The translations under genes and the position numbers were made by a program. A stretch of DNA of 64,000 nt from NCBI RefSeq assembly GCF_000737325.1, contig NZ_CP011125.1, positions 6,138,001-6,202,000 on the forward strand, written 5' to 3'. Position 1 is the stretch's first letter, and the number at the start of each line of letters is the position of its first letter. The notes under the pieces were generated by a model. It ran no database searches. It was not told the origin of the DNA and worked only from the letters and a program-made list of their open reading frames with translations. Shown in pieces: positions 1-64,000 of this stretch. This DNA is from Sandaracinus amylolyticus (GTDB lineage Bacteria; Myxococcota_A; Polyangia; Polyangiales; Sandaracinaceae).

Positions 1-700
1 GCGCGCCGAGCACGCCGGCGCTCGTGAAGTTCATGAACCGCACGTTCGCGATGCCCCACTGGAACGTGAAGCCGATGCGGATGAAGTCCGCGGGACGCCA
101 GCCCACGCCGATGCTCGGATGCGCCAGCAGCACGTCCTGCTGCGCGAGGCCGTAGCGCACCGGGCTCGGGCGCAGGCCGTTCGCGGTGTCCACGGTGCCG
201 AAGCGACCTTCACCGGTGTTGCCCCACGTCGCGTTGCCGATGCCGCTCGGCGCGGTGATGCCGAACGCGATGCCGAGCTCCGGCAGGAGCCGGATGCTCC
301 CGAGCACCCACGGGATCGGCTGCGGGTAGCCGCTGTTGCACACGCTCGGCATCTCGTCGCCGAGCCACGCGTCGGGATTGCCTCCCTCGCTGTCGAAGAT
401 GTTGTCGCTCGCGGTGCCCCCGGGGATCACGCTGCCGTACGTGCCCTGGCGGTCGACGCACGCGTCCCAGAACCCGACGTGCACGTTCGCGAGCACCTGC
501 GAGTCCGGCAGGTCCGCGAGCATCGCGGGGTTGTAGTAGAGCGCGAGCGGGTCGTCGGCGCGCGCGGCCCACGCGCCACCGCGCCCGAGCTGACGCGTGC
601 CGTGCGCCGCGAACTCGAACCCACCCGCCGATGCGCCCGCTGGGACCGACAGCACGAGCGCGCACAGCAGAACCGAATACGACGCGCGAAGAAAAGACAT
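1..700 (-). CDS. FadL/OmpP1-like outer-membrane beta-barrel protein (3' end beyond window)
   Basis: Reading leftward from the ATG at 700, a protein of at least 233 residues runs off the left edge. It starts with a signal peptide (MSFLRASYSVLLCALV, cleavage near ASA-GG). The mature N-terminus reads GTRQLGRGGAWAARADD followed by PLALYYNPA, the N-terminal hatch signature of the FadL/TodX/OmpP1 family. Those proteins are 14-stranded outer-membrane channels for hydrophobic compounds. Further repeated Gly-aromatic stretches look like barrel strands. The substrate cannot be told, and myxobacteria carry many diverged members. The upstream gap to dnaB (701-812) shows no clear promoter. The call rests on the N-terminal motif and signal peptide. 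Confidence 0.8.
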   Translation of the reverse strand, partial: MSFLRASYSVLLCALVLSVPAGASAGGFEFAAHGTRQLGRGGAWAARADDPLALYYNPAMLADLPDSQVLANVHVGFWDACVDRQGTYGSVIPGGTASDNIFDSEGGNPDAWLGDEMPSVCNSGYPQPIPWVLGSIRLLPELGIAFGITAPSGIGNATWGNTGEGRFGTVDTANGLRPSPVRYGLAQQDVLLAHPSIGVGWRPADFIRIGFTFQWGIANVRFMNFTSAGVLGA

Positions 701-812
701 CCCGCTCTCCCCTTCCGAGCTTCCCCGAGGCGCGAGAGCATAACCGCGCGACTCACTCGCATTGAAGGGGGTGATTGTCGCGATCGCGACATTCGTGTTC
801 GCGGGAGCTCCC

Positions 813-2252
813 TTATTCGTCGCCGCCGCCGTCGTAGTCCTCGAACTCACCCTCGGCGAGGTTCTCGAAGCGGGTGAACTCGTGGAAGAAGCGACAGCGC
901 ACGATGCCCGTCGGGCCCGCGCGCTGCTTGCCGACGATGATCTCCGCGAGGCCGCGCAGCTGCGCGCGCTCTTCGTCCTTCGCGTACACCTCGGGCCGGT
1001 ACACGAACATGATCACGTCCGCGTCCTGCTCGATGGCGCCCGACTCGCGCAGATCCGCGAGCTGAGGGCGCTTGTCCTTGCCGGGGCGCGTCTCGACGCC
1101 GCGGTTGAGCTGCGAGAGCGCGATCACCGGGCAGTCGAGCTCCTTGCTGAGGCCCTTCAGCGATCGACTGATCTCGCTGATCTCCTGCTCGCGCGAGTCG
1201 TTCTTCACGCCCGAGCGCATGAGCTGGAGGTAGTCGATGACGATCATGCCGAGCTTGCCGTGGTTCTCGGACTTCAGACGACGCGCCTTGCCGCGCAGCT
1301 GCATCAGCGTGATCGCCGGCGTGTCGTCGATGAAGAACGGCATCTCCGTGAGCGGGCCCGCGGAGCTCGCGAGGCGCGCCCAGTCCTCGCGGCTCAGCAT
1401 GCCCGTGCGCATGCGACCACCGTCGACCTTCGCCTCGCTGCAGAGGAGTCGTCGGACGAGCTCCTCTTTGCGCATCTCGAGCGAGAACACCGCGATCGGC
1501 ACGCCGCGCTGCTGACACGCGGCGATCGCGACGTTCAGCGCGAACGCGGTCTTGCCCATGCCGGGGCGGCCCGCGATGATGATCAGCTCGCCGCCCTTGA
1601 GGCCCGCGGTCATCTCGTCGAGCTTGTGCAGCCCGGTGGGGAGGCCCGTGATCGCCTCCTTGCGGCGCGCGGCCTCCTGCACCTGCTCGAAGGTGCGGAG
1701 CACGACGTCCTTGATGTGCTCGTAGGGCGCCGAGCCGTGCTGCTTGCCGACCTCGAAGACGCGCTTCTCGGCCTGATCGAGGTACTCCGCGGGCTCGCCG
1801 TAGTCGCCGTACCCGGTGGCCGCGATCTCGTGGCACGCGGTGATCAGCCGGCGCACCGTGGCCTTCTCGCGGACGATCTGCGAGTAGTGCTCGATGTTCG
1901 CGACGGTCGGGATCGTGTTCGTGAGCCCGAGCAGGTGCTCGTCGCCGCCCGCCTTCTGGTGCTGACCGCGATCGACCAGCCACGCGCGCAGCGTGACGGT
2001 GTCGACCGGCTGACCGCGCCGGAAGAGCTCGCACATCGCGTCGAACACGAGCCCGTTCGCGCGCGAGTAGAAGTCGTCGCCGCTCAGGATCTGCGTGACG
2101 GTGTTGAGCGCGCTGTTCTCGAGCAGCACGCCGCCGAGCACCGCGCGTTCGGCCTCGAGCGAGTGTGGAGGAACGCGCCCTCCGGCTGCGCCCGAGTCAC
2201 CTCGCGAGAAGCTGCGCTCCCCGCTGCCCGCCTCGTCGAACATCGCCGTCAT
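813..2252 (-). CDS. dnaB: Replicative DNA helicase DnaB
   Basis: Hexameric 5'-3' helicase that unwinds DNA at the replication fork. The N-terminal domain (LEAERAVLGGVLL onward) binds primase. The RecA-like C-terminal domain carries Walker A GRPGMGKTAFALN, Walker B MIVIDYLQLM and the SQLNRGVE segment typical of DnaB. I chose the ATG at 2252 (MTAMFDEAG); a GTG at 2300 is in frame but would add 16 Arg/Ser-rich residues with no helicase similarity. The length of about 479 residues is normal and I see no intein. It is the last gene of the rplY-pth-rpsF-rpsR-rplI-dnaB block, separated from rplI by 125 bp that include a hairpin. Confidence 0.97.
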   Translation of the reverse strand: MTAMFDEAGSGERSFSRGDSGAAGGRVPPHSLEAERAVLGGVLLENSALNTVTQILSGDDFYSRANGLVFDAMCELFRRGQPVDTVTLRAWLVDRGQHQKAGGDEHLLGLTNTIPTVANIEHYSQIVREKATVRRLITACHEIAATGYGDYGEPAEYLDQAEKRVFEVGKQHGSAPYEHIKDVVLRTFEQVQEAARRKEAITGLPTGLHKLDEMTAGLKGGELIIIAGRPGMGKTAFALNVAIAACQQRGVPIAVFSLEMRKEELVRRLLCSEAKVDGGRMRTGMLSREDWARLASSAGPLTEMPFFIDDTPAITLMQLRGKARRLKSENHGKLGMIVIDYLQLMRSGVKNDSREQEISEISRSLKGLSKELDCPVIALSQLNRGVETRPGKDKRPQLADLRESGAIEQDADVIMFVYRPEVYAKDEERAQLRGLAEIIVGKQRAGPTGIVRCRFFHEFTRFENLAEGEFEDYDGGGDE

Positions 2253-2308
2253 GCAGGACCGTCGAGATTCGCGGCGGTGAGACCGCGAAGCAGCAAACAC
2301 TAAGCGAC

Positions 2309-2342
2309 GAAGCCGACGACCGCATCCGCGATCGTCGGCTTC
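2309..2342. terminator. Hairpin between rplI and dnaB
   Basis: A perfect 11-bp inverted repeat, GAAGCCGACGA at 2309-2319 and TCGTCGGCTTC at 2332-2342, with a 12-nt loop. The T-run (CTCATTTTC, 2343-2351) lies on the plus-strand side. A second GC dyad (CGCGCG...CGCGCG) follows at about 2352-2370. Position after rplI suggests a partial terminator or processing site ahead of dnaB. The T-tail points rightward, so its effect on the leftward operon is unclear. Confidence 0.5.
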
Positions 2343-2377
2343 CTCATTTTCGCGCGCGCTTCACGCGCGCGTGCGGC

Positions 2378-2833
2378 TCACGCCTTGACGACGCTGACCT
2401 TGATGGTCGCGGTCACGTCGTAGCCGAGCTTGATCGCCACGTCGTGGTCGCCCACGGTCTTGATGTTCTCGGCGAGGACGATCTTCTTGCGATCGACCTT
2501 CTGGCCCTTCTTCTCGAGCGCCTCGGCGATGTCCTTGGTGCCGACCGAGCCGAAGAGCTTGTCGCCCTCGCCCGCCTGCACCGCGATCTCGACCTTGATG
2601 CCCGAGAGCGTCTTCGAGACGGCCTCCGCGTCGCCCTTCAGCTTCGCGGCGCGCGCCGTCGCGACGGCCTTCTCGTGCTCGATCTGCGCGATGTTGCCGC
2701 GCGTGGCGAGCGCGGCGAGGCCACGCGGGAGCAGGTAGTTGCGCGCGTAGCCGGGGCGCACGCGCACCAGCTCACCGCTCTTGCCCAGGTTCTCGACGTC
2801 GTCCTTCAGGACGACCTGGATGTGCGCGGCCAT
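2378..2833 (-). CDS. rplI: 50S ribosomal protein bL9
   Basis: Ribosomal large-subunit protein that binds 23S rRNA near the L1 stalk. The N-terminal domain has the family signature VVLKDDVENLGKSGELV and RPGYARNYLLPRG. A long connecting helix (IEHEKAVATARAAKLK) and a C-terminal domain (LFGSVGTKDIAEAL) follow. 151 residues is the usual length. Start ATG at 2833, three bases after the rpsR stop. Confidence 0.97.
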   Translation of the reverse strand: MAAHIQVVLKDDVENLGKSGELVRVRPGYARNYLLPRGLAALATRGNIAQIEHEKAVATARAAKLKGDAEAVSKTLSGIKVEIAVQAGEGDKLFGSVGTKDIAEALEKKGQKVDRKKIVLAENIKTVGDHDVAIKLGYDVTATIKVSVVKA

Positions 2834-2836
2834 GGC

Positions 2837-3169
2837 TCACTTCACTCCGGTGTACGGGAGCAGCGAGATCTTGCGCGCGAGCTTGATCGCGCGCGTGAGG
2901 TCGCGCTGCTGCTTGGCCGAGAGACCGCTGATGCGACGGGGCACGATCTTGCCGCGCTCAGTGATGAAGTGCTTCAGCGTCTGCGGGTCCTTGTAGTCGA
3001 ACGAGAAGTCGGGATCCGCGGTGAACGCGGGCGCGCGCTTGCGGCCCGCGCGACGGCGCAGCCCGAGCGGATCGTCCGCCCCACCGCGCCCCGGCGGCGG
3101 CTGGCTGCCGCCGTCGTCACGACCACCACGACGATCGTCGTCCATCATCGGACGTGCATAGAACTTCAT
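2837..3169 (-). CDS. rpsR: 30S ribosomal protein bS18
   Basis: Small-subunit protein that pairs with bS6 on the 16S rRNA platform. The C-terminal 60 residues are classic S18 ([33 protein letters not shown]). The first 45 residues are a Gly/Asp/Arg-rich, probably disordered extension not found in E. coli (110 versus about 75 residues). A good ribosome-binding site (AAAGGAG) precedes the ATG at 3169. It lies between rpsF and rplI, as usual for its partner bS6. Confidence 0.96.
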
Positions 3170-3198
3170 GTCTCAGTGCTCCTTTCGTCCGATGCGGT

Positions 3199-3741
3199 TC
3201 ACTTCTCGGTGGTCTCGTCCTCGGGCTTCTCCGCCCCAGGGACCACGTCGTCCTCGTCGCCCATGTCGAGGAAGTCCTCCTCTTCGCGCTCACGCGGCTT
3301 CTGCGTGAGGCCGAGGCGCTCCTCGAAGCTCGGCTCCGGCTCTTCCTCGAGCGGCGCCGCCTCGATGCGCGAGAACTTCGCCTCTTCCGGATCGACCGTC
3401 ACCTCGGCGAGGTCGAACACGCCCTCGCGGCGCACGGTCTGGAAGCGGATGACCGCGTCGGCGTTGCGCAGGTTGCGCTCGAGCTCCGCGACGAGGTCGT
3501 TGAAGCCGATGTAGCGCACGTACACGAAGACGCCGCGCGAGCTCTTCTTGATCGGGTACGCGAGGCGACGGCGGCCCCACGAGTCGACCTTCGTGATCTT
3601 GCCGCCGAGGCGCGCGACGACCTCCTGGATACGGGTCGCGACCTTGTCGGCGTCGTCGGGGTCGACGTTCGGCGTGAGGATGTAGACGAGCTCGTACTCG
3701 CGGGCGAGACGCTTGCTCGTCGCTGCTGCGGACTGCTGCAT
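3199..3741 (-). CDS. rpsF: 30S ribosomal protein bS6 with acidic tail
   Basis: bS6 core: YELVYILTPNVDPDDADKV, then WGRRRLAYPIKKSSRGVFVY. The ATG at 3741 (MQQSAAATSKRLARE) is preceded by GAGAGGAA at a good distance. An upstream in-frame ATG at 3843 would add an unlikely Arg/Pro-rich stretch. The last 60 or so residues form a highly acidic Glu/Asp tail (EEEPEPSFEERLG onward), a charged extension seen in varied form in other bS6 proteins. The predicted protein is 180 residues, longer than the E. coli form. Confidence 0.95.
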   Translation of the reverse strand: MQQSAAATSKRLAREYELVYILTPNVDPDDADKVATRIQEVVARLGGKITKVDSWGRRRLAYPIKKSSRGVFVYVRYIGFNDLVAELERNLRNADAVIRFQTVRREGVFDLAEVTVDPEEAKFSRIEAAPLEEEPEPSFEERLGLTQKPREREEEDFLDMGDEDDVVPGAEKPEDETTEK

Positions 3742-3853
3742 TCGGTGTGGATTCCTCTCGGTCTGAGGCCCCGGGTCGTCTGCGATGCATCCGCCCGGAG
3801 CGAGGAAGACGGCGGGCGCACCATGCGCTCGCCGTCTCTTCACCGCGTTCCCT

Positions 3854-4438
3854 TCAGGCCTTCTCGGAAGGCGCCTTCGGGCGCGCGTTGAACTTGTTCT
3901 GGGCCGCTTGGGCCCCGTCCTTCACGACCGCTTCGGCCGCGAGGGCCGCTGCCTGTAGCACGTCGGGAAGCTCGGCGCTCTCCATCGTGTCGAATTCGCC
4001 GAGCACCCACGATTCAGTGGATCCCTTGGGGGGTCGGCCGATCCCGATGCGCACCCGCGCGAAGTCGGGCCCGCCGCAGTGCTGCACGATCGACTTGAGG
4101 CCGTTGTGCCCCGCCGCTCCACCGCCGACCTTCACGCGCACGTCGCGGTACGCGAGGTCGAGCTCGTCGTGGATCACGAGCACCTCGGAGAGCGGCGTTT
4201 TGAAGAACGCCATCGCTTGCTGGAGCGACTCTCCGGACAGGTTCATGAACGTCAGGGGCTTGAGCAGCACGACGTCGCGCCCCGCGATCGTCGCCTTGCA
4301 CCACTCGCCCTTGAACTTCTCCTTGAAGGGCCCCGCCGACGCGCGATCGGCGAGCCGATCGACGACCATGAAGCCGACGTTGTGCCGGGTGTTCCGGTAC
4401 TTCGGCCCGGGGTTCCCGAGCCCGACGATCAGCCACAT
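3854..4438 (-). CDS. pth: Peptidyl-tRNA hydrolase
   Basis: Releases tRNA from prematurely dropped peptidyl-tRNA. Signature N-terminus LIVGLGNPGPKYRNTRHN contains the substrate-binding Asn and the catalytic His (residue 19). VIHDELDLAYRDVRVK supplies the conserved Asp. GGGAAGHNGLKSI and FARVRIGIGRP match the family. 194 residues is standard. It sits between rplY and rpsF, the usual order in delta-proteobacteria and Myxococcota. Confidence 0.97.
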   Translation of the reverse strand: MWLIVGLGNPGPKYRNTRHNVGFMVVDRLADRASAGPFKEKFKGEWCKATIAGRDVVLLKPLTFMNLSGESLQQAMAFFKTPLSEVLVIHDELDLAYRDVRVKVGGGAAGHNGLKSIVQHCGGPDFARVRIGIGRPPKGSTESWVLGEFDTMESAELPDVLQAAALAAEAVVKDGAQAAQNKFNARPKAPSEKA

Positions 4439-4482
4439 CGGCGGAGCCTTCGAGGAGGTGAAGGATCAGGCAGCGCGCCCGA

Positions 4483-5145
4483 TCACTTCTTCTTCTTGTC
4501 GTCCTTCGCAGGAGCAGCCTTCGCCGCCGCCGCAGGAGCCGCGGCCGCCGCCGCAGGCGCGCCACCCTCGGCGCCCTCCTCCGGGGCTTCCTTCTCCTTG
4601 CTCTCGATCGACGCGACGACGCGCTCGGCCGGGAAGTCGATGCGCACGCCCGCGGGCATCGCGACTTCCTTCACGCGGTACGACTGCGCGGTGTCGAGCG
4701 CCGAGACGTCGATCTCGATGCTCGCCGGGATCTTGTCCGGCGTGCCCACGACCGGAAGGTCGCGGTAGACGACGCGGAGCTTGCCGCCCTTCTGGACGCC
4801 GAGCGCGCGGCCCTTCGTCGTGAAGGGAACGCGGGCGCGGACCTCACGCTCCTTCGACACCGAGTAGAAGTCGGCGTGCAGCAGCTCGCGCGTGACGGGC
4901 TCGACCTCGAGATCCCGGACGAGCGCCAGCTCCTTCGTGCCCGCGATGTCCAGCTCGACGAGCTGGTTCCGGCCGTACGCGCCGCTCAGCACCTTGGCGA
5001 GCGACTCGGGCGACACCGCGAGGTTCGTGGGGCTCTTGCCCGGCCCGTAGAACACCGCCGGAATCAGCCCCTTCATACGGAGCTGACGCGCCGGCCCCTT
5101 TCCGCTCGAATTGCGGACCTCAGCCTTCAGCGTCTGGGAATCCAT
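4483..5145 (-). CDS. rplY: 50S ribosomal protein bL25, long TL5/CTC form
   Basis: bL25 binds 5S rRNA. The N-terminal L25 domain (ARQLRMKGLIPAVFYGPG) is followed by the CTC-type beta domain (VRVDFP-like region, here GVRIDFPAERVVASIE). The final 40 residues are an Ala/Lys/Glu tail (AAAAAPAAAAKAAPAK, KKKK end). The ATG at 5145 has a GAGGAAAG ribosome-binding site. The prs-ctc-pth arrangement is widely conserved. Confidence 0.95.
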   Translation of the reverse strand: MDSQTLKAEVRNSSGKGPARQLRMKGLIPAVFYGPGKSPTNLAVSPESLAKVLSGAYGRNQLVELDIAGTKELALVRDLEVEPVTRELLHADFYSVSKEREVRARVPFTTKGRALGVQKGGKLRVVYRDLPVVGTPDKIPASIEIDVSALDTAQSYRVKEVAMPAGVRIDFPAERVVASIESKEKEAPEEGAEGGAPAAAAAAPAAAAKAAPAKDDKKKK

Positions 5146-5231
5146 GTCTCTTTCCTCGATCCGATGCGGCGGTTCGTGTCAGTCGTCGATCCCGCCTCGC
5201 GCCGTCGCGCCACGAAGCGAATCGTTGGAGC

Positions 5232-6176
5232 TCAAACGAAGAGAGAGCTCACGGAGTCGCTGTTGTGGATGCGCTTGATCGCCTCGCCGAGCAGGCGCGC
5301 GACCGAGAGCTGGGTGAACTTGCCCGACGCCTTCGCCTCGTCGCGGAGCGGGATCGTGTCGGTGACGACGACTTCTTCGATCGCCGACTCGGCGATGCGC
5401 TTCACCGCGGGGCCGGAGAGCACGGGATGCGTCGCGGTCGCGAAGATGCGCTTCGCGCCGCGCTCCTTGAGCGCCGCCGCCGCGTTCGTCAGCGTGCCCG
5501 CGGTGTCGATCATGTCGTCGACGAGCACGCAGTCGTGTCCTTCGACGTCGCCGACGATGTTCATCACCTCGCTGACGTTCGCCTTCGCGCGACGCTTGTC
5601 GATGATCGCGAGGTCGCCCTTGAGGCGCTTCGCGTAGGCGCGTGCGCGCTCGACGCCGCCGGCGTCCGGCGAGACGAACACCGTGCCCTCGGTGAGCCGC
5701 GGACGCAGGTAGTCGAGGAACACCGGCATCGAGTAGAGGTGATCGAAGGGCACGTTGAAGAAGCCCTGGATCTGGCCGGCGTGGAGGTCCATCGAGACCA
5801 CGCGCGAGACGCCCGCGCTCGTGAGCAGGTCCGCGACGAGCTTCGCGGTGATCGGCGTGCGCGGCGCGACCTTCCGGTCCTGGCGCCCGTAGCCGTAATA
5901 AGGAATGACGGCGGTGATCGAGCCCGCGGACGCGCGCTTCAGCGCGTCGACGGTGACGAGCAGCTCCATGAGGTTGTCGTTCACCGGCGCGCAGGTCGGC
6001 TGCACGACGTAGACGTCGACGCCGCGCACGTTCTCCTGGATCTCGGAGAAGACCTCACCGTCGGAGAAGTTCGAGATCTTCACCCGACCGACGGGGATCT
6101 GGAGGTAGTCGGCGATCGACTCGGCCAGCTTGGGGTTCGCATGACCGGAGAAGATGCAGATCGACTTGAACACCAC
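5232..6176 (-). CDS. prs: Ribose-phosphate pyrophosphokinase (PRPP synthetase)
   Basis: Makes PRPP from ribose-5-phosphate and ATP for nucleotide, His and Trp synthesis. Visible motifs: [16 protein letters not shown], the flexible-loop region [16 protein letters not shown], the catalytic [15 protein letters not shown], and the PRPP-binding loop [17 protein letters not shown]. 314 residues is normal. The start is GTG at 6176 preceded by GGAGGCGG. It is the first gene of the leftward block; a candidate promoter lies at 6305-6333. Confidence 0.97.
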
Positions 6177-6304
6177 CCGCCTCCACTGTCACGTTCCGCC
6201 GCGCTCGCGCGCCCCCGAACGACGAGGGAGAGCACGCGAGCTCGGCCGCGAGAACCAGGCCGCAATGCGATTGCCGTGCGGTCGGGGGCCCCGAAGGGTG
6301 GCGT

Positions 6305-6333
6305 GGGGTAGCAGAGGGCAAAACGAGTGTCAA
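6305..6333 (-). promoter_or_regulatory. Candidate promoter of prs
   Basis: On the minus strand a perfect -35 hexamer TTGACA (6333-6328) is followed after 17 bp by TACCCC (6310-6305). The -10 is poor, so this is tentative. It would give a leader of about 120 nt before prs. Confidence 0.35.
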
Positions 6334-6379
6334 CGATCGCCCGAGCGCCGCTCCCGTGTCACGAAACGACGAGATTTCG

Positions 6380-7648
6380 ATGAGTTCCGCGCCTGTTTCG
6401 GATGCGCCGAGGAGAGCGCCGCGGATCGGTGTGGTCGACGCGGTGCGGGGCCTCGCGGTGCTCGCGATGATCGAGTGGCACACCGCGCACGCGTGGCTCG
6501 CCGGCGCTGCGCGCGAGAGCGGTGGGTTCGTCGCGGCCGAGCTGATCGGAGGTCTCGCCGCGCCTTCGTTCTTGCTGCTGGCCGGCGTGTCGAGCGCGCT
6601 CGCGTCACCGCTCCAGCCGACCGCAGCGCAGACGTGGGCGGGCGTGCGGCGCGGGATGCGCATCGCGCTCGCGGGGTACGCGCTCTCGCTCTACGCGTGG
6701 ACCGTCGATCGCGCGGCCGTGCTGCAGATGCGCAACGTGCCGACCGCGATCGCGATGGCGCTCGCGCTCGGGCTCTTCGCGCTCGCGATCGACGATCGGA
6801 AGCGCAGCGCACAGGTGCGCGTCGGGCTCGCGGTCGCCGGGCTCGTCGCGGCGCGCTTCGTCGCGGCGCAGCTCGATCACGTCACACGCGACGGTGCGTC
6901 GCTCCTGCCGCGCATCGACGTGCTGCACGGGATCGGCGCCGCGCTCGTGGTCACGTCGCTCGCGCTCCACGCGGTGCGCGCGCTCCCGCTGCGCACGCGC
7001 GCGTGGATCTTCGGTGTCGGCGCGATCACCGTCGCATCGCTCGCGTGGGACGTGGCGGGCGTGCCGCAGCGCGTGCTGCCCGATGCCATCGCCGATTGGA
7101 TCGCGCGCGACGCAGTGCGTCCGCACGGGTTCCCGCTCTTCCCGTGGCTCGCGTACTCGCTGCTCGGCGCCTCGGTGGCGCTGCGGCTGCGCGCGAGCGA
7201 GCTGCGCCTCGATCACGCGTGGGCGCTGCCGAACGTCTCGCGTCCGCTGATCGTCGCGCTCGCCGCGCTCGTGATCGCCGCGCTCGCGTGGGAGCCGTGG
7301 CCCGTCTCGCGCGCGGTGCTCGCCCTCGCGCCGTCGCTGCGCAGCCTGGGTCGTCTCGTGTTCAACGCGTCGGTGATCACGGCGAGCGCAGCGCTGATCG
7401 CGACGTTCGCGCCGCGCGCGCTGCGTGCGACGCGCGCGCTCGCGCTCCTCGGACGACACTCGCTGGTCGTGTACGCGGTGCACCTCGAATTCGCGTACGG
7501 CCTCGCCGGAATCCCGCTGCAGCGCAAGCTCGGATTCGGCGCGTGGGCAGTCGGATTCGTGCTGCTCGTCGGCGCGATGCTCGCGCTCTCGTATGCGATC
7601 GAGCGCGCGCCGCGTCGTGATCCCGCGCGTGTGCGCGCGGTGGCCTGA
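6380..7648 (+). CDS. Multi-pass membrane acyltransferase, DUF1624/HGSNAT-like
   Basis: An integral membrane protein of about 422 residues with roughly ten hydrophobic segments. The N-terminal RIGVVDAVRGLAVLAMIEWH resembles the DUF1624/heparan-alpha-glucosaminide N-acetyltransferase-type catalytic domain, where the membrane His (the H of EWHTAH) takes part in acyl transfer. The ATG at 6380 is favoured over a GTG at 6356 because ACGAG precedes it. It stands alone, divergent from prs. The substrate is unknown; a sugar or cell-envelope glycan is likely for the family. Confidence 0.7.
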   Translation: MSSAPVSDAPRRAPRIGVVDAVRGLAVLAMIEWHTAHAWLAGAARESGGFVAAELIGGLAAPSFLLLAGVSSALASPLQPTAAQTWAGVRRGMRIALAGYALSLYAWTVDRAAVLQMRNVPTAIAMALALGLFALAIDDRKRSAQVRVGLAVAGLVAARFVAAQLDHVTRDGASLLPRIDVLHGIGAALVVTSLALHAVRALPLRTRAWIFGVGAITVASLAWDVAGVPQRVLPDAIADWIARDAVRPHGFPLFPWLAYSLLGASVALRLRASELRLDHAWALPNVSRPLIVALAALVIAALAWEPWPVSRAVLALAPSLRSLGRLVFNASVITASAALIATFAPRALRATRALALLGRHSLVVYAVHLEFAYGLAGIPLQRKLGFGAWAVGFVLLVGAMLALSYAIERAPRRDPARVRAVA

Positions 7649-7945
7649 GCATCGCTCGACGGCTCGCAGAATGATCACCGCGAGGTCCGAGCGATGGTGC
7701 ATCGCGCGACTTGCGGAGAGCCGCATCGTGTGGCTCCATCGTGACCCGCGCCATGGCCCCGACGGTCGAACGCACCACGCGGATCAGCCCGCGAACGACG
7801 CAGCGATCCCCGTCGGATCGGCATGACTCACGACGCACACGTGTCGTCGGTTCGCGCGTGCGCGCCACGGGGGATCGTCCCGTGTGCGCGCGCGGATGAA
7901 GGACGGCCCGAGCGAACCTCGGGTCCTGGAGGAGTAGAAGCACCG
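7649..7945. other. 297-bp intergenic region with dyads upstream of HTH gene
   Basis: No convincing gene. I see an inverted repeat CATCGCTCG (7650-7658) with CGAGCGATG (7688-7696). A near-palindrome centred on ACACGTGT lies at about 7829-7848, and a GC stem CACGGG/CCCGTG at about 7867-7885. Any of these could be an operator for the regulator that starts at 7946, but I cannot rank them. Confidence 0.35.
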
Positions 7946-8830
7946 ATGTCGGCGAGCGTCACGCTGTTCACCGATCGTTCTTCGTTCGAGACCGCATGGA
8001 AGCCGGTGCTGGAGAGCCTCGGCCTCGGCGTCTCGACGGCGCGACCGGAGCAGCTCCCAGAACGCCTCGAGCGCGACTCCGCGATCGTCGTGGATGCCGC
8101 GGCGGGCGTGTACGACGAGGACGAGCTGCTCGCGCATCTCGGCCTCGCGCGCGCCGTGGGCGCGATGCCGGCGGTGATGCTGCCCCCGAACGACGCGATG
8201 TCTTCGGTGGACGATCTCGTCGACGATCTCTGCGTGGGCCTCGTCGCGCGCAGCGCGGACGACGTGCCGCGCGTGTCTGCAGTGCTCGCGCGTCGTGCGG
8301 GCGCGCGTCGCTCGCGCCGCTTCGAGTACCTCACGGTCTCGCCGCGCGGTGGTGAGCTGCTCGCGATCCTCGCGGATGGCTCCGCGATGCTCGTGCCGCG
8401 CCCCGCGCATCCGTCGGACGATCGCAGCGACGTCGCGTCGATCACGCTGACGGACGACGCGCATCGCGCGGCGCTCGAGCTCGTGAGCGGCGCGCAGTTC
8501 GAGCTCGCGGCCGACGACATCGTCGTGCGCGTGAACGGCGCTGCTGCGCACGCGAGCAACGGCCACGGATCGAGCAACGGCGCGGTCGTCGCGGTCGCGG
8601 TGAACGGCGGTGGGCTCGGCGAGATCGACGGGCAGCGCCTCGGCGCGCGCATCCGCGCGCTGCGCCTCGCGGCGGGGCTCACGCAGGCGGAGCTCGCGCG
8701 CCGCACCGGCATCCACCGTCCGAACATCGCGCGCGTCGAAGCGGGACGGCACACGCCGTCGCTCGAGACGCTCGCGCGGCTCGCGGCAGCGATCGGCGTG
8801 CCGACGACGCGCGTGCTCACCGGAGACTGA
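7946..8830 (+). CDS. XRE-family HTH regulator with N-terminal receiver-like domain
   Basis: 294 residues. The C-terminal 65 are a clear Cro/C1-type HTH: RLGARIRALRLAAGLTQAEL, then ARRTGIHRPNIARVEAGR and PSLETLARLAAAIGVP. The first 110 residues (LFTDRSSFETAWKPVLESLG, IVVDAAAGVYDEDELLAHLG) have the alternating hydrophobic pattern of a response-regulator or pseudo-receiver fold, but I see no clear phospho-acceptor. The ATG at 7946 has a perfect GGAGGAG at 7928-7934. A strong terminator follows at 8856-8894. The ligand and target genes are unknown. Confidence 0.75.
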   Translation: MSASVTLFTDRSSFETAWKPVLESLGLGVSTARPEQLPERLERDSAIVVDAAAGVYDEDELLAHLGLARAVGAMPAVMLPPNDAMSSVDDLVDDLCVGLVARSADDVPRVSAVLARRAGARRSRRFEYLTVSPRGGELLAILADGSAMLVPRPAHPSDDRSDVASITLTDDAHRAALELVSGAQFELAADDIVVRVNGAAAHASNGHGSSNGAVVAVAVNGGGLGEIDGQRLGARIRALRLAAGLTQAELARRTGIHRPNIARVEAGRHTPSLETLARLAAAIGVPTTRVLTGD

Positions 8831-8855
8831 TCGCTCGATCATCGAGCGCACGAAC

Positions 8856-8894
8856 CGAGGCCGGCCGCGAGAGCGCGCCGGCCTCGCGCGTTTT
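8856..8894 (+). terminator. Intrinsic terminator of the XRE regulator
   Basis: A perfect 10-bp stem CGAGGCCGGC (8856-8865) with GCCGGCCTCG (8877-8886), followed by CGCGTTTTCG. A smaller dyad CGCTCGAT-C-ATCGAGCG precedes it at 8832-8848. Confidence 0.8.
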
Positions 8895-8932
8895 CGTTGC
8901 GCGACGCGCGCCGCGCACGCGTAAATAGCGCG

Positions 8933-9781
8933 ATGCTCGACATCGATCCGCTCCGCGAAGGCCCGCCCCCTCGCGCCGCCGCGACCGTGATCCTCCTGCG
9001 CGATGGCGACGCAGGGCTCGAGGTCTTCCTCGTTCGCCGCACGAAGGGCGCGGCGTTCATGGGCGGCGCGTACGTCTTTCCGGGCGGCAAGCTCGACGAC
9101 GCGGATGGCGCGCCCGCGCTGCTCGCGCGTGTGCGCGGGCTCGATCCCGAAGGTGCTGCGCGCGCGCTCGACGAGCCGATCGATCCGACGCTCGCGCTCT
9201 CGCTCTTCGTCGCCGCGATGCGCGAGACGTTCGAAGAGTCCGGCGTGCTCCTCGCGACGAGCCCGCGCGCGATCGATCTGCCCGAGGCACGCGCGCGCAT
9301 CGCGTCGGGCGGTGCGTTCGGCGCGCTCTGCGACGACCTCGACCTCACGCTCGACGCGAGCGCGATGGTGCCTTTCGCGCGCTGGGTCACGCCGGTCGTC
9401 GAGCAGCGTCGCTTCGACGCGCGCTTCTTCCTCGCGATCGCCCCGCCCGATCACGACGCGCGTCACGACGACGCGGAGACGATCACCTCGACGTGGATGA
9501 CGCCGCGCGCAGCGATCGACGCGCACCTCGCAGCGCGCATCGATCTGCCTCCGCCCACGCTGCGCACGCTCGAAGAGCTCGCATCGCATCGCGACGCGCA
9601 GAGCGCGCTCGCCGCGGCGCGGGCGCGCAAGCCGCCGCTCGTGCGCCCGGTGTTCCGTGACCTCGGTGACGGGACGTGGATCCTCGCGCTCCCCGGTGAT
9701 CCGGAGCACCCCGAGCCCCACGCCGCGCTGCCGGGCCCGACGCGCTTCACGCTGCGCGACGGCCGCTTCGTCTCCGGCTGA
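8933..9781 (+). CDS. Nudix hydrolase, NUDT19-like
   Basis: 282 residues. It opens with AATVILLRDGDAGLEVFLVRR, then GAAFMGGAYVFPGGKLDDAD and, after an insert of about 45 residues, AMRETFEESGVLL, the REXXEEXG core of the Nudix box. The separation of the Gly and REXXEE halves is typical of the NUDT19/RP2-type subfamily, some of which hydrolyse CoA derivatives. The ATG at 8933 lies soon after the upstream terminator. Substrate not determinable. Confidence 0.8.
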   Translation: MLDIDPLREGPPPRAAATVILLRDGDAGLEVFLVRRTKGAAFMGGAYVFPGGKLDDADGAPALLARVRGLDPEGAARALDEPIDPTLALSLFVAAMRETFEESGVLLATSPRAIDLPEARARIASGGAFGALCDDLDLTLDASAMVPFARWVTPVVEQRRFDARFFLAIAPPDHDARHDDAETITSTWMTPRAAIDAHLAARIDLPPPTLRTLEELASHRDAQSALAAARARKPPLVRPVFRDLGDGTWILALPGDPEHPEPHAALPGPTRFTLRDGRFVSG

Positions 9782-9829
9782 GCGGGCACGAATCGGCTAC
9801 GTCGACTCGCGCCCTGCTCTCTCCACCGT

Positions 9830-10645
9830 TCAGCCTGCGATCTTCTCGCCACCGTCGACGCGGATGACGTTGCCCGTCATCCAGCGCGTCGCCGGCATCG
9901 AGAGCGCGACGATGCACTGCGCGACGTCCTGCACGGTCGTGAGCCGCTTGTTCGGGTTCCGCGCGATCGCCTGCTGCTTCATCACGTCGCTGCCCGGGAT
10001 CTTCGAGAGCGCCGGCGTGTCGGTCACGCCCGCCTCGATCGCGTTCGCACTGATGCCGTGCGGCGCGAGCTCGATCGCGAGCTGACGAAGGTGCGACTCC
10101 AGCGCGCACTTCGCCGCGCTCACCGCCCCGTAGCCGCTCCACACCGTCGTGTTGCCGGCCGACGTCATGCCGTAGATGCGCGCGTCGTCGCCGAAGAGCC
10201 CGCGACGCAGCGTGTCCTGCGTCCAGTACACGAGGCTGTGAGCCATGACGTCGAGCGTCATGTCCATGTTCGCCTTGTTGATGTTCGACGCGGGATCCTC
10301 GGCGCCCGACCAGTACGGCTTCAGCGTCCCGAACGCGAGCGAGTGGAGCAGCACGCGGATCTTGCCGCCCTTCGCGTCGAGCTGACGCTTCACCTCGTCG
10401 AGCGTCTCGTTGCGCTTCGTCTCGTCGGCCGCGTTGACGTTGAAGAAGAGCGCCTCGCGCCCCGCGTCCTGGATCGCGCGCTTGATCTCCTCGACGTGCG
10501 CCATGCCCGCGCGACGATCGAGGTGCACGCCGATGATGTTCATGCCCGCGCGCGCGAGCGCGATGCTCGTCGCCTCGCCGAACCCGCTCGAGGCGCCGAG
10601 CACGAGTGCCCATCCGTCGAGCGTGTAGAGGTGCGCGTCTTTCAT
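9830..10645 (-). CDS. Short-chain dehydrogenase, probable FabL-type enoyl-ACP reductase
   Basis: 271-residue SDR. It has the nucleotide-binding glycine motif GASSGFGEA (17-25), the LLHSLAFG segment typical of enoyl-ACP reductases, and a Tyr172-x6-Lys179 catalytic pair (GYGAVSAAKCALE) with the longer spacing of FabI/FabL rather than the Y-x3-K of most SDRs. The C-terminus has WMTGNVIRVDGG. If so it does the last reduction of the fatty-acid cycle with NAD(P)H. The FabL assignment over a generic SDR is inference. Confidence 0.65.
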   Translation of the reverse strand: MKDAHLYTLDGWALVLGASSGFGEATSIALARAGMNIIGVHLDRRAGMAHVEEIKRAIQDAGREALFFNVNAADETKRNETLDEVKRQLDAKGGKIRVLLHSLAFGTLKPYWSGAEDPASNINKANMDMTLDVMAHSLVYWTQDTLRRGLFGDDARIYGMTSAGNTTVWSGYGAVSAAKCALESHLRQLAIELAPHGISANAIEAGVTDTPALSKIPGSDVMKQQAIARNPNKRLTTVQDVAQCIVALSMPATRWMTGNVIRVDGGEKIAG

Positions 10646-10703
10646 GTTCGAGAGTCTCCTCGTGAAACGGGGCGGGCACCCTACTGCCGCGCCGGACGGA
10701 GGG

Positions 10704-11360
10704 TCAAGCCGAGCCCGTGCGGCTCGCCTTCTCGTCGTGGCCCGACGTGCCGAAGCGCTTCGCGAGCTCCGCGAGCACCGCGCGCAGCGGGACGCGCCGA
10801 TGAAGCAGACCGACCATCACGTGATAGAGCACGTCGGCCGCTTCGCTGACGACGCGCTCGTCGCTCTCGCTCTCGATCGCGCGCGAGAGCTCGTCGGCTT
10901 CTTCGCGGATCTTCGCGACGATCTTCGGCGCGCCCTTCTCGAGCAGCGACTTCGTGTAGCTCTTCTCGGCGCTCGAATTCGCGCGCGCCTCGAGCGCGTC
11001 CTCGAGGCGCACGAGCATCGGAAGCGCGCGCCCTTCGACGCCGCCCATCGCGCGCTCGAAGAAGCAGCTCTGCGCGCCGGTATGGCAGCTCGGGCCCTCG
11101 GGATCGACGAGGTACACGACCGCGTCGCGATCGCAGTCGGCCCACACCTCGTGCACGCGCAGCACGTGCCCGCTCGTCTCGCCCTTCTTCCACGGCGCGC
11201 CGCGCGAGCGCGACCAGAAGTGCCCCTCGCCGCTCGTCATCGTCGCGCGGATCGCGTCCTCGTTCGCGTGCGCGAGCATCCTCACTTCGCCGGTGAGTCG
11301 ATCCTGCACGACGACGGTGACGAGCCCTTTCGCGTCGTACGCGAGCGCGCTTGCATCCAT
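10704..11360 (-). CDS. hisI: Bifunctional phosphoribosyl-AMP cyclohydrolase / phosphoribosyl-ATP pyrophosphatase
   Basis: Steps 2 and 3 of histidine synthesis fused in one 218-residue protein (HisIE). The cyclohydrolase half has GLVTVVVQDRLTGEVRMLAH, GHFWSRSRG, and the zinc ligands in WADCDRDAVV and GPSCHTGAQSCFF. The pyrophosphatase half has SYTKSLLEKGAPKIVAKIREEADE. I start at ATG 11360 (MDASALAYDAKG); the in-frame extension to 11492 is Arg/Ala-rich and unconvincing. No other his gene is nearby. Confidence 0.93.
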   Translation of the reverse strand: MDASALAYDAKGLVTVVVQDRLTGEVRMLAHANEDAIRATMTSGEGHFWSRSRGAPWKKGETSGHVLRVHEVWADCDRDAVVYLVDPEGPSCHTGAQSCFFERAMGGVEGRALPMLVRLEDALEARANSSAEKSYTKSLLEKGAPKIVAKIREEADELSRAIESESDERVVSEAADVLYHVMVGLLHRRVPLRAVLAELAKRFGTSGHDEKASRTGSA

Positions 11361-11485
11361 GCGCCGCACGTAGCGCGCGCACGTGGCAGCGCAAGCGCGC
11401 GCGGCCGTCCGCGATGAAGGTCGGACGGCATTTGGCCATGCATGCGCGGTCGGCCTAGTCTCCGGGCCGAAGGAGGAGACGACGC

Positions 11486-12076
11486 ATGACATCTCGCAGG
11501 AACGCGTGGCTCGTCGCGCTGGCGCTCGGCGTCGCGACGCTGACGTCCGCGGCGCCCGCTGCCCGCGCCGATCATCGCATCGACCAGCCGTTCACGGGCA
11601 CGCGCCCGTTCCAGCTCGAGTTCCACGGTGGGCTCGCGTGGTACGGGTTCGGCTTCGCAGGCGGCGCGCGCTTCGGCATCCCCATCCTGCACAACGGCTT
11701 CGTTCCGTCGATCGACAACGCCGTCTACATCAACTTCGGCGGCGACTTCTATTTCGTCGACGACTGGGGCTGCTATCGCAACGATCCGGGCGATCCCTGC
11801 GCGGGGCACGAGTACCGCTTCGCGATGGGCTTCCCGGTCGCGCTGCACTGGGAGTTCTACTTCTCCGACACGTGGAGCGCGTTCGCCGAGCTCGGCTTCC
11901 AGGTGTACCTGCCGCCGTCGCTCTTCTACCGAGGGTACGTCGACTACGGCGATCACGTCGGCGCGTGGGTCATCGCGGCGGTCGGAGGCAGCCTGCACCT
12001 CGGAGACGTCGTCTCGCTCACGCTGCGCGTCGGGAATCCGTACATCTCGTTCGGCGTGACGCTGAACCTCGGCTGA
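11486..12076 (+). CDS. Small secreted/outer-membrane beta-barrel-like protein
   Basis: 196 residues with a clear signal peptide (NAWLVALALGVATLTSAAP, cleavage near ARA-DH). The mature part alternates aromatic and small residues (LEFHGGLAWYGFGFAGGARF, INFGGDFYFVDDW) and ends LRVGNPYISFGVTLNLG, a terminal-strand pattern of beta-barrels. No family recognised. The ATG at 11486 has AAGGAGGAG at the right distance. A possible promoter is TTGGCC-N18-TAGTCT at 11432-11461. A perfect bidirectional terminator follows. Confidence 0.7.
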   Translation: MTSRRNAWLVALALGVATLTSAAPAARADHRIDQPFTGTRPFQLEFHGGLAWYGFGFAGGARFGIPILHNGFVPSIDNAVYINFGGDFYFVDDWGCYRNDPGDPCAGHEYRFAMGFPVALHWEFYFSDTWSAFAELGFQVYLPPSLFYRGYVDYGDHVGAWVIAAVGGSLHLGDVVSLTLRVGNPYISFGVTLNLG

Positions 12077-12094
12077 TTGACCCGACGACAACAG

Positions 12095-12128
12095 AAACGC
12101 CCACGGACCGCATGGTCCGTGGGCGTTT
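12095..12128. terminator. Bidirectional intrinsic terminator
   Basis: A perfect 15-bp stem (AAACGCCCACGGACC at 12095-12109 and its complement at 12114-12128) with a GCAT loop. A-tract and T-tract flank the stem on both strands, so it can end both the plus gene ending at 12076 and the carD transcript from the right. Confidence 0.85.
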
Positions 12129-12150
12129 CGCGTTCGACGCGGCGTCGCGA

Positions 12151-12636
12151 TCAGCTCGCGAGGATCCCCTGGATCTCCGCTTCGACGCGGTCTTCCTTGC
12201 AGCGCCGCGCGAGCGCGAGCTCGGTGACGAGGAGGCTGCGCGCCTGATCGAGCAGGCGACGCTCGCCGAACGAGAGATCCTTGTCCGACTTCAGCCGCGT
12301 CAGGTCGCGAAGCACCTTCGCGACCTCGACCGGCGATCCGCTCTTCAGCATCTCGACGTACTCGCGCTGACGGCGGTTCCACGGCTGCGCGGTGACGGCG
12401 AACTTCGTGTCCTTGAGGACGGCGAGGACCTTGTCCGCCTCCTTCTTCGAGATCACGGCGCGGAGGCCGATGCGCTGCGCGGCGTCGGTGGGGACCATCA
12501 CCTTCATGCCGCTCTCGACGATCCGGAGGATGTAGAAGGTCTTCTTGTGACCGGCGATCTCCTTGGTCTCGACGGCCGTCACCTCACCGACGCCGTGATA
12601 GGGATGGACCGCCTTCTCGCCGACCTTGAAATCCAT
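12151..12636 (-). CDS. CarD/CdnL-family RNA polymerase-binding regulator
   Basis: 161 residues. The N-terminal Tudor-like RNAP-interaction domain reads FKVGEKAVHPYHGVGEVTAV, then KKTFYILRIVESGMKVMVP. The helical C-terminal domain follows (RRQREYVEMLKSGSPVEVAK, FGERRLLDQARSLLVTELA). These proteins stabilise open complexes at rRNA and growth promoters; in Myxococcus CdnL is essential. The ATG at 12636 is preceded by a perfect GAGGAGGT. Being short and lacking the HMGA-like tail, it is CdnL-like rather than the original Myxococcus CarD. Its own promoter is at 12806-12834. Confidence 0.92.
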   Translation of the reverse strand: MDFKVGEKAVHPYHGVGEVTAVETKEIAGHKKTFYILRIVESGMKVMVPTDAAQRIGLRAVISKKEADKVLAVLKDTKFAVTAQPWNRRQREYVEMLKSGSPVEVAKVLRDLTRLKSDKDLSFGERRLLDQARSLLVTELALARRCKEDRVEAEIQGILAS

Positions 12637-12805
12637 TCGCTGACCTCCTCGGCACCCATCCCGAGCCACGACCGAGCTCGGCCGTGTGGCCCATCAACCG
12701 GGCGCCTGCGCGTCAGCCGGGTGGCGTAGGCGCAGGTCGGGCATTCCCGGGTGCGGCCCCGCGGAGAGCCTCACGGTACGTGAGGGCAGACCGCGAGAGG
12801 CGCCA

Positions 12806-12834
12806 TGTATAGCAGAATCCGGCTCTCCGGTCAA
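12806..12834 (-). promoter_or_regulatory. Promoter of the carD-family gene
   Basis: On the minus strand TTGACC (12834-12829), a 17-bp spacer, then TATACA (12811-12806): a good sigma-70-type match in otherwise GC-rich DNA. It gives a leader of roughly 160 nt before the ATG at 12636. Confidence 0.7.
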
Positions 12835-12872
12835 TCGGCCAGTCTCGCAAAACATCTTGCGATTTCGCGCAC

Positions 12873-13874
12873 TTACGGAGCTGTGAGAGCACTCGTCGGG
12901 GCGCCGCCGTGCTCCGGCGTCCCCTCGACCAGCTCCGTGATCTCCGCCTCGAACAGGACCCGCAGCGCCGCGGCCAGGGTCCCCGCGGGGATCGTCGCGC
13001 GGAGCACGACGTGCTCGGCGTCCGCGTCGACCGTGAACGTCTCGAGGGCTGCGGGCATTCCGATCGCGACACCGAGATCGCTCGACGCGAGCGACGCGAA
13101 CAGCGCGCGGAAGTTCTCGTCCGCGCCCGGCGGGAACTCGCCCCGCAGCTCGGCGACGAGCCCGATATCGCGCTCGCCTCGCGGCGTGCCCGCGACGAGC
13201 ATCGCCCTCTCGCGCGCCAGCAGGAGCGCGACGCCCGAGCCGGGCGGCAGCCCGAGGGGCTGCGGTGCGACGACGACGAGCGGTGAGCTCCGGTGCGCCA
13301 TCAGCAGCGACGCGGCAGGCTCCGCGCCGAGCGCTCCACCCGCCTCGCCATGCCGCGCACGCCCGAGCACGTCCTCGGCGAGCTCGGGCGACCCGCTGAT
13401 CACCGCGAGCACGTGATCCGCGAGCGCGACCAGATCCCGACGCGCGCCCTGGTAGTGCCCGGCTCGCCGCACGAAGGGCGCCTCCGAGCTCGACTCGATC
13501 GGCAGCATCCGATGGCCCATCTCGGCCACCGCGAGCGGCGCGGAGAACGGACCGCGCACGAGCAACAGCGAGCCTGCGCGGCTCTCCGCCCAGACCAGCT
13601 CCTCGATGCGCCGCGGATCGATCCCGGTGTGCTGGCGATATCGCTCGAGGTGCTCGTCCGGCGCGATCGCCTCGAGCACGGCGCGCGCGGCGCCCTCGCG
13701 CAGCATCTCCTCGGGCCGCGCGATCACGACGACGGTCGCATCGCGCGGCACGAGATCGACGAGCGCGCCGCCCCAGCGCACGCGCTCGGCCGCGCCGACG
13801 GCTGGACGTGCCGACGAAGCCGAAGACCCGCCGCACGCGCTCGCGATCATCATCGCGAGCGCGGCGACGATCAC
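12873..13874 (-). CDS. Uncharacterised lipoprotein downstream of recA
   Basis: About 333 residues. The start is taken as GTG 13874, two bases after the recA stop. It gives VIVAALAMMIASAC-GGSS, a lipoprotein signal with lipobox IASAC, though it lacks the usual N-terminal basic residues, so an upstream start inside recA is possible. The body (VDLVPRDATVVVIARPEEML, IDPRRIEELVWAESRAGSLL) looks like a soluble periplasmic domain of a type common in myxobacterial lipoproteins; I do not recognise the family. Tight coupling to recA suggests co-transcription, hence perhaps DNA-damage induction. Confidence 0.7.
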   Translation of the reverse strand: MIVAALAMMIASACGGSSASSARPAVGAAERVRWGGALVDLVPRDATVVVIARPEEMLREGAARAVLEAIAPDEHLERYRQHTGIDPRRIEELVWAESRAGSLLLVRGPFSAPLAVAEMGHRMLPIESSSEAPFVRRAGHYQGARRDLVALADHVLAVISGSPELAEDVLGRARHGEAGGALGAEPAASLLMAHRSSPLVVVAPQPLGLPPGSGVALLLARERAMLVAGTPRGERDIGLVAELRGEFPPGADENFRALFASLASSDLGVAIGMPAALETFTVDADAEHVVLRATIPAGTLAAALRVLFEAEITELVEGTPEHGGAPTSALTAP

Positions 13875-13876
13875 GC

Positions 13877-14968
<1,092 letters not shown>

Positions 14969-15090
14969 CTCGTCGTGCCTTCCCTTGCGTGCCGCCTGAT
15001 TGGGCGGCGTCGCGGCATCCTCTGCGATGCCGCTGGCCATGCGATGCCGGTGCGCGCGATCCGCCGTTCGGGCGGGGCCGCGCGCCCATG

Positions 15091-15119
15091 CTGATATCTT
15101 GTTCAGTATGGATTGTCCA
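15091..15119 (-). promoter_or_regulatory. recA promoter with embedded LexA-type (SOS) box
   Basis: Minus strand: TGGACA (15119-15114), 17-bp spacer, TATCAG (15096-15091). Lying across the spacer and -10, the plus strand at 15091-15107 reads CTGATATCTTGTTCAGT. By my alignment it matches 14 of 17 positions of the Myxococcus LexA consensus CTRHAMRYBYGTTCAGS (recalled from the literature). A repressor there would block RNA polymerase, which fits SOS control of recA. Confidence 0.65.
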
Positions 15120-15185
15120 GAGGCCGACACCGCTCCGGCCTCGAACGGAACGCCTGACGTCGCGGATGGGCCGCGACTGACGCGC

Positions 15186-16433
15186 TCAGGCCCGTCCGCG
15201 CGAGATCGCCGCGTCGGCGACCATCTTCAGCGCGACGTACGACGCGAGCGTCCGGATGCGCTCGCGATCGCCCGGGAGGTTCATCGTGCGCGTCACCGTC
15301 GGCGCGCCGCGCTGCGCGAGCGCGAACCACACGGTGCCGACCGGCTTCGCGTCGGTGCCGCCACCGGGGCCCGCGATGCCCGTCACCGCCACGCCGAGGT
15401 GCGCATCGGCGCGCGCGAGCGCGCCTTCCGCCATCGCGCCTGCGACCTCGCCGCTCACCGCGCCGTGGTGCCGCATCAGCTCGACGTCGACGCCCAGCAG
15501 ATCGTGCTTCGCCGCGTTCGAGTACGTGACCGCGTCGAGCAACAGGTACTCGGAGCTTCCGGGCACGCTCGTCACCATCGCGCCGATCATCCCGCCGGTG
15601 CACGACTCCGCGATCGCCAGCGTGAGCCCGCGATCGCGCAGCATCTGCCCGACGTAGCCCGCGAACGTGTCGTCGGTCTCGCCGAACACCGCGTCACCGA
15701 GGCGATCGCGCACGGTCTGCGCGATGCGACGCGCGATCCCCTCGGCCTCCGCGTGATTGCTCGCGCGCGCGAGCACCTTCACCTCGATCTCGGGGAACGA
15801 CGCGCGATAGCCGAGCGTCACCGCGGGCTCGCTCTCCTCGATGCCCGAGAGCTTCTCGCCGACGACCGACTCGGGGAGCCCGAACGTGCGCAGCCGGATC
15901 TGGTGCGTCGTGCGCTCGGCGAGCGACGCGATCGCGGGCTCGACGTGATCCTCGACGATGCGGCGCATCTCGAAGGGCACACCGGGCAGGAAGAAGACGC
16001 GCGCGCCGTCGAGCTCGATCGCGAAGCCCGGCGCGGTGCCCACCGCGTTGGGCAGGATCGTCGCGCCGATCGGGAAGTCCGCCTGCTTCTCGTTCGTCTT
16101 CGACATCTCGCGACCGAGCTTCGCGAAGCGACGACGGATCGCGTCGAGCGAAGGCTCGTGGCGCTCGAGCCCGACACCCAGCGCCTGGGCCGCGGCGATC
16201 GTCGTGAGGTCGTCCGTGGTCGGGCCGAGACCTCCGGTCGCGACGATCACGCGGTGCTTCGAGGCGAGCGCTCTCAGCGTCTCGACGATGCGCCCGACGT
16301 CGTCGTCGACGACGCGCAGCTCCTGCACTTCGAAGCCGAGCAACGTGAGGCGTTCCGCGAGCCAGCTCGCGTTGGTGTTCACCAGCTCGCCGCGGGTGAG
16401 CTCGGTCCCGATCGAGAGGACGGCTGCGGTCAT
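15186..16433 (-). CDS. cinA: CinA-family protein (competence/damage-inducible; NMN deamidase and ADP-ribose pyrophosphatase type)
   Basis: 415 residues, the full two-domain length. The N-terminal MoaB/MogA-like domain has [33 protein letters not shown] and [21 protein letters not shown]. The C-terminal PncC-like domain has [21 protein letters not shown] and [20 protein letters not shown]. In other bacteria the C-terminal half deamidates NMN and the N-terminal half hydrolyses ADP-ribose. It is directly upstream of recA on the same strand, as in many genomes, but recA has its own promoter in the 217-bp gap. Confidence 0.95.
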
Positions 16434-16535
16434 TTGGGTGGACCGGGAAGACTCCAGCGTTCGAGCGGTTGGGTCAAGCCTCGTGGGCGATCGTGCGCGC
16501 GGGTGTTAGGTAGGCCGCGAAGAGGAGGAGCCTTG

Positions 16536-17984
16536 ATGACCGAACGACCGAAGCGCGCCGCGATGGCGGTCGCGTTCCTCGGCGCGACGGCCGCGCTGGT
16601 GGGAACGGCGTCGCATCTGACCCACGTCGATGCGCAGGATCGCCCGACGAGCGCGCAGGCCGGCGCCGCCCCCGCGGAGGCGGCGAGCTCTCCGCTGTCG
16701 CGTCTCGCGATCCGCCGCGAGCGTCTCGACAACGGGCTGCGCGTGGTGCTGAACCCCGACCCGACGGTGCCCACCGTCGCGATCGCCGTCTACTACGACG
16801 TGGGCTCGCGCAACGAGGTCCGAGGGCGCTCGGGGTTCGCGCACCTGTTCGAGCACATGATGTTCCAGGGCTCGGCGAACGTGCAGCGCGGCGAGCACTT
16901 CTCGCTGATCATGAACCGCGGCGGATCGCTCAACGGCACGACGAGCGAGGACCGCACGAACTACTTCGAGACGCTGCCCGCGAACGAGCTCGAGCTCGGG
17001 CTGTTCCTCGAGTCGGATCGCATGCGCTCGCTCGCCGTCAACGAGTTCAACTTCGACAACCAGACGCAGGTCGTCATCCAGGAGCGCCAGCAGAGCTACG
17101 AGAACCGCCCGTACGCGCTCTCGTTCCTGCGCATCAACGAGCTCGCGTACGGCGACTACTGGCCCTACGCGCACTCGACGATCGGCGACACGCAGGACCT
17201 CGTCGACGCGCCGCTCTCGGCGGTGCAGGAGTTCTGGCAGACGTACTACTCGCCGAGCAACGCGGTGCTCTCGATCGCCGGTGACTTCGATCCCGATCAG
17301 GCGATGGAGCTCGTGCGGCGCTACTTCGGGAACATCCCGTCGCGCGAGGTGCCGCCCTACGCGCCCGGCGACATCGCGCCGCAGACGGCGGAGCGCACCG
17401 ACACGATGCAGGACATGCTCGCGGACCTTCCCGCGTTCCACGTCGCGTACCACATCCCGCAGTCGCGCGAGGCCGATCACTATCCGCTCGAGATGCTCGC
17501 CCTCGCGCTCGGCGACGGCGAGTCGTCGCGCCTCTACCAGGAGCTCGTGAAGCAGCGCGAGCTCGTCTCGGAGATCTACGTCGCGACCGACGATCGACGC
17601 GGCCCCGATCTGCTGTCGATCTTCGCGCTCGTCGCCGAAGGGCACACCGGCGCAGAAGTGCGGCCGTTCATCTACGCGGCGATCGAGCGCATCGCGCGCG
17701 AGGGCATCCCGGAGCGCGAGCTCGAGAAGCTGCGCAATCGCGTGCGCGCGTCGTTCGTGTTCGGCCTCCAGAGCAACCTCGATCGCGCGAAGAACCTCGC
17801 GGAGTTCGAGATGTACTGGGGTGACGCGGAGCTGATCCGCGCCGAGCTCGATCGCTATCTCGCGGTGACGAGCGACGACATCGAGCGCGTCGCCGGCCGG
17901 TACTTCGCGGAGACGAACCGCACCGTGCTCGACGTGGTGCCCGCGCCGCGCGCCGAAGAGAGCGCGGAAGGAGGTGCGCGATGA
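16536..17984 (+). CDS. M16 family zinc metallopeptidase, catalytic subunit
   Basis: 482 residues. The inverted zinc motif is intact: His103-Leu-Phe-Glu106-His107 (FAHLFEHMMFQG), with the downstream helix containing the third ligand region. The N-terminus (ATAALVGTASHLTHVDAQD) is a signal peptide, so it acts outside the cytoplasm. The ATG at 16536 has GAGGAGGAG. Its stop overlaps the start of the next gene by ATGA. Pairs of an active and an inactive M16 protein form heterodimers (mitochondrial processing peptidase-like), which is probably the case here. Likely clears peptides or processes periplasmic or exported proteins. Confidence 0.92.
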   Translation: MTERPKRAAMAVAFLGATAALVGTASHLTHVDAQDRPTSAQAGAAPAEAASSPLSRLAIRRERLDNGLRVVLNPDPTVPTVAIAVYYDVGSRNEVRGRSGFAHLFEHMMFQGSANVQRGEHFSLIMNRGGSLNGTTSEDRTNYFETLPANELELGLFLESDRMRSLAVNEFNFDNQTQVVIQERQQSYENRPYALSFLRINELAYGDYWPYAHSTIGDTQDLVDAPLSAVQEFWQTYYSPSNAVLSIAGDFDPDQAMELVRRYFGNIPSREVPPYAPGDIAPQTAERTDTMQDMLADLPAFHVAYHIPQSREADHYPLEMLALALGDGESSRLYQELVKQRELVSEIYVATDDRRGPDLLSIFALVAEGHTGAEVRPFIYAAIERIAREGIPERELEKLRNRVRASFVFGLQSNLDRAKNLAEFEMYWGDAELIRAELDRYLAVTSDDIERVAGRYFAETNRTVLDVVPAPRAEESAEGGAR

Positions 17985-19522
17985 CGAAGCGAATCTCGTC
18001 GCTGCTGATCGCGCTCTCGCTCGTCGCGTGCGGCGGGCCGAGCACGACCACGACGACCGAAGCCGAGAACACCGGCGGCGGTGGCGAGCAGGCGCAGGCC
18101 GAGGCTCCGCGCGTGCCGCCTCCTGCGTCGGGCCCCGCGCGTGACGTGCACCTTCCGCCGATCGCGCGCACCACGCTCGCGAACGGCCTCGAGGTGAACA
18201 CCGTGCGCACCAACGCGCTGCCGCTCGTGTACGTGCGGCTCGTGGTGCGCAGCGGTCTCGCGTCGTCGCCCGAGCAGCTCCCGGGCCTGTCGCGCCTCGT
18301 CGCGAAGATGCTCAAGGAGGGCACGCGCCGTCGCACCAGCGCGCAGCTCGCGGAGCAGATCGAGTACCTCGGCGCCGACCTCTTCGTGGGCGACGATCAG
18401 GCGCAGGTGGTGCTCCAGATGCGCGCGCTGTCGGAGCACCTCGACACCGTCATGGATCTGCTCGCGGACATCGCGCAGAGCCCGCGCTTCGACGAGCAGG
18501 AGCTGCGTCGCCTCAAGGCGCGCGAGGCCGATCGCCTCCGCGTCGAGTACGCGGACGCGGCGACGCTCGCGCGGCGCGCGTTCTATCAGGCGGCCTACGG
18601 CTCGCATCCGTACGCGCAGGTCGACCTGACGCCGCAGACGCTCGAGCGCGCGCGTCGCACCGACCTCGCGAATTGGCACCGCGATCACTTCGTGCCGAAC
18701 AACGCGTTCCTGGTCGTCGCGGGCGACGTGACGCCGGAGCAGGTGCAGGCAGCCGCGGAGCGCGCGTTCGGTCGCTGGCGTCGTCGCGAGGTCGCGCAGG
18801 CGCAGCTGCCCGACGTGCCGCAGCGCACGCAACGCGAAGTGCTCATCGTGCATCGCCCGGGCTCGGCGCAGTCGGTGATCGCGGTGGGCAACCTCGCGAT
18901 CCCGCGCTCGCACCCGGACTGGGTGCCGCTCGAGGTCGCGAACCAGGTGCTTGGTGGCTCGGCGGCGTCGCGTCTCTTCAGCGATCTGCGCGAGCGGCGC
19001 AGCCTCACGTACGGCGCGTACTCGAGCGTCGACGAGCTGCCGATCGCCGGGCCGTTCCGCGCGCGTGGCTCGGTGGGTCGCGACCCCGAGCACCCCGACG
19101 TCGATCGCACGCCGGCCGCGATGGACGCGTTCATGGAGCACCTGCAGCGCATCGTCACCGAGGCACCGCCGCAGGACGAGGTGAACAACGCGCAGCGGTA
19201 TCTGTCGGACTCGTTCCCGCTCCAGATCGACACCGCGGGACGCATCGCGGGCATGGTCTCGGACCTTCGCCTCTACGGGCTGCCCGACGACTACTTCGAC
19301 ACGTACCGTTCGGACGTCCGCAACGTCACGCCGGACCAGGCGCTGACGGCCGCGCGCACCCATATCCGCCCCGATCAGGCGCTCGTCGTGATCGTCGGCG
19401 ACGCCGAGGTGATCGCCCAGCCGATGCGACGCTGGGGCCCGGTGCGGGTCGTCGACGCCGATGGCCGCGAGATCTCGTCGTTCCCCGCGGAAGGTGCGAC
19501 GCCCGCGGCGGCCGCCGAATAA
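17981..19522 (+). CDS. M16 family peptidase-like lipoprotein, non-catalytic subunit
   Basis: 513 residues. Lipoprotein signal ISSLLIALSLVAC-GGPS, then a Thr/Glu/Gly-rich linker. The M16 fold is clear (TTLANGLEVNTVRTNALPLV, PGLSRLVAKMLKEGTRRR), but the HxxEH zinc motif is absent (GLSRLVAKML at that place), so it should not bind the catalytic zinc. It keeps the Arg/Tyr substrate pair (LRERRSLTYGAYS) found in the C-terminal half of M16 enzymes. It overlaps the upstream catalytic gene by 4 bp, which suggests a heterodimer anchored to the membrane. Confidence 0.9.
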   Translation: MTKRISSLLIALSLVACGGPSTTTTTEAENTGGGGEQAQAEAPRVPPPASGPARDVHLPPIARTTLANGLEVNTVRTNALPLVYVRLVVRSGLASSPEQLPGLSRLVAKMLKEGTRRRTSAQLAEQIEYLGADLFVGDDQAQVVLQMRALSEHLDTVMDLLADIAQSPRFDEQELRRLKAREADRLRVEYADAATLARRAFYQAAYGSHPYAQVDLTPQTLERARRTDLANWHRDHFVPNNAFLVVAGDVTPEQVQAAAERAFGRWRRREVAQAQLPDVPQRTQREVLIVHRPGSAQSVIAVGNLAIPRSHPDWVPLEVANQVLGGSAASRLFSDLRERRSLTYGAYSSVDELPIAGPFRARGSVGRDPEHPDVDRTPAAMDAFMEHLQRIVTEAPPQDEVNNAQRYLSDSFPLQIDTAGRIAGMVSDLRLYGLPDDYFDTYRSDVRNVTPDQALTAARTHIRPDQALVVIVGDAEVIAQPMRRWGPVRVVDADGREISSFPAEGATPAAAAE

Positions 19523-19642
19523 CGCAGACACCGCAGGAATCCGCCGCGATCGGCGTGATCGCGTCGCGCGTGCTACACGGGCCGGGGGTGCGGAATCGCA
19601 TCTCCCGGCTCGTTCGTCTCGCGGGGGCCTATCTGTTCTCTC

Positions 19643-19665
19643 GCCGTCCCGGAGCACAGGACGGC
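19643..19665 (+). promoter_or_regulatory. Small leader hairpin ahead of glmS
   Basis: GCCGTCC (19643-19649) pairs with GGACGGC (19659-19665), just before the GGAGGA ribosome-binding site at 19670-19675. It may affect glmS translation. I see nothing resembling a glmS ribozyme. Confidence 0.35.
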
Positions 19666-19684
19666 CAACGGAGGAACGACGTTC

Positions 19685-21520
19685 ATGTGCGGCATCGTGG
19701 GTTACGTCGGTGACGACGACACGGCTCCCATTCTCCTCGACGGCCTGCGCCGTCTCGAATACCGCGGCTACGACTCGGCCGGCGTCGCGATCCACAGCAG
19801 CGGCGAGATCAAGATCGCGCGCGCGGTCGGAAAGCTGCGCAACCTCGAGAAAGCGCTCGAGGAGAAGCCGCTCGCGGGCACGACGGGCATCGGTCACACG
19901 CGCTGGGCGACGCATGGGCGCCCGACGGAGGTGAACGCGCACCCGCACCAGTCGGGCCCGATCGCGCTCGTGCACAACGGCATCATCGAGAACCACCTCT
20001 CGCTGCGCACGCGCCTGGTCGAGCGCGGCGCGAAGATCGTCAGCGACACCGACACCGAGATCGCCGCGCACCTCGTGCACGAGAAGCTGCGCGAGAACGG
20101 CAAGGGGCTCGAGGACGCGGTGCGCAGCGCGCTCCGCGAGATCCACGGCGCGTACGCGCTCGCGGTGCTCAGCAAGGACGAGCCGGGGCGCATCGTCGTC
20201 GCGAAGGCGAGCTCGCCGCTCGTGATCGGCATCGCGGACGACGCGAGCTATGCGGGCAGCGACATTCCCGCGCTCCTGCCCTACACGCGCAAGATGATCT
20301 TCCTCGAGGACGGCGACATGGCCGTGCTCGAGAAGGGCTCGGTCCGCATCACGCGCCTCGACGGCACCGTCGTCGAGCGCGCCATCAAGGTGATCGACTG
20401 GTCGCCCGTGATGGCCGAGAAGGCGGGCTTCAAGCACTTCATGCTCAAGGAGATCCACGAGCAGCCGCGCGCCATCGAGGACACGCTGCGCGGCCGCCTG
20501 GATCGCGAGCACGGCGACGTGCACGGCCACGAGATCGGCCTGAGCGACGACGATGCGCGCAGCATCAAGCGCGTGTTCCTGCTCGCGTGCGGCACGAGCC
20601 ACCACGCGGCGATGACGGGTCGCTATTACCTCGAGTCGATCGCGCGCATCCCGACCTCGGTCGAGCTCGCGAGCGAGTTCCGCGGCCGCGAGCCGATGAT
20701 CGGCGAGGGCGATCTCGTCGTCGCGGTGAGCCAGAGCGGCGAGACGATCGACACGCTGATCGCGGCGCGCGAGGCGAAGGAGCGCGGCGCGAAGATCCTC
20801 GCGATCGCGAACGTGATCGGCAGCGCGATCCCGCGCATGGCGGACGCCGCGTTCTACACGCACGCGGGCCCGGAGATCGGCGTCGCGTCGACGAAGTGCT
20901 TCTCGACGCAGCTCGCGAACCTGATGATGCTCTCGATCTGGCTCGGCAAGCGCCGCGGCTCGCTCGACGAGGCGAAGGCGCGTGAGCTGGTCGAGGCGAT
21001 GGCGCGCCTGCCGCTGCTGATGCGCGACGTCATCACCGGCACGCGCCAGCTCGTGTGCAACCTCGCGAAGCGCTATCGCGACGCGCGCGACGTGCTCTTC
21101 CTCGGCCGCGGCCTCAACTACCCGATCGCGCTCGAGGCCGCGCTCAAGCTGAAGGAGATCTCGTACGTGCACGCCGAGGGGTACGCGGCGGGCGAGATGA
21201 AGCACGGCCCGATCGCGCTGATCGACAGCGCGGTGCCGGTGTTCGTGCTGATGCCGAAGGATCGCTGGTACGAGCGCACCCACGGCAACCTGCAGGAAGC
21301 GAAGGCGCGCGAGGGTCAGGTCATCGCGATCGCGACCGAGGGCGACGAGTCGGCGCACTCGCTCTCGCAGGACGTGATCGAGGTGCCCGACGTGCCCGAG
21401 GCGATCACCCCGTTCCTCACGGTGCTGCCGATGCAGCTCTACTCGTACTACGTCGCCGACTTCAAGGGCACCGACGTCGACCAGCCGCGCAACCTGGCGA
21501 AGACGGTGACCGTCGAGTAA
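19685..21520 (+). CDS. glmS: Glutamine--fructose-6-phosphate aminotransferase (isomerizing)
   Basis: 611 residues. MCGIVGYVG places the nucleophile Cys right after the initiator Met. The glutaminase domain continues with YDSAGVAI, GHTRWATHG and VHNGIIEN. Two SIS domains follow (LLACGTSHHAAMTGRYYLE, VVAVSQSGETIDTLIAARE, FLGRGLNYPIALEAALKLKE). It ends DQPRNLAKTVTVE, the conserved C-terminal tail. First step of UDP-GlcNAc synthesis for peptidoglycan and LPS. The two glycosyltransferases downstream may share its transcript. Confidence 0.97.
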   Translation: MCGIVGYVGDDDTAPILLDGLRRLEYRGYDSAGVAIHSSGEIKIARAVGKLRNLEKALEEKPLAGTTGIGHTRWATHGRPTEVNAHPHQSGPIALVHNGIIENHLSLRTRLVERGAKIVSDTDTEIAAHLVHEKLRENGKGLEDAVRSALREIHGAYALAVLSKDEPGRIVVAKASSPLVIGIADDASYAGSDIPALLPYTRKMIFLEDGDMAVLEKGSVRITRLDGTVVERAIKVIDWSPVMAEKAGFKHFMLKEIHEQPRAIEDTLRGRLDREHGDVHGHEIGLSDDDARSIKRVFLLACGTSHHAAMTGRYYLESIARIPTSVELASEFRGREPMIGEGDLVVAVSQSGETIDTLIAAREAKERGAKILAIANVIGSAIPRMADAAFYTHAGPEIGVASTKCFSTQLANLMMLSIWLGKRRGSLDEAKARELVEAMARLPLLMRDVITGTRQLVCNLAKRYRDARDVLFLGRGLNYPIALEAALKLKEISYVHAEGYAAGEMKHGPIALIDSAVPVFVLMPKDRWYERTHGNLQEAKAREGQVIAIATEGDESAHSLSQDVIEVPDVPEAITPFLTVLPMQLYSYYVADFKGTDVDQPRNLAKTVTVE

Positions 21521-21533
21521 TTCGCGCTCCGCA

Positions 21534-22244
21534 GTGCTGGAGAGCGCAAAGGTCGCGGTCGTCGTCCCGGCGTACAACGAGGCGCGCCTCATCGCGCGAG
21601 CGCTCTCCGGGATCCCGTCGTTCGTCGATCGCGTCGTCGTGGTGGACGACGCATCGACGGACGACACCGCGCGCGAAGCGGCGCGCGCGGGCGACGCGCG
21701 CGTCGAGGTCGTTCGTCACGCGCGCAATCGCGGCGTCGGCGCGGCGATCGCGACCGGAACGCGCGTCGCGTTCGATCGCGGCGCCGACGTGGCCGCAGTG
21801 ATGGCGGGCGACGCGCAGATGGATCCCTCGGATCTCGAGCGCGTCGTCGCGCCGGTCGCGCGCGGCGAATTCGACTACTGCAAAGGCGATCGCCTCTCGC
21901 ACCCGAGCGTGCGCCGCACGATGCCGCCGCATCGTTGGATCGCGAACCACGTGCTCTCGCGGCTCACGCACCTGGCGACCGGCATCCCCGTGCGCGACTC
22001 GCAGTGCGGCTATGCCGCGATCTCGCGAAGCGCGGCGCGACGCGTCGAGCTCGAGCGCATGTGGCCGGGCTACGGCTATCCGAACGATCTGTTGGGACGC
22101 GCGGCGGCCGCAGGCCTGCGCGTCGGCGAGGTCACGGTGCGTCCGATCTACGCCGACGAAGAGAGCGGCATCGGCATCCGTCATGGGCTCGTCGTGATCC
22201 CGCTGCTCCTCGCGCGCACCGCGATCACCCGGCACCTCTCGTGA
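21534..22244 (+). CDS. Family 2 glycosyltransferase (DPM1/polyprenyl-phosphate type)
   Basis: 236 residues, GTG start at 21534, 13 bp after glmS. GT-A fold motifs: VAVVVPAYNEARLIARAL, VVVDDASTDDTAREA and the acceptor region VMAGDAQMDPSDL. SQCGYAAISRSAARRVEL and GYGYPNDLLGRAAAAGL match the polyprenyl-phosphate sugar transferase group. There are no strong C-terminal membrane helices, so it is probably peripheral. Overlaps the next glycosyltransferase by GTGA. Confidence 0.85.
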   Translation: MLESAKVAVVVPAYNEARLIARALSGIPSFVDRVVVVDDASTDDTAREAARAGDARVEVVRHARNRGVGAAIATGTRVAFDRGADVAAVMAGDAQMDPSDLERVVAPVARGEFDYCKGDRLSHPSVRRTMPPHRWIANHVLSRLTHLATGIPVRDSQCGYAAISRSAARRVELERMWPGYGYPNDLLGRAAAAGLRVGEVTVRPIYADEESGIGIRHGLVVIPLLLARTAITRHLS

Positions 22245-23446
22245 TCGTCGCGATGCCCGCGACGAGCTTCCCGACGTCGCCGCGCGACGTCTCGGGGCTC
22301 TTCGTGCTCGGCATGGCACGCGCGCTCGCGTCGCTGGGTCACGAGGTCGAAGTGCTCGCGCCCGCGCCCGATCACCGCGATGCGTGGACCGATCCGGCGC
22401 CCGGCGTGCGCGTGCGATGGATCGACTACGCGCGACCGCGCGCGCTCCAGCGCACGTTCCATCGCGCGGGCGCGCCCGACAACCTCGCGCGCGATCCGCT
22501 CGCGTGGCTCGGCGCAGCATCGTTCCCGCTCGCGCTCGCCGCGGCGATGAGAGACCGACGATGGGACGCGATCGCGAGCCACTGGGGCGTCCCCTGCGGA
22601 CTCGTCGCGGGCGCGATGCGCGGATCGGCGCGGCACGTCGCGATCTTCCACTCGGCGGACGTCCACGTGCTCTCGCGCGCGCCGCGCGCGCTCGCTCGTG
22701 CGATCGCGGAGCGCAGCGACTCGCTCGTGTTCGTGAGCGCGCGGCTGCGCGACGGATTCCTCGCGCTCGCCCCCGAGGCACGCCCTCGCTCGCACGTGAT
22801 CGCGATGGGCGTCGATGCCCCGCCGTCCGTCGCGCGCGCACGCCGCGAGCGGTTCACGTTGCTCGCGCTCGCACGTCTGGTCCCCGTGAAGGGCCTCGAT
22901 CGCGCGATCCGCGCGCTCCCGCCCGACGTCGAGCTCGTGATCGGCGGTGACGGTCCCGAGCGTACGCGCCTCGAGCAGCTCGCGCGCACGTGCGGCGCGC
23001 GCGTGTGCTTCCTCGGGACGATCACGGGCGACGACAAGGCGCGCTGGCTCGCGACCGCCGACGCGCTGATCGCGCCCTCGATCGTGCTCCCGAGCGGCCG
23101 CACCGAGGGCGCGCCCACCGCGCTGATCGAGGCGATGAGCGCCGCGCTTCCCGTCGTCGCGACCGACGTCGGCGGCGTGCGCGAGATCGTCACCCACGAG
23201 CACGACGGCTTGCTCGTGCCGCCCGACGACGTCGGCGCGCTGCGCGACGCGATCGCGCGCCTACGCGACGACGCCACGCTCCGCGCGCGACTCTCCGATC
23301 ACGCATCGCACACCGCGTCCTCGCGCACCTGGCCCGCGCTCGCGCCGCGCTTCGAGGCGCTGCTCGCTCAGGGCTCGATGCGCCGCGCCGACGCAGGCGG
23401 ACGAAACACGAACGTCGACTCCGCGAGCCGCGGGTTCTCGACCTGA
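22241..23446 (+). CDS. Family 4 glycosyltransferase
   Basis: 401 residues. The start is taken as GTG 22241, overlapping the previous stop; ATG 22253 is an alternative. The N-terminal acceptor domain contains FVLGMARALASLGHEVEVLAP. The donor domain has RFTLLALARLVPVKGLDRAI, the IGGDGPER loop, and the catalytic EX7E region SGRTEGAPTALIEAMSAALP with VVATDVGG. The last 26 residues lie in DNA that is antisense to the end of lolA. Probably works with the neighbouring GT2 on an exported glycan. Confidence 0.85.
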   Translation: MIVAMPATSFPTSPRDVSGLFVLGMARALASLGHEVEVLAPAPDHRDAWTDPAPGVRVRWIDYARPRALQRTFHRAGAPDNLARDPLAWLGAASFPLALAAAMRDRRWDAIASHWGVPCGLVAGAMRGSARHVAIFHSADVHVLSRAPRALARAIAERSDSLVFVSARLRDGFLALAPEARPRSHVIAMGVDAPPSVARARRERFTLLALARLVPVKGLDRAIRALPPDVELVIGGDGPERTRLEQLARTCGARVCFLGTITGDDKARWLATADALIAPSIVLPSGRTEGAPTALIEAMSAALPVVATDVGGVREIVTHEHDGLLVPPDDVGALRDAIARLRDDATLRARLSDHASHTASSRTWPALAPRFEALLAQGSMRRADAGGRNTNVDSASRGFST

Positions 23447-24051
23447 TCGATCAGATCGAACCGGTTGGTGTTCCCCGCGTGGTCGATGATCATCACGCGA
23501 TGCACGCGCCCGCGCCGCTCCTCGGCGCGATCGACGTAGAGCCACACGCGCTCGTACTGCGCGACCGGCTCGCTCGGCCGCAGCTCGATCACGCTCCCCG
23601 CGAACCCCGTCTGCCGCGCGTCGACGAGCCGCGCGATCACCGCGCCCTCGGGGAGCTCGACGCCCATCAGGAGCCCGAGCGCGATCGGCATCGCGTCCTC
23701 CGACGCAGCCTGCTCGTAGTACTGCCCCGGCGCGGGCTCGGGCTCGTACGAGACGATCCGCGTCCCGTCGCTCGCGAGCACGCGCCCCCGCGGCACGTCG
23801 TAGTCGATGCGCAAGCGTCCGGGACGCTGGAGCGCGATGCGCCCGCGCCAGCGATCGTCGCGCTCGTGGAGCCGATGGTGGAACCGCTGCTCGAAGCGCG
23901 CGCGCAGCCCGCGCAGCGCGCCGTAACGAGCACGCACCTCGGCGAGCACCGTGCTCGCGTCGTCGGTCTGCGCGTGCGCGATCACGCCCGTCGCGACCAG
24001 CGAAGCGAGCGCGAAGCAGGCGAGGATCGTGGGCGCGGGCCGTGTCGACAC
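23368..24051 (-). CDS. lolA: LolA-type outer-membrane lipoprotein carrier protein
   Basis: About 227 residues from GTG 24051. Signal peptide STRPAPTILACFALASLVAT ending near AHA-QT. The mature domain (VLAEVRARYGALRGLRARFE, then GRIALQRPGRLRIDYDVPRG and DGTRIVSYEPE) is the LolA/LolB fold that ferries lipoproteins across the periplasm. The C-terminus has VMIIDHAGNTNRFDLIDQVE. The gene ends inside the tail of the convergent glycosyltransferase (79-bp overlap). The ribosome-binding site is weak and the start is not certain. Confidence 0.85.
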   Translation of the reverse strand: MSTRPAPTILACFALASLVATGVIAHAQTDDASTVLAEVRARYGALRGLRARFEQRFHHRLHERDDRWRGRIALQRPGRLRIDYDVPRGRVLASDGTRIVSYEPEPAPGQYYEQAASEDAMPIALGLLMGVELPEGAVIARLVDARQTGFAGSVIELRPSEPVAQYERVWLYVDRAEERRGRVHRVMIIDHAGNTNRFDLIDQVENPRLAESTFVFRPPASARRIEP

Positions 24052-24102
24052 GATGACGCGATTGTTTCCGTGAAGATGCGCGAGAAACGTCGGAGGGGCT
24101 TG

Positions 24103-24131
24103 TTGATCCAGCGCGTGACGGCCGGTAGGAT
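24103..24131 (+). promoter_or_regulatory. Promoter of the DUF465 gene
   Basis: TTGATC (24103-24108), 17-bp spacer, TAGGAT (24126-24131). Good spacing and match; it gives a leader of about 120 nt before the ATG at 24257. Confidence 0.6.
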
Positions 24132-24256
24132 GTTCGATTGGTTCCCCTGTTCTTTGTGCGCCGGTCCTAGTGTCGCTGCCAGCCCGGTTCCGCTGCTCGC
24201 TCGTGTGCTCGAAGCTCTTTCTTAGAGGTTCGTGATCACCGTTACATGGAGGTCCC

Positions 24257-24463
24257 ATGGCGAGGTCGCAGTCGCGTCAGGTCGATCCCCTCAAGGAGCT
24301 GGACCGCCTCGAGAGGCGCCACAAGAAGCTCAAGGAGCGCGTCGCTGAGTACGAGGCTCGGATGTTCCTCACCAACACCGAGCAGCTCGACCTGGCGAAG
24401 CTGAAGAAGCAGAAGCTGGCGACCAAGGACGCGATCGAGAACCTACGGGTCCCGTCGAGCTGA
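24257..24463 (+). CDS. DUF465/YdcH-family small protein
   Basis: 68 residues, very charged and alpha-helical: DPLKELDRLERRHKKLKERV, then EYEARMFLTNTEQLDLAKLK and KQKLATKDAIENL. This is the DUF465 (YdcH-like) helical hairpin, whose function is not established. Strong ribosome-binding site GGAGGT just before the ATG. It has its own promoter and is followed by two hairpins, so it is a single-gene unit. Confidence 0.85.
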   Translation: MARSQSRQVDPLKELDRLERRHKKLKERVAEYEARMFLTNTEQLDLAKLKKQKLATKDAIENLRVPSS

Positions 24464-24472
24464 GTGACGCGA

Positions 24473-24498
24473 CCGAGCCCTCCGGACGAAGGGCTCGG
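24473..24498 (+). terminator. Hairpin after the DUF465 gene
   Basis: Perfect 9-bp stem CCGAGCCCT (24473-24481) with AGGGCTCGG (24490-24498), 10 bp after the stop. No T-run follows, so a second, stronger hairpin at 24533-24565 probably does the work. Confidence 0.55.
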
Positions 24499-24532
24499 AG
24501 CCGACGAGACAGACGCGTTCGCGAGGAGAATC

Positions 24533-24565
24533 GGGCCCGCCGCATCCTGCAGATGCCGCGGGCCC
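24533..24565. terminator. Terminator between convergent genes
   Basis: A 14-bp stem with one mismatch (GGGCCCGCCGCATC at 24533-24546 and GATGCCGCGGGCCC at 24552-24565), followed on the plus strand by TTCCGTTTCCG. It lies between the DUF465 gene and the leftward lipoprotein gene. Confidence 0.65.
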
Positions 24566-24576
24566 TTCCGTTTCCG

Positions 24577-24957
24577 TCAGTCCGCAGCCGCGGGCGGGGG
24601 GCGATGGCTCAGCGGGTCGACGGGCTCCAGCTCCGCGCGGGTGCGCGCGAGCAGGTCTCGCTGTTCCTCCCGCAATCCGCGGCCGTTCTCGCCCGCGATC
24701 TCGTGCGCGACCTCGAGGTAGTGCAGCGCCTCGAGCCGGTGCCCGAGCCGGTACTCCGCCATGCCGCGGAGGTAGAAGTACCGAGCACGCATCGGCTCGT
24801 CCATCGAGGGCGCGATGTCCTCGAGGTCGACCAGCCAGGTGCGCGCCGCGTCGAAGCGCGCCTGGTCGTAGGCCTCCTCGGCGCGCCGCATCTCGGAGGA
24901 AGTCGCGGCGCACGCGCCGAGGGCCAGCGCGAAGATCACGGCGAGAGGGCGTCGCAT
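24577..24957 (-). CDS. Small TPR-like lipoprotein
   Basis: 126 residues. Lipoprotein signal RRPLAVIFALALGAC-AATS. The mature part has helical repeats resembling one and a half TPRs (AEEAYDQARFDAARTWLVDL, YFYLRGMAEYRLGHRLEALH, YLEVAHEIAGE). Ends with a Pro/Ala tail. A frame open far upstream is antisense noise; the ATG at 24957 is the sensible start. Function unknown. Confidence 0.75.
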   Translation of the reverse strand: MRRPLAVIFALALGACAATSSEMRRAEEAYDQARFDAARTWLVDLEDIAPSMDEPMRARYFYLRGMAEYRLGHRLEALHYLEVAHEIAGENGRGLREEQRDLLARTRAELEPVDPLSHRPPPAAAD

Positions 24958-25027
24958 CGCGCGCGGAGCATACCCGAGCGGGGGCGGAATGCGCGATCCC
25001 GAGCCCACGTTGCAGCCAACGACGGTC

Positions 25028-25056
25028 TTGGCACCGGAGCAGCCAAGACATACAAT
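25028..25056 (+). promoter_or_regulatory. Near-consensus promoter of a purine-rich RNA
   Basis: TTGGCA (25028-25033), exactly 17 bp, TACAAT (25051-25056): five of six at both hexamers, one of the best sigma-70-type matches in the window. The expected start of transcription is near 25063. No convincing protein gene lies downstream. Confidence 0.7.
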
Positions 25057-25100
25057 CTCAAGCACAGTGCAATCCGCAGATCGGTTCGATGCGGATGCGC

Positions 25101-25141
25101 AAAAAGAAAGAGCGCGGAGCCGCTGCCACGGCCCCGCGCTC
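25101..25141 (-). terminator. Leftward intrinsic terminator inside the purine-rich tract
   Basis: Stem GAGCGCGGAGCCG (25110-25122) with CGGCCCCGCGCTC (25129-25141), one mismatch. On the minus strand it is followed by TTTCTTTTT. It would end leftward transcripts, while also forming a 5' hairpin in the plus-strand RNA. Confidence 0.6.
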
Positions 25142-25541
25142 GGAAGAAGAGACGCGAGCGAAGAGGAAGAAGAGCGAATCAGCGAAGGAAAAAGGCGCGT
25201 CGGACATCGACGCGAAGCAAGACGAAGCCGGTTCCAAGCAAGCGCGAGACGAACGACAAGCGAAGAGCGAGCGCAGAAGAGAAGGCGAAGCGAAGCGAGC
25301 CACCGGGCGCGACCCCGCCGGCCAGAGCAGCGGTCGCGAACGGAACGTGAAGCGGACGTCGAGGAGCTCGGCGCGAGAGGCTCGAACCGCGAACCCGAAC
25401 GCCCAGCGAAAATCGAAGGAGTCGTCTCGCTCGAGACAGCCGAGGAGCCGAGAGGCGGACGAAGCTGGAAGCCGCGAAGCTCGAGACCGGAACGAGGTCG
25501 AGAGCGGGAACGAGATCGAGAGCCGGAACGAGTCGAAGCAG

Positions 25542-25581
25542 CGGCAGTCGAGTCGAAGGAACGGCAGTCGAGTCGAAGGAA
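25542..25581. repeat. Perfect 20-bp tandem duplication
   Basis: The unit CGGCAGTCGAGTCGAAGGAA occurs twice head to tail (25542-25561 and 25562-25581) within the purine-rich RNA candidate. Confidence 0.9.
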
Positions 25582-25609
25582 CGAAGCGCGGCGAACGTGA
25601 AGTAGAGGG

Positions 25610-25650
25610 CGGGAGCGAGTCTTCGGGCTCGCTCCCGTCGTCGTTTCGAG
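25610..25650 (+). terminator. UUCG-loop intrinsic terminator of the purine-rich RNA
   Basis: A 12-bp stem (CGGGAGCGAGTC at 25610-25621 with GGCTCGCTCCCG at 25626-25637, one G-U pair) closed by a C(UUCG)G tetraloop, followed by TCGTCGTTTCG. The stable tetraloop is typical of terminators and structured RNA ends. Confidence 0.75.
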
Positions 25651-25725
25651 TCGTGCTAGCAGAGAGCCTGCCAGCGCGCGGACGCTTCGAGGCCGCGCCG
25701 GACACTCCGGGTTTTCCTCGACGAA

Positions 25726-25772
25726 ATGCACGAGCCCCGGTGACGCCGAAGGGTCACCGGGGCTCGATGCAT
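25726..25772. terminator. Long hairpin upstream of the subtilase 3' end
   Basis: A 19-bp stem with a single bulge: 25726-25744 (ATGCACGAGCCCCGGTGAC) with 25753-25772, loop GCCGAAGG. No T-tract on either side. With the next hairpin it probably insulates the RNA gene from the leftward subtilase transcript. Otherwise 25651-25832 holds nothing I can name. Confidence 0.55.
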
Positions 25773-25791
25773 GACATCCCTGTCGCGGTCG

Positions 25792-25820
25792 GCCCGGCCT
25801 CGCACAGGGCGTGGCCGGGC
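25792..25820 (-). terminator. Hairpin after the subtilase gene
   Basis: GCCCGGCC (25792-25799) with GGCCGGGC (25813-25820), 12 bp beyond the subtilase stop. GC-rich stem without a clear T-run. Confidence 0.5.
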
Positions 25821-25832
25821 TTGACACCAATG

Positions 25833-27728
25833 TCAGCGGGACTGGCGCGCCACCTGACGACCGAGCCAGAGCGCGACACCGGCGTTGAGCACGAGCCAGG
25901 GGCCCACGAGCCAGCCGGGGAGCAGCGCGACCGCGGTCGTCGGCGCGAGCGCCTCGACGAGCAGGAACGCAGCCGTGCCGAGGCACAGGCCGACGAGCAG
26001 CGGCTGCATCTTGCGGAAGTGCAGCATCAGCGCGACGGCGGCGAGCGGCACCAGCGCGCTCATCGCGAACAGCGCCGTCCAGCGGCCGCCGATGTGCGCA
26101 GCAGCGCCGGGGCCGCCCCCCGCGAGCAGCGACTCGAGCCCGCCGAGGCCCGGCACGAGGTGCCACGGCAGCGCGCCGAGGCCGCCCGCGACGACGACCG
26201 CGAGCATCGTCGCCCCCGCGAGCCCGACGCCGAGCTTGCCGCGACGGCGCAGCCCGACGAGCACGCCGAGCCCGAGCAGCGCCGCGAGCGCACCACGCGC
26301 CGCGCCGCTCTCCTGCGATGCGCGCGCGAGCGCCGCGTTCGCCTGGACCAGACCCGCCGCGTAGCGGGTGCGATCACCGAGATCGACCGCCGTGGAGGTC
26401 AGCACGCGCTCGACCGCGTCGGGGTCGGTCACGCCGGCGCCGACGATCAGCGCGGCGACGCCCGCGACGTGCGGCGCGGCCATCGACGTGCCCTGGTATG
26501 CGACGTAGTCGAACCGCCGCGGATCGCGGCCGACGAGCGTGTTCTGGAGCACGCCGTCGGGCATGCCGTCGCCGTTCTGGTCGACGCGGGTGTCGCCGCC
26601 CGGCGCGACCACGTCGAGGCCGCGCCCGTACGACGAGTAGAACGAGAGCGTCCGGTCGAAGCGCACCGCGCCGACCGCGATGACGTGATCGTGGCGCGCG
26701 GGGTACTCCACCGTGCTGCGCGACGCGTTGCCGGCCGCCGCGACGACCACGACGCCCTTCTCGTGCGCGTACTCGATCGCGCGCTCGACGGTGCGCGAGC
26801 GCATCCCGCCACCGAGCGACATGTTGATGACGTTCGCGCCGTGATCGGCGGCCCAGCGGATCGACGCCGCGATCGCGCCCCAGCCGCCCGCGCCGTTCCG
26901 GTCGAGCACGCGCAGCGGCATGATCGCGGCCTCGGGCGCGACGCCCGCGACGCCGAGCGCGTTGTGCGTGCTCTGCGCGATCGTGCCCGCCACGTGCGTG
27001 CCGTGGCCGTGCTCGTCGTCGGGCTGCGCGTCGTCGTCGACGAAGTCCCAGCCCTCGACGAAGCGGGTGCGCGCGAGGTCGGGCGCGCGGAGGAAGCGGT
27101 CGCCGTCGCGGTACGCGACGCCGGTGTCGATGACCGCGACGACCACGCCCGCGCCGCGCGCGCGGGCCCACGCCTCGGGCATCCCGATCTGATCGAGGTG
27201 CCATTGGAAGCGGTAGTACGGATCGTCGGGCGTGAAGCGGCGCTCACCGTCGGTCGCGGCGGGCGGCTGGCTGCTGGGGACGAAGCCCAGCTCCGTCTCG
27301 GGGAGCGACCACGTGCGCTCCACCTCGATGCCCTCGACGAGCTCGTTGCGGCCGAGGCGCGCGAGCACGTCGCTCACCTCGCTCTCGGGCGCGCGTACCC
27401 GGAAGAGCTCGGCCTCGTCGCTCAGCATCTCGCCGAGCCCGCTGCTCCAGGCGAACGGCGCGATCGCGCCCGCGAGCTCGCGGGCGACGGCCTCGCGATC
27501 CTCGGGCGACGCGTCGTCGTCGAGGTCGACCAGCAGCGCGCCCGTCGCGGGGTCCGCGACGAAGGGATGCGGCATCGAGAGCGCGGCGCGCGACGGCGGG
27601 CATCCAGCCCCGCATGCGGTCGCCGGGCAGCGGAATCCGGACCGCGCGAGCACCGACGCGAGCAGCAGCGCGACGACGGCGATCCCGAAGATCACCTTGG
27701 CCCAAGGGAGCGATCGGGTGGACGGCAT
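25833..27728 (-). CDS. Membrane-anchored S8 subtilisin-like serine protease
   Basis: 631 residues. N-terminal membrane/signal helix (VIFGIAVVALLLASVLA), then a propeptide-like region, then the peptidase domain with Asp201 (VVAVIDTGVAYRDGD), His242 (DEHGHGTHVAGTI), the oxyanion Asn334 (AAAGNAS) and Ser415 (YQGTSMAAPHVAG). A DQNGDGMPDG loop resembles a calcium site. The last 150 residues form about four membrane helices, unusual for the family, so the protease is held at the membrane with its active site outside. The ATG at 27728 has GGAG upstream. Confidence 0.93.
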   Translation of the reverse strand: MPSTRSLPWAKVIFGIAVVALLLASVLARSGFRCPATACGAGCPPSRAALSMPHPFVADPATGALLVDLDDDASPEDREAVARELAGAIAPFAWSSGLGEMLSDEAELFRVRAPESEVSDVLARLGRNELVEGIEVERTWSLPETELGFVPSSQPPAATDGERRFTPDDPYYRFQWHLDQIGMPEAWARARGAGVVVAVIDTGVAYRDGDRFLRAPDLARTRFVEGWDFVDDDAQPDDEHGHGTHVAGTIAQSTHNALGVAGVAPEAAIMPLRVLDRNGAGGWGAIAASIRWAADHGANVINMSLGGGMRSRTVERAIEYAHEKGVVVVAAAGNASRSTVEYPARHDHVIAVGAVRFDRTLSFYSSYGRGLDVVAPGGDTRVDQNGDGMPDGVLQNTLVGRDPRRFDYVAYQGTSMAAPHVAGVAALIVGAGVTDPDAVERVLTSTAVDLGDRTRYAAGLVQANAALARASQESGAARGALAALLGLGVLVGLRRRGKLGVGLAGATMLAVVVAGGLGALPWHLVPGLGGLESLLAGGGPGAAAHIGGRWTALFAMSALVPLAAVALMLHFRKMQPLLVGLCLGTAAFLLVEALAPTTAVALLPGWLVGPWLVLNAGVALWLGRQVARQSR

Positions 27729-27847
27729 GATGATCTCCAGTATGGGCGCCGCCGAGCGACGCTCGCTACACGACGACTGGGACCTTCATACTGTTTCACG
27801 CATTGGCGAGTGGGCGCTCGCCCTACCGTGGCGCTACGCCACGCGCG

Positions 27848-29182
27848 TCACACGAGGACGAGGTCCTCGAGGTCGAGCTCTTCGGTGCCGTCGCTGGTCT
27901 CGAGCAGCAGGCGGGTGTCGAGCTGGCGCTCCTCGCCGAGCTGGCTGACGTACTCGCGGATCTCCGGGAACGCCGCGACGAGGCGCTGGAAGATGTCGCG
28001 TCCGAGGAAGAGCACCGTGCTCTGGCGCGCCGCCGTGACGGTCGCGCTCGCGGGCTCGTCGTGGAGCAGCGAGATCTCGCCGAACACGTCGCCGGGCTTG
28101 AGCGTGGCGAGCAGGATCTTGCTGTCGCCGTCGATCTTCGAGACGTCGACCTCGCCCGAGAGCAGCACGAAGAGCCCGCGGCCGGGCTGGCCCTCGGTGA
28201 TGATCTGCACGCCGGGCACGACGTCGTGCGCGGTGAAGCGGCGCACGAGATCCATGCGCTGCTTGCGATCGAGCGGGCGGAAGAGCGGCGACGTCTGCAG
28301 GAGGTTCTGGAGCAGGCGCTCGCGCGTGAACTTGTCGAGCGCGACCGCGAGCGTCGCGACGTCGCGCGAGAGCGCGGACAGCGCGTCGCGATCGAACTCG
28401 AGCAGGTCGGCGTCGGTCGAAGCGCGCACCGTCGCCGAGCGTGGCGCCGCGGAGACGAGCGCCATCTCGCCGAACACCGCGCCTTCGTGGAGCGTCGCGA
28501 GCACGGTGTCGCCTCCGCCCGCCTCGGGGTGCTGCGCGAGCTGCTTCGTGACCTGCACCTCGCCGCGCGCGATGACGAAGAAGCTCTGGCCGGGCTCTCC
28601 CTCCGCGAGCACGACCTCGCCCGGGCGGACGCGGCGCAGCTTGAGCGCGGGGAGCAGCGCGCGGAACACATCGGCGCGCAGCTCGCTGAACAGCGGGATC
28701 GGCGGCAGGCGCTCGGGGAACGCAGCGCCCGTGGTGTCCGCGGCCACGCGCTCGGCGTGCGGCGCGAGCTGCTCGAGCGGGATCTCGCGCGCGAGGTCGA
28801 GCGTCTCGGGAACGAGCTGGTCGGGATCGCCGGGCGCGATGCGCACGCCGCGACCGAGGCGCGGCGAGCCCACCGAGTAGAGCTCGGCGAGCGGTGCGAG
28901 CAGCGCCTCGAGCTGCGGCTCGAGCGCGGTGAGCACCTTGAGCGCGACGAGCGCGCGCAGCGGGTACCCGGCGTGCGTCGCGTAGCGGGCGAGCGCCGTG
29001 TAGACGACGGCCGCGCGCTGCACCTCGCCGAGCGCGAGGAGGCTGTCGGCGACGCGCAGGCGCGCGTCGAGATCGACGGGCTGGAGCTGCACCAGCGCGC
29101 AGTAGGCGTGGAGCGCGGCGTGGGCCTCGCCGGCGAGGAGGCGCGCGTCGGCGTGGGCGCGGAGATCGCGGAGCGTTCGCAT
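27848..29182 (-). CDS. Protein with TPR-like N-terminus and two cyclic-nucleotide-binding domains
   Basis: 444 residues. Residues 1-110 are helical TPR-like repeats (ADARLLAGEAHAALHAYCAL, VADSLLALGEVQRAAVVYTA). Two cNMP-binding (CRP/PKA-R-type) domains follow. The first has PGEVVLAEGEPGQSFFVIAR and GAVFGEMALVSAAPRSATV, the second has PGRGLFVLLSGEV and GDVFGEISLLHDEPASATV. The phosphate-binding GE.(A/S)L...(P)R/A.A pattern is kept in the first (Arg) and altered in the second (Ala). No DNA-binding or enzymatic output domain, so it is probably a regulatory scaffold. A small dyad at 27805-27822 lies after the stop. Confidence 0.85.
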   Translation of the reverse strand: MRTLRDLRAHADARLLAGEAHAALHAYCALVQLQPVDLDARLRVADSLLALGEVQRAAVVYTALARYATHAGYPLRALVALKVLTALEPQLEALLAPLAELYSVGSPRLGRGVRIAPGDPDQLVPETLDLAREIPLEQLAPHAERVAADTTGAAFPERLPPIPLFSELRADVFRALLPALKLRRVRPGEVVLAEGEPGQSFFVIARGEVQVTKQLAQHPEAGGGDTVLATLHEGAVFGEMALVSAAPRSATVRASTDADLLEFDRDALSALSRDVATLAVALDKFTRERLLQNLLQTSPLFRPLDRKQRMDLVRRFTAHDVVPGVQIITEGQPGRGLFVLLSGEVDVSKIDGDSKILLATLKPGDVFGEISLLHDEPASATVTAARQSTVLFLGRDIFQRLVAAFPEIREYVSQLGEERQLDTRLLLETSDGTEELDLEDLVLV

Positions 29183-29321
29183 GCGGCGGCGATGGTAACG
29201 CGCCGCGCGCCGCGCCAGGTGGGCCGTCGCACGTCCGCGTTCGCGGGCGTCGACGGGACCGCTGGGAGCGCGACGCGGAAGCGGGTAACATGAGCGACCC
29301 GAGAGAGGGCACCGCGACCCG

Positions 29322-30593
29322 ATGGAGACGTGCACGCAGTGCCGCGCCTCGCTGAGCGTGGGGGACGAGCGATGTCCCTCCTGCGGGGCCGTGCGCGTGC
29401 CGCTCGCGTCGGAGCCGCCGCCGCGCGACGCCGCCGACTCCGACGAGCCCCCGCCGGTGCCCGCCGGAACCTGGGCGAGCACCAGCGAGATCGAAAGCGA
29501 GCCGCCGCCCTCCCCGCTCCGCGCCACCGCGGATCCCGACACCCGTCGCATCCGGAAGATCTCGCGCGAGCAGGAGGCCGGCACCGAGCCCGAGCCGACG
29601 CGCGAGCCCTCGCGCCCGGTCCGGCGGGTGCGCGGAGAAGCGGCCGCGCGCGGTCGCGCCCGCGGGCTCGCGATCGCGGCAGCGGCCGAGGAGGAGCAGG
29701 ACCGCAGCGACGAGCCCGCACGGCCTGCCGCGCGGGTGGTGGCGTTCCCCACCACGGCGCGCGCCGCGGACGCGACCCCGGTCCAGAGCGCGAGCGCGTC
29801 GAGCTCGGGGATGCGCGCGCAGACCGCGCCGGTGGGCCCGCCGCAGTGGCTCGCGTCGGAGCTGCTGCGCGAGCGGCCGGCGGCCGAGCCGATGGCGTGG
29901 ACGTCGCGAGGGCTCGCGCTGTTCGCCGGGGCAGGCGTGGTCACGGCGGCGATGACGCTCGCGGCGGGCGAGGCGATCCACCTCGGGATCGCCGGGCTCG
30001 GCGCGGCGATCGCGCTCGTCGCGATTGCGCCGCTCCGCTTCGCGATGCGGGCGGGCGCGTTCGCCGTGCTCGCGTCGCTCGGGCTCGTCGTGGCCACGAT
30101 GGCGCGCAGCAGCCCCGGTGGCGCCGAGGGCCTCGCCGCGATGGGCACGACGCTGCTCGCGGCCGCGCAGCTGCTGCGCTGGCAGAACCGCGCATCGCGG
30201 TTCGCGCGCGCGGCGATGGGCGTCGGCGTCGCGGTGAGCGCGTCGTGGCTGATCCTCGACGGCGGGCTCGACGCGATGGTCGTGCACGCCGGGGGCGTCG
30301 ACGCCTGGCTCGGGCCGGCGATGCGCGCGCTGCTGCTGGTCGTGCTCGCGCTGTCGCTGCTCGCGTTCATCGACGACTCGAGCGACAGCGGGTGCCGCGT
30401 GTGGCCGTGGCTCGTGCTCGGGTGGGGCGCGCTCGACGGGATGGTCGCGAGCGCGATCGGGCCGGCGTGGAACGCAGCGGGCGCGGCGACGACGCCGCTC
30501 TTCGCGGCGGTCGCGGCCGTGGGCTGGATGCAGGTGTGGGCGACCACGCCGGGCCTCGGCCGCGAGAGCGCGCGCGCGAAGGGCGACGGGTGA
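29322..30593 (+). CDS. Zinc-ribbon membrane protein
   Basis: 423 residues. It opens with two CxxC knuckles (ETCTQCRASLSVGDERCPSC), a zinc ribbon. A long Glu/Pro/Arg-rich disordered cytoplasmic segment (about 30-195) follows, then six or so membrane helices (GLALFAGAGVVTAAMTLAA, LGIAGLGAAIALVAIAPL, and others). No family recognised; zinc-ribbon plus linker plus membrane proteins are common in myxobacteria. Terminator-like hairpin right after the stop. Confidence 0.7.
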   Translation: METCTQCRASLSVGDERCPSCGAVRVPLASEPPPRDAADSDEPPPVPAGTWASTSEIESEPPPSPLRATADPDTRRIRKISREQEAGTEPEPTREPSRPVRRVRGEAAARGRARGLAIAAAAEEEQDRSDEPARPAARVVAFPTTARAADATPVQSASASSSGMRAQTAPVGPPQWLASELLRERPAAEPMAWTSRGLALFAGAGVVTAAMTLAAGEAIHLGIAGLGAAIALVAIAPLRFAMRAGAFAVLASLGLVVATMARSSPGGAEGLAAMGTTLLAAAQLLRWQNRASRFARAAMGVGVAVSASWLILDGGLDAMVVHAGGVDAWLGPAMRALLLVVLALSLLAFIDDSSDSGCRVWPWLVLGWGALDGMVASAIGPAWNAAGAATTPLFAAVAAVGWMQVWATTPGLGRESARAKGDG

Positions 30594-30600
30594 GCTCGCC

Positions 30601-30625
30601 GGAGGGGTTCTCGGAAGACCCCTCC
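30601..30625 (+). terminator. Hairpin after the zinc-ribbon protein
   Basis: GGAGGGGT (30601-30608) with ACCCCTCC (30618-30625), 8 bp beyond the stop codon; no T-run. Confidence 0.5.
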
Positions 30626-30699
30626 CCGAACGCTCCGCGCGCCGGCTGCGTCTCGGCCGAGAACTGGCGTCGGCGATCCGTGGCGCCGAACATCGGGCG

Positions 30700-31683
30700 A
30701 TGCGCGCTGCTCTCGCTTGGGTGATCGTCGCGGTGCTCGCGGCTCCTGGCCTCGCTCGCGCCCAGCGCTGCGAGGACGACGTGCTCGCCGAGGCGGCCGC
30801 GGCGGTGCTCATGCACGGCGGGGATCCGACGGGCGCCGAGCTGCTCGCGGCGGCGCGCCACGCGGGCTCCGACGCGCCGACCGTGCACGCGCTCGCGATC
30901 CACGACGGCGACGAGGGCCGCATCGGGCCGTGGCTGGAGCGGCTCGGCGAGCGGCTGCGCGCGCCCGTCGTCTGCGGCGAGGCGCGTCGGGACGAGCGCT
31001 GGCTCGTGATCGCCGCGCCGCGCGCGGGCCGGCTCGTCGACGAGGGGAACGAGCGCTTCCGGATCGAGCTCGGCCCGGGGTTCGCCGATCCGATGGTGTT
31101 CGTCGAAGATCCGCACGGGAACGTCGAGCGTGTGGAGCCCTTCGAGGGACGCGCCGACGTGCCCTCGGATCTCGAGCGCCCGGTGCGGGTGCAGCTCGTC
31201 GCGCGCGGGCCCGACGGACCGCGGCCGGTCGCGGAGCGGCGCATCGGCGGCGACGAGGACCCCGCGCGCCGCACGTCGGCCGACGACGAGCCGCTCGACG
31301 CGCGCATCGAGGCGCTCCGCTCGCAAGCGCACGTCTCGCCGCTGCGGCCGCATCGCGTGCTCGCGTCGGTCGCGCAAGCGCACGCCGACGCCGTGTGTCG
31401 CGTGGGACGCGCGGCCCACGAGCTCGAGCCGGGCCGCGACCCCCGCGCGCGAGCCCGCGAGCGAGGGATCGAAGCGCGCCACGTCGGCGAGGTGATCGCG
31501 CGCGGCGCGGACGTGGCGGGCGCGTTCCTCGCGCTGACGCGCAGCCCCTCGCACCGCAGCGCGCTGGTCGACCGCCGGTTCACCGACGCGGGCGCGGGCA
31601 TCGCGACCGACGACGCCGGGCGTGCCTGCGTCGTGGTGGTCCTCGCCGCCTGGCCGCGCCTGGTCGTGGGCGCGAGCCGCTGA
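30700..31683 (+). CDS. Secreted CAP (SCP/PR1-like) domain protein
   Basis: 327 residues with a signal peptide (ALAWVIVAVLAAPGLARAQ). The C-terminal 120 residues fit the CAP superfamily: IEALRSQAHVSPLRPHRVLA, SVAQAHADAVCRVGRAAHEL, GEVIARGADVAGAFLAL, SPSHRSALVDRRFTDAGAGI, with His residues in the usual cavity positions. The N-terminal 190 residues are unrecognised. Extracellular or periplasmic; bacterial CAP proteins have varied or unknown roles. The gene ends at the edge of the 43-bp repeat array. Confidence 0.75.
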   Translation: MRAALAWVIVAVLAAPGLARAQRCEDDVLAEAAAAVLMHGGDPTGAELLAAARHAGSDAPTVHALAIHDGDEGRIGPWLERLGERLRAPVVCGEARRDERWLVIAAPRAGRLVDEGNERFRIELGPGFADPMVFVEDPHGNVERVEPFEGRADVPSDLERPVRVQLVARGPDGPRPVAERRIGGDEDPARRTSADDEPLDARIEALRSQAHVSPLRPHRVLASVAQAHADAVCRVGRAAHELEPGRDPRARARERGIEARHVGEVIARGADVAGAFLALTRSPSHRSALVDRRFTDAGAGIATDDAGRACVVVVLAAWPRLVVGASR

Positions 31684-32093
31684 GCGCGCTGGCGAGCGCG
31701 CCATCTTGTCACGAAGATGCACCCGTCAGCGCTGACGGACGCCTCTTCGAGCCCCGAAGATCCACCCGTCAGAGCGGACGGATGGGTCATCGCAATGCGA
31801 CGAGGCACCCGTCCGAGCTGACGGATGGCCCATCGAGCCGCATGGAGGCACCCGCCACCGCGGACGGGTGCACCTTCGAGAGTCGAAGAGGCACCCGTCC
31901 GAGCTGACGGATGCCTCTTCGCAACGCGACGATGCCCCCGTCAGAGCTGACGGGGGCATCGTGGGGTCGCAATCGCCAGTCTCCCCGCGCTGGCGCACGG
32001 TGCGTCGCTGCGCGACGCCCGAGCCGTCGGCGCTGACGGGCGCCTCGCGTCGAAGCGAGGCCCGGGCGGGCAGCGCGGACGAGTGCCGCGCGA

Positions 32094-32102
<9 letters not shown>
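31673..32102. repeat. Tandem array of 43-bp units folding as two hairpins
   Basis: Six good units lie end to end with an exact 43-bp period: 31716-31758, 31759-31801, 31802-31844, 31845-31887, 31888-31930, 31931-31973. Three degenerate ones in the same phase follow (to 32102), plus one before (31673-31715). Unit positions 1-30 form a long stem, perfect in unit 6: GATGCCCCCGTCAG with CTGACGGGGGCATC. Positions 31-43 form a mini-hairpin such as TTCGA-GAG-TCGAA in unit 4; it is weak or absent in units 3 and 6. Arms differ between units yet stay complementary. 43 is not a multiple of three, so this is not a protein repeat. It fills the gap between the convergent CAP gene and secA and runs into both gene ends. 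Confidence 0.9.
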
Positions 32103-35471
<3,369 letters not shown>

Positions 35472-35628
35472 TCGAGAGAGGCCTCGGGCGCGGAGGGAAG
35501 AGGCGGTAGTGGGCGACTGCGGCGCCGAGAAGGCGGCGCGCAGCCTCGCCGAGAAGACAGGCGGGGCAGACTAAGGCGGCGATCGTGGGGGCGCAACGCG
35601 GGGAACCCCCGTGCTATTCGGGCGGATC

Positions 35629-37140
35629 TCAGCCCGTGACGAGCGCCGCGCGAGCGAGGATCAGCGCCGCGCCCGCGAGCAGCGCGACGGCGACCGCGCC
35701 CACGATCGCGATGACCGCGAGGGTGGTGCGGGCGCGCGCGCGGACGCTCCGCGCCTCGGGGTCGCCCGCCTCGTGCATGACGTCCCGCGCCTCGGCCGCG
35801 GCGAAGAGGCCACGTCTCAGGAGCGACATCGCGAGCACCGCGATGCCGAGCCCGAGCGCGAGCCCCGCGACGAAGTGCAGGCGGCGGCGGCGCTCCGCGA
35901 CCATGCGGCGATCGTCCTCGAGGCCCGAGATCGCGCTGGGCAGCGTCCGCACTTCTTCTTCGGCGCCCGCGAGGAGGAGGCGCGGCTCGGTGCCTTCGCG
36001 ATCGGTGAGCTCGACGTCCTCGCGGCGCAGCAGCTCGCGGGTGTCGTGGAGCGCGAGGTCCGAGCCGGCGGGCGCGACCAGGACGTATCGCGCGGCAGCG
36101 CGCTCACCCCCGAACGGATCGGCGCGCACTTCCACGCGATACAGCCCGGGCCCGACGTCGAAGGGGAGCTCGGGGCGAGCGGGGTCGAGCGTCGCGGTCG
36201 CGATCCAGCGTCCCTCGTAGAAGAGATCGGCCGTCAGCACCTCGCGGCCGACCGGGGGGTGCGCCTCGAGCGGGATCGGCATCGAGGAGACGACGCGCGG
36301 GGCGTCGATCCACGGCGTCGCGAGCGCGATCGGCAGGCGCACGGTGCGACGCGCGAGCGGCTGGCCGAGGCGCGATGCGACGAGCTCGACCGACGCCTCG
36401 GGCCCGTGCGGGACGACGACCAGCCTCACGAGCGCTCCGTCGCGCGTGCTGCGCTCACCGACGGACGCGGCGGGCGTCTCCTCGATCGTGATCGTGTCGG
36501 CGTCGCCCGCGTCGATCCACAGCGCGCAGCGCTCCTCGGGCACGCACGCGCCGCCCGCGACGCGCACCTCGAGCGGCGGGAGCGGGACGCCCGTCGCCTC
36601 GGCGATCACCGGCCCCACGTCGATCTGCTGCAGCGGCAGGCCGACGCGACCGCGAAGCGGCGCGGGCGGCGCGTCGGGCTCGATCGTGAGCGCGCGCGTG
36701 ACCGTCGCGAGCAGAGCACCGTCGTCGTCCCGCGCCGACGCGACGAGGTCGAGGCGCGCGTCGGTCGCGTCGTCCGGGGGAGCGAGCGCGCCTTCGGAGG
36801 AGCGCGCGCGAGACGTGTCGAGCGTGGTGCGCGCGAGCACGCGCTCTCCGTCGCGGAGCTCGACGTCCACCTGCGCCGCGACGAGCTCGCCGCCGTCGGG
36901 GTCGTCGATGCCGTCGAACACGAACGCGCGGAGCGGGATCGGATCTCCGGGCCGCACGCGATCGGGCGCGACGAGCTGCAGCTCGTGGTCGACCTCCCAG
37001 CGCTCCGAGATCAGCACCGCGTACCCGACCACGCCGAGCGCGATGGGGACGAGGATGCGCGCGAGCACGACGGCGCGGGACGAGGCGGGCTCGGGCGGAT
37101 CGGCGTCACGCGCGCGGTGCGACACCCTGGTAGCATGCAC
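35629..37140 (-). CDS. Uncharacterised membrane protein with large extracytoplasmic domain
   Basis: 503 residues (GTG start; GTG 37125 is an alternative). One N-terminal membrane helix (VLARILVPIALGVVGYAVLI), then about 350 residues with beta-rich, Ig-like character (LQLVAPDRVRPGDPIPLRAF, YRVEVRADPFGGERAAARYV), and two C-terminal helices (LHFVAGLALGLGIAVLAMSL; TTLAVIAIVGAVAVALLAGA). The family is not recognised. Divergent from a TPR membrane protein gene, with which it may share a promoter region. Confidence 0.75.
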   Translation of the reverse strand: MHATRVSHRARDADPPEPASSRAVVLARILVPIALGVVGYAVLISERWEVDHELQLVAPDRVRPGDPIPLRAFVFDGIDDPDGGELVAAQVDVELRDGERVLARTTLDTSRARSSEGALAPPDDATDARLDLVASARDDDGALLATVTRALTIEPDAPPAPLRGRVGLPLQQIDVGPVIAEATGVPLPPLEVRVAGGACVPEERCALWIDAGDADTITIEETPAASVGERSTRDGALVRLVVVPHGPEASVELVASRLGQPLARRTVRLPIALATPWIDAPRVVSSMPIPLEAHPPVGREVLTADLFYEGRWIATATLDPARPELPFDVGPGLYRVEVRADPFGGERAAARYVLVAPAGSDLALHDTRELLRREDVELTDREGTEPRLLLAGAEEEVRTLPSAISGLEDDRRMVAERRRRLHFVAGLALGLGIAVLAMSLLRRGLFAAAEARDVMHEAGDPEARSVRARARTTLAVIAIVGAVAVALLAGAALILARAALVTG

Positions 37141-37214
37141 CGGCGGGACGGCGCCGGCTCTGGCGCGTTCGAGGATGAACGCGCGGTCGTCCCGCGTATG
37201 AGCCGCAGCGCGCG

Positions 37215-37883
37215 ATGGGATATTTCTCGTACTACCTCGGCTGGATCCTGCTGACGTACCTCGTGCAGTACCCGCCGCTGCTCGTGGGCCTCGTGGTGCT
37301 CTTCGTGCTGCGGCGCTTCGTACCGGATCCGTGGGTGCTCTTCCGCACGATGGGGCGCATCCAGGCGCTGCGGCGGCAGATCGACGCGAACCCCGCGAAC
37401 GTGACGGCGCGCCGCGATCTCGCGATGGTCTACGTCGAGCGGCTGCGTCCCGGGCGCGCGCTCGAGCTGCTGGACGAGGCGCGCAAGCGCTTCCCCGACG
37501 ACGCGGAGCTGCTCTATCTGTCGGGCCTCGCGCAGTTCAAGCGACGCGACTACGAGAAGGCGCTCGAGCCGCTCGTGAAGTCGGTGCAGATGGACCCGCG
37601 CGTGCGCTTCGGCGAGCCGTATCTCGTCGCCGGGGATGCGCTGCGGAAGCTCGGGCGCGACGAGGAGGCGATCGACGCGTACGAGCGCTTCGTGTCGACG
37701 AACTCGAGCTCGATCGAGGGGCACGTGAAGCTCGCGCTCGCGTTCCGCGCGACCAAGGACGAGGCCGCCGCGAAGAAGGCGCTCGACGAGGCGTTCGCGA
37801 CGTGGGGGCAGATCCCCGGCTACAAGCGACGCAAGGAGCTGCAGTGGTGGCTCTACGCGTGGATCTGCCGGCTCTTCGTGTGA
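37215..37883 (+). CDS. Membrane-anchored TPR protein
   Basis: 222 residues. N-terminal membrane helix (WILLTYLVQYPPLLVGLVVL), then at least three TPRs (ARRDLAMVYVERLRPGRALE, AELLYLSGLAQFKRRDYEKA, EPYLVAGDALRKLGRDEEAI). Ends in a Trp-rich helix (QWWLYAWICRLFV). Likely a scaffold at the membrane surface. Partner unknown. Confidence 0.8.
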   Translation: MGYFSYYLGWILLTYLVQYPPLLVGLVVLFVLRRFVPDPWVLFRTMGRIQALRRQIDANPANVTARRDLAMVYVERLRPGRALELLDEARKRFPDDAELLYLSGLAQFKRRDYEKALEPLVKSVQMDPRVRFGEPYLVAGDALRKLGRDEEAIDAYERFVSTNSSSIEGHVKLALAFRATKDEAAAKKALDEAFATWGQIPGYKRRKELQWWLYAWICRLFV

Positions 37884-37945
37884 TCCGCTGCCTCGCGTGA
37901 CGTCGGGGGCGTGCCGATTGCAGCCCCGCGCGCGTGGAGGTCGAG

Positions 37946-38422
37946 ATGGACACTCGGAGGCTCGGGACGCGGCGTGATCCGGTCGCGCTCACGCTGCTGC
38001 GCGTCGTCGCCGGCGTGACGATGGCGGCGCACGGCTGGCAGAAGGTCGAGGGGTTCGACGGATGGCGGGACACCGTCGCGTCGATGGGCGTGCCCGCGGC
38101 GGACGTGCTCGCGGCGCTCGCCGTCGCCGGTGAGCTCGGCGGCGGGATCGGCCTCGCGCTCGGGCTGCTGACGCCGCTGTCGGCGCTGGGCGTGCTCGCG
38201 GTGATGATCGTCGCGACCACCGCGGTGCACCTGCCGAACGGGTTCTTCGCGCAGGACGGCGGGTTCGAGTACCCGCTCCTGATGGCGACGGTCGCGCTCT
38301 TCTTCCTCCTGCGCGGGCCCGGGCCGTACAGCGTGGACGCGATGGTGCGCGGTCGTGCGCGACACCGGCGCGAGCCCGAGCGGGGCGCGCCGTACCGCGA
38401 GCCGATCGGGCGCCCGGCGTAA
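37946..38422 (+). CDS. DoxX-family membrane protein
   Basis: 158 residues. The ATG at 37946 is preceded by GGAGG; the GTG at 37934 is less likely because it overlaps that site. Four membrane helices, with the DoxX pattern VALTLLRVVAGVTMAAHGWQ KVEG, then AALAVAGELGGGIGLALGLL and PNGFFAQDGGFEYPLLM. DoxX proteins are linked to redox or thiosulfate metabolism in other bacteria; a specific role here cannot be given. Confidence 0.85.
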   Translation: MDTRRLGTRRDPVALTLLRVVAGVTMAAHGWQKVEGFDGWRDTVASMGVPAADVLAALAVAGELGGGIGLALGLLTPLSALGVLAVMIVATTAVHLPNGFFAQDGGFEYPLLMATVALFFLLRGPGPYSVDAMVRGRARHRREPERGAPYREPIGRPA

Positions 38423-38432
38423 CGAGATCGGC

Positions 38433-38461
38433 TTGTGTGATGACGCACTGCGCCATATAGC
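38433..38461 (+). promoter_or_regulatory. Promoter of pyc
   Basis: TTGTGT (38433-38438), 17-bp spacer, TATAGC (38456-38461): good spacing, with a leader of about 50 nt before the GTG at 38519. Confidence 0.6.
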
Positions 38462-38518
38462 GTCGCCCGCGCGGAGACCCGCCGCGGGTCGCGGGCTCCG
38501 AGCGGGAGGCGTGCGCGC

Positions 38519-41500
38519 GTGTCCACTTCGCTGGCGACCAGGCGACCGAGACCGATCACCAAGCTCCTCTGCGCCAACCGGGGCGAGATCGCGATCCGCG
38601 TGTTCCGCGCCGCGACCGAGCTCGGCATCCCGACGGTCGCGGTCTATTCGCACCAGGATCGCGTCCACCTCCATCGCTACAAGGCGGACGAGGCGTACCT
38701 CGTCGGCAAGGGCAAGAGCGCGGTCGCGGCGTACCTCGGCATCGAGGAGATCATCGACGTCGCGCTCGCGTGCGGCGCCGACGGCATCCACCCGGGCTAC
38801 GGGTTCCTGTCCGAGAACGCGGGGCTCAGCGAGGCGTGCCGCGAGGTGGGCATCGCGTTCGTCGGGCCCTCGCCCGAGGTGCTCCGGCGCTTCGGCGACA
38901 AGACCGCGGCGCGCACGCTCGCGAAGGAGATCGGCGTCTCGATGGTGCCGGGCACCGACGGCCCGGTGAGCACGATCGAGCAGGCGCGCGAGTTCTGCGC
39001 GCACGCCGGGTTCCCGGTGATCGTGAAGGCCGCGATGGGCGGCGGCGGTCGCGGCATGCGCGTGGTGCGCCGCGAGGAGGATCTCGCGGAGTCGTTCTCG
39101 CGCGCGCAGAGCGAAGCGCTCGCGGCGTTCGGCGACGGCACGGTCTTCATCGAGCGCTACGTCGATAAGCCGCGCCACGTCGAGGTGCAGATCCTCGCGG
39201 ATGCCGCGGGCGAGGTGATCCACCTCTACGAGCGCGACTGCAGCGTGCAGCGACGGCACCAGAAGGTCGTCGAGATGGCGCCCGCGCAGAACCTGCCGGC
39301 GGGTGTGCGCGAGGCGCTGTGCCGTGATGCCGTCGCGCTGGCGCGCGCGACCGGATACCGCAACGCGGGCACCGTCGAGTTCCTCGTCGACCGCGAGGGG
39401 CGTCACTACTTCATCGAGGTCAATCCGCGCATCCAGGTCGAGCACACGGTCACGGAGGAAGTGACCGGCATCGACCTCGTGCAGTCGCAGATCCGCATCG
39501 CGGGCGGCGCGACGTTCGCGGACCTCGGGCTCTCGCAGGACGCGGTGTCGATCCGCGGCGTCGCGATCCAGTGCCGCGTCACGACCGAAGACCCGCGGAA
39601 GAATTTCCAGCCCGACACCGGGCGCATCGAGGTCTTCCGCGCCGGCGAGGGCATGGGCATCCGGCTCGACGCGGGCAGCGGCTACGCGGGCGCACAGATC
39701 AGCCCCGACTACGACTCGATGCTCGTGAAGTGCACGGCGCACGCGCTCACCTTCGAGGGCGCGGTGCACAAGCTCTCGCGCGCGCTCGCCGAGTTCCGGG
39801 TGCGCGGCGTGAGCACGAACATCCCGTTCCTCTCGAACGTGCTGCGCCACCCCGACTTCGAGTCGGCGAACGTGTGGACCTCGTGGGTCGACGACACGCG
39901 CGCGCTCTTCGACTTCCCGCTGCGCAAGAACCGCGGTCAGCGCTTGCTGCACTACCTCGGCGACGTCGTGGTGAACGGGCCCGGCATCCCGGGCATGGGC
40001 GCGCAGCCGCCCGCGCGCATCGAGCCGGTGGTCCCGGCTCTGTCGCCGGAGGGCAGCGCGCTGAAGTCGCCGCCGCCGCAGGGGTGGCGCGACATCCTCG
40101 TGCACCTCGGGCCCGCGGCGTTCGCGAAGGCAGTGCGCAAGCACCGCGGTCTGCTCGTCACCGACACGACGTGGCGCGACGCGCACCAGTCGCTGCTCGC
40201 CACCCGCGTGAGGACGCGGGATCTGCTCGCGATCGCGCCCACGACCGCGCGCCTGATGGCGCCGCTCTTCTCGCTCGAGTGCTGGGGCGGCGCGACGTTC
40301 GACGTGTCGCTGCGCTTCCTCCACGAGTGCCCGTGGGATCGCCTCGAGCGGCTGCGCGACGCGGTGCCGAACATCCCGTTCCAGATGCTCTTCCGCGGCG
40401 CGAACGCGGTCGGCTACACGAGCTATCCCGACAACGTCGTGTTCGCCTTCGCGAAGATGGCGAAGGACAAGGGCGTCGACGTCTTCCGCATCTTCGACTC
40501 GCTCAACTACGTCGAGAACATGAAGCTCGGCATCGACGCGGTCGGCAACGCGGGCGGCGTGGTCGAGGCCGCGATCTGCTACACGGGCGACGTCAGCGAT
40601 CCCACGCGCAAGAAGTACTCGCTGCAGTACTACGTGGACCTCGCGGGCGAGCTCGTGAAGCTCGGCATCCACGTCCTCGCCATCAAGGACATGGCGGGGC
40701 TGCTGAAGCCGCGCGCCGCGTCGATGCTCGTCGGCGCGCTGCGCCGCGCGTATCCGGATCTGCCGATCCACGTGCACACGCACGACACCGCGGGCACCGG
40801 CGTCGCGTCGATGCTCGCGTGCGCCGAGGCCGATGCGGACGTGGTCGATCTCGCGCTGCCCGCGATGGCGGGCCTCACGTCGCAGCCGACGATGAGCGCG
40901 GTGGTCGCGGCGCTCGCGGGCACGACGCGCGACACGTCGCTCACCACCGACTCGATCCGCAAGCTCAACGGGTACTGGGAGCAGACGCGCGCGCTCTACG
41001 CGCCGTTCGAGAGCGGGCAGACGGGCTACGCGCCCGACCTCTACGAGCACGAGATGCCGGGCGGGCAGTACACGAACCTGCTCTTCCAAGCGCAGCAGAA
41101 CGGGCTCGGTGACCGCTGGGCCTCGATCAAGCGCGCGTACCGCGAGGCGAACCAGCTGCTCGGCGACATCATCAAGGTCACGCCGAGCAGCAAGGTCGTC
41201 GGCGACCTCGCGCAGTTCATGGTGCAGAACGATCTCGACGCGAAGATGGTCGAGGAGCAGGCGGACACGCTCTCGTTCCCGACCAGCGTCGTCGAGTTCC
41301 TCGAGGGTCGCCTCGGTCAGCCCCACGGCGGCTTCCCCGAGCCGCTGCGCACGAAGGTGCTGCGCGGCCGCAAGCCGATCGACGAGCGCCCGGGCGCGAC
41401 GCTCCCGCCGCTCGATCTCGACGCGCTGAAGAAGTCGCTCGTCGAGGAGCACGGCGACGTCGCGATCCGCGATCACGACGTGATGAGCGCCGCGATGTAC

Positions 41501-42025
41501 CCGCAGGTCTTCCGCGAGTACCGTCGCTTCCGCACGAAGAACGGCGACGTGTCGGTGCTGCCGACGCGTCACTTCCTCGCGCCGCTGCAGAAGGGCGAGG
41601 AGCTGCTCTTCGACATCGAGCGCGGCAAGACGCTCGTCGTGGTGCTGCGCGCGGTGGGCGAGCTCGACGACGAGGGCAACCGCCGCGTGTTCTTCGAGCT
41701 CAACGGTCAGCCGCGCGCGGTGAGCGTGGTCGATCGCTCGGCGAAGGCGGCGACGAAGCAGCGCGAGCGCGCGAGCACGAGCGAGCCGGGATCGGTCGGC
41801 GCGCCGATGCCGGGCTCGGTGGTCGACGTGCGCGTGAGCGTCGGCGCGAAGATCACGAAGGGCGATCCGCTCGTCGTGCTCTCGGCGATGAAGATGGAGA
41901 CCGTCGTCGCGTCGCCGGTGAGCGGCGTGGTGAAGCGCGTCGCGGTCGCGAAGGACGACGCGCTCAAGGCGGGCGATCTGCTGGTCGAGGTGCAGGTCGT
42001 GGAAGCGGCGGTCGCGCAGGCCTGA
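38519..42025 (+). CDS. pyc: Pyruvate carboxylase
   Basis: 1168 residues, the full single-chain form. Biotin carboxylase domain at about 15-470 (LLCANRGEIAIRVFRAATEL, AAMGGGGRGMRVV, HYFIEVNPRIQVEHTVTEEV). Carboxyltransferase domain at about 550-830 (TDTTWRDAHQSLLATRVRT, ECWGGATFDVSLRFL, HVHTHDTAGTG with metal-binding His). Then the tetramerisation region, and the biotinyl domain at about 1095-1165 with the biotin Lys in LSAMKMETV. Makes oxaloacetate from pyruvate, feeding the TCA cycle and gluconeogenesis. The GTG start is supported by the upstream promoter. It abuts the next, convergent gene. Confidence 0.97.
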   Translation: MSTSLATRRPRPITKLLCANRGEIAIRVFRAATELGIPTVAVYSHQDRVHLHRYKADEAYLVGKGKSAVAAYLGIEEIIDVALACGADGIHPGYGFLSENAGLSEACREVGIAFVGPSPEVLRRFGDKTAARTLAKEIGVSMVPGTDGPVSTIEQAREFCAHAGFPVIVKAAMGGGGRGMRVVRREEDLAESFSRAQSEALAAFGDGTVFIERYVDKPRHVEVQILADAAGEVIHLYERDCSVQRRHQKVVEMAPAQNLPAGVREALCRDAVALARATGYRNAGTVEFLVDREGRHYFIEVNPRIQVEHTVTEEVTGIDLVQSQIRIAGGATFADLGLSQDAVSIRGVAIQCRVTTEDPRKNFQPDTGRIEVFRAGEGMGIRLDAGSGYAGAQISPDYDSMLVKCTAHALTFEGAVHKLSRALAEFRVRGVSTNIPFLSNVLRHPDFESANVWTSWVDDTRALFDFPLRKNRGQRLLHYLGDVVVNGPGIPGMGAQPPARIEPVVPALSPEGSALKSPPPQGWRDILVHLGPAAFAKAVRKHRGLLVTDTTWRDAHQSLLATRVRTRDLLAIAPTTARLMAPLFSLECWGGATFDVSLRFLHECPWDRLERLRDAVPNIPFQMLFRGANAVGYTSYPDNVVFAFAKMAKDKGVDVFRIFDSLNYVENMKLGIDAVGNAGGVVEAAICYTGDVSDPTRKKYSLQYYVDLAGELVKLGIHVLAIKDMAGLLKPRAASMLVGALRRAYPDLPIHVHTHDTAGTGVASMLACAEADADVVDLALPAMAGLTSQPTMSAVVAALAGTTRDTSLTTDSIRKLNGYWEQTRALYAPFESGQTGYAPDLYEHEMPGGQYTNLLFQAQQNGLGDRWASIKRAYREANQLLGDIIKVTPSSKVVGDLAQFMVQNDLDAKMVEEQADTLSFPTSVVEFLEGRLGQPHGGFPEPLRTKVLRGRKPIDERPGATLPPLDLDALKKSLVEEHGDVAIRDHDVMSAAMYPQVFREYRRFRTKNGDVSVLPTRHFLAPLQKGEELLFDIERGKTLVVVLRAVGELDDEGNRRVFFELNGQPRAVSVVDRSAKAATKQRERASTSEPGSVGAPMPGSVVDVRVSVGAKITKGDPLVVLSAMKMETVVASPVSGVVKRVAVAKDDALKAGDLLVEVQVVEAAVAQA

Positions 42026-42847
42026 TCAGGGACACGGAGGCGGGCCGGCACCGGGGGCGCAGTAGAGCTCCTCGATGCCGGCTCGATCCGCGTCGCTCAG
42101 CGCGGGCGGATCGAAGAGCGACCACGTCGCGCCGCAGTCCGGGTAGTTCATGATCGACGCGGGATCGTACGGCGCGAGCGCGAGGAACGACGTCGAGCTC
42201 GCGCACTCGCACGCACCGACGTAGTCCGCGGTGTTCCACGCGTGCACGAGGCCGAGCACGTGACCGAGCTCGTGCAGCAGCGTGCGAGTGAGCGCGTCGT
42301 CGCTCGCGACGACGGCGTCGTGATCCCAGTAGCAGACGTTGATCGCGAGCTCCTGCCCTCGCCGGCCCGAGCGCCACGGGAGCATCGCGTTCGCGACGAC
42401 GCGCGACGCGCCGCACTCCGGGATGATCACGAGGTGCGCGTCGACGCCGCGCTCCGCGCAGCGCGGCGGCGTGACGAAGCGGAAGCGCACGTCCGCGACC
42501 GACGACCACATCGCGGCGGCCCGCTCGGTCGCCGCGATCACCGCGTCGCGCGACGCGCCGAGCTCGTCGCTCACGCAGTACGTGAGGTCACCGCGGACCT
42601 CGAGCGGCAGGGTCGCGATCGAGGGCCCGTCGGTCGCGACGATCAGGTGCTCGCGCGGCGTCTCGCTCGAGCCGTGCTCGAGGTACTCGCGCGCCTCGTC
42701 GGCGTTCGCGAAGCGCAGATCGAGATCGACCAACGTCGGCGCCTCGTCGAGCATCGCGCACGTCAGCCCGATCGCCGCGGGCGCTGGACCGTGATCGCAC
42801 GCGACGAGCGCGAGCAGCATCGGAGCGAGCGCGCGGAGTCGGCTCAT
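42026..42847 (-). CDS. Matrixin-like zinc metalloprotease, lipoprotein
   Basis: 273 residues. Lipoprotein signal RALAPMLLALVAC-DHGP. The metzincin motif HELGHVLGLVH (192-202) is complete, with a Met-turn later (ASIMNYPDCG). Upstream VDAHLVIIPECG and ELAINVCYWDHDAV fit a matrixin/M10-like fold. Several Cys pairs suggest disulfides, so it acts outside the cytoplasm. It ends one base after pyc ends. The upstream region carries a leftward terminator that may act as a leader attenuator. Confidence 0.85.
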   Translation of the reverse strand: MSRLRALAPMLLALVACDHGPAPAAIGLTCAMLDEAPTLVDLDLRFANADEAREYLEHGSSETPREHLIVATDGPSIATLPLEVRGDLTYCVSDELGASRDAVIAATERAAAMWSSVADVRFRFVTPPRCAERGVDAHLVIIPECGASRVVANAMLPWRSGRRGQELAINVCYWDHDAVVASDDALTRTLLHELGHVLGLVHAWNTADYVGACECASSTSFLALAPYDPASIMNYPDCGATWSLFDPPALSDADRAGIEELYCAPGAGPPPCP

Positions 42848-42883
42848 GGTGAGCGGACTATGGATCGCGCGCGCCGACGTGAA

Positions 42884-42939
42884 AAAACGGAGCTCCGCCG
42901 CCGCGCCCGGAAGGGGTTGCGGGCGCGGCGACGGAGCTC
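42884..42939 (-). terminator. Strong leftward intrinsic terminator upstream of the metalloprotease gene
   Basis: A 20-bp stem with one mismatch (42890-42909 with 42920-42939, loop GAAGGGGTTG) followed on the minus strand by CGTTTTTTC. No minus-strand gene ends here: the next gene to the right is on the plus strand. So it either ends an unannotated leftward RNA from 42940-43130 or is an attenuator in the metalloprotease leader. Confidence 0.8.
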
Positions 42940-43133
42940 ACTCACGGAGCACTGCGTTGGGATGGCACGTTGGGAGAGAGACCTACGACAATCCGTGGGG
43001 CGACCCCTCGCGCGTGTAAAGGGGTCCCGATCGGCGTCGACGCCGTGTCCACGTTTTCTTCTGATGGCGATCGAAATACCTTCGCTCCGTGCCCCCTCGA
43101 CGAGACTGCCGGAGCGACCCCAGTGTCGCGCGC
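42940..43133 (-). other. Possible leftward leader or small RNA region
   Basis: No protein gene. On the minus strand this DNA leads straight into the terminator at 42884-42939. It contains a 7-bp stem GACCCCT (43002-43008) with AGGGGTC (43020-43026) and a perfect palindrome CGGCGTCGACGCCG near 43032-43045. I do not find a convincing promoter. Confidence 0.35.
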
Positions 43134-43529
43134 ATGCGCGAGGCCTGGCTGGTCGAGGTCTTCTTCGATGGCGCGTGTCCGCTGTGTCGCCGCGAGATCG
43201 AGCTCCTGCGACGTCTGGACCGGCGCGGTCGCGTCCGCTTCACCGACATCGCCGCGCCCGGCTTCGACGCGCACGCGCTCGGTCGACGCTACGGCGAGAT
43301 GATGGACCGCATCCACGCGCGCACGGCCGACGGCGAGTGGGTCGTCGGCGTCGAGGTCTTCCGGCGCTTCTACGAGGCGATCGGGCTCGGCGCGCTGGTG
43401 CGGATCACGCGCGCGCGGCCGATCGACGCGCTGCTCCAGCGCGCGTACGAGACGTTCGCGCGCAACCGCTTGAAGTGGACCGGACGCTGCGAGGAGGGCA
43501 CGTGTCGAGCGGCAACGGACGTCGCCTGA
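43134..43529 (+). CDS. DCC-family thiol-disulfide oxidoreductase-like protein (DUF393)
   Basis: 131 residues from ATG 43134. The family hallmark is [20 protein letters not shown] with the CxxC and DGxCPLC signature, followed by [20 protein letters not shown] and a Cys-containing end. Predicted small redox protein; the function of DUF393 proteins is largely unproven. Its last 28 bp overlap the next gene, so the two are probably translated together. Confidence 0.87.
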
Positions 43530-44473
43530 AGCCGGTGAGCGCCGACGATCGCGAGGGCACCGCGACGTACCCGATGCGCGTGGTGACGCGTCTCACCGGG
43601 CTGACCGCGGACACGATCCGGGTGTGGGAACGACGCTACGGCGCGGTGCGCCCCGAGCGCACGCAGGGCAACGTGCGCCGCTACTCGAGCGGCGAGATCC
43701 GGCGCCTCACGCTGCTGCGCGAGGCGGTCTCGCGCGGGCACGCGATCGGCGAGATCGGCGCGCTCCCCGACGACGAGCTCGAGAAGCTCTCGAGCACGCC
43801 GCGCCAGGACGAGCCGAGCGAGAGCGCGACGCATCGCGGGCGGTGGTGGCCGATCATCGAGTCGTACCTCGACGCGGTCGAGCGCTACGACCTGCGGCGC
43901 GCCGACGAGATCCTCACGCGCACTGCCGTGCTGACGAGCCCGCGCGAGCTCGCGCTCGAGGTCGTCGCGCCGCTGCTGCGCGAGGTGGGCGAGCGATGGG
44001 AGCACGGCGCGATGTCGATCGCGCAGGAGCACGTGATCTCGGGGCAGGCGAAGAGCCTGCTCGGCACGTTGCTGCGCGCGGGCGCGACCGACGCGGGCGC
44101 ACCGCGCATCGTCACCGCGGCGGCGGAGGCGCACCAGCACGAGCTCGGCGCGTTGATCGCGGGCGTGCTCGCGTCGACGCGCGGTGTGGTGCCGATCCAC
44201 CTCGGTCCCGACGTGCCGTGGTCGGAGCTGCGCGGCGCCGTGCGGCGTGCGGGCGCGGACGTCGTGCTGCTCGGGTTCGCGCGAGACCTCGAGCGCACGG
44301 AGGCGCGTCGCTGCGCCGAGGAGCTGCGGCGGCTCGCGGACGACGTCGAGGTATGGGTCGGCGCGCCCGAAGGACATCCGAGCACGAGCGCGGATCGGCG
44401 AGTGCGCGTCTTCCACGACTTCGACGAGGTCGACGCGGAGCTAGCGCACCGGTTCTCGCGCGCGCAGCCGTAG
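43502..44473 (+). CDS. MerR-family regulator with cobalamin-binding domain (CarH/LitR-like)
   Basis: 323 residues from GTG 43502, preceded by GAGGAGG; GTG 43535 is an alternative that avoids the overlap. Mer[24 protein letters not shown] then [12 protein letters not shown]. Middle helical domain with W166-x9-E176-H177 ([12 protein letters not shown]), the adenosylcobalamin-capping Wx9EH motif of CarH. C-terminal Rossmann B12 domain with [15 protein letters not shown], containing the lower-ligand His (213). By analogy it is a dark-state tetrameric repressor released by light. Target genes are not evident; the usual carotenoid genes are absent here. Confidence 0.85.
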
Positions 44474-44475
44474 CG

Positions 44476-44638
44476 TTCTGCCGGAGTGCTCGTCCCGCGG
44501 GTCCCGCACGGGAGCGTGCGAAGCGCGCGGACGGTAGGGACCGGCGGGCGAGCCGATTTTCTGCCGGAGTGCTCGTCCCGCAGGTTCCGCACGGGAGCGC
44601 GCGAAGCGCGCGGACGGTAGGGCCGGCGGGCGAGCCGA
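44476..44638. repeat. Tandem duplication with 83-bp period
   Basis: TTCTGCCGGAGTGCTCGTCC begins at 44476 and again at 44559; the two copies (44476-44556 and 44559-44638) differ at only a few positions, including one deleted base. Each contains a GC-rich stem (GCTCGTCCCG with CGGGAGC). The second copy ends two bases before the start codon of the next gene, so it contributes its leader. Confidence 0.9.
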
Positions 44639-44639
44639 C

Positions 44640-45482
44640 GTGGGGCTCTTTGCGGCTACTCTCGCCGCCGTGGAGCGGTGGCGGCGGTGGGCGCGCGAGC
44701 CCTTGGTGTGGTTCGTCGCGGCGGGCGCGGTGATCTTCGCGATCGATCGCGCGCTCTTGCAGGACGAGCGCGCAGCGCGCGCGATCGTCGTCGACGATGC
44801 GTTCGTCGCGGGGCTGCGCGCGCGCTTCGTGGAGCGTCACGGGCGGGCACCCGATGCGCGCGAGGAGGACGCGCTGGTGCGCGACTTCGTGCGCGAGGAG
44901 GCGCTCTCGCGCGAGGCGCGCGCGGCCGGGCTCGACGAGGGCGACGCGATCGTTCGGCGCCGTCTGGTGCAGAAGCTCGAGCTGATGCTCGCGGGCTCGG
45001 TGCACGTGCCCGAGCCCGACGACGAAGCGCTCGAGACATGGATGCGCGCGCACGAGGACGAGCTGCGCGTGCCGGCGCGGGTGACCCTCGAGCACGTGCT
45101 CTTCGCGCGCGACCTGCGCGGCGCGCGCGCCGAAGAGGATGCGCGCACCGCGCTCGACACCGGCGCGATCGAGAGCGGTGACCCGTTCGTGCGTGGTCGC
45201 GCGATCGGACCGAGCAGCGAGGCGCGCATCGCCGCGGAGATGGGCGCGGCCTTCGCGCGCGCGGTGATCGACATGACGCCCGAGCAGGGATGGACGGGCC
45301 CGATCGCGAGCACGTACGGCGCGCACCTCGTGCGGGTGATCGCGCGCGAGGAAGCGCGGATGCCCGCGCTCGACGACGTGCGGGCGCGCGTGGCCGCGGC
45401 GTGGATCGAGGAGCGACGCGCCGCGCTCGTGGACGCGGAGATCGCACGCATCGTCGCCAGCTACGACGTGGTGATCGAGTGA
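44640..45482 (+). CDS. Periplasmic parvulin-type peptidyl-prolyl isomerase, membrane anchored
   Basis: 280 residues from GTG 44640 (GTG 44670 also possible). One N-terminal membrane helix (EPLVWFVAAGAVIFAIDRAL), SurA-like helical segment (RARFVERHGRAPDAREEDAL), then a degenerate PpiC-type domain (PARVTLEHVLFARDLRGARA, GPIASTYGAHLVRVIAREEA). First gene of a coupled trio with a HupE/UreJ protein (GTGA overlap) and a DUF3604 protein. Probably assists folding of an exported partner encoded by the same operon. Confidence 0.8.
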   Translation: MGLFAATLAAVERWRRWAREPLVWFVAAGAVIFAIDRALLQDERAARAIVVDDAFVAGLRARFVERHGRAPDAREEDALVRDFVREEALSREARAAGLDEGDAIVRRRLVQKLELMLAGSVHVPEPDDEALETWMRAHEDELRVPARVTLEHVLFARDLRGARAEEDARTALDTGAIESGDPFVRGRAIGPSSEARIAAEMGAAFARAVIDMTPEQGWTGPIASTYGAHLVRVIAREEARMPALDDVRARVAAAWIEERRAALVDAEIARIVASYDVVIE

Positions 45483-46423
45483 GGGTCGCGCTCGTGATCG
45501 CGATCGTCCTGATCGCATCGACGGCGCACGCGCACCCGCTCGCGTTCGGCGCGCTCGACGTGCGCGAGGACGCGCGCGGGGACGTCGACGTGTCGTTCCG
45601 GTTCTCGGGCACCGAGACGCGCGTGACGGGCGCAGAGGTCGTGATGCCGTCGCGCTGCGTCGCGCGCGGCGAGCTCGTGTCGGCGATCACCGGGGGCGAG
45701 AGCCGCGTGATGCGCTTCGCGTGCGGCGGGCTCGGGGGCGAGACGATCGCGGTGCGCGGGATGGAGGGCACCGGCGTGCAGATCGCGGTGCGCGTCGAGC
45801 GCGCCGACGGATCGATCGTGCGCGCGCGGCTCGACGACGGCACACGCGAGGTGCGCCTCGACGCGCGCGACACCGGCATCACCGCGTACCTGCGGCTCGG
45901 CGTCGAGCACATCGCGGGCGGCATCGATCACCTCCTCTTCGTGCTCGGGCTGCTGCTCGTCGTGCGCTCGCGCGCTGCGATGATCGCGGGGGTCACGAGC
46001 TTCACGATCGGGCACAGCATCACGCTCGCGCTCGCGGCGCTCGACGTGGTCACCGTGCGCGCGGCGCCGGTCGAGGCGTGCATCGCGCTCTCGATCGTGC
46101 TGCTCGCGCGCGAGGTCGCGCGGCCCGAGAGCGCATCGCTCGTGCGGCGTGCGCCGTGGATCGCGGCCGGTGGGCTCGGGCTGCTGCACGGGCTCGGGTT
46201 CGCGGGCGCGCTCGCCGAGGTCGGTCTGCCGAGCGATGCGATCGTGCCGGCGCTGCTCGGGTTCAACGTCGGCGTCGAGCTCGGTCAGCTCGCGTTCGTC
46301 GCGATCGTGGTCGCGATCGGTCTCGTCGTGCGCGTGGAGCGCGCGCGCCTCGCGTGTGCGCTCGGGATGGGCGCGCTCGCCTCGTTCTTCTTCTTCGAGC
46401 GGCTCGCCGCGCTGGGGACGTGA
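45479..46423 (+). CDS. HupE/UreJ-family membrane protein
   Basis: 314 residues. Signal peptide VALVIAIVLIASTAHAHP with a mature N-terminal His, an extracytoplasmic beta-domain (about 20-150), then six membrane helices. GVEHIAGGIDHLLFVLGLLL and VTSFTIGHSITLALAALDVV carry the paired His residues typical of HupE/UreJ, proposed metal (nickel) permeases. GTG start inside the previous stop and a one-base overlap with the next gene. No hydrogenase or urease gene is near, so the metal and purpose are unknown. Confidence 0.85.
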   Translation: MRVALVIAIVLIASTAHAHPLAFGALDVREDARGDVDVSFRFSGTETRVTGAEVVMPSRCVARGELVSAITGGESRVMRFACGGLGGETIAVRGMEGTGVQIAVRVERADGSIVRARLDDGTREVRLDARDTGITAYLRLGVEHIAGGIDHLLFVLGLLLVVRSRAAMIAGVTSFTIGHSITLALAALDVVTVRAAPVEACIALSIVLLAREVARPESASLVRRAPWIAAGGLGLLHGLGFAGALAEVGLPSDAIVPALLGFNVGVELGQLAFVAIVVAIGLVVRVERARLACALGMGALASFFFFERLAALGT

Positions 46424-48432
46424 TGCGCACATGGATCTCGACGCTGCTCGTGCTCGCGCTCGCCGCGTGCGGTGACGACGACGATGCCGTCGGCGAGCTC
46501 GACGCAGGGCCGCCCGACGCGGGCCCGACGCTGATCGCGCTCCCCGACGAGCGCGCGCCCTGCGCGCTGCGCGACCCGCTGCGCCGCCCGCTCTTCGGCG
46601 ATCTGCACGTGCACACCGCGCGCTCGTTCGACGCCGCCGCGTACGACGTGCGCACCGGGCCGCGCGACGCGTACGACTTCGCGCGCGGCCTCCCGATCGG
46701 TCTGCCTCCGTACGATGCGGAAGGACGGCCGATGCGCACGCTCCAGCTCGCGCGCCCGCTCGACTTCGCGGCGATCACCGATCACTCCGAGTTCCTCGGC
46801 GAGATCGCGATCTGCACCGATCCGAGCTCGCCCGGCTTCACGTCGCGCACCTGCGAGACCTGGCGCGAAGGGCGCGGGCGCGGCGGGCACTACGGGGAGC
46901 TCACCGCGTCGCTCGCGTTCGCGCCGCCGCGACGCCCGAGCGTGTGCGGGACCGATCCGACGCTCTGCGCGAGCGAGCTCGGCGACGTGTGGCAGGAGAT
47001 GAACGACGCCGCCGAGGACGCGTACGACCGCAGCGACGCGTGCTCGTTCACGACGTTCGTCGCGTACGAATGGACCGGCTCGGCGGGCGGCGACAACATC
47101 CATCGCAACGTCCTCTTCCGCACGCGCTCGGTGCCGCGCCTGCCGGTGAGCTACGTCGAGGCGTGGACGCCCGAGCGCCTCTGGGACGCGCTCGAGGCGG
47201 GCTGTCTCGAGCAGTCGACGCCGGAGGGCACCGCGCCGTGCGACGTGCTCGCGATCCCGCACAACGGGAACCTCGGCGCGGGCTCGATGTTCGTGCCGGT
47301 GCGCGACGACGGCACGCCCTACGACCGCGCCGACGCGGAGCGACGCGCGCGCCTCGAGCCGCTGATGGAGCTCTACCAGCACAAGGGCAGCTCGGAGTGC
47401 CTCGACACGCGCGGCGATCCGCTCGGCAGCGAGGACGAGCTCTGTCGCTTCGAGGAGCTGCATCCGTCGGTGTGCCGCGGGCTGCCCGACGATCCCGAGG
47501 CGTGCGTCGAGAGCTGCAGCGAGGGCGGCGGCATCGGGTTCCTCGGCGGCTGCGTCTCGGGCGGTGACTTCGCGCGCGGCGCGCTGCGCACCGGTCTGAT
47601 CGAGCGCGCGCGCGTCGGCGCGAACCCGTTCGAGGTGGGCTTCGTCGGCAGCACCGACACGCACCAGTCGCTCGCGGGAGGCGTCGACGAGTCGAGCTTC
47701 CGCGGGCACCTCGGTGACTCGGAGGACGAAGCGAGCGAGCAGCTCGACGTCGATCCCGGCGTGCTCATCCGCGGGCTCACGGTGTCGCCCGGCGGGCTCG
47801 CGGTGGTGTGGGCCGAGGAGAACTCGCGCGACTCGATCTTCGCGGCGCTGCGGCGTCGCGAGACCTACGCGACGAGCGGCACGCGCATCGTGGTGCGCGC
47901 GTTCGCGGGCGCGCAGATCCCGGACGACGCGTGCGCGAGCGCGGAGCTCGCGCGCATCGGGTACGAGCGCGGCGTGCCGATGGGCGGCGACGTCGACACG
48001 AGCGCGGGCACACCGCGCATCGTGATCGCGGCGCAGCGTGATCCGATGGGCGCGCCGCTCGAGCGGATCCAGCTCGTGATCGGCACGCTCGAGGCGGACG
48101 GCACGACGCGCGAGCGCGTGATCGACGTCGCGGGCAGCGAGATCACCGAGGGCCCCGACGCGACGACGTGCGCGCCGCCCGCGGGCGGATCGGATCAGCT
48201 GTGCGCGGTGCACACGCTGAGCGAGCTCGATGCGTCGCGCCCGGCGTTCGTCTACGCGCGCGTGCTCGAGGTGCCGACGTGCCGATGGAGCCACTACGTC
48301 TGCGCGGAGTCGGGCGTCGACTGCGCGACGATCGACGCGGACGATCCGCGCGCGGTGTGCTGCGGCGATCGCGCGCGCCACGTGATCCGCGAGCGCGCGT
48401 GGACGTCGCCGGTGTGGTGGACCCCGCGCTGA
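46423..48432 (+). CDS. DUF3604 protein, PHP-like putative metallohydrolase, lipoprotein
   Basis: 669 residues. Lipoprotein signal ISTLLVLALAAC-GDDD. Metal-ligand motifs of the PHP-like fold: LFGDLHVHTARSFDA, FAAITDHSEFLGEI, VLAIPHNGNLGAG, GFVGSTDTHQSLAGG. Many Cys residues suggest an extracellular disulfide-bonded protein. DUF3604 proteins have no firm function. It ends a three-gene operon with a foldase and a putative metal transporter. A long imperfect hairpin follows the stop. Confidence 0.88.
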   Translation: MRTWISTLLVLALAACGDDDDAVGELDAGPPDAGPTLIALPDERAPCALRDPLRRPLFGDLHVHTARSFDAAAYDVRTGPRDAYDFARGLPIGLPPYDAEGRPMRTLQLARPLDFAAITDHSEFLGEIAICTDPSSPGFTSRTCETWREGRGRGGHYGELTASLAFAPPRRPSVCGTDPTLCASELGDVWQEMNDAAEDAYDRSDACSFTTFVAYEWTGSAGGDNIHRNVLFRTRSVPRLPVSYVEAWTPERLWDALEAGCLEQSTPEGTAPCDVLAIPHNGNLGAGSMFVPVRDDGTPYDRADAERRARLEPLMELYQHKGSSECLDTRGDPLGSEDELCRFEELHPSVCRGLPDDPEACVESCSEGGGIGFLGGCVSGGDFARGALRTGLIERARVGANPFEVGFVGSTDTHQSLAGGVDESSFRGHLGDSEDEASEQLDVDPGVLIRGLTVSPGGLAVVWAEENSRDSIFAALRRRETYATSGTRIVVRAFAGAQIPDDACASAELARIGYERGVPMGGDVDTSAGTPRIVIAAQRDPMGAPLERIQLVIGTLEADGTTRERVIDVAGSEITEGPDATTCAPPAGGSDQLCAVHTLSELDASRPAFVYARVLEVPTCRWSHYVCAESGVDCATIDADDPRAVCCGDRARHVIRERAWTSPVWWTPR

Positions 48433-48440
48433 GGAGGAGA

Positions 48441-48582
48441 GGAGATTCCGCTAAGGAGAGCAGGAGGTTCAGGAGGGGAGAGAGAGAGCGCGCGCGCGTG
48501 CTCTGTCGTCTCCTGCGGCGTGATCGAACCACCTCGCTCCGTCTCTCCCTCCTGCATTCCTGCTCTCCTCAGAGGAATTTCC
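48441..48582. repeat. Long imperfect inverted repeat downstream of DUF3604 gene
   Basis: Arms of about 50 bp (48441-48490 and 48535-48582) are complementary with few interruptions; cores GGAGAGCAGGA and TCCTGCTCTCC. Loop of 44 nt. The left arm is purine-rich (AGGAGGGGAGAGAGAGAG). It could be a terminator or the remnant of a small inverted-repeat element. No gene lies within 48433-48796. Confidence 0.8.
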
Positions 48583-48590
48583 GATTCCGA

Positions 48591-48696
48591 GCGCGAATTC
48601 GCGCGCGAGATCCTGCAAATCCTCGGACAATTCGGCATGTTTTCACGAACGGTCGGATCCGACCGTTCGAGCGGTCACCCTCGACCGCTCGAGCGG
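48591..48696. promoter_or_regulatory. Cluster of perfect palindromes
   Basis: GCGCGAATTCGCGC (14 bp, about 48591-48604); a 24-bp perfect palindrome at 48646-48669 (half-site CGAACGGTCGGA); GACCGTTCGAGCGGTC (near-perfect, 48661-48676); CCGCTCGAGCGG (48685-48696). Such density suggests protein-binding sites, but no gene starts close by on either strand. Confidence 0.5.
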
Positions 48697-48796
48697 CGTG
48701 CCCCGACCACACCAGCGATGCTCGCGACTGCTCGAGCGATGCGCGCGACCGTCGCGACGCGACGTGAGGCTCGCTCGTGTGGTCGCGACGACCGCG

Positions 48797-51208
48797 TCAG
48801 CGGTCGTTGCGCCAGAGCTCTTGGGTCGCGCGCACCGCGCCGCGGTCGACGACGAGCTGCTGGTAGCCCATGCCCATCCGCACGTCGCTCGCGTGGCGGC
48901 CGTACTGCTGCCACACGTAGTGCGTCAGCTCGCCGACCGTCATCACGCGGTCGCGCGGATCGTGATCCGCTTCGCCCTGGATGCCGAGCCGCAGGAAGTG
49001 CGACAGGTATCCGCCCGCCTGGAACTGCGAGGCGACCGCGCTCGTCACGTCCTCCTCCGACGAGAAGAGACCGACCACGCCCGGGCGCGTGATGACGTCC
49101 TTGGCGAACCCGCCCGCGAAGCACGCGTCGATCGCGACGAGCGCGGTGCGCGCGCGCACCGCGTCCATCATGCGGCCGAGCTCGTCGTCCAGGAGCGGCC
49201 CGTCGTGCACGAAGAGGTACTCGTCGATCGCGTCGAGCTCGCGCGCGTCGCTGCTGCGCGACTCGTTCTGTCCGCCGTGGCCCGAGTAGAAGAAGACGAA
49301 CGTGTCGTCGGGCCGGATCTGCGACGTGATGCGCTGCATCGCGTCGCGGATCGCGGCGGTCGTCGCGCGCCCGTCGGTGAGGAGGAACTCGCGATCCGGC
49401 GCGGTGAGGCCCTGGTTGCGAAGCGCTTCGGCGATCTTCACCGCGTCGTTCGCGCACTCCGGGAGATCGTTCGCGCCGCCCGGGTAGTCGCTGATGCCGA
49501 CGCTGAGCACCCACACGCGCGAGCCCGAGCCGACGCCGGGCGCTGCGGGCGGCGTGCCCGGGCCGGGCTGCGGCGTCGTGGTGGTGCCCGCCGACGTGGT
49601 GAGCACGTACGCGCCGGTCTCGCCGGGGCGATAGCTCGTGACGAGCACCTGGTACTCGCCGGCCTCCGCCGCGGGGATGTCGATGCCGCTGTTCAGCACG
49701 CCGGGCTGGAGGTCGTCGTTGTCCTGCTGGCGACCGCTCGGCGAGCGGACGATCAGGTACGTGTCGAACGCGCTCGACTCGACGCGGATGCTCACCGGCT
49801 GGCCCGCGGTGAACGTCATGCGGTGCGTGTCCGCGAACTCACCGCTCGAGAGCGTCGCGTCGCCGGCGGCGAGCGCGCCGCGGATCGGCTGGCCCGCGGT
49901 GGGCTGCGACGCGACGGTCGTCGGCGGCGGCGCGCTGGGCGCGGTCGGGGCCGCGCCACCGCCACGCACGACGAGCTCGTAGCGTCCGGTCTCGCCGGGG
50001 CGATAGCTCGTCACGAGCACGCGGTGCTCACCGGGCTCCTGCACCACGAAGTCCATCGCCGCGTTCAGCACGCCGGGCGACTGATCGTCGTTGTCGCGCT
50101 GCTGCCCGCCGGGCGTGTGGAGGATCAGATAGGTGTCGAACGCGCTCGAGCGCGCCTCGAGGTGCACCGCGGTGCCGACCGGCCACGTGAAGCGATGCTC
50201 GTCGGAGAGCTCGCCGCTGACCAGCGCGCGATCACCGGCGGCGAGCTCGCCCGCGATCACCTGCTCGGCGGCGGTCGTCGTCGTCGCGCCCGTGCTCGCG
50301 CCGTCGCGCGTGCTCAGCGCCTTGAGCTCGTACGCGCCGGTCATGCCCGCGCGGAACGTCGTCGCGAAGACGCGGTACTGGCCGGGCGCGGCCTGCGGGA
50401 TCGACACCGACGCGTCGCGCGTGCCGCCGCTGTCGTCGTTCTCCCACTCGCGCGCGCTCGGACCAACATCGCCGGGGCCGCGGACGACGAGGTACGCGTC
50501 GAGCGCCGTCGACTGCATCTGGATCGTGAGGTCGGTCGGCGCGCTCACGTCGAGCACGTAGACGTCGGCGAGCTCACCGCTGTCGAGCGTCGTGTCGCCC
50601 GGGGCGAGCGTGCCGCTCGCGCGATCGCCGACGCGCAGCGGCATCGGCGTCTGCGCCGCGCTTTGCGGCGGACGCGCGAGCGACGAGAGCACACCGGCGA
50701 GCACGTGATGGCGGCGCGCGGGCTCGGCGGCGGCGACCTGCGGCGCGCTCGGCGTGCTGGGCACGCGCACGCGCTCGACGTGCACGTGGTAGGCGCCCTG
50801 CGCGCTCGGCGCGAAGCTCGTGACCTGCACCTTGAGCGCACCAGCCTGGGTCGCGACGAGCTCGATCTCGGAGCGCGCGCGATCACCGCGCAGGTCGTCG
50901 TTCGTCAGCGGCGCGCCGCGGGGCGGCGTGACCTCGAGCACGGGATCGAACGCGCTCGACGTGAGCGTGACGCGCACGTGCTCGCCTGCGGCGACGGGCA
51001 CGTCGAAGCGATCGACGAACGAGCTCACACCGCGCGGGTCGGTGGGCTCGAGCGTGCCGTCACGGTCGAGCAGCACGTCGCCCACGGGCGCGGTCGCGAC
51101 GGCCGGCGTCGGCGGCGGTGGCGCGCTCCCGGCATCGCCGCGGCTCCCGCACGCGACCAGCAAGAAGACCGACGCGAGGGCCGAGCCGCGCCCGACGAGG
51201 CTGTGCAT
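48797..51208 (-). CDS. Secreted caspase-like (C14, orthocaspase-type) lipoprotein with PPC-like domains
   Basis: 803 residues from ATG 51208. Lipoprotein signal SALASVFLLVAC-GSRG. Then four beta-sandwich repeats resembling bacterial pre-peptidase C-terminal (PPC) domains, the last two nearly alike (SSAFDTYLILHTPGGQQRDN; SSAFDTYLIVRSPSGRQQDN; both end SYRPGETG.Y.L). The C-terminal 250 residues are a p20-like caspase domain: VWVLSVGISDYPGGANDLPE, catalytic His in FYSGHGGQNE, catalytic Cys in VAIDACFAGGF. Family members cut after Arg or Lys. Cell-surface anchoring is unusual and hints at an extracellular role. Divergent from the POT transporter gene. Confidence 0.9.
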   Translation of the reverse strand: MHSLVGRGSALASVFLLVACGSRGDAGSAPPPPTPAVATAPVGDVLLDRDGTLEPTDPRGVSSFVDRFDVPVAAGEHVRVTLTSSAFDPVLEVTPPRGAPLTNDDLRGDRARSEIELVATQAGALKVQVTSFAPSAQGAYHVHVERVRVPSTPSAPQVAAAEPARRHHVLAGVLSSLARPPQSAAQTPMPLRVGDRASGTLAPGDTTLDSGELADVYVLDVSAPTDLTIQMQSTALDAYLVVRGPGDVGPSAREWENDDSGGTRDASVSIPQAAPGQYRVFATTFRAGMTGAYELKALSTRDGASTGATTTTAAEQVIAGELAAGDRALVSGELSDEHRFTWPVGTAVHLEARSSAFDTYLILHTPGGQQRDNDDQSPGVLNAAMDFVVQEPGEHRVLVTSYRPGETGRYELVVRGGGAAPTAPSAPPPTTVASQPTAGQPIRGALAAGDATLSSGEFADTHRMTFTAGQPVSIRVESSAFDTYLIVRSPSGRQQDNDDLQPGVLNSGIDIPAAEAGEYQVLVTSYRPGETGAYVLTTSAGTTTTPQPGPGTPPAAPGVGSGSRVWVLSVGISDYPGGANDLPECANDAVKIAEALRNQGLTAPDREFLLTDGRATTAAIRDAMQRITSQIRPDDTFVFFYSGHGGQNESRSSDARELDAIDEYLFVHDGPLLDDELGRMMDAVRARTALVAIDACFAGGFAKDVITRPGVVGLFSSEEDVTSAVASQFQAGGYLSHFLRLGIQGEADHDPRDRVMTVGELTHYVWQQYGRHASDVRMGMGYQQLVVDRGAVRATQELWRNDR

Positions 51209-51340
51209 GCCGCATCGTACGCGCGGGGGAGCGAAACTTTCATCCACGCTCGTCGCGCCCCCTGCCCGTTCGGTTGGTCACAGGAAGGCTTGTGAAACGC
51301 GGGGCGCCGCGATACTTCCGGTGCTTCTTCCGGAGGATCC

Positions 51341-53245
51341 ATGAGCGTGCAGGCAACTGGAGCGGAGGCGGTCGAGACGCCGATCAGCCCGTTCGAGAAG
51401 CGAGTCGGCCATCACCCCGCGCTGTTCGTCCTGTTCTTCGCGGAGATGTGGGAGCGCTTCTCCTACTACGGCATGCGCGCGCTGCTCGTGCTGTACATGT
51501 TGTCGGGCTTCCTCCGGTACGACGACAACCGCGCGTTCGGCGTCTACGGCGCGTACACCGCGCTCGTCTACATGACGCCGTTCGTCGGCGGGATCGTCGC
51601 GGACAAGCTGATCGGCCAGCGCGCAGCGGTGATCATCGGCGGCTCGCTGATGGCGCTCGGTCACCTCGTGATGGCGATCGAGGACCAGTACGCGTTCTTC
51701 TGCGCGCTCGCGCTGCTGATCGTCGGCAACGGCTTCTTCAAGCCGAACATCGGCACGATCCTCGGCTCGCTCTACTCGGTGCCGCGCCTCGATCCCAACC
51801 GCGACGGCGCGTTCACGATCTTCTACATGGGCGTGAACCTCGGCGCGGCGATGGCGCCGCTGCTCTGCGGCTACATCGGGCAGACGTACGGCTGGCACTA
51901 CGGGTTCGGCCTCGCGACGATCGGCATGATGGTGGGCCTCGCGATCTTCGTCGCGCCCACGATCGTGACGCAGGTGATGATCGGGCTCGGCTCGATCGCC
52001 TCGGCGGGCGCGCTGCTCTTCGTCGGATCGCAGCAGACGATCTGGGTGCTCGGGCCGAACGTGTTCGTCGCGATCGCGCTGCTCGTCGCGATGGGCCTCG
52101 CGCTGTGGGCGCTCGCGAACGGCGCGCTGCCGAAGCACGTGGGCGCGCCGCGCTCGAAGGCCGCGTACGGGCGCAACGTGTCGATGGTGCTCGGCGTGAT
52201 CACGGTGGTCGTGCCCGTGTTCGCGTGGCTCTGCTCGAACCCGACGGTCGCGGGCTACGTGCTCTTCGTCGTGGGCGCGCTCGCGCTGGCGTACGTGCTC
52301 TTCGAGGCGTTCCGCGTGACGAAGATCGAGCGCGAGCGGCTCTTCGTCATCCTGATCATGTGCGTGTTCTCGATGCTGTTCTGGGCGTTCTTCGAGCAGG
52401 CCGGGAGCTCGATCAACCTCTTCACCGATCGGAACATCGATCGCGTGAGCGAGGAGCGCGTCATCACGCAGGAGGACGTCGGCGAGTCGATGGAGCTCGT
52501 GCTCACGCAGGAACAGGTCGGGTATCCGCAGGGCGGGCGCGTGTTCACGCTCGATCAGCTCGCGACGGCGCGCCAGGAAGCGCAGGAGCGCGGCGAGACC
52601 GAGGTGCGCGCGACGTGGACGATCACCGAGGAGCACGTCGGGATGGGCGTCGACGGCGGCGAGGTGCCGGCGTCGGTGTTCCAGGCGGCGAACCCGATCT
52701 TCATCCTGCTCTTCGGGCTCGTGTTCACGGCGCTGTGGGGCTTCCTCGCGAAGCGCCAGATCGAGCCGTCGACGCCCGCGAAGTTCGTGCTCGGGCTCGT
52801 GCAGCTCGGCGCGGGTTTCGCGGTGCTGTGGTTCGGCACGCAGAGCGCGGACGGGCGCGGCATGGTCGGCATGACGTGGCTGGTGCTCGCGTACCTGCTG
52901 CACACCACGGGCGAGCTGTGCCTGTCGCCGGTCGGGCTCTCGATGGTGAGCAAGATGGCGCCGGCGCGCATGGTCGCGACGATGATGGGCGCGTGGTACC
53001 TCGCGACCGCGTTCTCGCAGTACCTCGCGGGCCTGATCGCGATGCTGACGGGCGTGAGCCACGAAGAGGGCGCGGAGGGCGCGCAGGTGATCCCGCCGCC
53101 CAGCGAGACGCTGCACGTCTACGGCGACGTGTTCGTGAAGATCGCGATCGCGTCGTTCGTGGCCGCGGCGATCCTCGCCGCGCTGACGCCGCTCGTGAAG
53201 AAGTGGATGCACGAGCACGAGCCGGTGCCCGAGAAGAAGAGCTGA
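51341..53245 (+). CDS. POT/PTR-family proton-coupled peptide transporter
   Basis: 634 residues, 12 to 14 membrane helices. The family signature ExxERFxYYG is present near residue 35 (EMWERFSYYGMRALLVLYML), with GGIVADKLIGQRAAVIIGG and FFKPNIGTILGSLY following. A hydrophilic insert of about 90 residues (about 360-450, TQEDVGESMELVLTQEQVGY) lies between helices. Takes up di- and tripeptides with protons. Strong ribosome-binding site GGAGGATCC. A weak promoter TTGTGA-N15-GATACT lies at 51290-51316. A predator would find such uptake useful, but that is inference. Confidence 0.93.
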   Translation: MSVQATGAEAVETPISPFEKRVGHHPALFVLFFAEMWERFSYYGMRALLVLYMLSGFLRYDDNRAFGVYGAYTALVYMTPFVGGIVADKLIGQRAAVIIGGSLMALGHLVMAIEDQYAFFCALALLIVGNGFFKPNIGTILGSLYSVPRLDPNRDGAFTIFYMGVNLGAAMAPLLCGYIGQTYGWHYGFGLATIGMMVGLAIFVAPTIVTQVMIGLGSIASAGALLFVGSQQTIWVLGPNVFVAIALLVAMGLALWALANGALPKHVGAPRSKAAYGRNVSMVLGVITVVVPVFAWLCSNPTVAGYVLFVVGALALAYVLFEAFRVTKIERERLFVILIMCVFSMLFWAFFEQAGSSINLFTDRNIDRVSEERVITQEDVGESMELVLTQEQVGYPQGGRVFTLDQLATARQEAQERGETEVRATWTITEEHVGMGVDGGEVPASVFQAANPIFILLFGLVFTALWGFLAKRQIEPSTPAKFVLGLVQLGAGFAVLWFGTQSADGRGMVGMTWLVLAYLLHTTGELCLSPVGLSMVSKMAPARMVATMMGAWYLATAFSQYLAGLIAMLTGVSHEEGAEGAQVIPPPSETLHVYGDVFVKIAIASFVAAAILAALTPLVKKWMHEHEPVPEKKS

Positions 53246-53269
53246 CGCGCGCGACGACGCGGACGAACG

Positions 53270-53301
53270 AAGAGCCCACGGCGCATGCGCCGCGGGCTCT
53301 T
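53270..53301. terminator. Terminator between POT transporter and Uma2 genes
   Basis: AAGAGCCCACGGCG (53270-53283) with CGCCGCGGGCTCTT (53288-53301), one mismatch, loop CATG, followed by CGCGTTTCG. Serves the rightward POT gene and perhaps the leftward Uma2 gene. Confidence 0.75.
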
Positions 53302-53310
53302 CGCGTTTCG

Positions 53311-53889
53311 TCACCCGAGGAGCTCGACCTTCGCGTAGACGTCGTCCCACGCGAGCGCGACGTCGATGCTCGCGAGCTCGATGCGCGGCGCGCTCGCAGG
53401 ATCGAGCGGCGACGAGATCCACTGACCGCCTTCGATCCGCCGATGCGTCTCGACGCGACGCTCTTCGGGCACGACGAGCAGGACCTCCTGCACGGAGTCG
53501 AGCCGTCGATAGTGCGCGAGCTTCGCGCCGCGATCGTGGGTCTCGGTCCCGCTGCTGAGCACCTCGACGATCAGCGTCGGGTTGATCAGCGTATTCGCGT
53601 CCTTGTCGTGGAAGCGCGAGGTGCCGCACACGACGGTCACGTCGGGGTACGTGTACATCCCGGTCGAGCGCACGGCGACGCGCTGGTCGCTCGAGAGCAC
53701 GACGCACGGGCGATCGCGGAGCGCGTTGCTCAGCGCGGTCGCCACGTTGACGGAGACGAGAGCATGGCGGGGCGTGCCGCCCGCCGTCGCGTAGATCTCG
53801 CCGTCGATCAGCTCGTGCTTCTGCTCGCTCGCGCGCTCGATCGCGAGGTACTCGTCCTCGGTGAACCGCGTCTTGCGAGCAGGCTCCAT
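53311..53889 (-). CDS. Uma2/DUF820-family putative restriction-like endonuclease
   Basis: 192 residues. N-terminus FTEDEYLAIERASEQKHELI then DGEIYATAGGTPRHALVSVN; core PD-(D/E)xK-like elements YPDVTVVCG and TLIVEVLSSGTETHDRGAKL, the conserved Uma2 region. Members are scattered widely through bacterial genomes with no established role. Single gene between convergent neighbours. Confidence 0.9.
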   Translation of the reverse strand: MEPARKTRFTEDEYLAIERASEQKHELIDGEIYATAGGTPRHALVSVNVATALSNALRDRPCVVLSSDQRVAVRSTGMYTYPDVTVVCGTSRFHDKDANTLINPTLIVEVLSSGTETHDRGAKLAHYRRLDSVQEVLLVVPEERRVETHRRIEGGQWISSPLDPASAPRIELASIDVALAWDDVYAKVELLG

Positions 53890-53911
53890 GCTCGCGATCG
53901 TAGCACCGCGC

Positions 53912-53959
53912 TCAGCGCCGCGAGATCACCAGGTACATCGCGAACATCGCGACGATCAT
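53912..53959 (-). CDS. Possible 15-residue hydrophobic peptide
   Basis: ATG 53959 overlaps the stop of the aldehyde dehydrogenase gene (ATGA) and reads MIVAMFAMYLVISRR before a stop at 53912. It looks like a minimal membrane peptide with a basic end. Translational coupling is possible; chance is equally likely. Confidence 0.2.
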   Translation of the reverse strand: MIVAMFAMYLVISRR

Positions 53960-55500
53960 TCGGGCTTCGCCTGCTCGAACATCTTGTCGATCAGCGCGCG
54001 GTCGGCCTGGATCGAGGTGCGCTGCATGTAGAACCGCAGCCCGCGCTCGCCGCCGAGCTCCTCGCCGCCGCCCGCGCGACCGGGGCCGCCGTGCACGCAC
54101 GACGGCAGCACCATGCCCGGCGCGATCGACTGATCCGCGACCTTGCTCGACGCGATCACGACGCGGCCGTGCCACGGCGCGATGCCGAGCACGAGCTCGC
54201 GCAGCAGCGCGCGATCGTCGCCGTACACGCTCGCGACGAGACCACCCTCGCCCATCGCGACGAGCTTCACGCACTCGGCGATCTCCGCGTAGGGCATCAG
54301 GGTCGCGCAAGGGCCGAACACCTCGTGCGCGTGCACCGCGGTCGCGCTCGCGGGCGCATCCGCGCGCAGGAGCGTCGGCGCGACGAAGTAGCCCTTCGGC
54401 TCGCTCACCTCGCGCGTGTGCACCACGCGCGCGCCCGACGCGACGAGCTTCGCGACGCCGCTGCGGAAGTCCTCGTGCTGCTGCTTCGTCGCGAGCGGGC
54501 CCATGCGCACTTCATCGCGCGCGGGGTCGCCGATCTTGATCGCGCCGAGCTGCTCGGCGAGGTCCTCCTGCACGCGATCGATCACCGCGGCGGGCACGAA
54601 GATCCGGCGCGTCGCGGTGCACTTCTGCCCCGTCTTCTGCGTCATCTCGCGCACGACGTCGCGCAGGAACGTCGCGTACACGTCGCTGCCGGGCTCGATG
54701 TCGGGCCCGAGCACCGCGCTGTTCAGGCTGTCGGCCTCGACGTTCACGCGAACCGAGCGCTCCACCGGGCCCTTGCCGCCGCGCAGCTTCGCACCGGTGT
54801 CCGCGGAGCCGGTGAACGCGAGCACGTCCTGCGGGCCGAGCTTGTCGAGCAGATCACCGGTGCTGCCCGCGACGAATTGGAACGCGCCGGGCGGGAGCAC
54901 GTTCGCGTCGACGATCGCCTCGGCGACGCGCATCGCGAGCAGCGCGGTCGAGGTCGCGGGCTTGCTGATCACCGGCACGCCCGCGAGCAGCGCGACGGCG
55001 AGCTTCTCGCCGAGGCCCCACGCCGGGAAATTGAACGCGTTGACGTGCACCGCGACGCCCTCGCGCGGCGTCCACACGTGCGCGCCGAAGAAGCGCGCGC
55101 TCTTCGTGAGCTGCTCGGCGGGCTCGAGGATCGTCGTGGTCTCGCCGAGCTTCTTGCCGAGCCCCGCGTAGTACGCGAGCGTGCCGATCGCGCCGTCGAC
55201 GTCGAACTTCGCATCGGAGCGCGTCGTGCCGCAGCTCGCGATCGACTCGTCGAGCAGCGCGTCGCGGCGCGCGTGCAGCGCCTTGGAGATCGCGTCGAGC
55301 CACGCGCCACGCTGGGCGAAGGTCGCAGCGCGGAGCGCGGGGCCGCCCTTGGTGCGCGCGAACTCGAGCGCGGCGCCGAGATCGAGGCCCTGCGTGCTCG
55401 CCTCCGCGATCGGCTCCTCGGTCGTGGGGTTCACGAGCGTGGTGGCGCGCCCGGTGCCCGCGACCCACTCGCCGCGCAGATAGCTCTTCAGCGTGATCAT
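53956..55500 (-). CDS. PaaZ/BoxD-like aldehyde dehydrogenase
   Basis: 514 residues, ATG 55500. ALDH fold with the PaaZ-domain N-terminus (LKSYLRGEWVAGTGRATTLV). Asn in VHVNAFNFPAWGLGEKLA, catalytic Glu region VNVEADSLNSAVLG, catalytic Cys in TQKTGQKCTATRR. It corresponds to the aldehyde-oxidising part of PaaZ (phenylacetate pathway) or to BoxD (3,4-dehydroadipyl-CoA semialdehyde dehydrogenase of benzoate degradation). It lacks the PaaZ hydratase domain. No paa or box genes are next to it, so the substrate is undecided. Confidence 0.85.
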   Translation of the reverse strand: MITLKSYLRGEWVAGTGRATTLVNPTTEEPIAEASTQGLDLGAALEFARTKGGPALRAATFAQRGAWLDAISKALHARRDALLDESIASCGTTRSDAKFDVDGAIGTLAYYAGLGKKLGETTTILEPAEQLTKSARFFGAHVWTPREGVAVHVNAFNFPAWGLGEKLAVALLAGVPVISKPATSTALLAMRVAEAIVDANVLPPGAFQFVAGSTGDLLDKLGPQDVLAFTGSADTGAKLRGGKGPVERSVRVNVEADSLNSAVLGPDIEPGSDVYATFLRDVVREMTQKTGQKCTATRRIFVPAAVIDRVQEDLAEQLGAIKIGDPARDEVRMGPLATKQQHEDFRSGVAKLVASGARVVHTREVSEPKGYFVAPTLLRADAPASATAVHAHEVFGPCATLMPYAEIAECVKLVAMGEGGLVASVYGDDRALLRELVLGIAPWHGRVVIASSKVADQSIAPGMVLPSCVHGGPGRAGGGEELGGERGLRFYMQRTSIQADRALIDKMFEQAKPE

Positions 55501-55598
55501 CTCGTCCTCCGCCGCTCGATGAGGGCCGTGGAGCCTGCCGCCCGCGATGGAGCGACGGCCATGCAAAAACTCACGCGCGAAGCGCGTAGAATGCCGCG

Positions 55599-56288
55599 AT
55601 GCGCCCGCTGCTGAACGTCGACGCCGGTGAGATGGAGAGCGAGCCCGAGGCGCTCTGGGCGATCGCGCACGCGCTGAACGTCGCATGTGGCGGCCACGCG
55701 GGCGACGCGCGCTCGATGGAGCGCGTGCTGCGCGCGTGTCGCGAGCACCACGTGCGTGCGGGCGCGCATCCGTCGTACCCCGACCGCGAGGGCTTCGGGC
55801 GTCGTCGCATCGCGCTCGCGACCGAGGCGCTCGAGACCTCGATCGCAGCGCAGTGCCGCGCGCTGCGTGTCGTCGCGGAGCGCGTCGGGATCGCGATCGA
55901 GCACGCGAAGCTGCACGGCGCGCTGTATCACGATGCAGCGAAGGATCCGTCGATCGCCGCGGCGTGCGTGCGTGCGATCCGCGCCGAGCTCGGGCCGGTG
56001 GCGATCCTCGGGCCGGGCGACAGCGCCCTCGAGCACGCGGCGCGCGGGGCTGGGGGCAGCTACGAGCGCGAGGGGTTCGCCGATCGCGGCATGCGCGCGG
56101 ATGGATCGCTGATCCCGCGCGGACAGCCGGGCGCGCTGATCGAAGATCCCGTGCGCGCCGCGGGCCAGGCACGCGCGCTCGCGACGTCCGGTGACGTCGA
56201 CACGATCTGCGTGCACGGCGACACCCCGGGCGCGCTCGCGATCGCACGCGCGGTGCGCGAGACGCTCGACGCGCTCGGGACGTCGTGA
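55599..56288 (+). CDS. pxpA: 5-oxoprolinase subunit A (LamB/YcsF family)
   Basis: 229 residues. LLNVDAGE near the start replaces the more usual DLNCDLGE. ALNVACGGHAGDARSMERVL, VRAGAHPSYPDREGFGRR and HAKLHGALYHDAAKDPSIA are conserved PxpA blocks. ICVHGDTPGALAIARAVRE closes the family pattern. With PxpB and PxpC it cleaves the damaged metabolite 5-oxoproline to glutamate using ATP. The stop overlaps pxpB by GTGA. Confidence 0.92.
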   Translation: MRPLLNVDAGEMESEPEALWAIAHALNVACGGHAGDARSMERVLRACREHHVRAGAHPSYPDREGFGRRRIALATEALETSIAAQCRALRVVAERVGIAIEHAKLHGALYHDAAKDPSIAAACVRAIRAELGPVAILGPGDSALEHAARGAGGSYEREGFADRGMRADGSLIPRGQPGALIEDPVRAAGQARALATSGDVDTICVHGDTPGALAIARAVRETLDALGTS

Positions 56289-56872
56289 GGATCGAGCCGC
56301 TCGGCGAGCGCGCCGTGCGCATCGAGGTGCCCGCGGCGCTCGATCGACGGGCGATGCTCGACGCGCTCGTCTCGATGCCCGGCGTGCTCGACGCGCACGC
56401 GAGCGAGTCTCACGTGTGCGTGCTCTTCGAGGGTGCGCCGCCGGAGCTCGACGATCTCGCATCGCGGATCGCGCACGTCGCGCCTCGCACGACGCGCGAG
56501 CACGTGATCGACGTGATCTACGACGGCGAGGATCTCGAAGAGATCGCGTCGCTCGCGCGGCTCGATCGCGACGAGGTGATCGAGCGCCATGCGCGCGTCG
56601 TGTACGAGGTGAGCTTCGTCGGGTTCCTGCCCGGCTTCGCGTACCTGCGCGGGCTCGATCCGGCGCTCGCGGCGATCCCGCGGCGCGACTCGCCGCGGCC
56701 GCGCGTGCCCGCTGGCGCGCTCGCGCTCGCAGGCGGGTTCACCGGCGTCTATCCGTGGAGCTCACCGGGAGGATGGCGCCTCGTCGGGCGCGCGCCGTGC
56801 TTCGCGCCGCTCGACGGCGATCACGTTCGCCTCGCGATCGGCGATCGCGTCCGCTTCGAGCGCGTCGGATGA
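56285..56872 (+). CDS. pxpB: 5-oxoprolinase subunit B (carboxyltransferase domain 1)
   Basis: 195 residues, GTG start inside the pxpA stop. Hallmarks: VVYEVSFVGFLPGFAYLRGL, PRRDSPRPRVPAGALALAGG, TGVYPWSSPGGWRLVGR. Belongs to the KipI/AHS1 family and forms a complex with PxpC. Overlaps pxpC by ATGA. Confidence 0.92.
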   Translation: MRIEPLGERAVRIEVPAALDRRAMLDALVSMPGVLDAHASESHVCVLFEGAPPELDDLASRIAHVAPRTTREHVIDVIYDGEDLEEIASLARLDRDEVIERHARVVYEVSFVGFLPGFAYLRGLDPALAAIPRRDSPRPRVPAGALALAGGFTGVYPWSSPGGWRLVGRAPCFAPLDGDHVRLAIGDRVRFERVG

Positions 56873-57720
56873 TCGAGATCGAGCGCGTGGTGGGCCTCGC
56901 GTTCGTGCAGGACGGAGGACGCCCGGGCCGGCTGCGCGAAGGTGTGCCGCGCGGCGGCGCGCTGATCGCGAGCGCGCTCTCCGCTGCGAACCGCGCGCTC
57001 GGCAATCCCGGCGACGCCGCGGGCATCGAGCGCTACGGGGCGATGACGCTCGTGGCGCGCGGCGACGTGATGCTCGCGGACGACGACGCGCGCGTGTGGA
57101 CGCTGCGTGACGGGGAGCGCGTCGAGCTCGCGTGGGACGGCGCGCGCCGCGCGCGCTTCGTCGCGCTGCGTGGCGGGATCGACGTGCCGCGCGTGCTCGG
57201 AGGTCGAGGGACGCTCGTCGCCGCGCGCATCGGCGGTCTCGAAGGTCGTTCACTGCGGCGCGGCGACGTGCTGCGCGCGGAAAGCGAGCCGATGACGAAC
57301 GTGCGCGCGCGTCCCTGGCTCGCGCACGAAGGTCCGATCCGGATCGTCGCGGGGCCCGATCTCGCCGCGTACGCGCCGCGCGCGATCGACGTCCTCACGT
57401 CGCGCGCGTGGCGGCTCTCGACGCGCAGCGATCGCACCGGCACGAGGCTCGAGGGCGCGACAGTCCCGTGGCGCGAAGGCGCGCCCAGCGCGCGCACCAC
57501 GCCGATGATCGCCGGCGCGATCGAGCTCCCACCGGGCGGCGAGCCCATCGTGCTCGGCGTCGATCATCCGACGACCGGCGGCTATCCCGTCGTCGCGGTG
57601 ATCGCGCGCGTGGATCTCGATCGCTTCCACGCGATCCCGCTCGGTCGCGACGTGCGCTTCGCCGCGATCACGATCGACCATGCGCGCGTGTTGCTGGGTC
57701 AGAGCGGCGGCACGACGTAG
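56869..57720 (+). CDS. pxpC: 5-oxoprolinase subunit C (carboxyltransferase domain 2)
   Basis: 283 residues (ATG 56869). FVQDGGRPGRLREGVPRGGA and ANRALGNPGDAAGIERYGAM correspond to the AHS2/KipA N-terminal block; RLSTRSDRTGTRLEGATVPW and PIVLGVDHPTTGGYPVVAVI to the C-terminal block. Completes the oxoprolinase. Its final 22 bp overlap the end of the convergent DyP-like gene. Confidence 0.92.
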   Translation: MIEIERVVGLAFVQDGGRPGRLREGVPRGGALIASALSAANRALGNPGDAAGIERYGAMTLVARGDVMLADDDARVWTLRDGERVELAWDGARRARFVALRGGIDVPRVLGGRGTLVAARIGGLEGRSLRRGDVLRAESEPMTNVRARPWLAHEGPIRIVAGPDLAAYAPRAIDVLTSRAWRLSTRSDRTGTRLEGATVPWREGAPSARTTPMIAGAIELPPGGEPIVLGVDHPTTGGYPVVAVIARVDLDRFHAIPLGRDVRFAAITIDHARVLLGQSGGTT

Positions 57721-58550
57721 AGCCCACCGCCGATCGCCTCGACGTAGTCGAGCATCGCGTCGGTGATCCCATCGCGGGCACCGAGCATCGCGTCGAGCGT
57801 CTGCTCGAAGATCTCCGGTGCGCGCGCGATCGCGACGTAGACGAGCCCCTCATCGCCCCACGCGCGATACGGGAACCCGCGACGCACCATCGCGTGCTGG
57901 TGCACACGACGCACGTGCGCGCGCTGCGGCGCGTCGGAGATCGCAACGCCCTCGGTGGTACGCCCGACCACGCGCTCGCGATCGGCCTCGCGGCGCGCGA
58001 AGAAGCGCGCGCGATGCTGGACGTAGCGCTGGTGCAGCAGGAACGTCGCGCCCTCGAGCGGGCCCTCGTGCACCAGCGCCGCGCGCACGTCGTCGTGCGT
58101 CGGCACGCGCGGCTCGCGGAACCCGAAGGGCTCGCGGCGATCGTGCGGCCAGCCTCCTTCGATCTCTTCGTCGCGATCCGCGATCGTCCCGAGCAGCGCG
58201 TCGGCGCGTCGGAGCGCCTCGATCAACCCGTCGCGCTCGTCGCTCGCGATCTGCACGAGCACGGAGCCCCGCGTCGAAGGCATCGTGCGCCCCGCGTGCG
58301 CGCGCGGCAGCACGCGCTCCGCCGGCAGCGCCTCGCGCTCGTGCGCGTCGAGGAGCGGCGGCGCGATCGCGACGAGCACGCTGCGATCGATCAACGCCGT
58401 CGCGCGCATGCGCAGGAACGCGGTGGACACGCCGTCACGCGCGCGCCACACGACGACCGCCGCGTGCGCGCCAGGACCGTGGAACAGCGCGGGCTGCGGA
58501 CGTGGATCGCGCACTCGATGGCTGTGCCCTCCGCAGCGATCGGCCGGCAA
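57699..58550 (-). CDS. DyP-type peroxidase-like protein with altered catalytic motif
   Basis: 283 residues from TTG 58550 (start uncertain). The C-terminal half fits the DyP fold: RRVHQHAMVRRGFPYRAWGD (heme-pocket region), EGLVYVAIARAPEIFEQTLD, and the closing YVEAIGGGLYVVPP. The family GxxDG motif, with its catalytic Asp, reads FGFREPRVP here, so the Asp is Glu and the Gly is Pro. It may be a weak or non-peroxidative heme protein. No signal peptide or encapsulin gene is seen nearby. Confidence 0.75.
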   Translation of the reverse strand: MPADRCGGHSHRVRDPRPQPALFHGPGAHAAVVVWRARDGVSTAFLRMRATALIDRSVLVAIAPPLLDAHEREALPAERVLPRAHAGRTMPSTRGSVLVQIASDERDGLIEALRRADALLGTIADRDEEIEGGWPHDRREPFGFREPRVPTHDDVRAALVHEGPLEGATFLLHQRYVQHRARFFARREADRERVVGRTTEGVAISDAPQRAHVRRVHQHAMVRRGFPYRAWGDEGLVYVAIARAPEIFEQTLDAMLGARDGITDAMLDYVEAIGGGLYVVPPL

Positions 58551-58583
58551 TCACCCCGCAGGGCGATACCAATCGACTACCGT

Positions 58584-58600
58584 CGTGATGTTCGATCACG
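58584..58600. promoter_or_regulatory. Dyad upstream of the signalling operon
   Basis: CGTGAT (58584-58589) and ATCACG (58595-58600) separated by GTTCG, about 30 bp before the first start codon. It could be an operator for the LuxR-type regulator encoded later in the operon; this is inference. Confidence 0.35.
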
Positions 58601-58628
58601 TCTTCTCTGAAAGCCGGAGGGAGCCCTC

Positions 58629-58964
58629 ATGTCGTACGGAGATCCCGCGAATCCAGGCTCGCCCACGAGCGGTGGACCGCAGCTCGTCAACTATCCACTC
58701 ACGCACTCGACGTTCGACTACCTGCGTCGGCTGATGTCGCTCGGCGTGATGGAGGGCCCGCTCGGGAAGATGGCGGTCGCCGAGGCGCTGCGGCCCGTCT
58801 TCGACGCGATGCACGTCGTGCTCGCGGGCGGAGAGGTGAAGATCGACGTGGTCCGACGCGGTCACCCCGACACGATGCGCGAGCTGCAGGCGCGCTACGA
58901 GCAAGCCGCCGCGGACGCGAACGCGATCAACGAGAAGAGCGGCTGGTACGTGACGATCACCTGA
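58629..58964 (+). CDS. Small protein of unknown function; candidate peptide-signal precursor
   Basis: 111 residues, ATG 58629 with GGAGGGAG. No signal peptide. Central helix-forming part (YLRRLMSLGVMEGPLGKMAV, RPVFDAMHVVLAGGEVKIDV) and a charged helix (MRELQARYEQAAADANAINE). The only Trp is residue 106, in the end sequence EKSGWYVTIT. It lies two bases before a sensor-kinase gene in an operon with an isoprenyl-transferase-like protein. ComX pheromone precursors of Bacillus also carry a lone Trp near the C-terminus, which ComQ prenylates. It is longer than ComX (about 55-75 residues), so the parallel is only suggestive. Confidence 0.75.
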   Translation: MSYGDPANPGSPTSGGPQLVNYPLTHSTFDYLRRLMSLGVMEGPLGKMAVAEALRPVFDAMHVVLAGGEVKIDVVRRGHPDTMRELQARYEQAAADANAINEKSGWYVTIT

Positions 58965-58966
58965 CC

Positions 58967-60271
58967 ATGCTCCGTCGACTCGACGACTGGTCGAAGCAGC
59001 TCGACCCCGAGCTCCTGCGCGCGGCGTTCTCGCCGGGACAGGTCGCGATCATCGCGGTGTGGGTGCTCGGCCTCGTCGCGGTCGACGCGCTCTCGCCCGG
59101 CGTGCGCGCGTTCCTCGAGCTGCGCGGCGGCGCGCTCCTCGCCGCGACGGGCCCGGTGATGCTGCTCCTGCTCGCGCTCTCGTTCGCGTGGGTGCGCGGC
59201 ACGCTCGCGCGACGCGCGGCACCGATCGCGCTGCTCGTCGGCACGTGGTGCGTCGCGTTCGTCGCGGCCGCGCTCGTCGTGTTCGCGTCGGATCGTGCGG
59301 CGCCCGTGTTCGGCGCGATGATCGTGACGACCGCGATGGTGCACGGATACCAGGCGCGCTCGACGCTGCAGCATCCGTTCGTCGCGATCGCGGACGCGCT
59401 CGCGTTCGCGATCGCCGCGACGCTCGCGACGAGCAGCACCCAGCTCGTCGTGCTCTCGATCACCGGCCCCGCGGGCGTGGTGGGCGGGATGATGCTCGGC
59501 TGGGCGACGGTGCGGAGCGAGCGGCTGCGCGCGCAGCGCGAGCACCTGAGGGAAGCGCTCGAGGCACAGCTCGCGCGCGAGCGCGCGCGTCGCGCCGACG
59601 AGGTGCGCGGCATCCTCGTCGACGCCCAGGCCCGCGCTCACGACGTCCGCAACGCACTGATGGGCGCGCTCTCCGCGCTCGAGAGCGCGGCGGCGGGATA
59701 TCGCGTGTCGGCCGACACCGAGCGCGAGCTCGATCGCGCTCGCGTCGCGCTGCGCTCGGCGATCGACATCACGCGCCCCACGCTCTCGTCGTCGCCGAGC
59801 CGCGAGCCGGTCGCGCTGGAGCCGGTGCTGCAGCGCACGCTCGAGCTCGTCGGCGGACGCTTCCGCCACGTCGATCTCGCGATCGTGCCGAACGGCCGCG
59901 AGCACGTGTCGGTGGAGGTCGACGGCGGCGCGACGTCGCTCGAGCGCATGCTCTCGAACCTCCTCGTCAACGCGTGCGAGGGCGACGGCGCGAGGAGCGC
60001 GGCGCGCGTGCGCGTGATCGTCGAGGAGATGGTCGATCCCGCGATGTCGATCGTGTGCGTCGAGGACGACGGGCCGGGCTTCGCGAAGGATCACCTCGAC
60101 GCGCCGATCACCGGGTTCCGCTCGACGAAGCCGGAGGGCACCGGGCTCGGTCTCTTCACCGTCGATCGTCTCGCGGGCGCGAGCGGCGGTTGGATCGAGC
60201 GACACAACGCACGCACCGGCGGCGCGGTCGTGCGGCTCGTGCTGCCTCGCGCGAGCGGAGCGAGCGCATGA
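58967..60271 (+). CDS. Membrane sensor histidine kinase
   Basis: 434 residues. Five or six membrane helices fill residues 25-180 with little extracytoplasmic sequence, suggesting a ligand sensed within the membrane. A coiled region (185-215) leads to the H-box His225 (QARAHDVRNALMGAL), then Asn335 in NLLVNACEG (N box), DDGPGF at 367-372 and GTGLGL at 391-396. The H-box type differs from the HisKA_3 form of Bacillus ComP. ATGA overlap with the next gene. The LuxR-type regulator three genes on is the likely partner. Confidence 0.92.
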   Translation: MLRRLDDWSKQLDPELLRAAFSPGQVAIIAVWVLGLVAVDALSPGVRAFLELRGGALLAATGPVMLLLLALSFAWVRGTLARRAAPIALLVGTWCVAFVAAALVVFASDRAAPVFGAMIVTTAMVHGYQARSTLQHPFVAIADALAFAIAATLATSSTQLVVLSITGPAGVVGGMMLGWATVRSERLRAQREHLREALEAQLARERARRADEVRGILVDAQARAHDVRNALMGALSALESAAAGYRVSADTERELDRARVALRSAIDITRPTLSSSPSREPVALEPVLQRTLELVGGRFRHVDLAIVPNGREHVSVEVDGGATSLERMLSNLLVNACEGDGARSAARVRVIVEEMVDPAMSIVCVEDDGPGFAKDHLDAPITGFRSTKPEGTGLGLFTVDRLAGASGGWIERHNARTGGAVVRLVLPRASGASA

Positions 60272-60999
60272 GCGAAGGCGCGGTGTACCGCGAGGCGCTC
60301 GCGTGGATCGTCGCGCTCGAGCTCGAGCCGGCGACGGAGCGCGATCTCGTGCGCTGCCTCGACGCGGCGCGCACCGGGCCGCTCGGGTTCGTCTACGCGG
60401 CGTGCGTCGAGTCGGGCGTGGACGCGGCGCGCGCGCGAGCGCGTGCCGCAGGGGCGTTCTTCTCGTTCGCCGCGGGCAATCTCGCCGACGATCTCGCGGA
60501 CGGAGACTGCACGTACCTCGAGCCCGCGCACCGCGTCGGGCCGTGCGCGCAGTTCGCGCTCCAGAACGCCGCGTGGTCGACGTGGTCGGGCGCGGGTGAC
60601 GTCGATCGCGAGACGCTGCGCGCGATCGGTCGCGATCTCGTGCGCGCCGCATCGCTGCAGCACGTCGAGGTGCGGACGCAGCGCTTCGATCTCGTGACGA
60701 CGCAGCGCATCGCCGAGGCGATGGGCGGCCTCCAGTACGGCGCGTACCTGCGCGCGGCGTGGTGCGGCACCGAGCTCGCGGAGCACGCCGCGGAGGTCGG
60801 CACCGCGCTCGGCACGGCGGGCTTCGTCGCCGAGGACCTCCGCAGCGACGACCCGCGCGTCACCACGCTGCCGGACGACGATCGCCGCGCGCTCGCACGA
60901 TGGGCCGACGCGCTCCTCGATCGCGCGCGCGCGATCGACCTCCCCTCGCTCGCCGGCGCGTGCGCGCCGATCACCGCGCGCTTGAGGTCCGTCTCGTGA
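60268..60999 (+). CDS. Short isoprenyl-diphosphate synthase-like / ComQ-like protein
   Basis: 243 residues, shorter than real polyprenyl synthases (about 300-350) and closer in size to ComQ. First Asp-rich motif intact: AAGNLADDLADGD, with DDxxD at 74-78. Weak second motif around 189-195 (GFVAEDLRSDDPRVTTLP), which keeps the pattern of the family's DLRDx...LP region but not a full DDxxD. GGLQYGAYLRAAWCGTELAE fits the internal helix. Probably transfers or binds an isoprenyl diphosphate. It is coupled by 4-bp overlaps to the kinase gene before it and the methyltransferase gene after it. Confidence 0.75.
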   Translation: MSEGAVYREALAWIVALELEPATERDLVRCLDAARTGPLGFVYAACVESGVDAARARARAAGAFFSFAAGNLADDLADGDCTYLEPAHRVGPCAQFALQNAAWSTWSGAGDVDRETLRAIGRDLVRAASLQHVEVRTQRFDLVTTQRIAEAMGGLQYGAYLRAAWCGTELAEHAAEVGTALGTAGFVAEDLRSDDPRVTTLPDDDRRALARWADALLDRARAIDLPSLAGACAPITARLRSVS

Positions 61000-61859
61000 G
61001 CGCCGCGGCGCGCAGCGCTCCTCCGCCTCCACCGCAGCCGACCGCTCGTCCGCGCGCGCTGCGACCCGCGCGACCGCGCGATCCCGTCGCTGCGTACTAC
61101 CGCGACAAGACCGAGAGCATCCTGCGCAAGTACGGTCCCGGCCCGCGCGTACACTTCCACACCGGGCTCGTCGACGACGACCACGACGGCGCGCACGACC
61201 TCCGCCTCGCGATGACGCGCGCGCAGGAGCGCTTGCTCGATCACGTCCGCGACACACTCGCGCTGCCCGCAGGCGCGCGGATCCTCGACGTCGGCTGCGG
61301 CCTCGGAGGCAGCGCGCTCTACTTCGCGAGCGCGGGGCACGACGTCGTCGCGATCACCAACGAGCGCTCGCACGTCGCGATCGCAGCTCGCTTCGCGCGC
61401 GAGGCCGGCGTCGCCCAACGCGTCCGGTTCGAGCACCGCGACGCTCACGCGCCGCCCGACGAGCGCTTCGATGCCGCGATCGCGATCGAGTCGTCCTGCT
61501 ACTTCGATCGCGCGCGATGGATGCGCGCGACCAGCGCATGCCTGCGCCCGGGCGGCGTGCTGTACGTCGTCGACTGCTTCGTCGGTGACGACGACGAGCG
61601 CGCGTGGTTCGACGCGCGATGGCGCACGCGCATCGGCCCCGAGCCGGAGTACGCCCGAGCGGCCTCGCGCGCCGGGCTCGATCGCGTGCACGACGACGAT
61701 CTCGCGCCGCGCGCGCTGCGCTTCTGGGATCTCAGCATCGCGTGGATCCGCACGACCACCGCGGATCACGAGGGCGTCGAGCGACACGCGCGACTTCGTG
61801 ATGCACTCGCGCGTGGAGCGATCCGCTATCGCTCGATGGCGTGGCGTCGAAAGGGATGA
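60996..61859 (+). CDS. Class I SAM-dependent methyltransferase
   Basis: 287 residues, GTG start overlapping the previous stop. SAM motif I is ARILDVGCGLGGSALYF (about 95-110), post-I VVAITNERSHVAIAARFARE, motif IV region AAIAIESSCYFDRARWM, motif VI CLRPGGVLYVVD. The N-terminus has VAAYYRDKTESILRKYGPGP RVHFH, a lead-in seen in small-molecule methyltransferases. Context suggests its substrate is an isoprenoid or the modified peptide, but this is inference; it does not resemble the geranyl diphosphate C-methyltransferase of 2-methylisoborneol synthesis. Confidence 0.85.
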   Translation: MSAAARSAPPPPPQPTARPRALRPARPRDPVAAYYRDKTESILRKYGPGPRVHFHTGLVDDDHDGAHDLRLAMTRAQERLLDHVRDTLALPAGARILDVGCGLGGSALYFASAGHDVVAITNERSHVAIAARFAREAGVAQRVRFEHRDAHAPPDERFDAAIAIESSCYFDRARWMRATSACLRPGGVLYVVDCFVGDDDERAWFDARWRTRIGPEPEYARAASRAGLDRVHDDDLAPRALRFWDLSIAWIRTTTADHEGVERHARLRDALARGAIRYRSMAWRRKG

Positions 61860-61898
61860 CGACAGCGCGCGCGCATCGTCTACTCTCGAACCGACATC

Positions 61899-62534
61899 AT
61901 GAAACGCGTCTTGGTGGTCGAGGACGATCCACACGGGGCCGAAGCCGTCGCGCGCGTCGTGCGCAGACACGCCGAGGTCGTCATACGAAGCACACGCGCG
62001 GATGCGCTCGCCGAGCTCGATGGGGTCGGCCGCGAGGGTTGGATCGCCGTGATCATCGACGTCGGGCTCGCGGACGGCTCGGGGCTCGAGCTGCTCGCGG
62101 ACATTCGCCAGCGCTGGGACGATCTTCCGGCGCTCGTCGTCACGGGCCAGGACAGCCGCGCGCTCGCGAACCGCGCGCAGGCGCTGCGCGCGGAGTTCGC
62201 GTTCAAGCCCTTCGGCCCCGACAACGTGCTGCGCTTCGTCGAGAGCGCGATCGCGCGCGATCCCGACGCGCGCGTCGCGCAGGTGATCGACGAGCTCGCG
62301 ACCGCGTGGGGGCTCACGCCGCGCGAGCGCGAGATCGTGACGCTCGTGGTCGCGGGCCACTCGCGCGACGGCGTGATGGTGATCCTCGGCGTCACCGAGA
62401 ACACGCTGAAGAGCCAGACGCGCAGCTTGCTGCACAAGGCCCGCGCGGCATCGCTCGAGGCGGTCGCGCGCGCCGTGCTCGAGCGCGCGGTGGGCCTTCC
62501 GCTCGCGCCGGGCACGGTGCCGGAACGGCGGTAG
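61899..62534 (+). CDS. Response regulator with LuxR/NarL-type HTH
   Basis: 211 residues. Receiver domain: acidic pair Asp9-Asp10 (VLVVEDDP), phospho-acceptor Asp54 (AVIIDVGLADGSG), Thr82 and Lys103 (FAFKPFGPDN). C-terminal HTH: GLTPREREIVTLVVAGHSRD, then GVMVILGVTENTLKSQTRSL, a GerE/NarL-type fold with a slightly unusual helix (GVMVILGV for the usual IAxxLxI). It sits 39 bp after the methyltransferase gene. It should be the output of the kinase upstream. Confidence 0.92.
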   Translation: MKRVLVVEDDPHGAEAVARVVRRHAEVVIRSTRADALAELDGVGREGWIAVIIDVGLADGSGLELLADIRQRWDDLPALVVTGQDSRALANRAQALRAEFAFKPFGPDNVLRFVESAIARDPDARVAQVIDELATAWGLTPREREIVTLVVAGHSRDGVMVILGVTENTLKSQTRSLLHKARAASLEAVARAVLERAVGLPLAPGTVPERR

Positions 62535-62543
62535 GATGCGCGC

Positions 62544-63053
62544 GTGAGCGCGTCGAGCGAAGACGACGACGAGAAGAAGCCCGCCGGCCCGGTGTACACG
62601 ACGCCCGAGGGGTTCGCGCGGCTGAAGAACGAGTACGAGCACCTCGGCGGCGTCGAGCGCCCGCGCGTCGTGCAAGGCGTGTCCGACGCTGCGGCGGAGG
62701 GCGATCGCTCGGAGAACGCGGAGTACATCTACGGCAAAAAGCGGCTGCGCGAGATCGATCGCCGCATGCGCTTCCTGCGCAAGATCCTGGAGGCCGTGAT
62801 GGTCGTCGATCCGGCGGTCGATCGCGGCGACACCGTGTTCTTCGGCGCGACGGTCGTGCTCGAGGACGACGCGGGCGAGACGTTCACGTACCAGCTCGTC
62901 GGCGAGCACGAGACGGACGCGCAGCGCGGCCGCATCTCGTATCGCTCCCCGATCGGCGCGGCGCTGCTGCGCAAGAGCGTCGACGACGAGGTCGTGGTAG
63001 ACACCCCGCGCGGCCGCCGGAAGCTCACGATCGTCGAAGTGATCTACCGCTGA
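62544..63053 (+). CDS. GreA/GreB-family transcript-cleavage factor, GreB-like
   Basis: 169 residues, GTG start 9 bp after the regulator. The coiled-coil tip carries the acidic residues (VSDAAAEGDRSENAEYIYGK), followed by the GreB-like KKRLREIDRRMRFLRKILEA. The C-terminal FKBP-like domain reads GDTVFFGATVVLEDDAGETF ... RISYRSPIGAALLRKSVDDE. Helps stalled RNA polymerase by stimulating transcript cleavage. A short acidic N-terminal tail is extra. It may only share the transcript of the signalling operon. Confidence 0.93.
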   Translation: MSASSEDDDEKKPAGPVYTTPEGFARLKNEYEHLGGVERPRVVQGVSDAAAEGDRSENAEYIYGKKRLREIDRRMRFLRKILEAVMVVDPAVDRGDTVFFGATVVLEDDAGETFTYQLVGEHETDAQRGRISYRSPIGAALLRKSVDDEVVVDTPRGRRKLTIVEVIYR

Positions 63054-63056
63054 CGC

Positions 63057-63530
63057 ATGTGCTACTTCGCGTACCTCGCCGTCGAGATCCGCGACGACAT
63101 GCGCGCCGGCGACGTGCACGCCGACGTCGCACGGGTCGTCGCCGCGTCCACGGGCGTCGTGCTCGACGCCATCGCTCCGACGAAGCGGAGCACGCTCGCA
63201 GCGTTCTCGAAGGGCGCCGACGCATTGTTCGTCTTTCGCGTGGGCCACTGCGCGTGCGACTGGGGCGAGGCCGAGCACGCGAGGACGCGCGAGGTCGTGC
63301 GCGTCGTGCTCGCAGCGCGCGATGTGCGGCGTGTGCGCGTGGGCCGCTGGATGATCGGTGCGGACGTCGCGTCGGCGGATCCCGGACGTGGGACCGCCGC
63401 GCCGGAGTTGCACGAGATCGACTCGATCGAGCTCGACGGCGTCGAGTGGTCGAGGGGCGTGCAGCTCGTCGTGCGGCGCGCGCCGGTGCCGCCCTTCCCC
63501 ACGCAGACCCTCGCGCGTCTCGCGCGCTGA
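63057..63530 (+). CDS. Hypothetical protein
   Basis: 157 residues, starting 3 bp after the GreB-like gene. Contains FVFRVGHCACDWGEAEHAR with a CxC, and balanced alpha/beta composition (DDMRAGDVHADVARVVAAST, EIDSIELDGVEWSRGVQLVV). No family recognised. Close spacing suggests the same operon. Confidence 0.65.
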   Translation: MCYFAYLAVEIRDDMRAGDVHADVARVVAASTGVVLDAIAPTKRSTLAAFSKGADALFVFRVGHCACDWGEAEHARTREVVRVVLAARDVRRVRVGRWMIGADVASADPGRGTAAPELHEIDSIELDGVEWSRGVQLVVRRAPVPPFPTQTLARLAR

Positions 63531-63539
63531 GCACGCGCG

Positions 63540-63860
63540 TCAGCGGTCGTACACCACGCGCCGCGCGATCCACGCCGAGCCGACCACGAGCTGCGCCCAC
63601 AGCACGACGCACGCTGCGTCGAGCTCGACGATCGGCCCGCGGCTGCGGATCGCGAGGAGCGCGATGTCGCGCCCCCAGAGCACGAATCCCGTCGCGTCGC
63701 CGGCGAGCCACGCGAAGAACCAGATCCACGCGACCGCCATCCACGCCGCGCGCGTCGCGCCGCGTGTCCGATCGCGCAGCCGGCCCAGCGCGATGGGCAC
63801 GAGCGGCGCGCCCATCACGGGCACCAGCAACACGCACACGAGCTGGTCGCGTGGGCTCAT
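63540..63860 (-). CDS. Small membrane protein
   Basis: 106 residues from ATG 63860 (MSPRDQLVCVLLVPVMGAPL). Three hydrophobic segments (LVCVLLVPVMGAPLVPIALG, AAWMAVAWIWFFAWLAGDAT, ACVVLWAQLVVGSAWIARRV). The longer open frame to 63965 overlaps another minus-strand gene end and has non-protein-like composition. Family unknown. Confidence 0.65.
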   Translation of the reverse strand: MSPRDQLVCVLLVPVMGAPLVPIALGRLRDRTRGATRAAWMAVAWIWFFAWLAGDATGFVLWGRDIALLAIRSRGPIVELDAACVVLWAQLVVGSAWIARRVVYDR

Positions 63861-63871
63861 CACCGCGGAGC

Positions 63872-64000
63872 CTATCGCTTGCGCAACATCGCGGAAACCT
63901 GCAGCATCGCCACCGTCACGATGACCTGAGTCACCAGCGCCGTCCCGTTCGTGAGGTGAGCCCATGATGCTGTCGAGCGCGCGCGTCCTCCCATCGATCG
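63872..64000 (-). CDS. C-terminal end of a further minus-strand protein (runs off right edge)
   Basis: A frame entering from the right edge ends at the TAG at 63872 and reads ...WAHLTNGTALVTQVIVTVAM followed by LQVSAMLRKR. It has a hydrophobic helix and a basic end, so looks like the tail of a membrane protein. It precedes the small membrane protein by 11 bp, suggesting an operon. An ATG lies 6 bp inside the window edge, so the protein may be just 40 residues. Confidence 0.5.
   Translation of the reverse strand, partial: RSMGGRARSTASWAHLTNGTALVTQVIVTVAMLQVSAMLRKR

Follow-up and report, generated by a model that had tools for sequence, protein, structure and literature searches.

A candidate prenyl-dependent two-component signalling operon in the myxobacterium Sandaracinus amylolyticus

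Does a compact operon of Sandaracinus amylolyticus encode a two-component system that responds to a prenylated product, and does it belong to the ComQXPA systems? Two-component systems that respond to prenylated peptides are known from Firmicutes, among them ComQXPA of Bacillus subtilis and other members of this phylum (PMC4008528, PMC5331326); a 2014 census found none beyond it (PMC4008528). A preliminary description of the 64,000-nucleotide stretch analysed here (the window; contig NZ_CP011125.1, positions 6,138,001 to 6,202,000) read five of its genes as a ComQXPA-like operon with an added methylation step. Our analysis upholds the linkage of a prenyltransferase-like enzyme, a kinase, a regulator and a small protein (P1), as well as the methylation step; it does not support membership of ComQXPA or prenylation of the Trp residue.

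The five genes lie on the plus strand (Table 1). Recomputed coordinates reproduce the tight packing as first described, with gaps and overlaps of +2, -4, -4 and +39 bp in order, and the described motifs are present. Third-position G+C is 0.85-0.93 across all five frames. A second Sandaracinus species (G024) keeps all five genes in the same order with nearly the same gaps, and Ka/Ks between the two species ranges from 0.06 to 0.40. The upstream dyad is kept too. These are genuine genes under selection. The transferase and the methyltransferase diverge faster than the regulator in this comparison. Genes for a protease or an exporter are absent.

Table 1. Features of the operon and its upstream region; positions are counted from the first nucleotide of the window.
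Feature	Position	Strand	Remarks
Inverted repeat CGTGAT-GTTCG-ATCACG	58584..58600		Between divergent DyP-peroxidase gene and operon
Small protein P1	58629..58964	+	111 aa; ATG start; GGAGGG ribosome-binding site
Sensor histidine kinase	58967..60271	+	434 aa
Trans-isoprenyl-diphosphate-synthase-like prenyltransferase (putative)	60268..60999	+	243 aa
SAM-dependent methyltransferase, prenyl-diphosphate C6-methyltransferase type	60996..61859	+	287 aa; GTG start
Response regulator, receiver + LuxR/FixJ-type HTH	61899..62534	+	211 aa

The upstream neighbour of the operon is a divergent DyP-peroxidase gene. The dyad reported ahead of the operon was located in the region common to both; it ends 28 bp before the first ATG and is identical in the second Sandaracinus. 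Across the 10.3 Mb of the genome, however, there are 7 exact copies of its pattern (129 with one mismatch permitted), and CGATC words are abundant, so the upstream position alone is no evidence of a regulatory site. Conservation in both species, within this common region, is mildly supportive of a regulatory role. Use of the dyad as a regulon marker was rejected, as the other sites lie in or between apparently unrelated genes.

The methyltransferase gives the most specific indication of chemistry. It is about 40% identical to BezA, a C6-GPP methyltransferase (PMC12929941), and to C6-FPP-MT, and among all PDB sequences it scores best against 7fbh (E = 2e-41) and 9tb4 (5e-40), the next best reaching 7e-21. 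The added methylation step that had been proposed can thus be assigned more specifically to the prenyl-diphosphate C6-methyltransferase type. The catalytic glutamate (Glu165) is conserved, as are the pocket residues Tyr46 and Phe54 (of the Tyr37/Phe45 type) and the pair Phe243/Trp244, which positions C6. With this closeness to BezA and C6-FPP-MT, and with the catalytic Glu and aromatic pocket retained, the substrate is most likely a prenyl donor rather than a peptide. His194 and Gln192 of C6-FPP-MT are replaced by Cys194 and Val192, and Ile205/Tyr209 by Phe205/Trp209, so that chain length and regiochemistry may differ. C6-methyltransferases usually supply terpene synthases (PMC12929941), and many bacterial relatives of the enzyme are encoded next to one.

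The putative transferase had been called isoprenyl-transferase-like, with a degenerate second Asp motif, and its motifs bear this out. The first Asp motif (FARM; DDLAD, residues 74-78) is intact. In the second (EDLRSDD, 189-195), the pseudo-SARM EDLRS (189-193) keeps only the second Asp, as described for ComQ (PMC5331326). A relative encoded in the distant genome G404 has the FARM DDLQD and the pseudo-SARM ADIET, which likewise retains the second Asp. The first pseudo-SARM residue is Glu189 here and Ala in G404; ComQ has Asn or Gly. A Gln just upstream of the SARM, linked to Trp recognition in peptide prenyltransferases of the trans-isoprenyl-diphosphate-synthase (trans-IDS)-like type, is Phe186 here and is kept in G404. 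The terpene-synthase NSE triad, (N/D)Dxx(S/T)xxxE, is not found in either protein: EDLRSDDPR lacks the final Glu, and the G404 relative reads ADIETADTR.

Family assignment of the transferase was less direct. Pfam and NCBIfam gave nothing usable, and PF00348 did not match the window protein, using a profile that does detect the genome's four real synthases. A search of 97 Polyangiales and 284 Myxococcota raised the sister species alone above noise; a scan of genome contigs gave zero matches. The G404 protein serves as a bridge. Along 174 aa it is 24% identical to the window transferase, with a score of 27.6 bits where decoys reach no more than 15. It also matches PF00348 at 5e-5, which is below the cut-off, and, at 1e-4, an octaprenyl-diphosphate synthase of solved structure. 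Comparison by hhalign with terpene synthases and the genome's own prenyl synthases gave no signal either way, as the two-sequence profile was too thin. The AlphaFold model is of low confidence (pLDDT 51), with trans-IDS and MoeN5, of the PF00348 superfamily, as best structural matches in the PDB. Together, model and bridging homologue point to a divergent trans-IDS-like enzyme.

P1 has a flexible N-terminus, a conserved core (residues ~20-101) and a variable C-terminal tail, here EKSGWYVTIT. Its homologues are found in the second Sandaracinus (97% identical), G343 (48%), G404 (35%) and, weakly, G074. Neither Pfam nor NCBIfam assigns P1 to a family, and by homology it belongs to an undescribed Myxococcota protein family. 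As reported, Trp106 in the end SGWYVTIT is the sole Trp. It had been expected to be invariant while the rest of the protein varied, and its loss had been named as evidence against the ComQXPA-like reading. Trp106 is kept in the two Sandaracinus, replaced by Tyr in G343 and missing from the tail in G404; each of the three clear homologues has a Tyr in its tail. The core is conserved rather than hypervariable, and with a Ka/Ks of 0.09 between the two Sandaracinus, P1 is under strong purifying selection and among the most conserved of the five proteins.

No match to ComX (PF05952) was found in P1 itself, which is longer than ComX, as noted earlier. A genome scan with PF05952 returned nothing over the cut-off, a weak result on its own because the B. 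subtilis control also fell under it. Leader families including NHLP gave no match at E <= 1 for three members of the P1 family. The AlphaFold model is of low confidence (pLDDT 47), with no convincing structural match, and the tail may be a beta-strand within a folded protein. Plasmids and phages were searched and gave no credible occurrence; the sole plasmid match runs antisense to an annotated gene and was taken as chance. We regard P1 as a candidate precursor or acceptor, or as an accessory protein.

The kinase was described as a multi-pass protein with almost no external domain, and indeed has about six membrane helices and no large external domain, with the H-box AHDVRNAL and HATPase_c. 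A domain search found HATPase_c only; HisKA_3 (PF07730) was absent, and the H-box had earlier been noted not to be of the ComP type. No domain for binding a cue could be recognised in the protein. Between the two Sandaracinus, the sensor region is 86% and the catalytic part 84% identical, so that the former is not hypervariable in this comparison of only two close species. A kinase in G343, encoded directly 3' of the P1 homologue, has a sensor region 30% identical to that of the window protein (E = 2e-20). The regulator combines a PF00072 receiver with a PF00196 LuxR HTH and is 97% identical in the second Sandaracinus (Ka/Ks 0.06). Its counterpart has a Fis-type HTH in G343 and consists of the receiver only in G404. 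Homologues in other families are 41-46% identical, and those of their loci that we examined showed no match to the P1 or transferase profiles.

The module recurs in a distant myxobacterium with its gene order rearranged and parts exchanged. In the G404 operon, genes for a P1 homologue and for the relative of the transferase are joined by those for a multi-pass kinase homologous to the one here, for a B12/radical-SAM enzyme and for a receiver protein, so that two unrelated methyl-type enzymes hold the equivalent place in two lineages, the only two in which the complete five-part set was seen. In G343, regulator, P1 homologue and homologous kinase are contiguous, and the kinase gene runs off the contig end; the rest of the operon was not found on the 80 other contigs of this draft genome, which says nothing either way on co-occurrence of the transferase. 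The proposed co-occurrence of P1, transferase, kinase and regulator thus holds in the second Sandaracinus and in G404 and fails for the weak G074 homologue, which adjoins a Ser/Thr kinase with no transferase within the 6 kb examined.

The operon is a real, conserved two-component signalling module that probably depends on a prenyl group; its product and the sensing of that product we infer. The explanation we favour, and which we consider about evenly balanced between right and wrong, makes the P1 tail the likeliest acceptor and the kinase the sensor of the lipidated product. The methyltransferase would methylate geranyl or farnesyl diphosphate at C6, and the transferase would bind the resulting branched donor at DDLAD and join it to an acceptor that sits at the degenerate second motif. 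That acceptor would most likely be the P1 tail, in view of the leader-like conserved core and the variable aromatic tail. The kinase would sense the lipidated product, whole or processed, within the membrane, and the regulator would then control the operon and possibly also the divergent DyP-peroxidase gene. In favour of this explanation are the conservation of the five-gene set in two Sandaracinus species, the gene arrangements in G404 and G343, the types of the methyltransferase and the transferase, the ComQ-like FARM and pseudo-SARM, the unrelated methyl-type enzymes in equivalent places and a comparable gene cluster in Paenibacillus. Speaking against it are the conservation of P1 and its possibly beta-stranded tail, the unconserved Trp, the Phe in place of the Trp-recognition Gln, the lack of a protease or exporter gene, the G074 homologue with no transferase within 6 kb, the weak direct sequence link of the transferase to known families, its fold being drawn from a low-confidence model and one bridging homologue, and the occurrence of the full set in only two lineages. 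Less likely than not, though still a serious candidate, is a Gram-negative lipopeptide pheromone in which a C-methylated branched prenyl group sits on the tail of a leader-type protein with a conserved sequence and is read by a multi-pass kinase, the methyl group coming from a dedicated prenyl-diphosphate methyltransferase or perhaps, elsewhere, from a B12/radical-SAM enzyme.

Strong conservation of P1, its partly folded appearance and its unconserved tail Trp would fit a small methylated isoprenoid as the signal or product sensed by the kinase. It could be free or cyclised, or be linked to a small acceptor, for instance an amino acid, with P1 as a conserved accessory (a carrier, transferase partner or kinase modulator, for example) rather than substrate. 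C6-methyltransferases normally serve terpene synthases (PMC12929941), and the distant P1 homologue beside a Ser/Thr kinase has no transferase nearby. We nevertheless consider this alternative rather unlikely: the NSE glutamate is missing from the transferase, whose relative resembles prenyl rather than terpene synthases, FARM plus pseudo-SARM is the pattern of peptide or indole prenyltransferases, and the kept core and variable tail of P1 look precursor-like. An ordinary two-component system could instead respond to an unrelated cue and switch on a small homoterpenoid biosynthetic operon, with P1 as an incidental regulator. A C6-methyltransferase with an isoprenoid enzyme is a typical minimal homoterpene cluster, and both enzymes evolve faster than the regulator, like biosynthetic genes. 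This is improbable, as P1, multi-pass kinase and transferase are again linked to a methyl enzyme in a distant genome, where that enzyme is of an unrelated type, which incidental regulatory genes would hardly explain, and as no cue-binding domain can be recognised in the kinase.

A true, far-diverged ComQXPA, in which Trp106 of a pre-pheromone of the ComX kind receives a farnesyl or geranyl group from the transferase, would account for the gene content, the LuxR-type regulator, the FARM and pseudo-SARM pattern and a C-terminal Trp that falls in the ComX window. We think it very improbable, given the fate of Trp106 in G343 and G404, the lack of a ComX match in a protein of 111 aa (ComX has 52-73), the missing hypervariability, a kinase without HisKA_3, Glu or Ala in place of Asn or Gly in the pseudo-SARM, and Phe in place of the Trp-recognition Gln.

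If the favoured explanation is correct, the operon extends the principle of prenyl-peptide signalling to myxobacteria, whose social behaviour relies on signals largely uncharacterised chemically, and shows that prenyl-diphosphate C6-methyltransferases, which are otherwise enzymes of terpene pathways, can serve in signalling. P1 defines a new small-protein family. In a 2026 review on the prenylation of peptides, a text search found no mention of Gram-negative, proteobacterial or myxobacterial cases, or of methylated prenyl donors.

Compared with known enzymes, the transferase (only 243 aa) departs from trans-IDS in having lost the second Asp-rich motif (DDxxD), KT and FQ, and the methyltransferase differs from BezA and C6-FPP-MT in its partner, which is a prenyltransferase-like protein with a two-component system instead of a terpene synthase. 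Paenibacillus has a cluster in which a trans-IDS-like prenyltransferase is encoded together with a RiPP precursor and a kinase (PMC10853753). PalPXQ of Paenibacillus alvei (PMC10853753) shares with our operon the kinase and a trans-IDS-like prenyltransferase, which in PalPXQ acts on a peptide. The PalPXQ precursor, PalX, has a conserved leader, which is of the NHLP kind, and its Trp is strictly C-terminal; P1 gave no NHLP family match at E <= 1, and its unconserved Trp lies inside the tail. The three-gene PalPXQ cluster was described without a methyltransferase, which our operon has. ComQXPA shares the tight operon of trans-IDS-like prenyltransferase, aromatic-tailed small protein, multi-pass kinase and LuxR-type regulator, and the same intact FARM with a pseudo-SARM reduced to the second Asp. 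The differences are homology to ComX and HisKA_3, the first pseudo-SARM residue, an invariant Trp in ComX as against a variable one in the conserved and about twice as long P1, and hypervariable ComX, ComQ and sensor region, as opposed to P1 and the kinase sensor region here (in two close species). Membership of ComQXPA is therefore not supported; the operon, which we assign to neither system, appears to resemble ComQXPA and PalPXQ in working logic, with the prenyl-diphosphate methyltransferase as an addition relative to ComQXPA.

The five genes, with their lengths, gaps and motifs, occur in the window exactly as listed in the preliminary description, and all five frames are coding, given their third-position G+C of 0.85-0.93. 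The window genome is complete (10,327,335 bp), and the window spans G000:C1:6138001-6202000 in it. A second Sandaracinus species (G024) has the whole operon too, in unchanged gene order and with almost identical spacing, and the two copies share flanking DyP-peroxidase, 5-oxoprolinase-type and GreA genes. A third Sandaracinus genome, a fragmented 6-Mb draft, was searched for the transferase and the small protein, and neither gave a match. The dyad lies in the intergenic region between the peroxidase gene and the operon in both species, so that the peroxidase could be co-regulated with the operon. A 17-bp inverted repeat, CGTGATTCGTGATCACG, is found in identical form at G000:C1:2434160 (locus L139, window genome) and G024:C1:5109061 (L144), in the gap between the same gene pair in both species. 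Coordinates are collected in the table, together with amino-acid identity and Ka/Ks between the two species; the ratios indicate purifying selection. In the kinase, the catalytic half is as variable as the sensor half or more so.

Features of the Sandaracinus operon and related loci (identity and Ka/Ks: G000 versus G024)
Feature	Location	Strand	Identity	Ka/Ks	Remark
DyP-type peroxidase (PF20628)	window 57699-58550	-			divergent from operon
Dyad	window 58584-58600				
Small protein	window 58629-58964	+	97%	0.09	
Kinase	window 58967-60271	+	86%	0.31	
Transferase	window 60268-60999	+	86%	0.29	
Methyltransferase	window 60996-61859	+	80%	0.40	
Regulator	window 61899-62534	+	97%	0.06	
G404 small protein	L180:4527-4868	-			
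G404 transferase homologue	L180:3723-4520	-			
G404 multi-pass kinase	L180:2416-3750	-			
G404 B12-binding/radical-SAM protein	L180:875-2419	-			in place of SAM methyltransferase
G404 receiver protein	L180:464-832	-			
G404 second receiver-domain protein	L180:5300-6007	+			divergent, adjoins small-protein operon
G074 weak small-protein homologue	L009:939-1265				
G074 Ser/Thr kinase	L009:1276-3471				
Minicystis rosea DSM 24000 gene pair	L052:7779-9727				

The top matches of the methyltransferase (METHYLTRANSFERASE) in the whole PDB are BezA, which is the geranyl-diphosphate C6-methyltransferase (E 2e-41), and C6-FPP-MT (E 5e-40); the entry ranked after these two has E 7e-21. Among the C6-FPP-MT residues identified as needed for catalysis or substrate placement (PMC12929941), Glu165, Thr211, Phe243 and Trp244 have the same numbers in the window protein, and Tyr37 and Phe45 correspond to Tyr46 and Phe54. 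His194 and Gln192 are replaced by Cys and Val, positions at which BezA likewise departs (Val and Glu). A scan of the family in 84,980 genomes recovered Streptomyces loci, in many of which the next gene encodes a terpene synthase. It also recovered Minicystis rosea, whose methyltransferase gene is followed by that of a 281-aa terpene synthase (PF19086, E 1e-12). By homology, the substrate of the window enzyme is very probably a prenyl diphosphate. The added methylation step proposed earlier therefore stands, its target most likely being the donor and not the peptide.

The Minicystis pair, a C6-methyltransferase homologue (44%) and a short class I synthase with DDWFD and NDLASAEKE motifs, may represent a minimal homoterpene cluster of myxobacterial origin. 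Four further relatives (L051, L053, L054 and L088, from a deltaproteobacterial MAG and alphaproteobacterial and Hyphomicrobiales records) have Asp at the catalytic Glu position; no terpene synthase was recognised alongside them, and a large cyclase-like protein is next in three of the four.

The 243-aa transferase has no match in Pfam, NCBIfam or PDB sequences. Its AlphaFold model, built from two sequences, is poor (pLDDT 51) but shows only helices, with DDLAD ending one long helix and EDLRSDD another. Nearly all of the top Foldseek matches in the PDB belong to trans-isoprenyl diphosphate synthases or to the prenyltransferase MoeN5. Since their E-values are 0.2-1, and structural re-alignment, with Z near 6, also brought up unrelated helical proteins, the model alone is only suggestive of a trans-isoprenyl diphosphate synthase fold. 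A homologue in another myxococcotal genome, G404 (24% identity over 174 aligned residues), provides a stronger link to prenyl synthases than the structural model. With a two-sequence profile it scores 27.6 bits, whereas other open reading frames reach at most 15 and 3000 shuffles at most 7. Its own matches include PF00348 (5e-5) and a solved octaprenyl-diphosphate synthase (1e-4). The first Asp motif is intact in both proteins (DDLAD, DDLQD), and the second retains only its second Asp (EDLRS, ADIET), the pattern described for ComQ (PMC5331326). Unlike terpene synthases, both lack the final Glu of the NSE triad. The first residue of the degenerate motif is Asn or Gly in ComQ, but Glu in the window protein and Ala in G404. 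The PalQ-type Gln tied to Trp recognition (PMC13290415, a 2026 review) is present in G404, whereas the window protein has Phe186.

The 111-aa small protein is, by sequence comparison, the founder of a new, hitherto undescribed family; its predicted structure, like that of the transferase, is weak. A two-row profile gave a weak match in G074, and with this row added, clear members appeared in G343 and G404; the final profile covered about 380 sampled genomes, all Myxococcota. A Sandaracinus-only profile confirmed both (94.8 and 35.2 bits), as did pairwise BLASTP (6e-33 and 6e-13). Members share a core including AMHxxLAGGxV and the segment DANAIN, DANTIN or ETNAAN. Their tails differ (EKSGWYVTIT in Sandaracinus, SAAGYYVSLAP in G343, KLRDPDDGNILPYIP in G404), so that Trp106 is variable; Tyr is found in all three.

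In G404 neighbouring genes overlap or lie apart by between a few bases and a few tens of bases. The B12-binding and radical-SAM architecture of one product suggests a methylase; an equivalog-level match was sought for it and none was found. In G343 (L179), a Fis-type response regulator, the small protein and a homologous kinase are contiguous, the contig ending within the kinase; no transferase was found in 80 other G343 contigs. All three kinases (Sandaracinus, G343 and G404) carry an HDxxN box and several membrane helices, about six in number, and the sensor regions of Sandaracinus and G343 are homologous (30%, 2e-20). In G074 (L009), a Ser/Thr kinase gene begins 11 bp after the weak homologue, and a hybrid histidine kinase comes next; the 6 kb examined contained no transferase. 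Small proteins associated with kinases thus possibly form a wider family. Across these loci, no pairing is more constant than that of the small protein with a multi-pass kinase. The transferase accompanies them in both lineages where the neighbourhood is visible (Sandaracinus and G404), and lineages differ in their methyl-type enzyme and in the type of regulator; this conservation argument draws on one full distant operon (G404) and one partial one (G343).

Building on the observed clustering, homology, motif conservation and purifying selection, we propose that a prenyl diphosphate would be methylated at C6 and its prenyl group then transferred to an acceptor, the product being sensed by the kinase, with feedback via the regulator. 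The acceptor is the weakest step of this scheme; we prefer the small-protein tail. A conserved core and a variable tail are typical of precursor peptides, but would also suit a normal folded protein whose end is loose. Alternatively, a small molecule may be the acceptor and the small protein an accessory. The lack of exporter and protease genes in the operon is not decisive, because the export and maturation protease of ComX are likewise unidentified (PMC4008528; PMC10853753).

Text searches of the literature, with subscription papers outside their coverage, returned no prior description of such an operon. Leaving aside the source organism of ChrPC, the third characterised peptide prenyltransferase of the ComQ/PalQ kind, we know of no earlier Gram-negative case of prenyl-dependent two-component signalling. 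The operon resembles both ComQXPA and PalPXQ by logic. The window transferase departs from PalQ in one feature, and the operon departs from ComQXPA in the ComX family, the Trp, hypervariability and HisKA_3. The selection pattern is the opposite of that of ComX, whose precursor is extremely variable (PMC4008528), whereas the Sandaracinus small protein is conserved. The operon is best called a new variation on prenyl-dependent two-component signalling.
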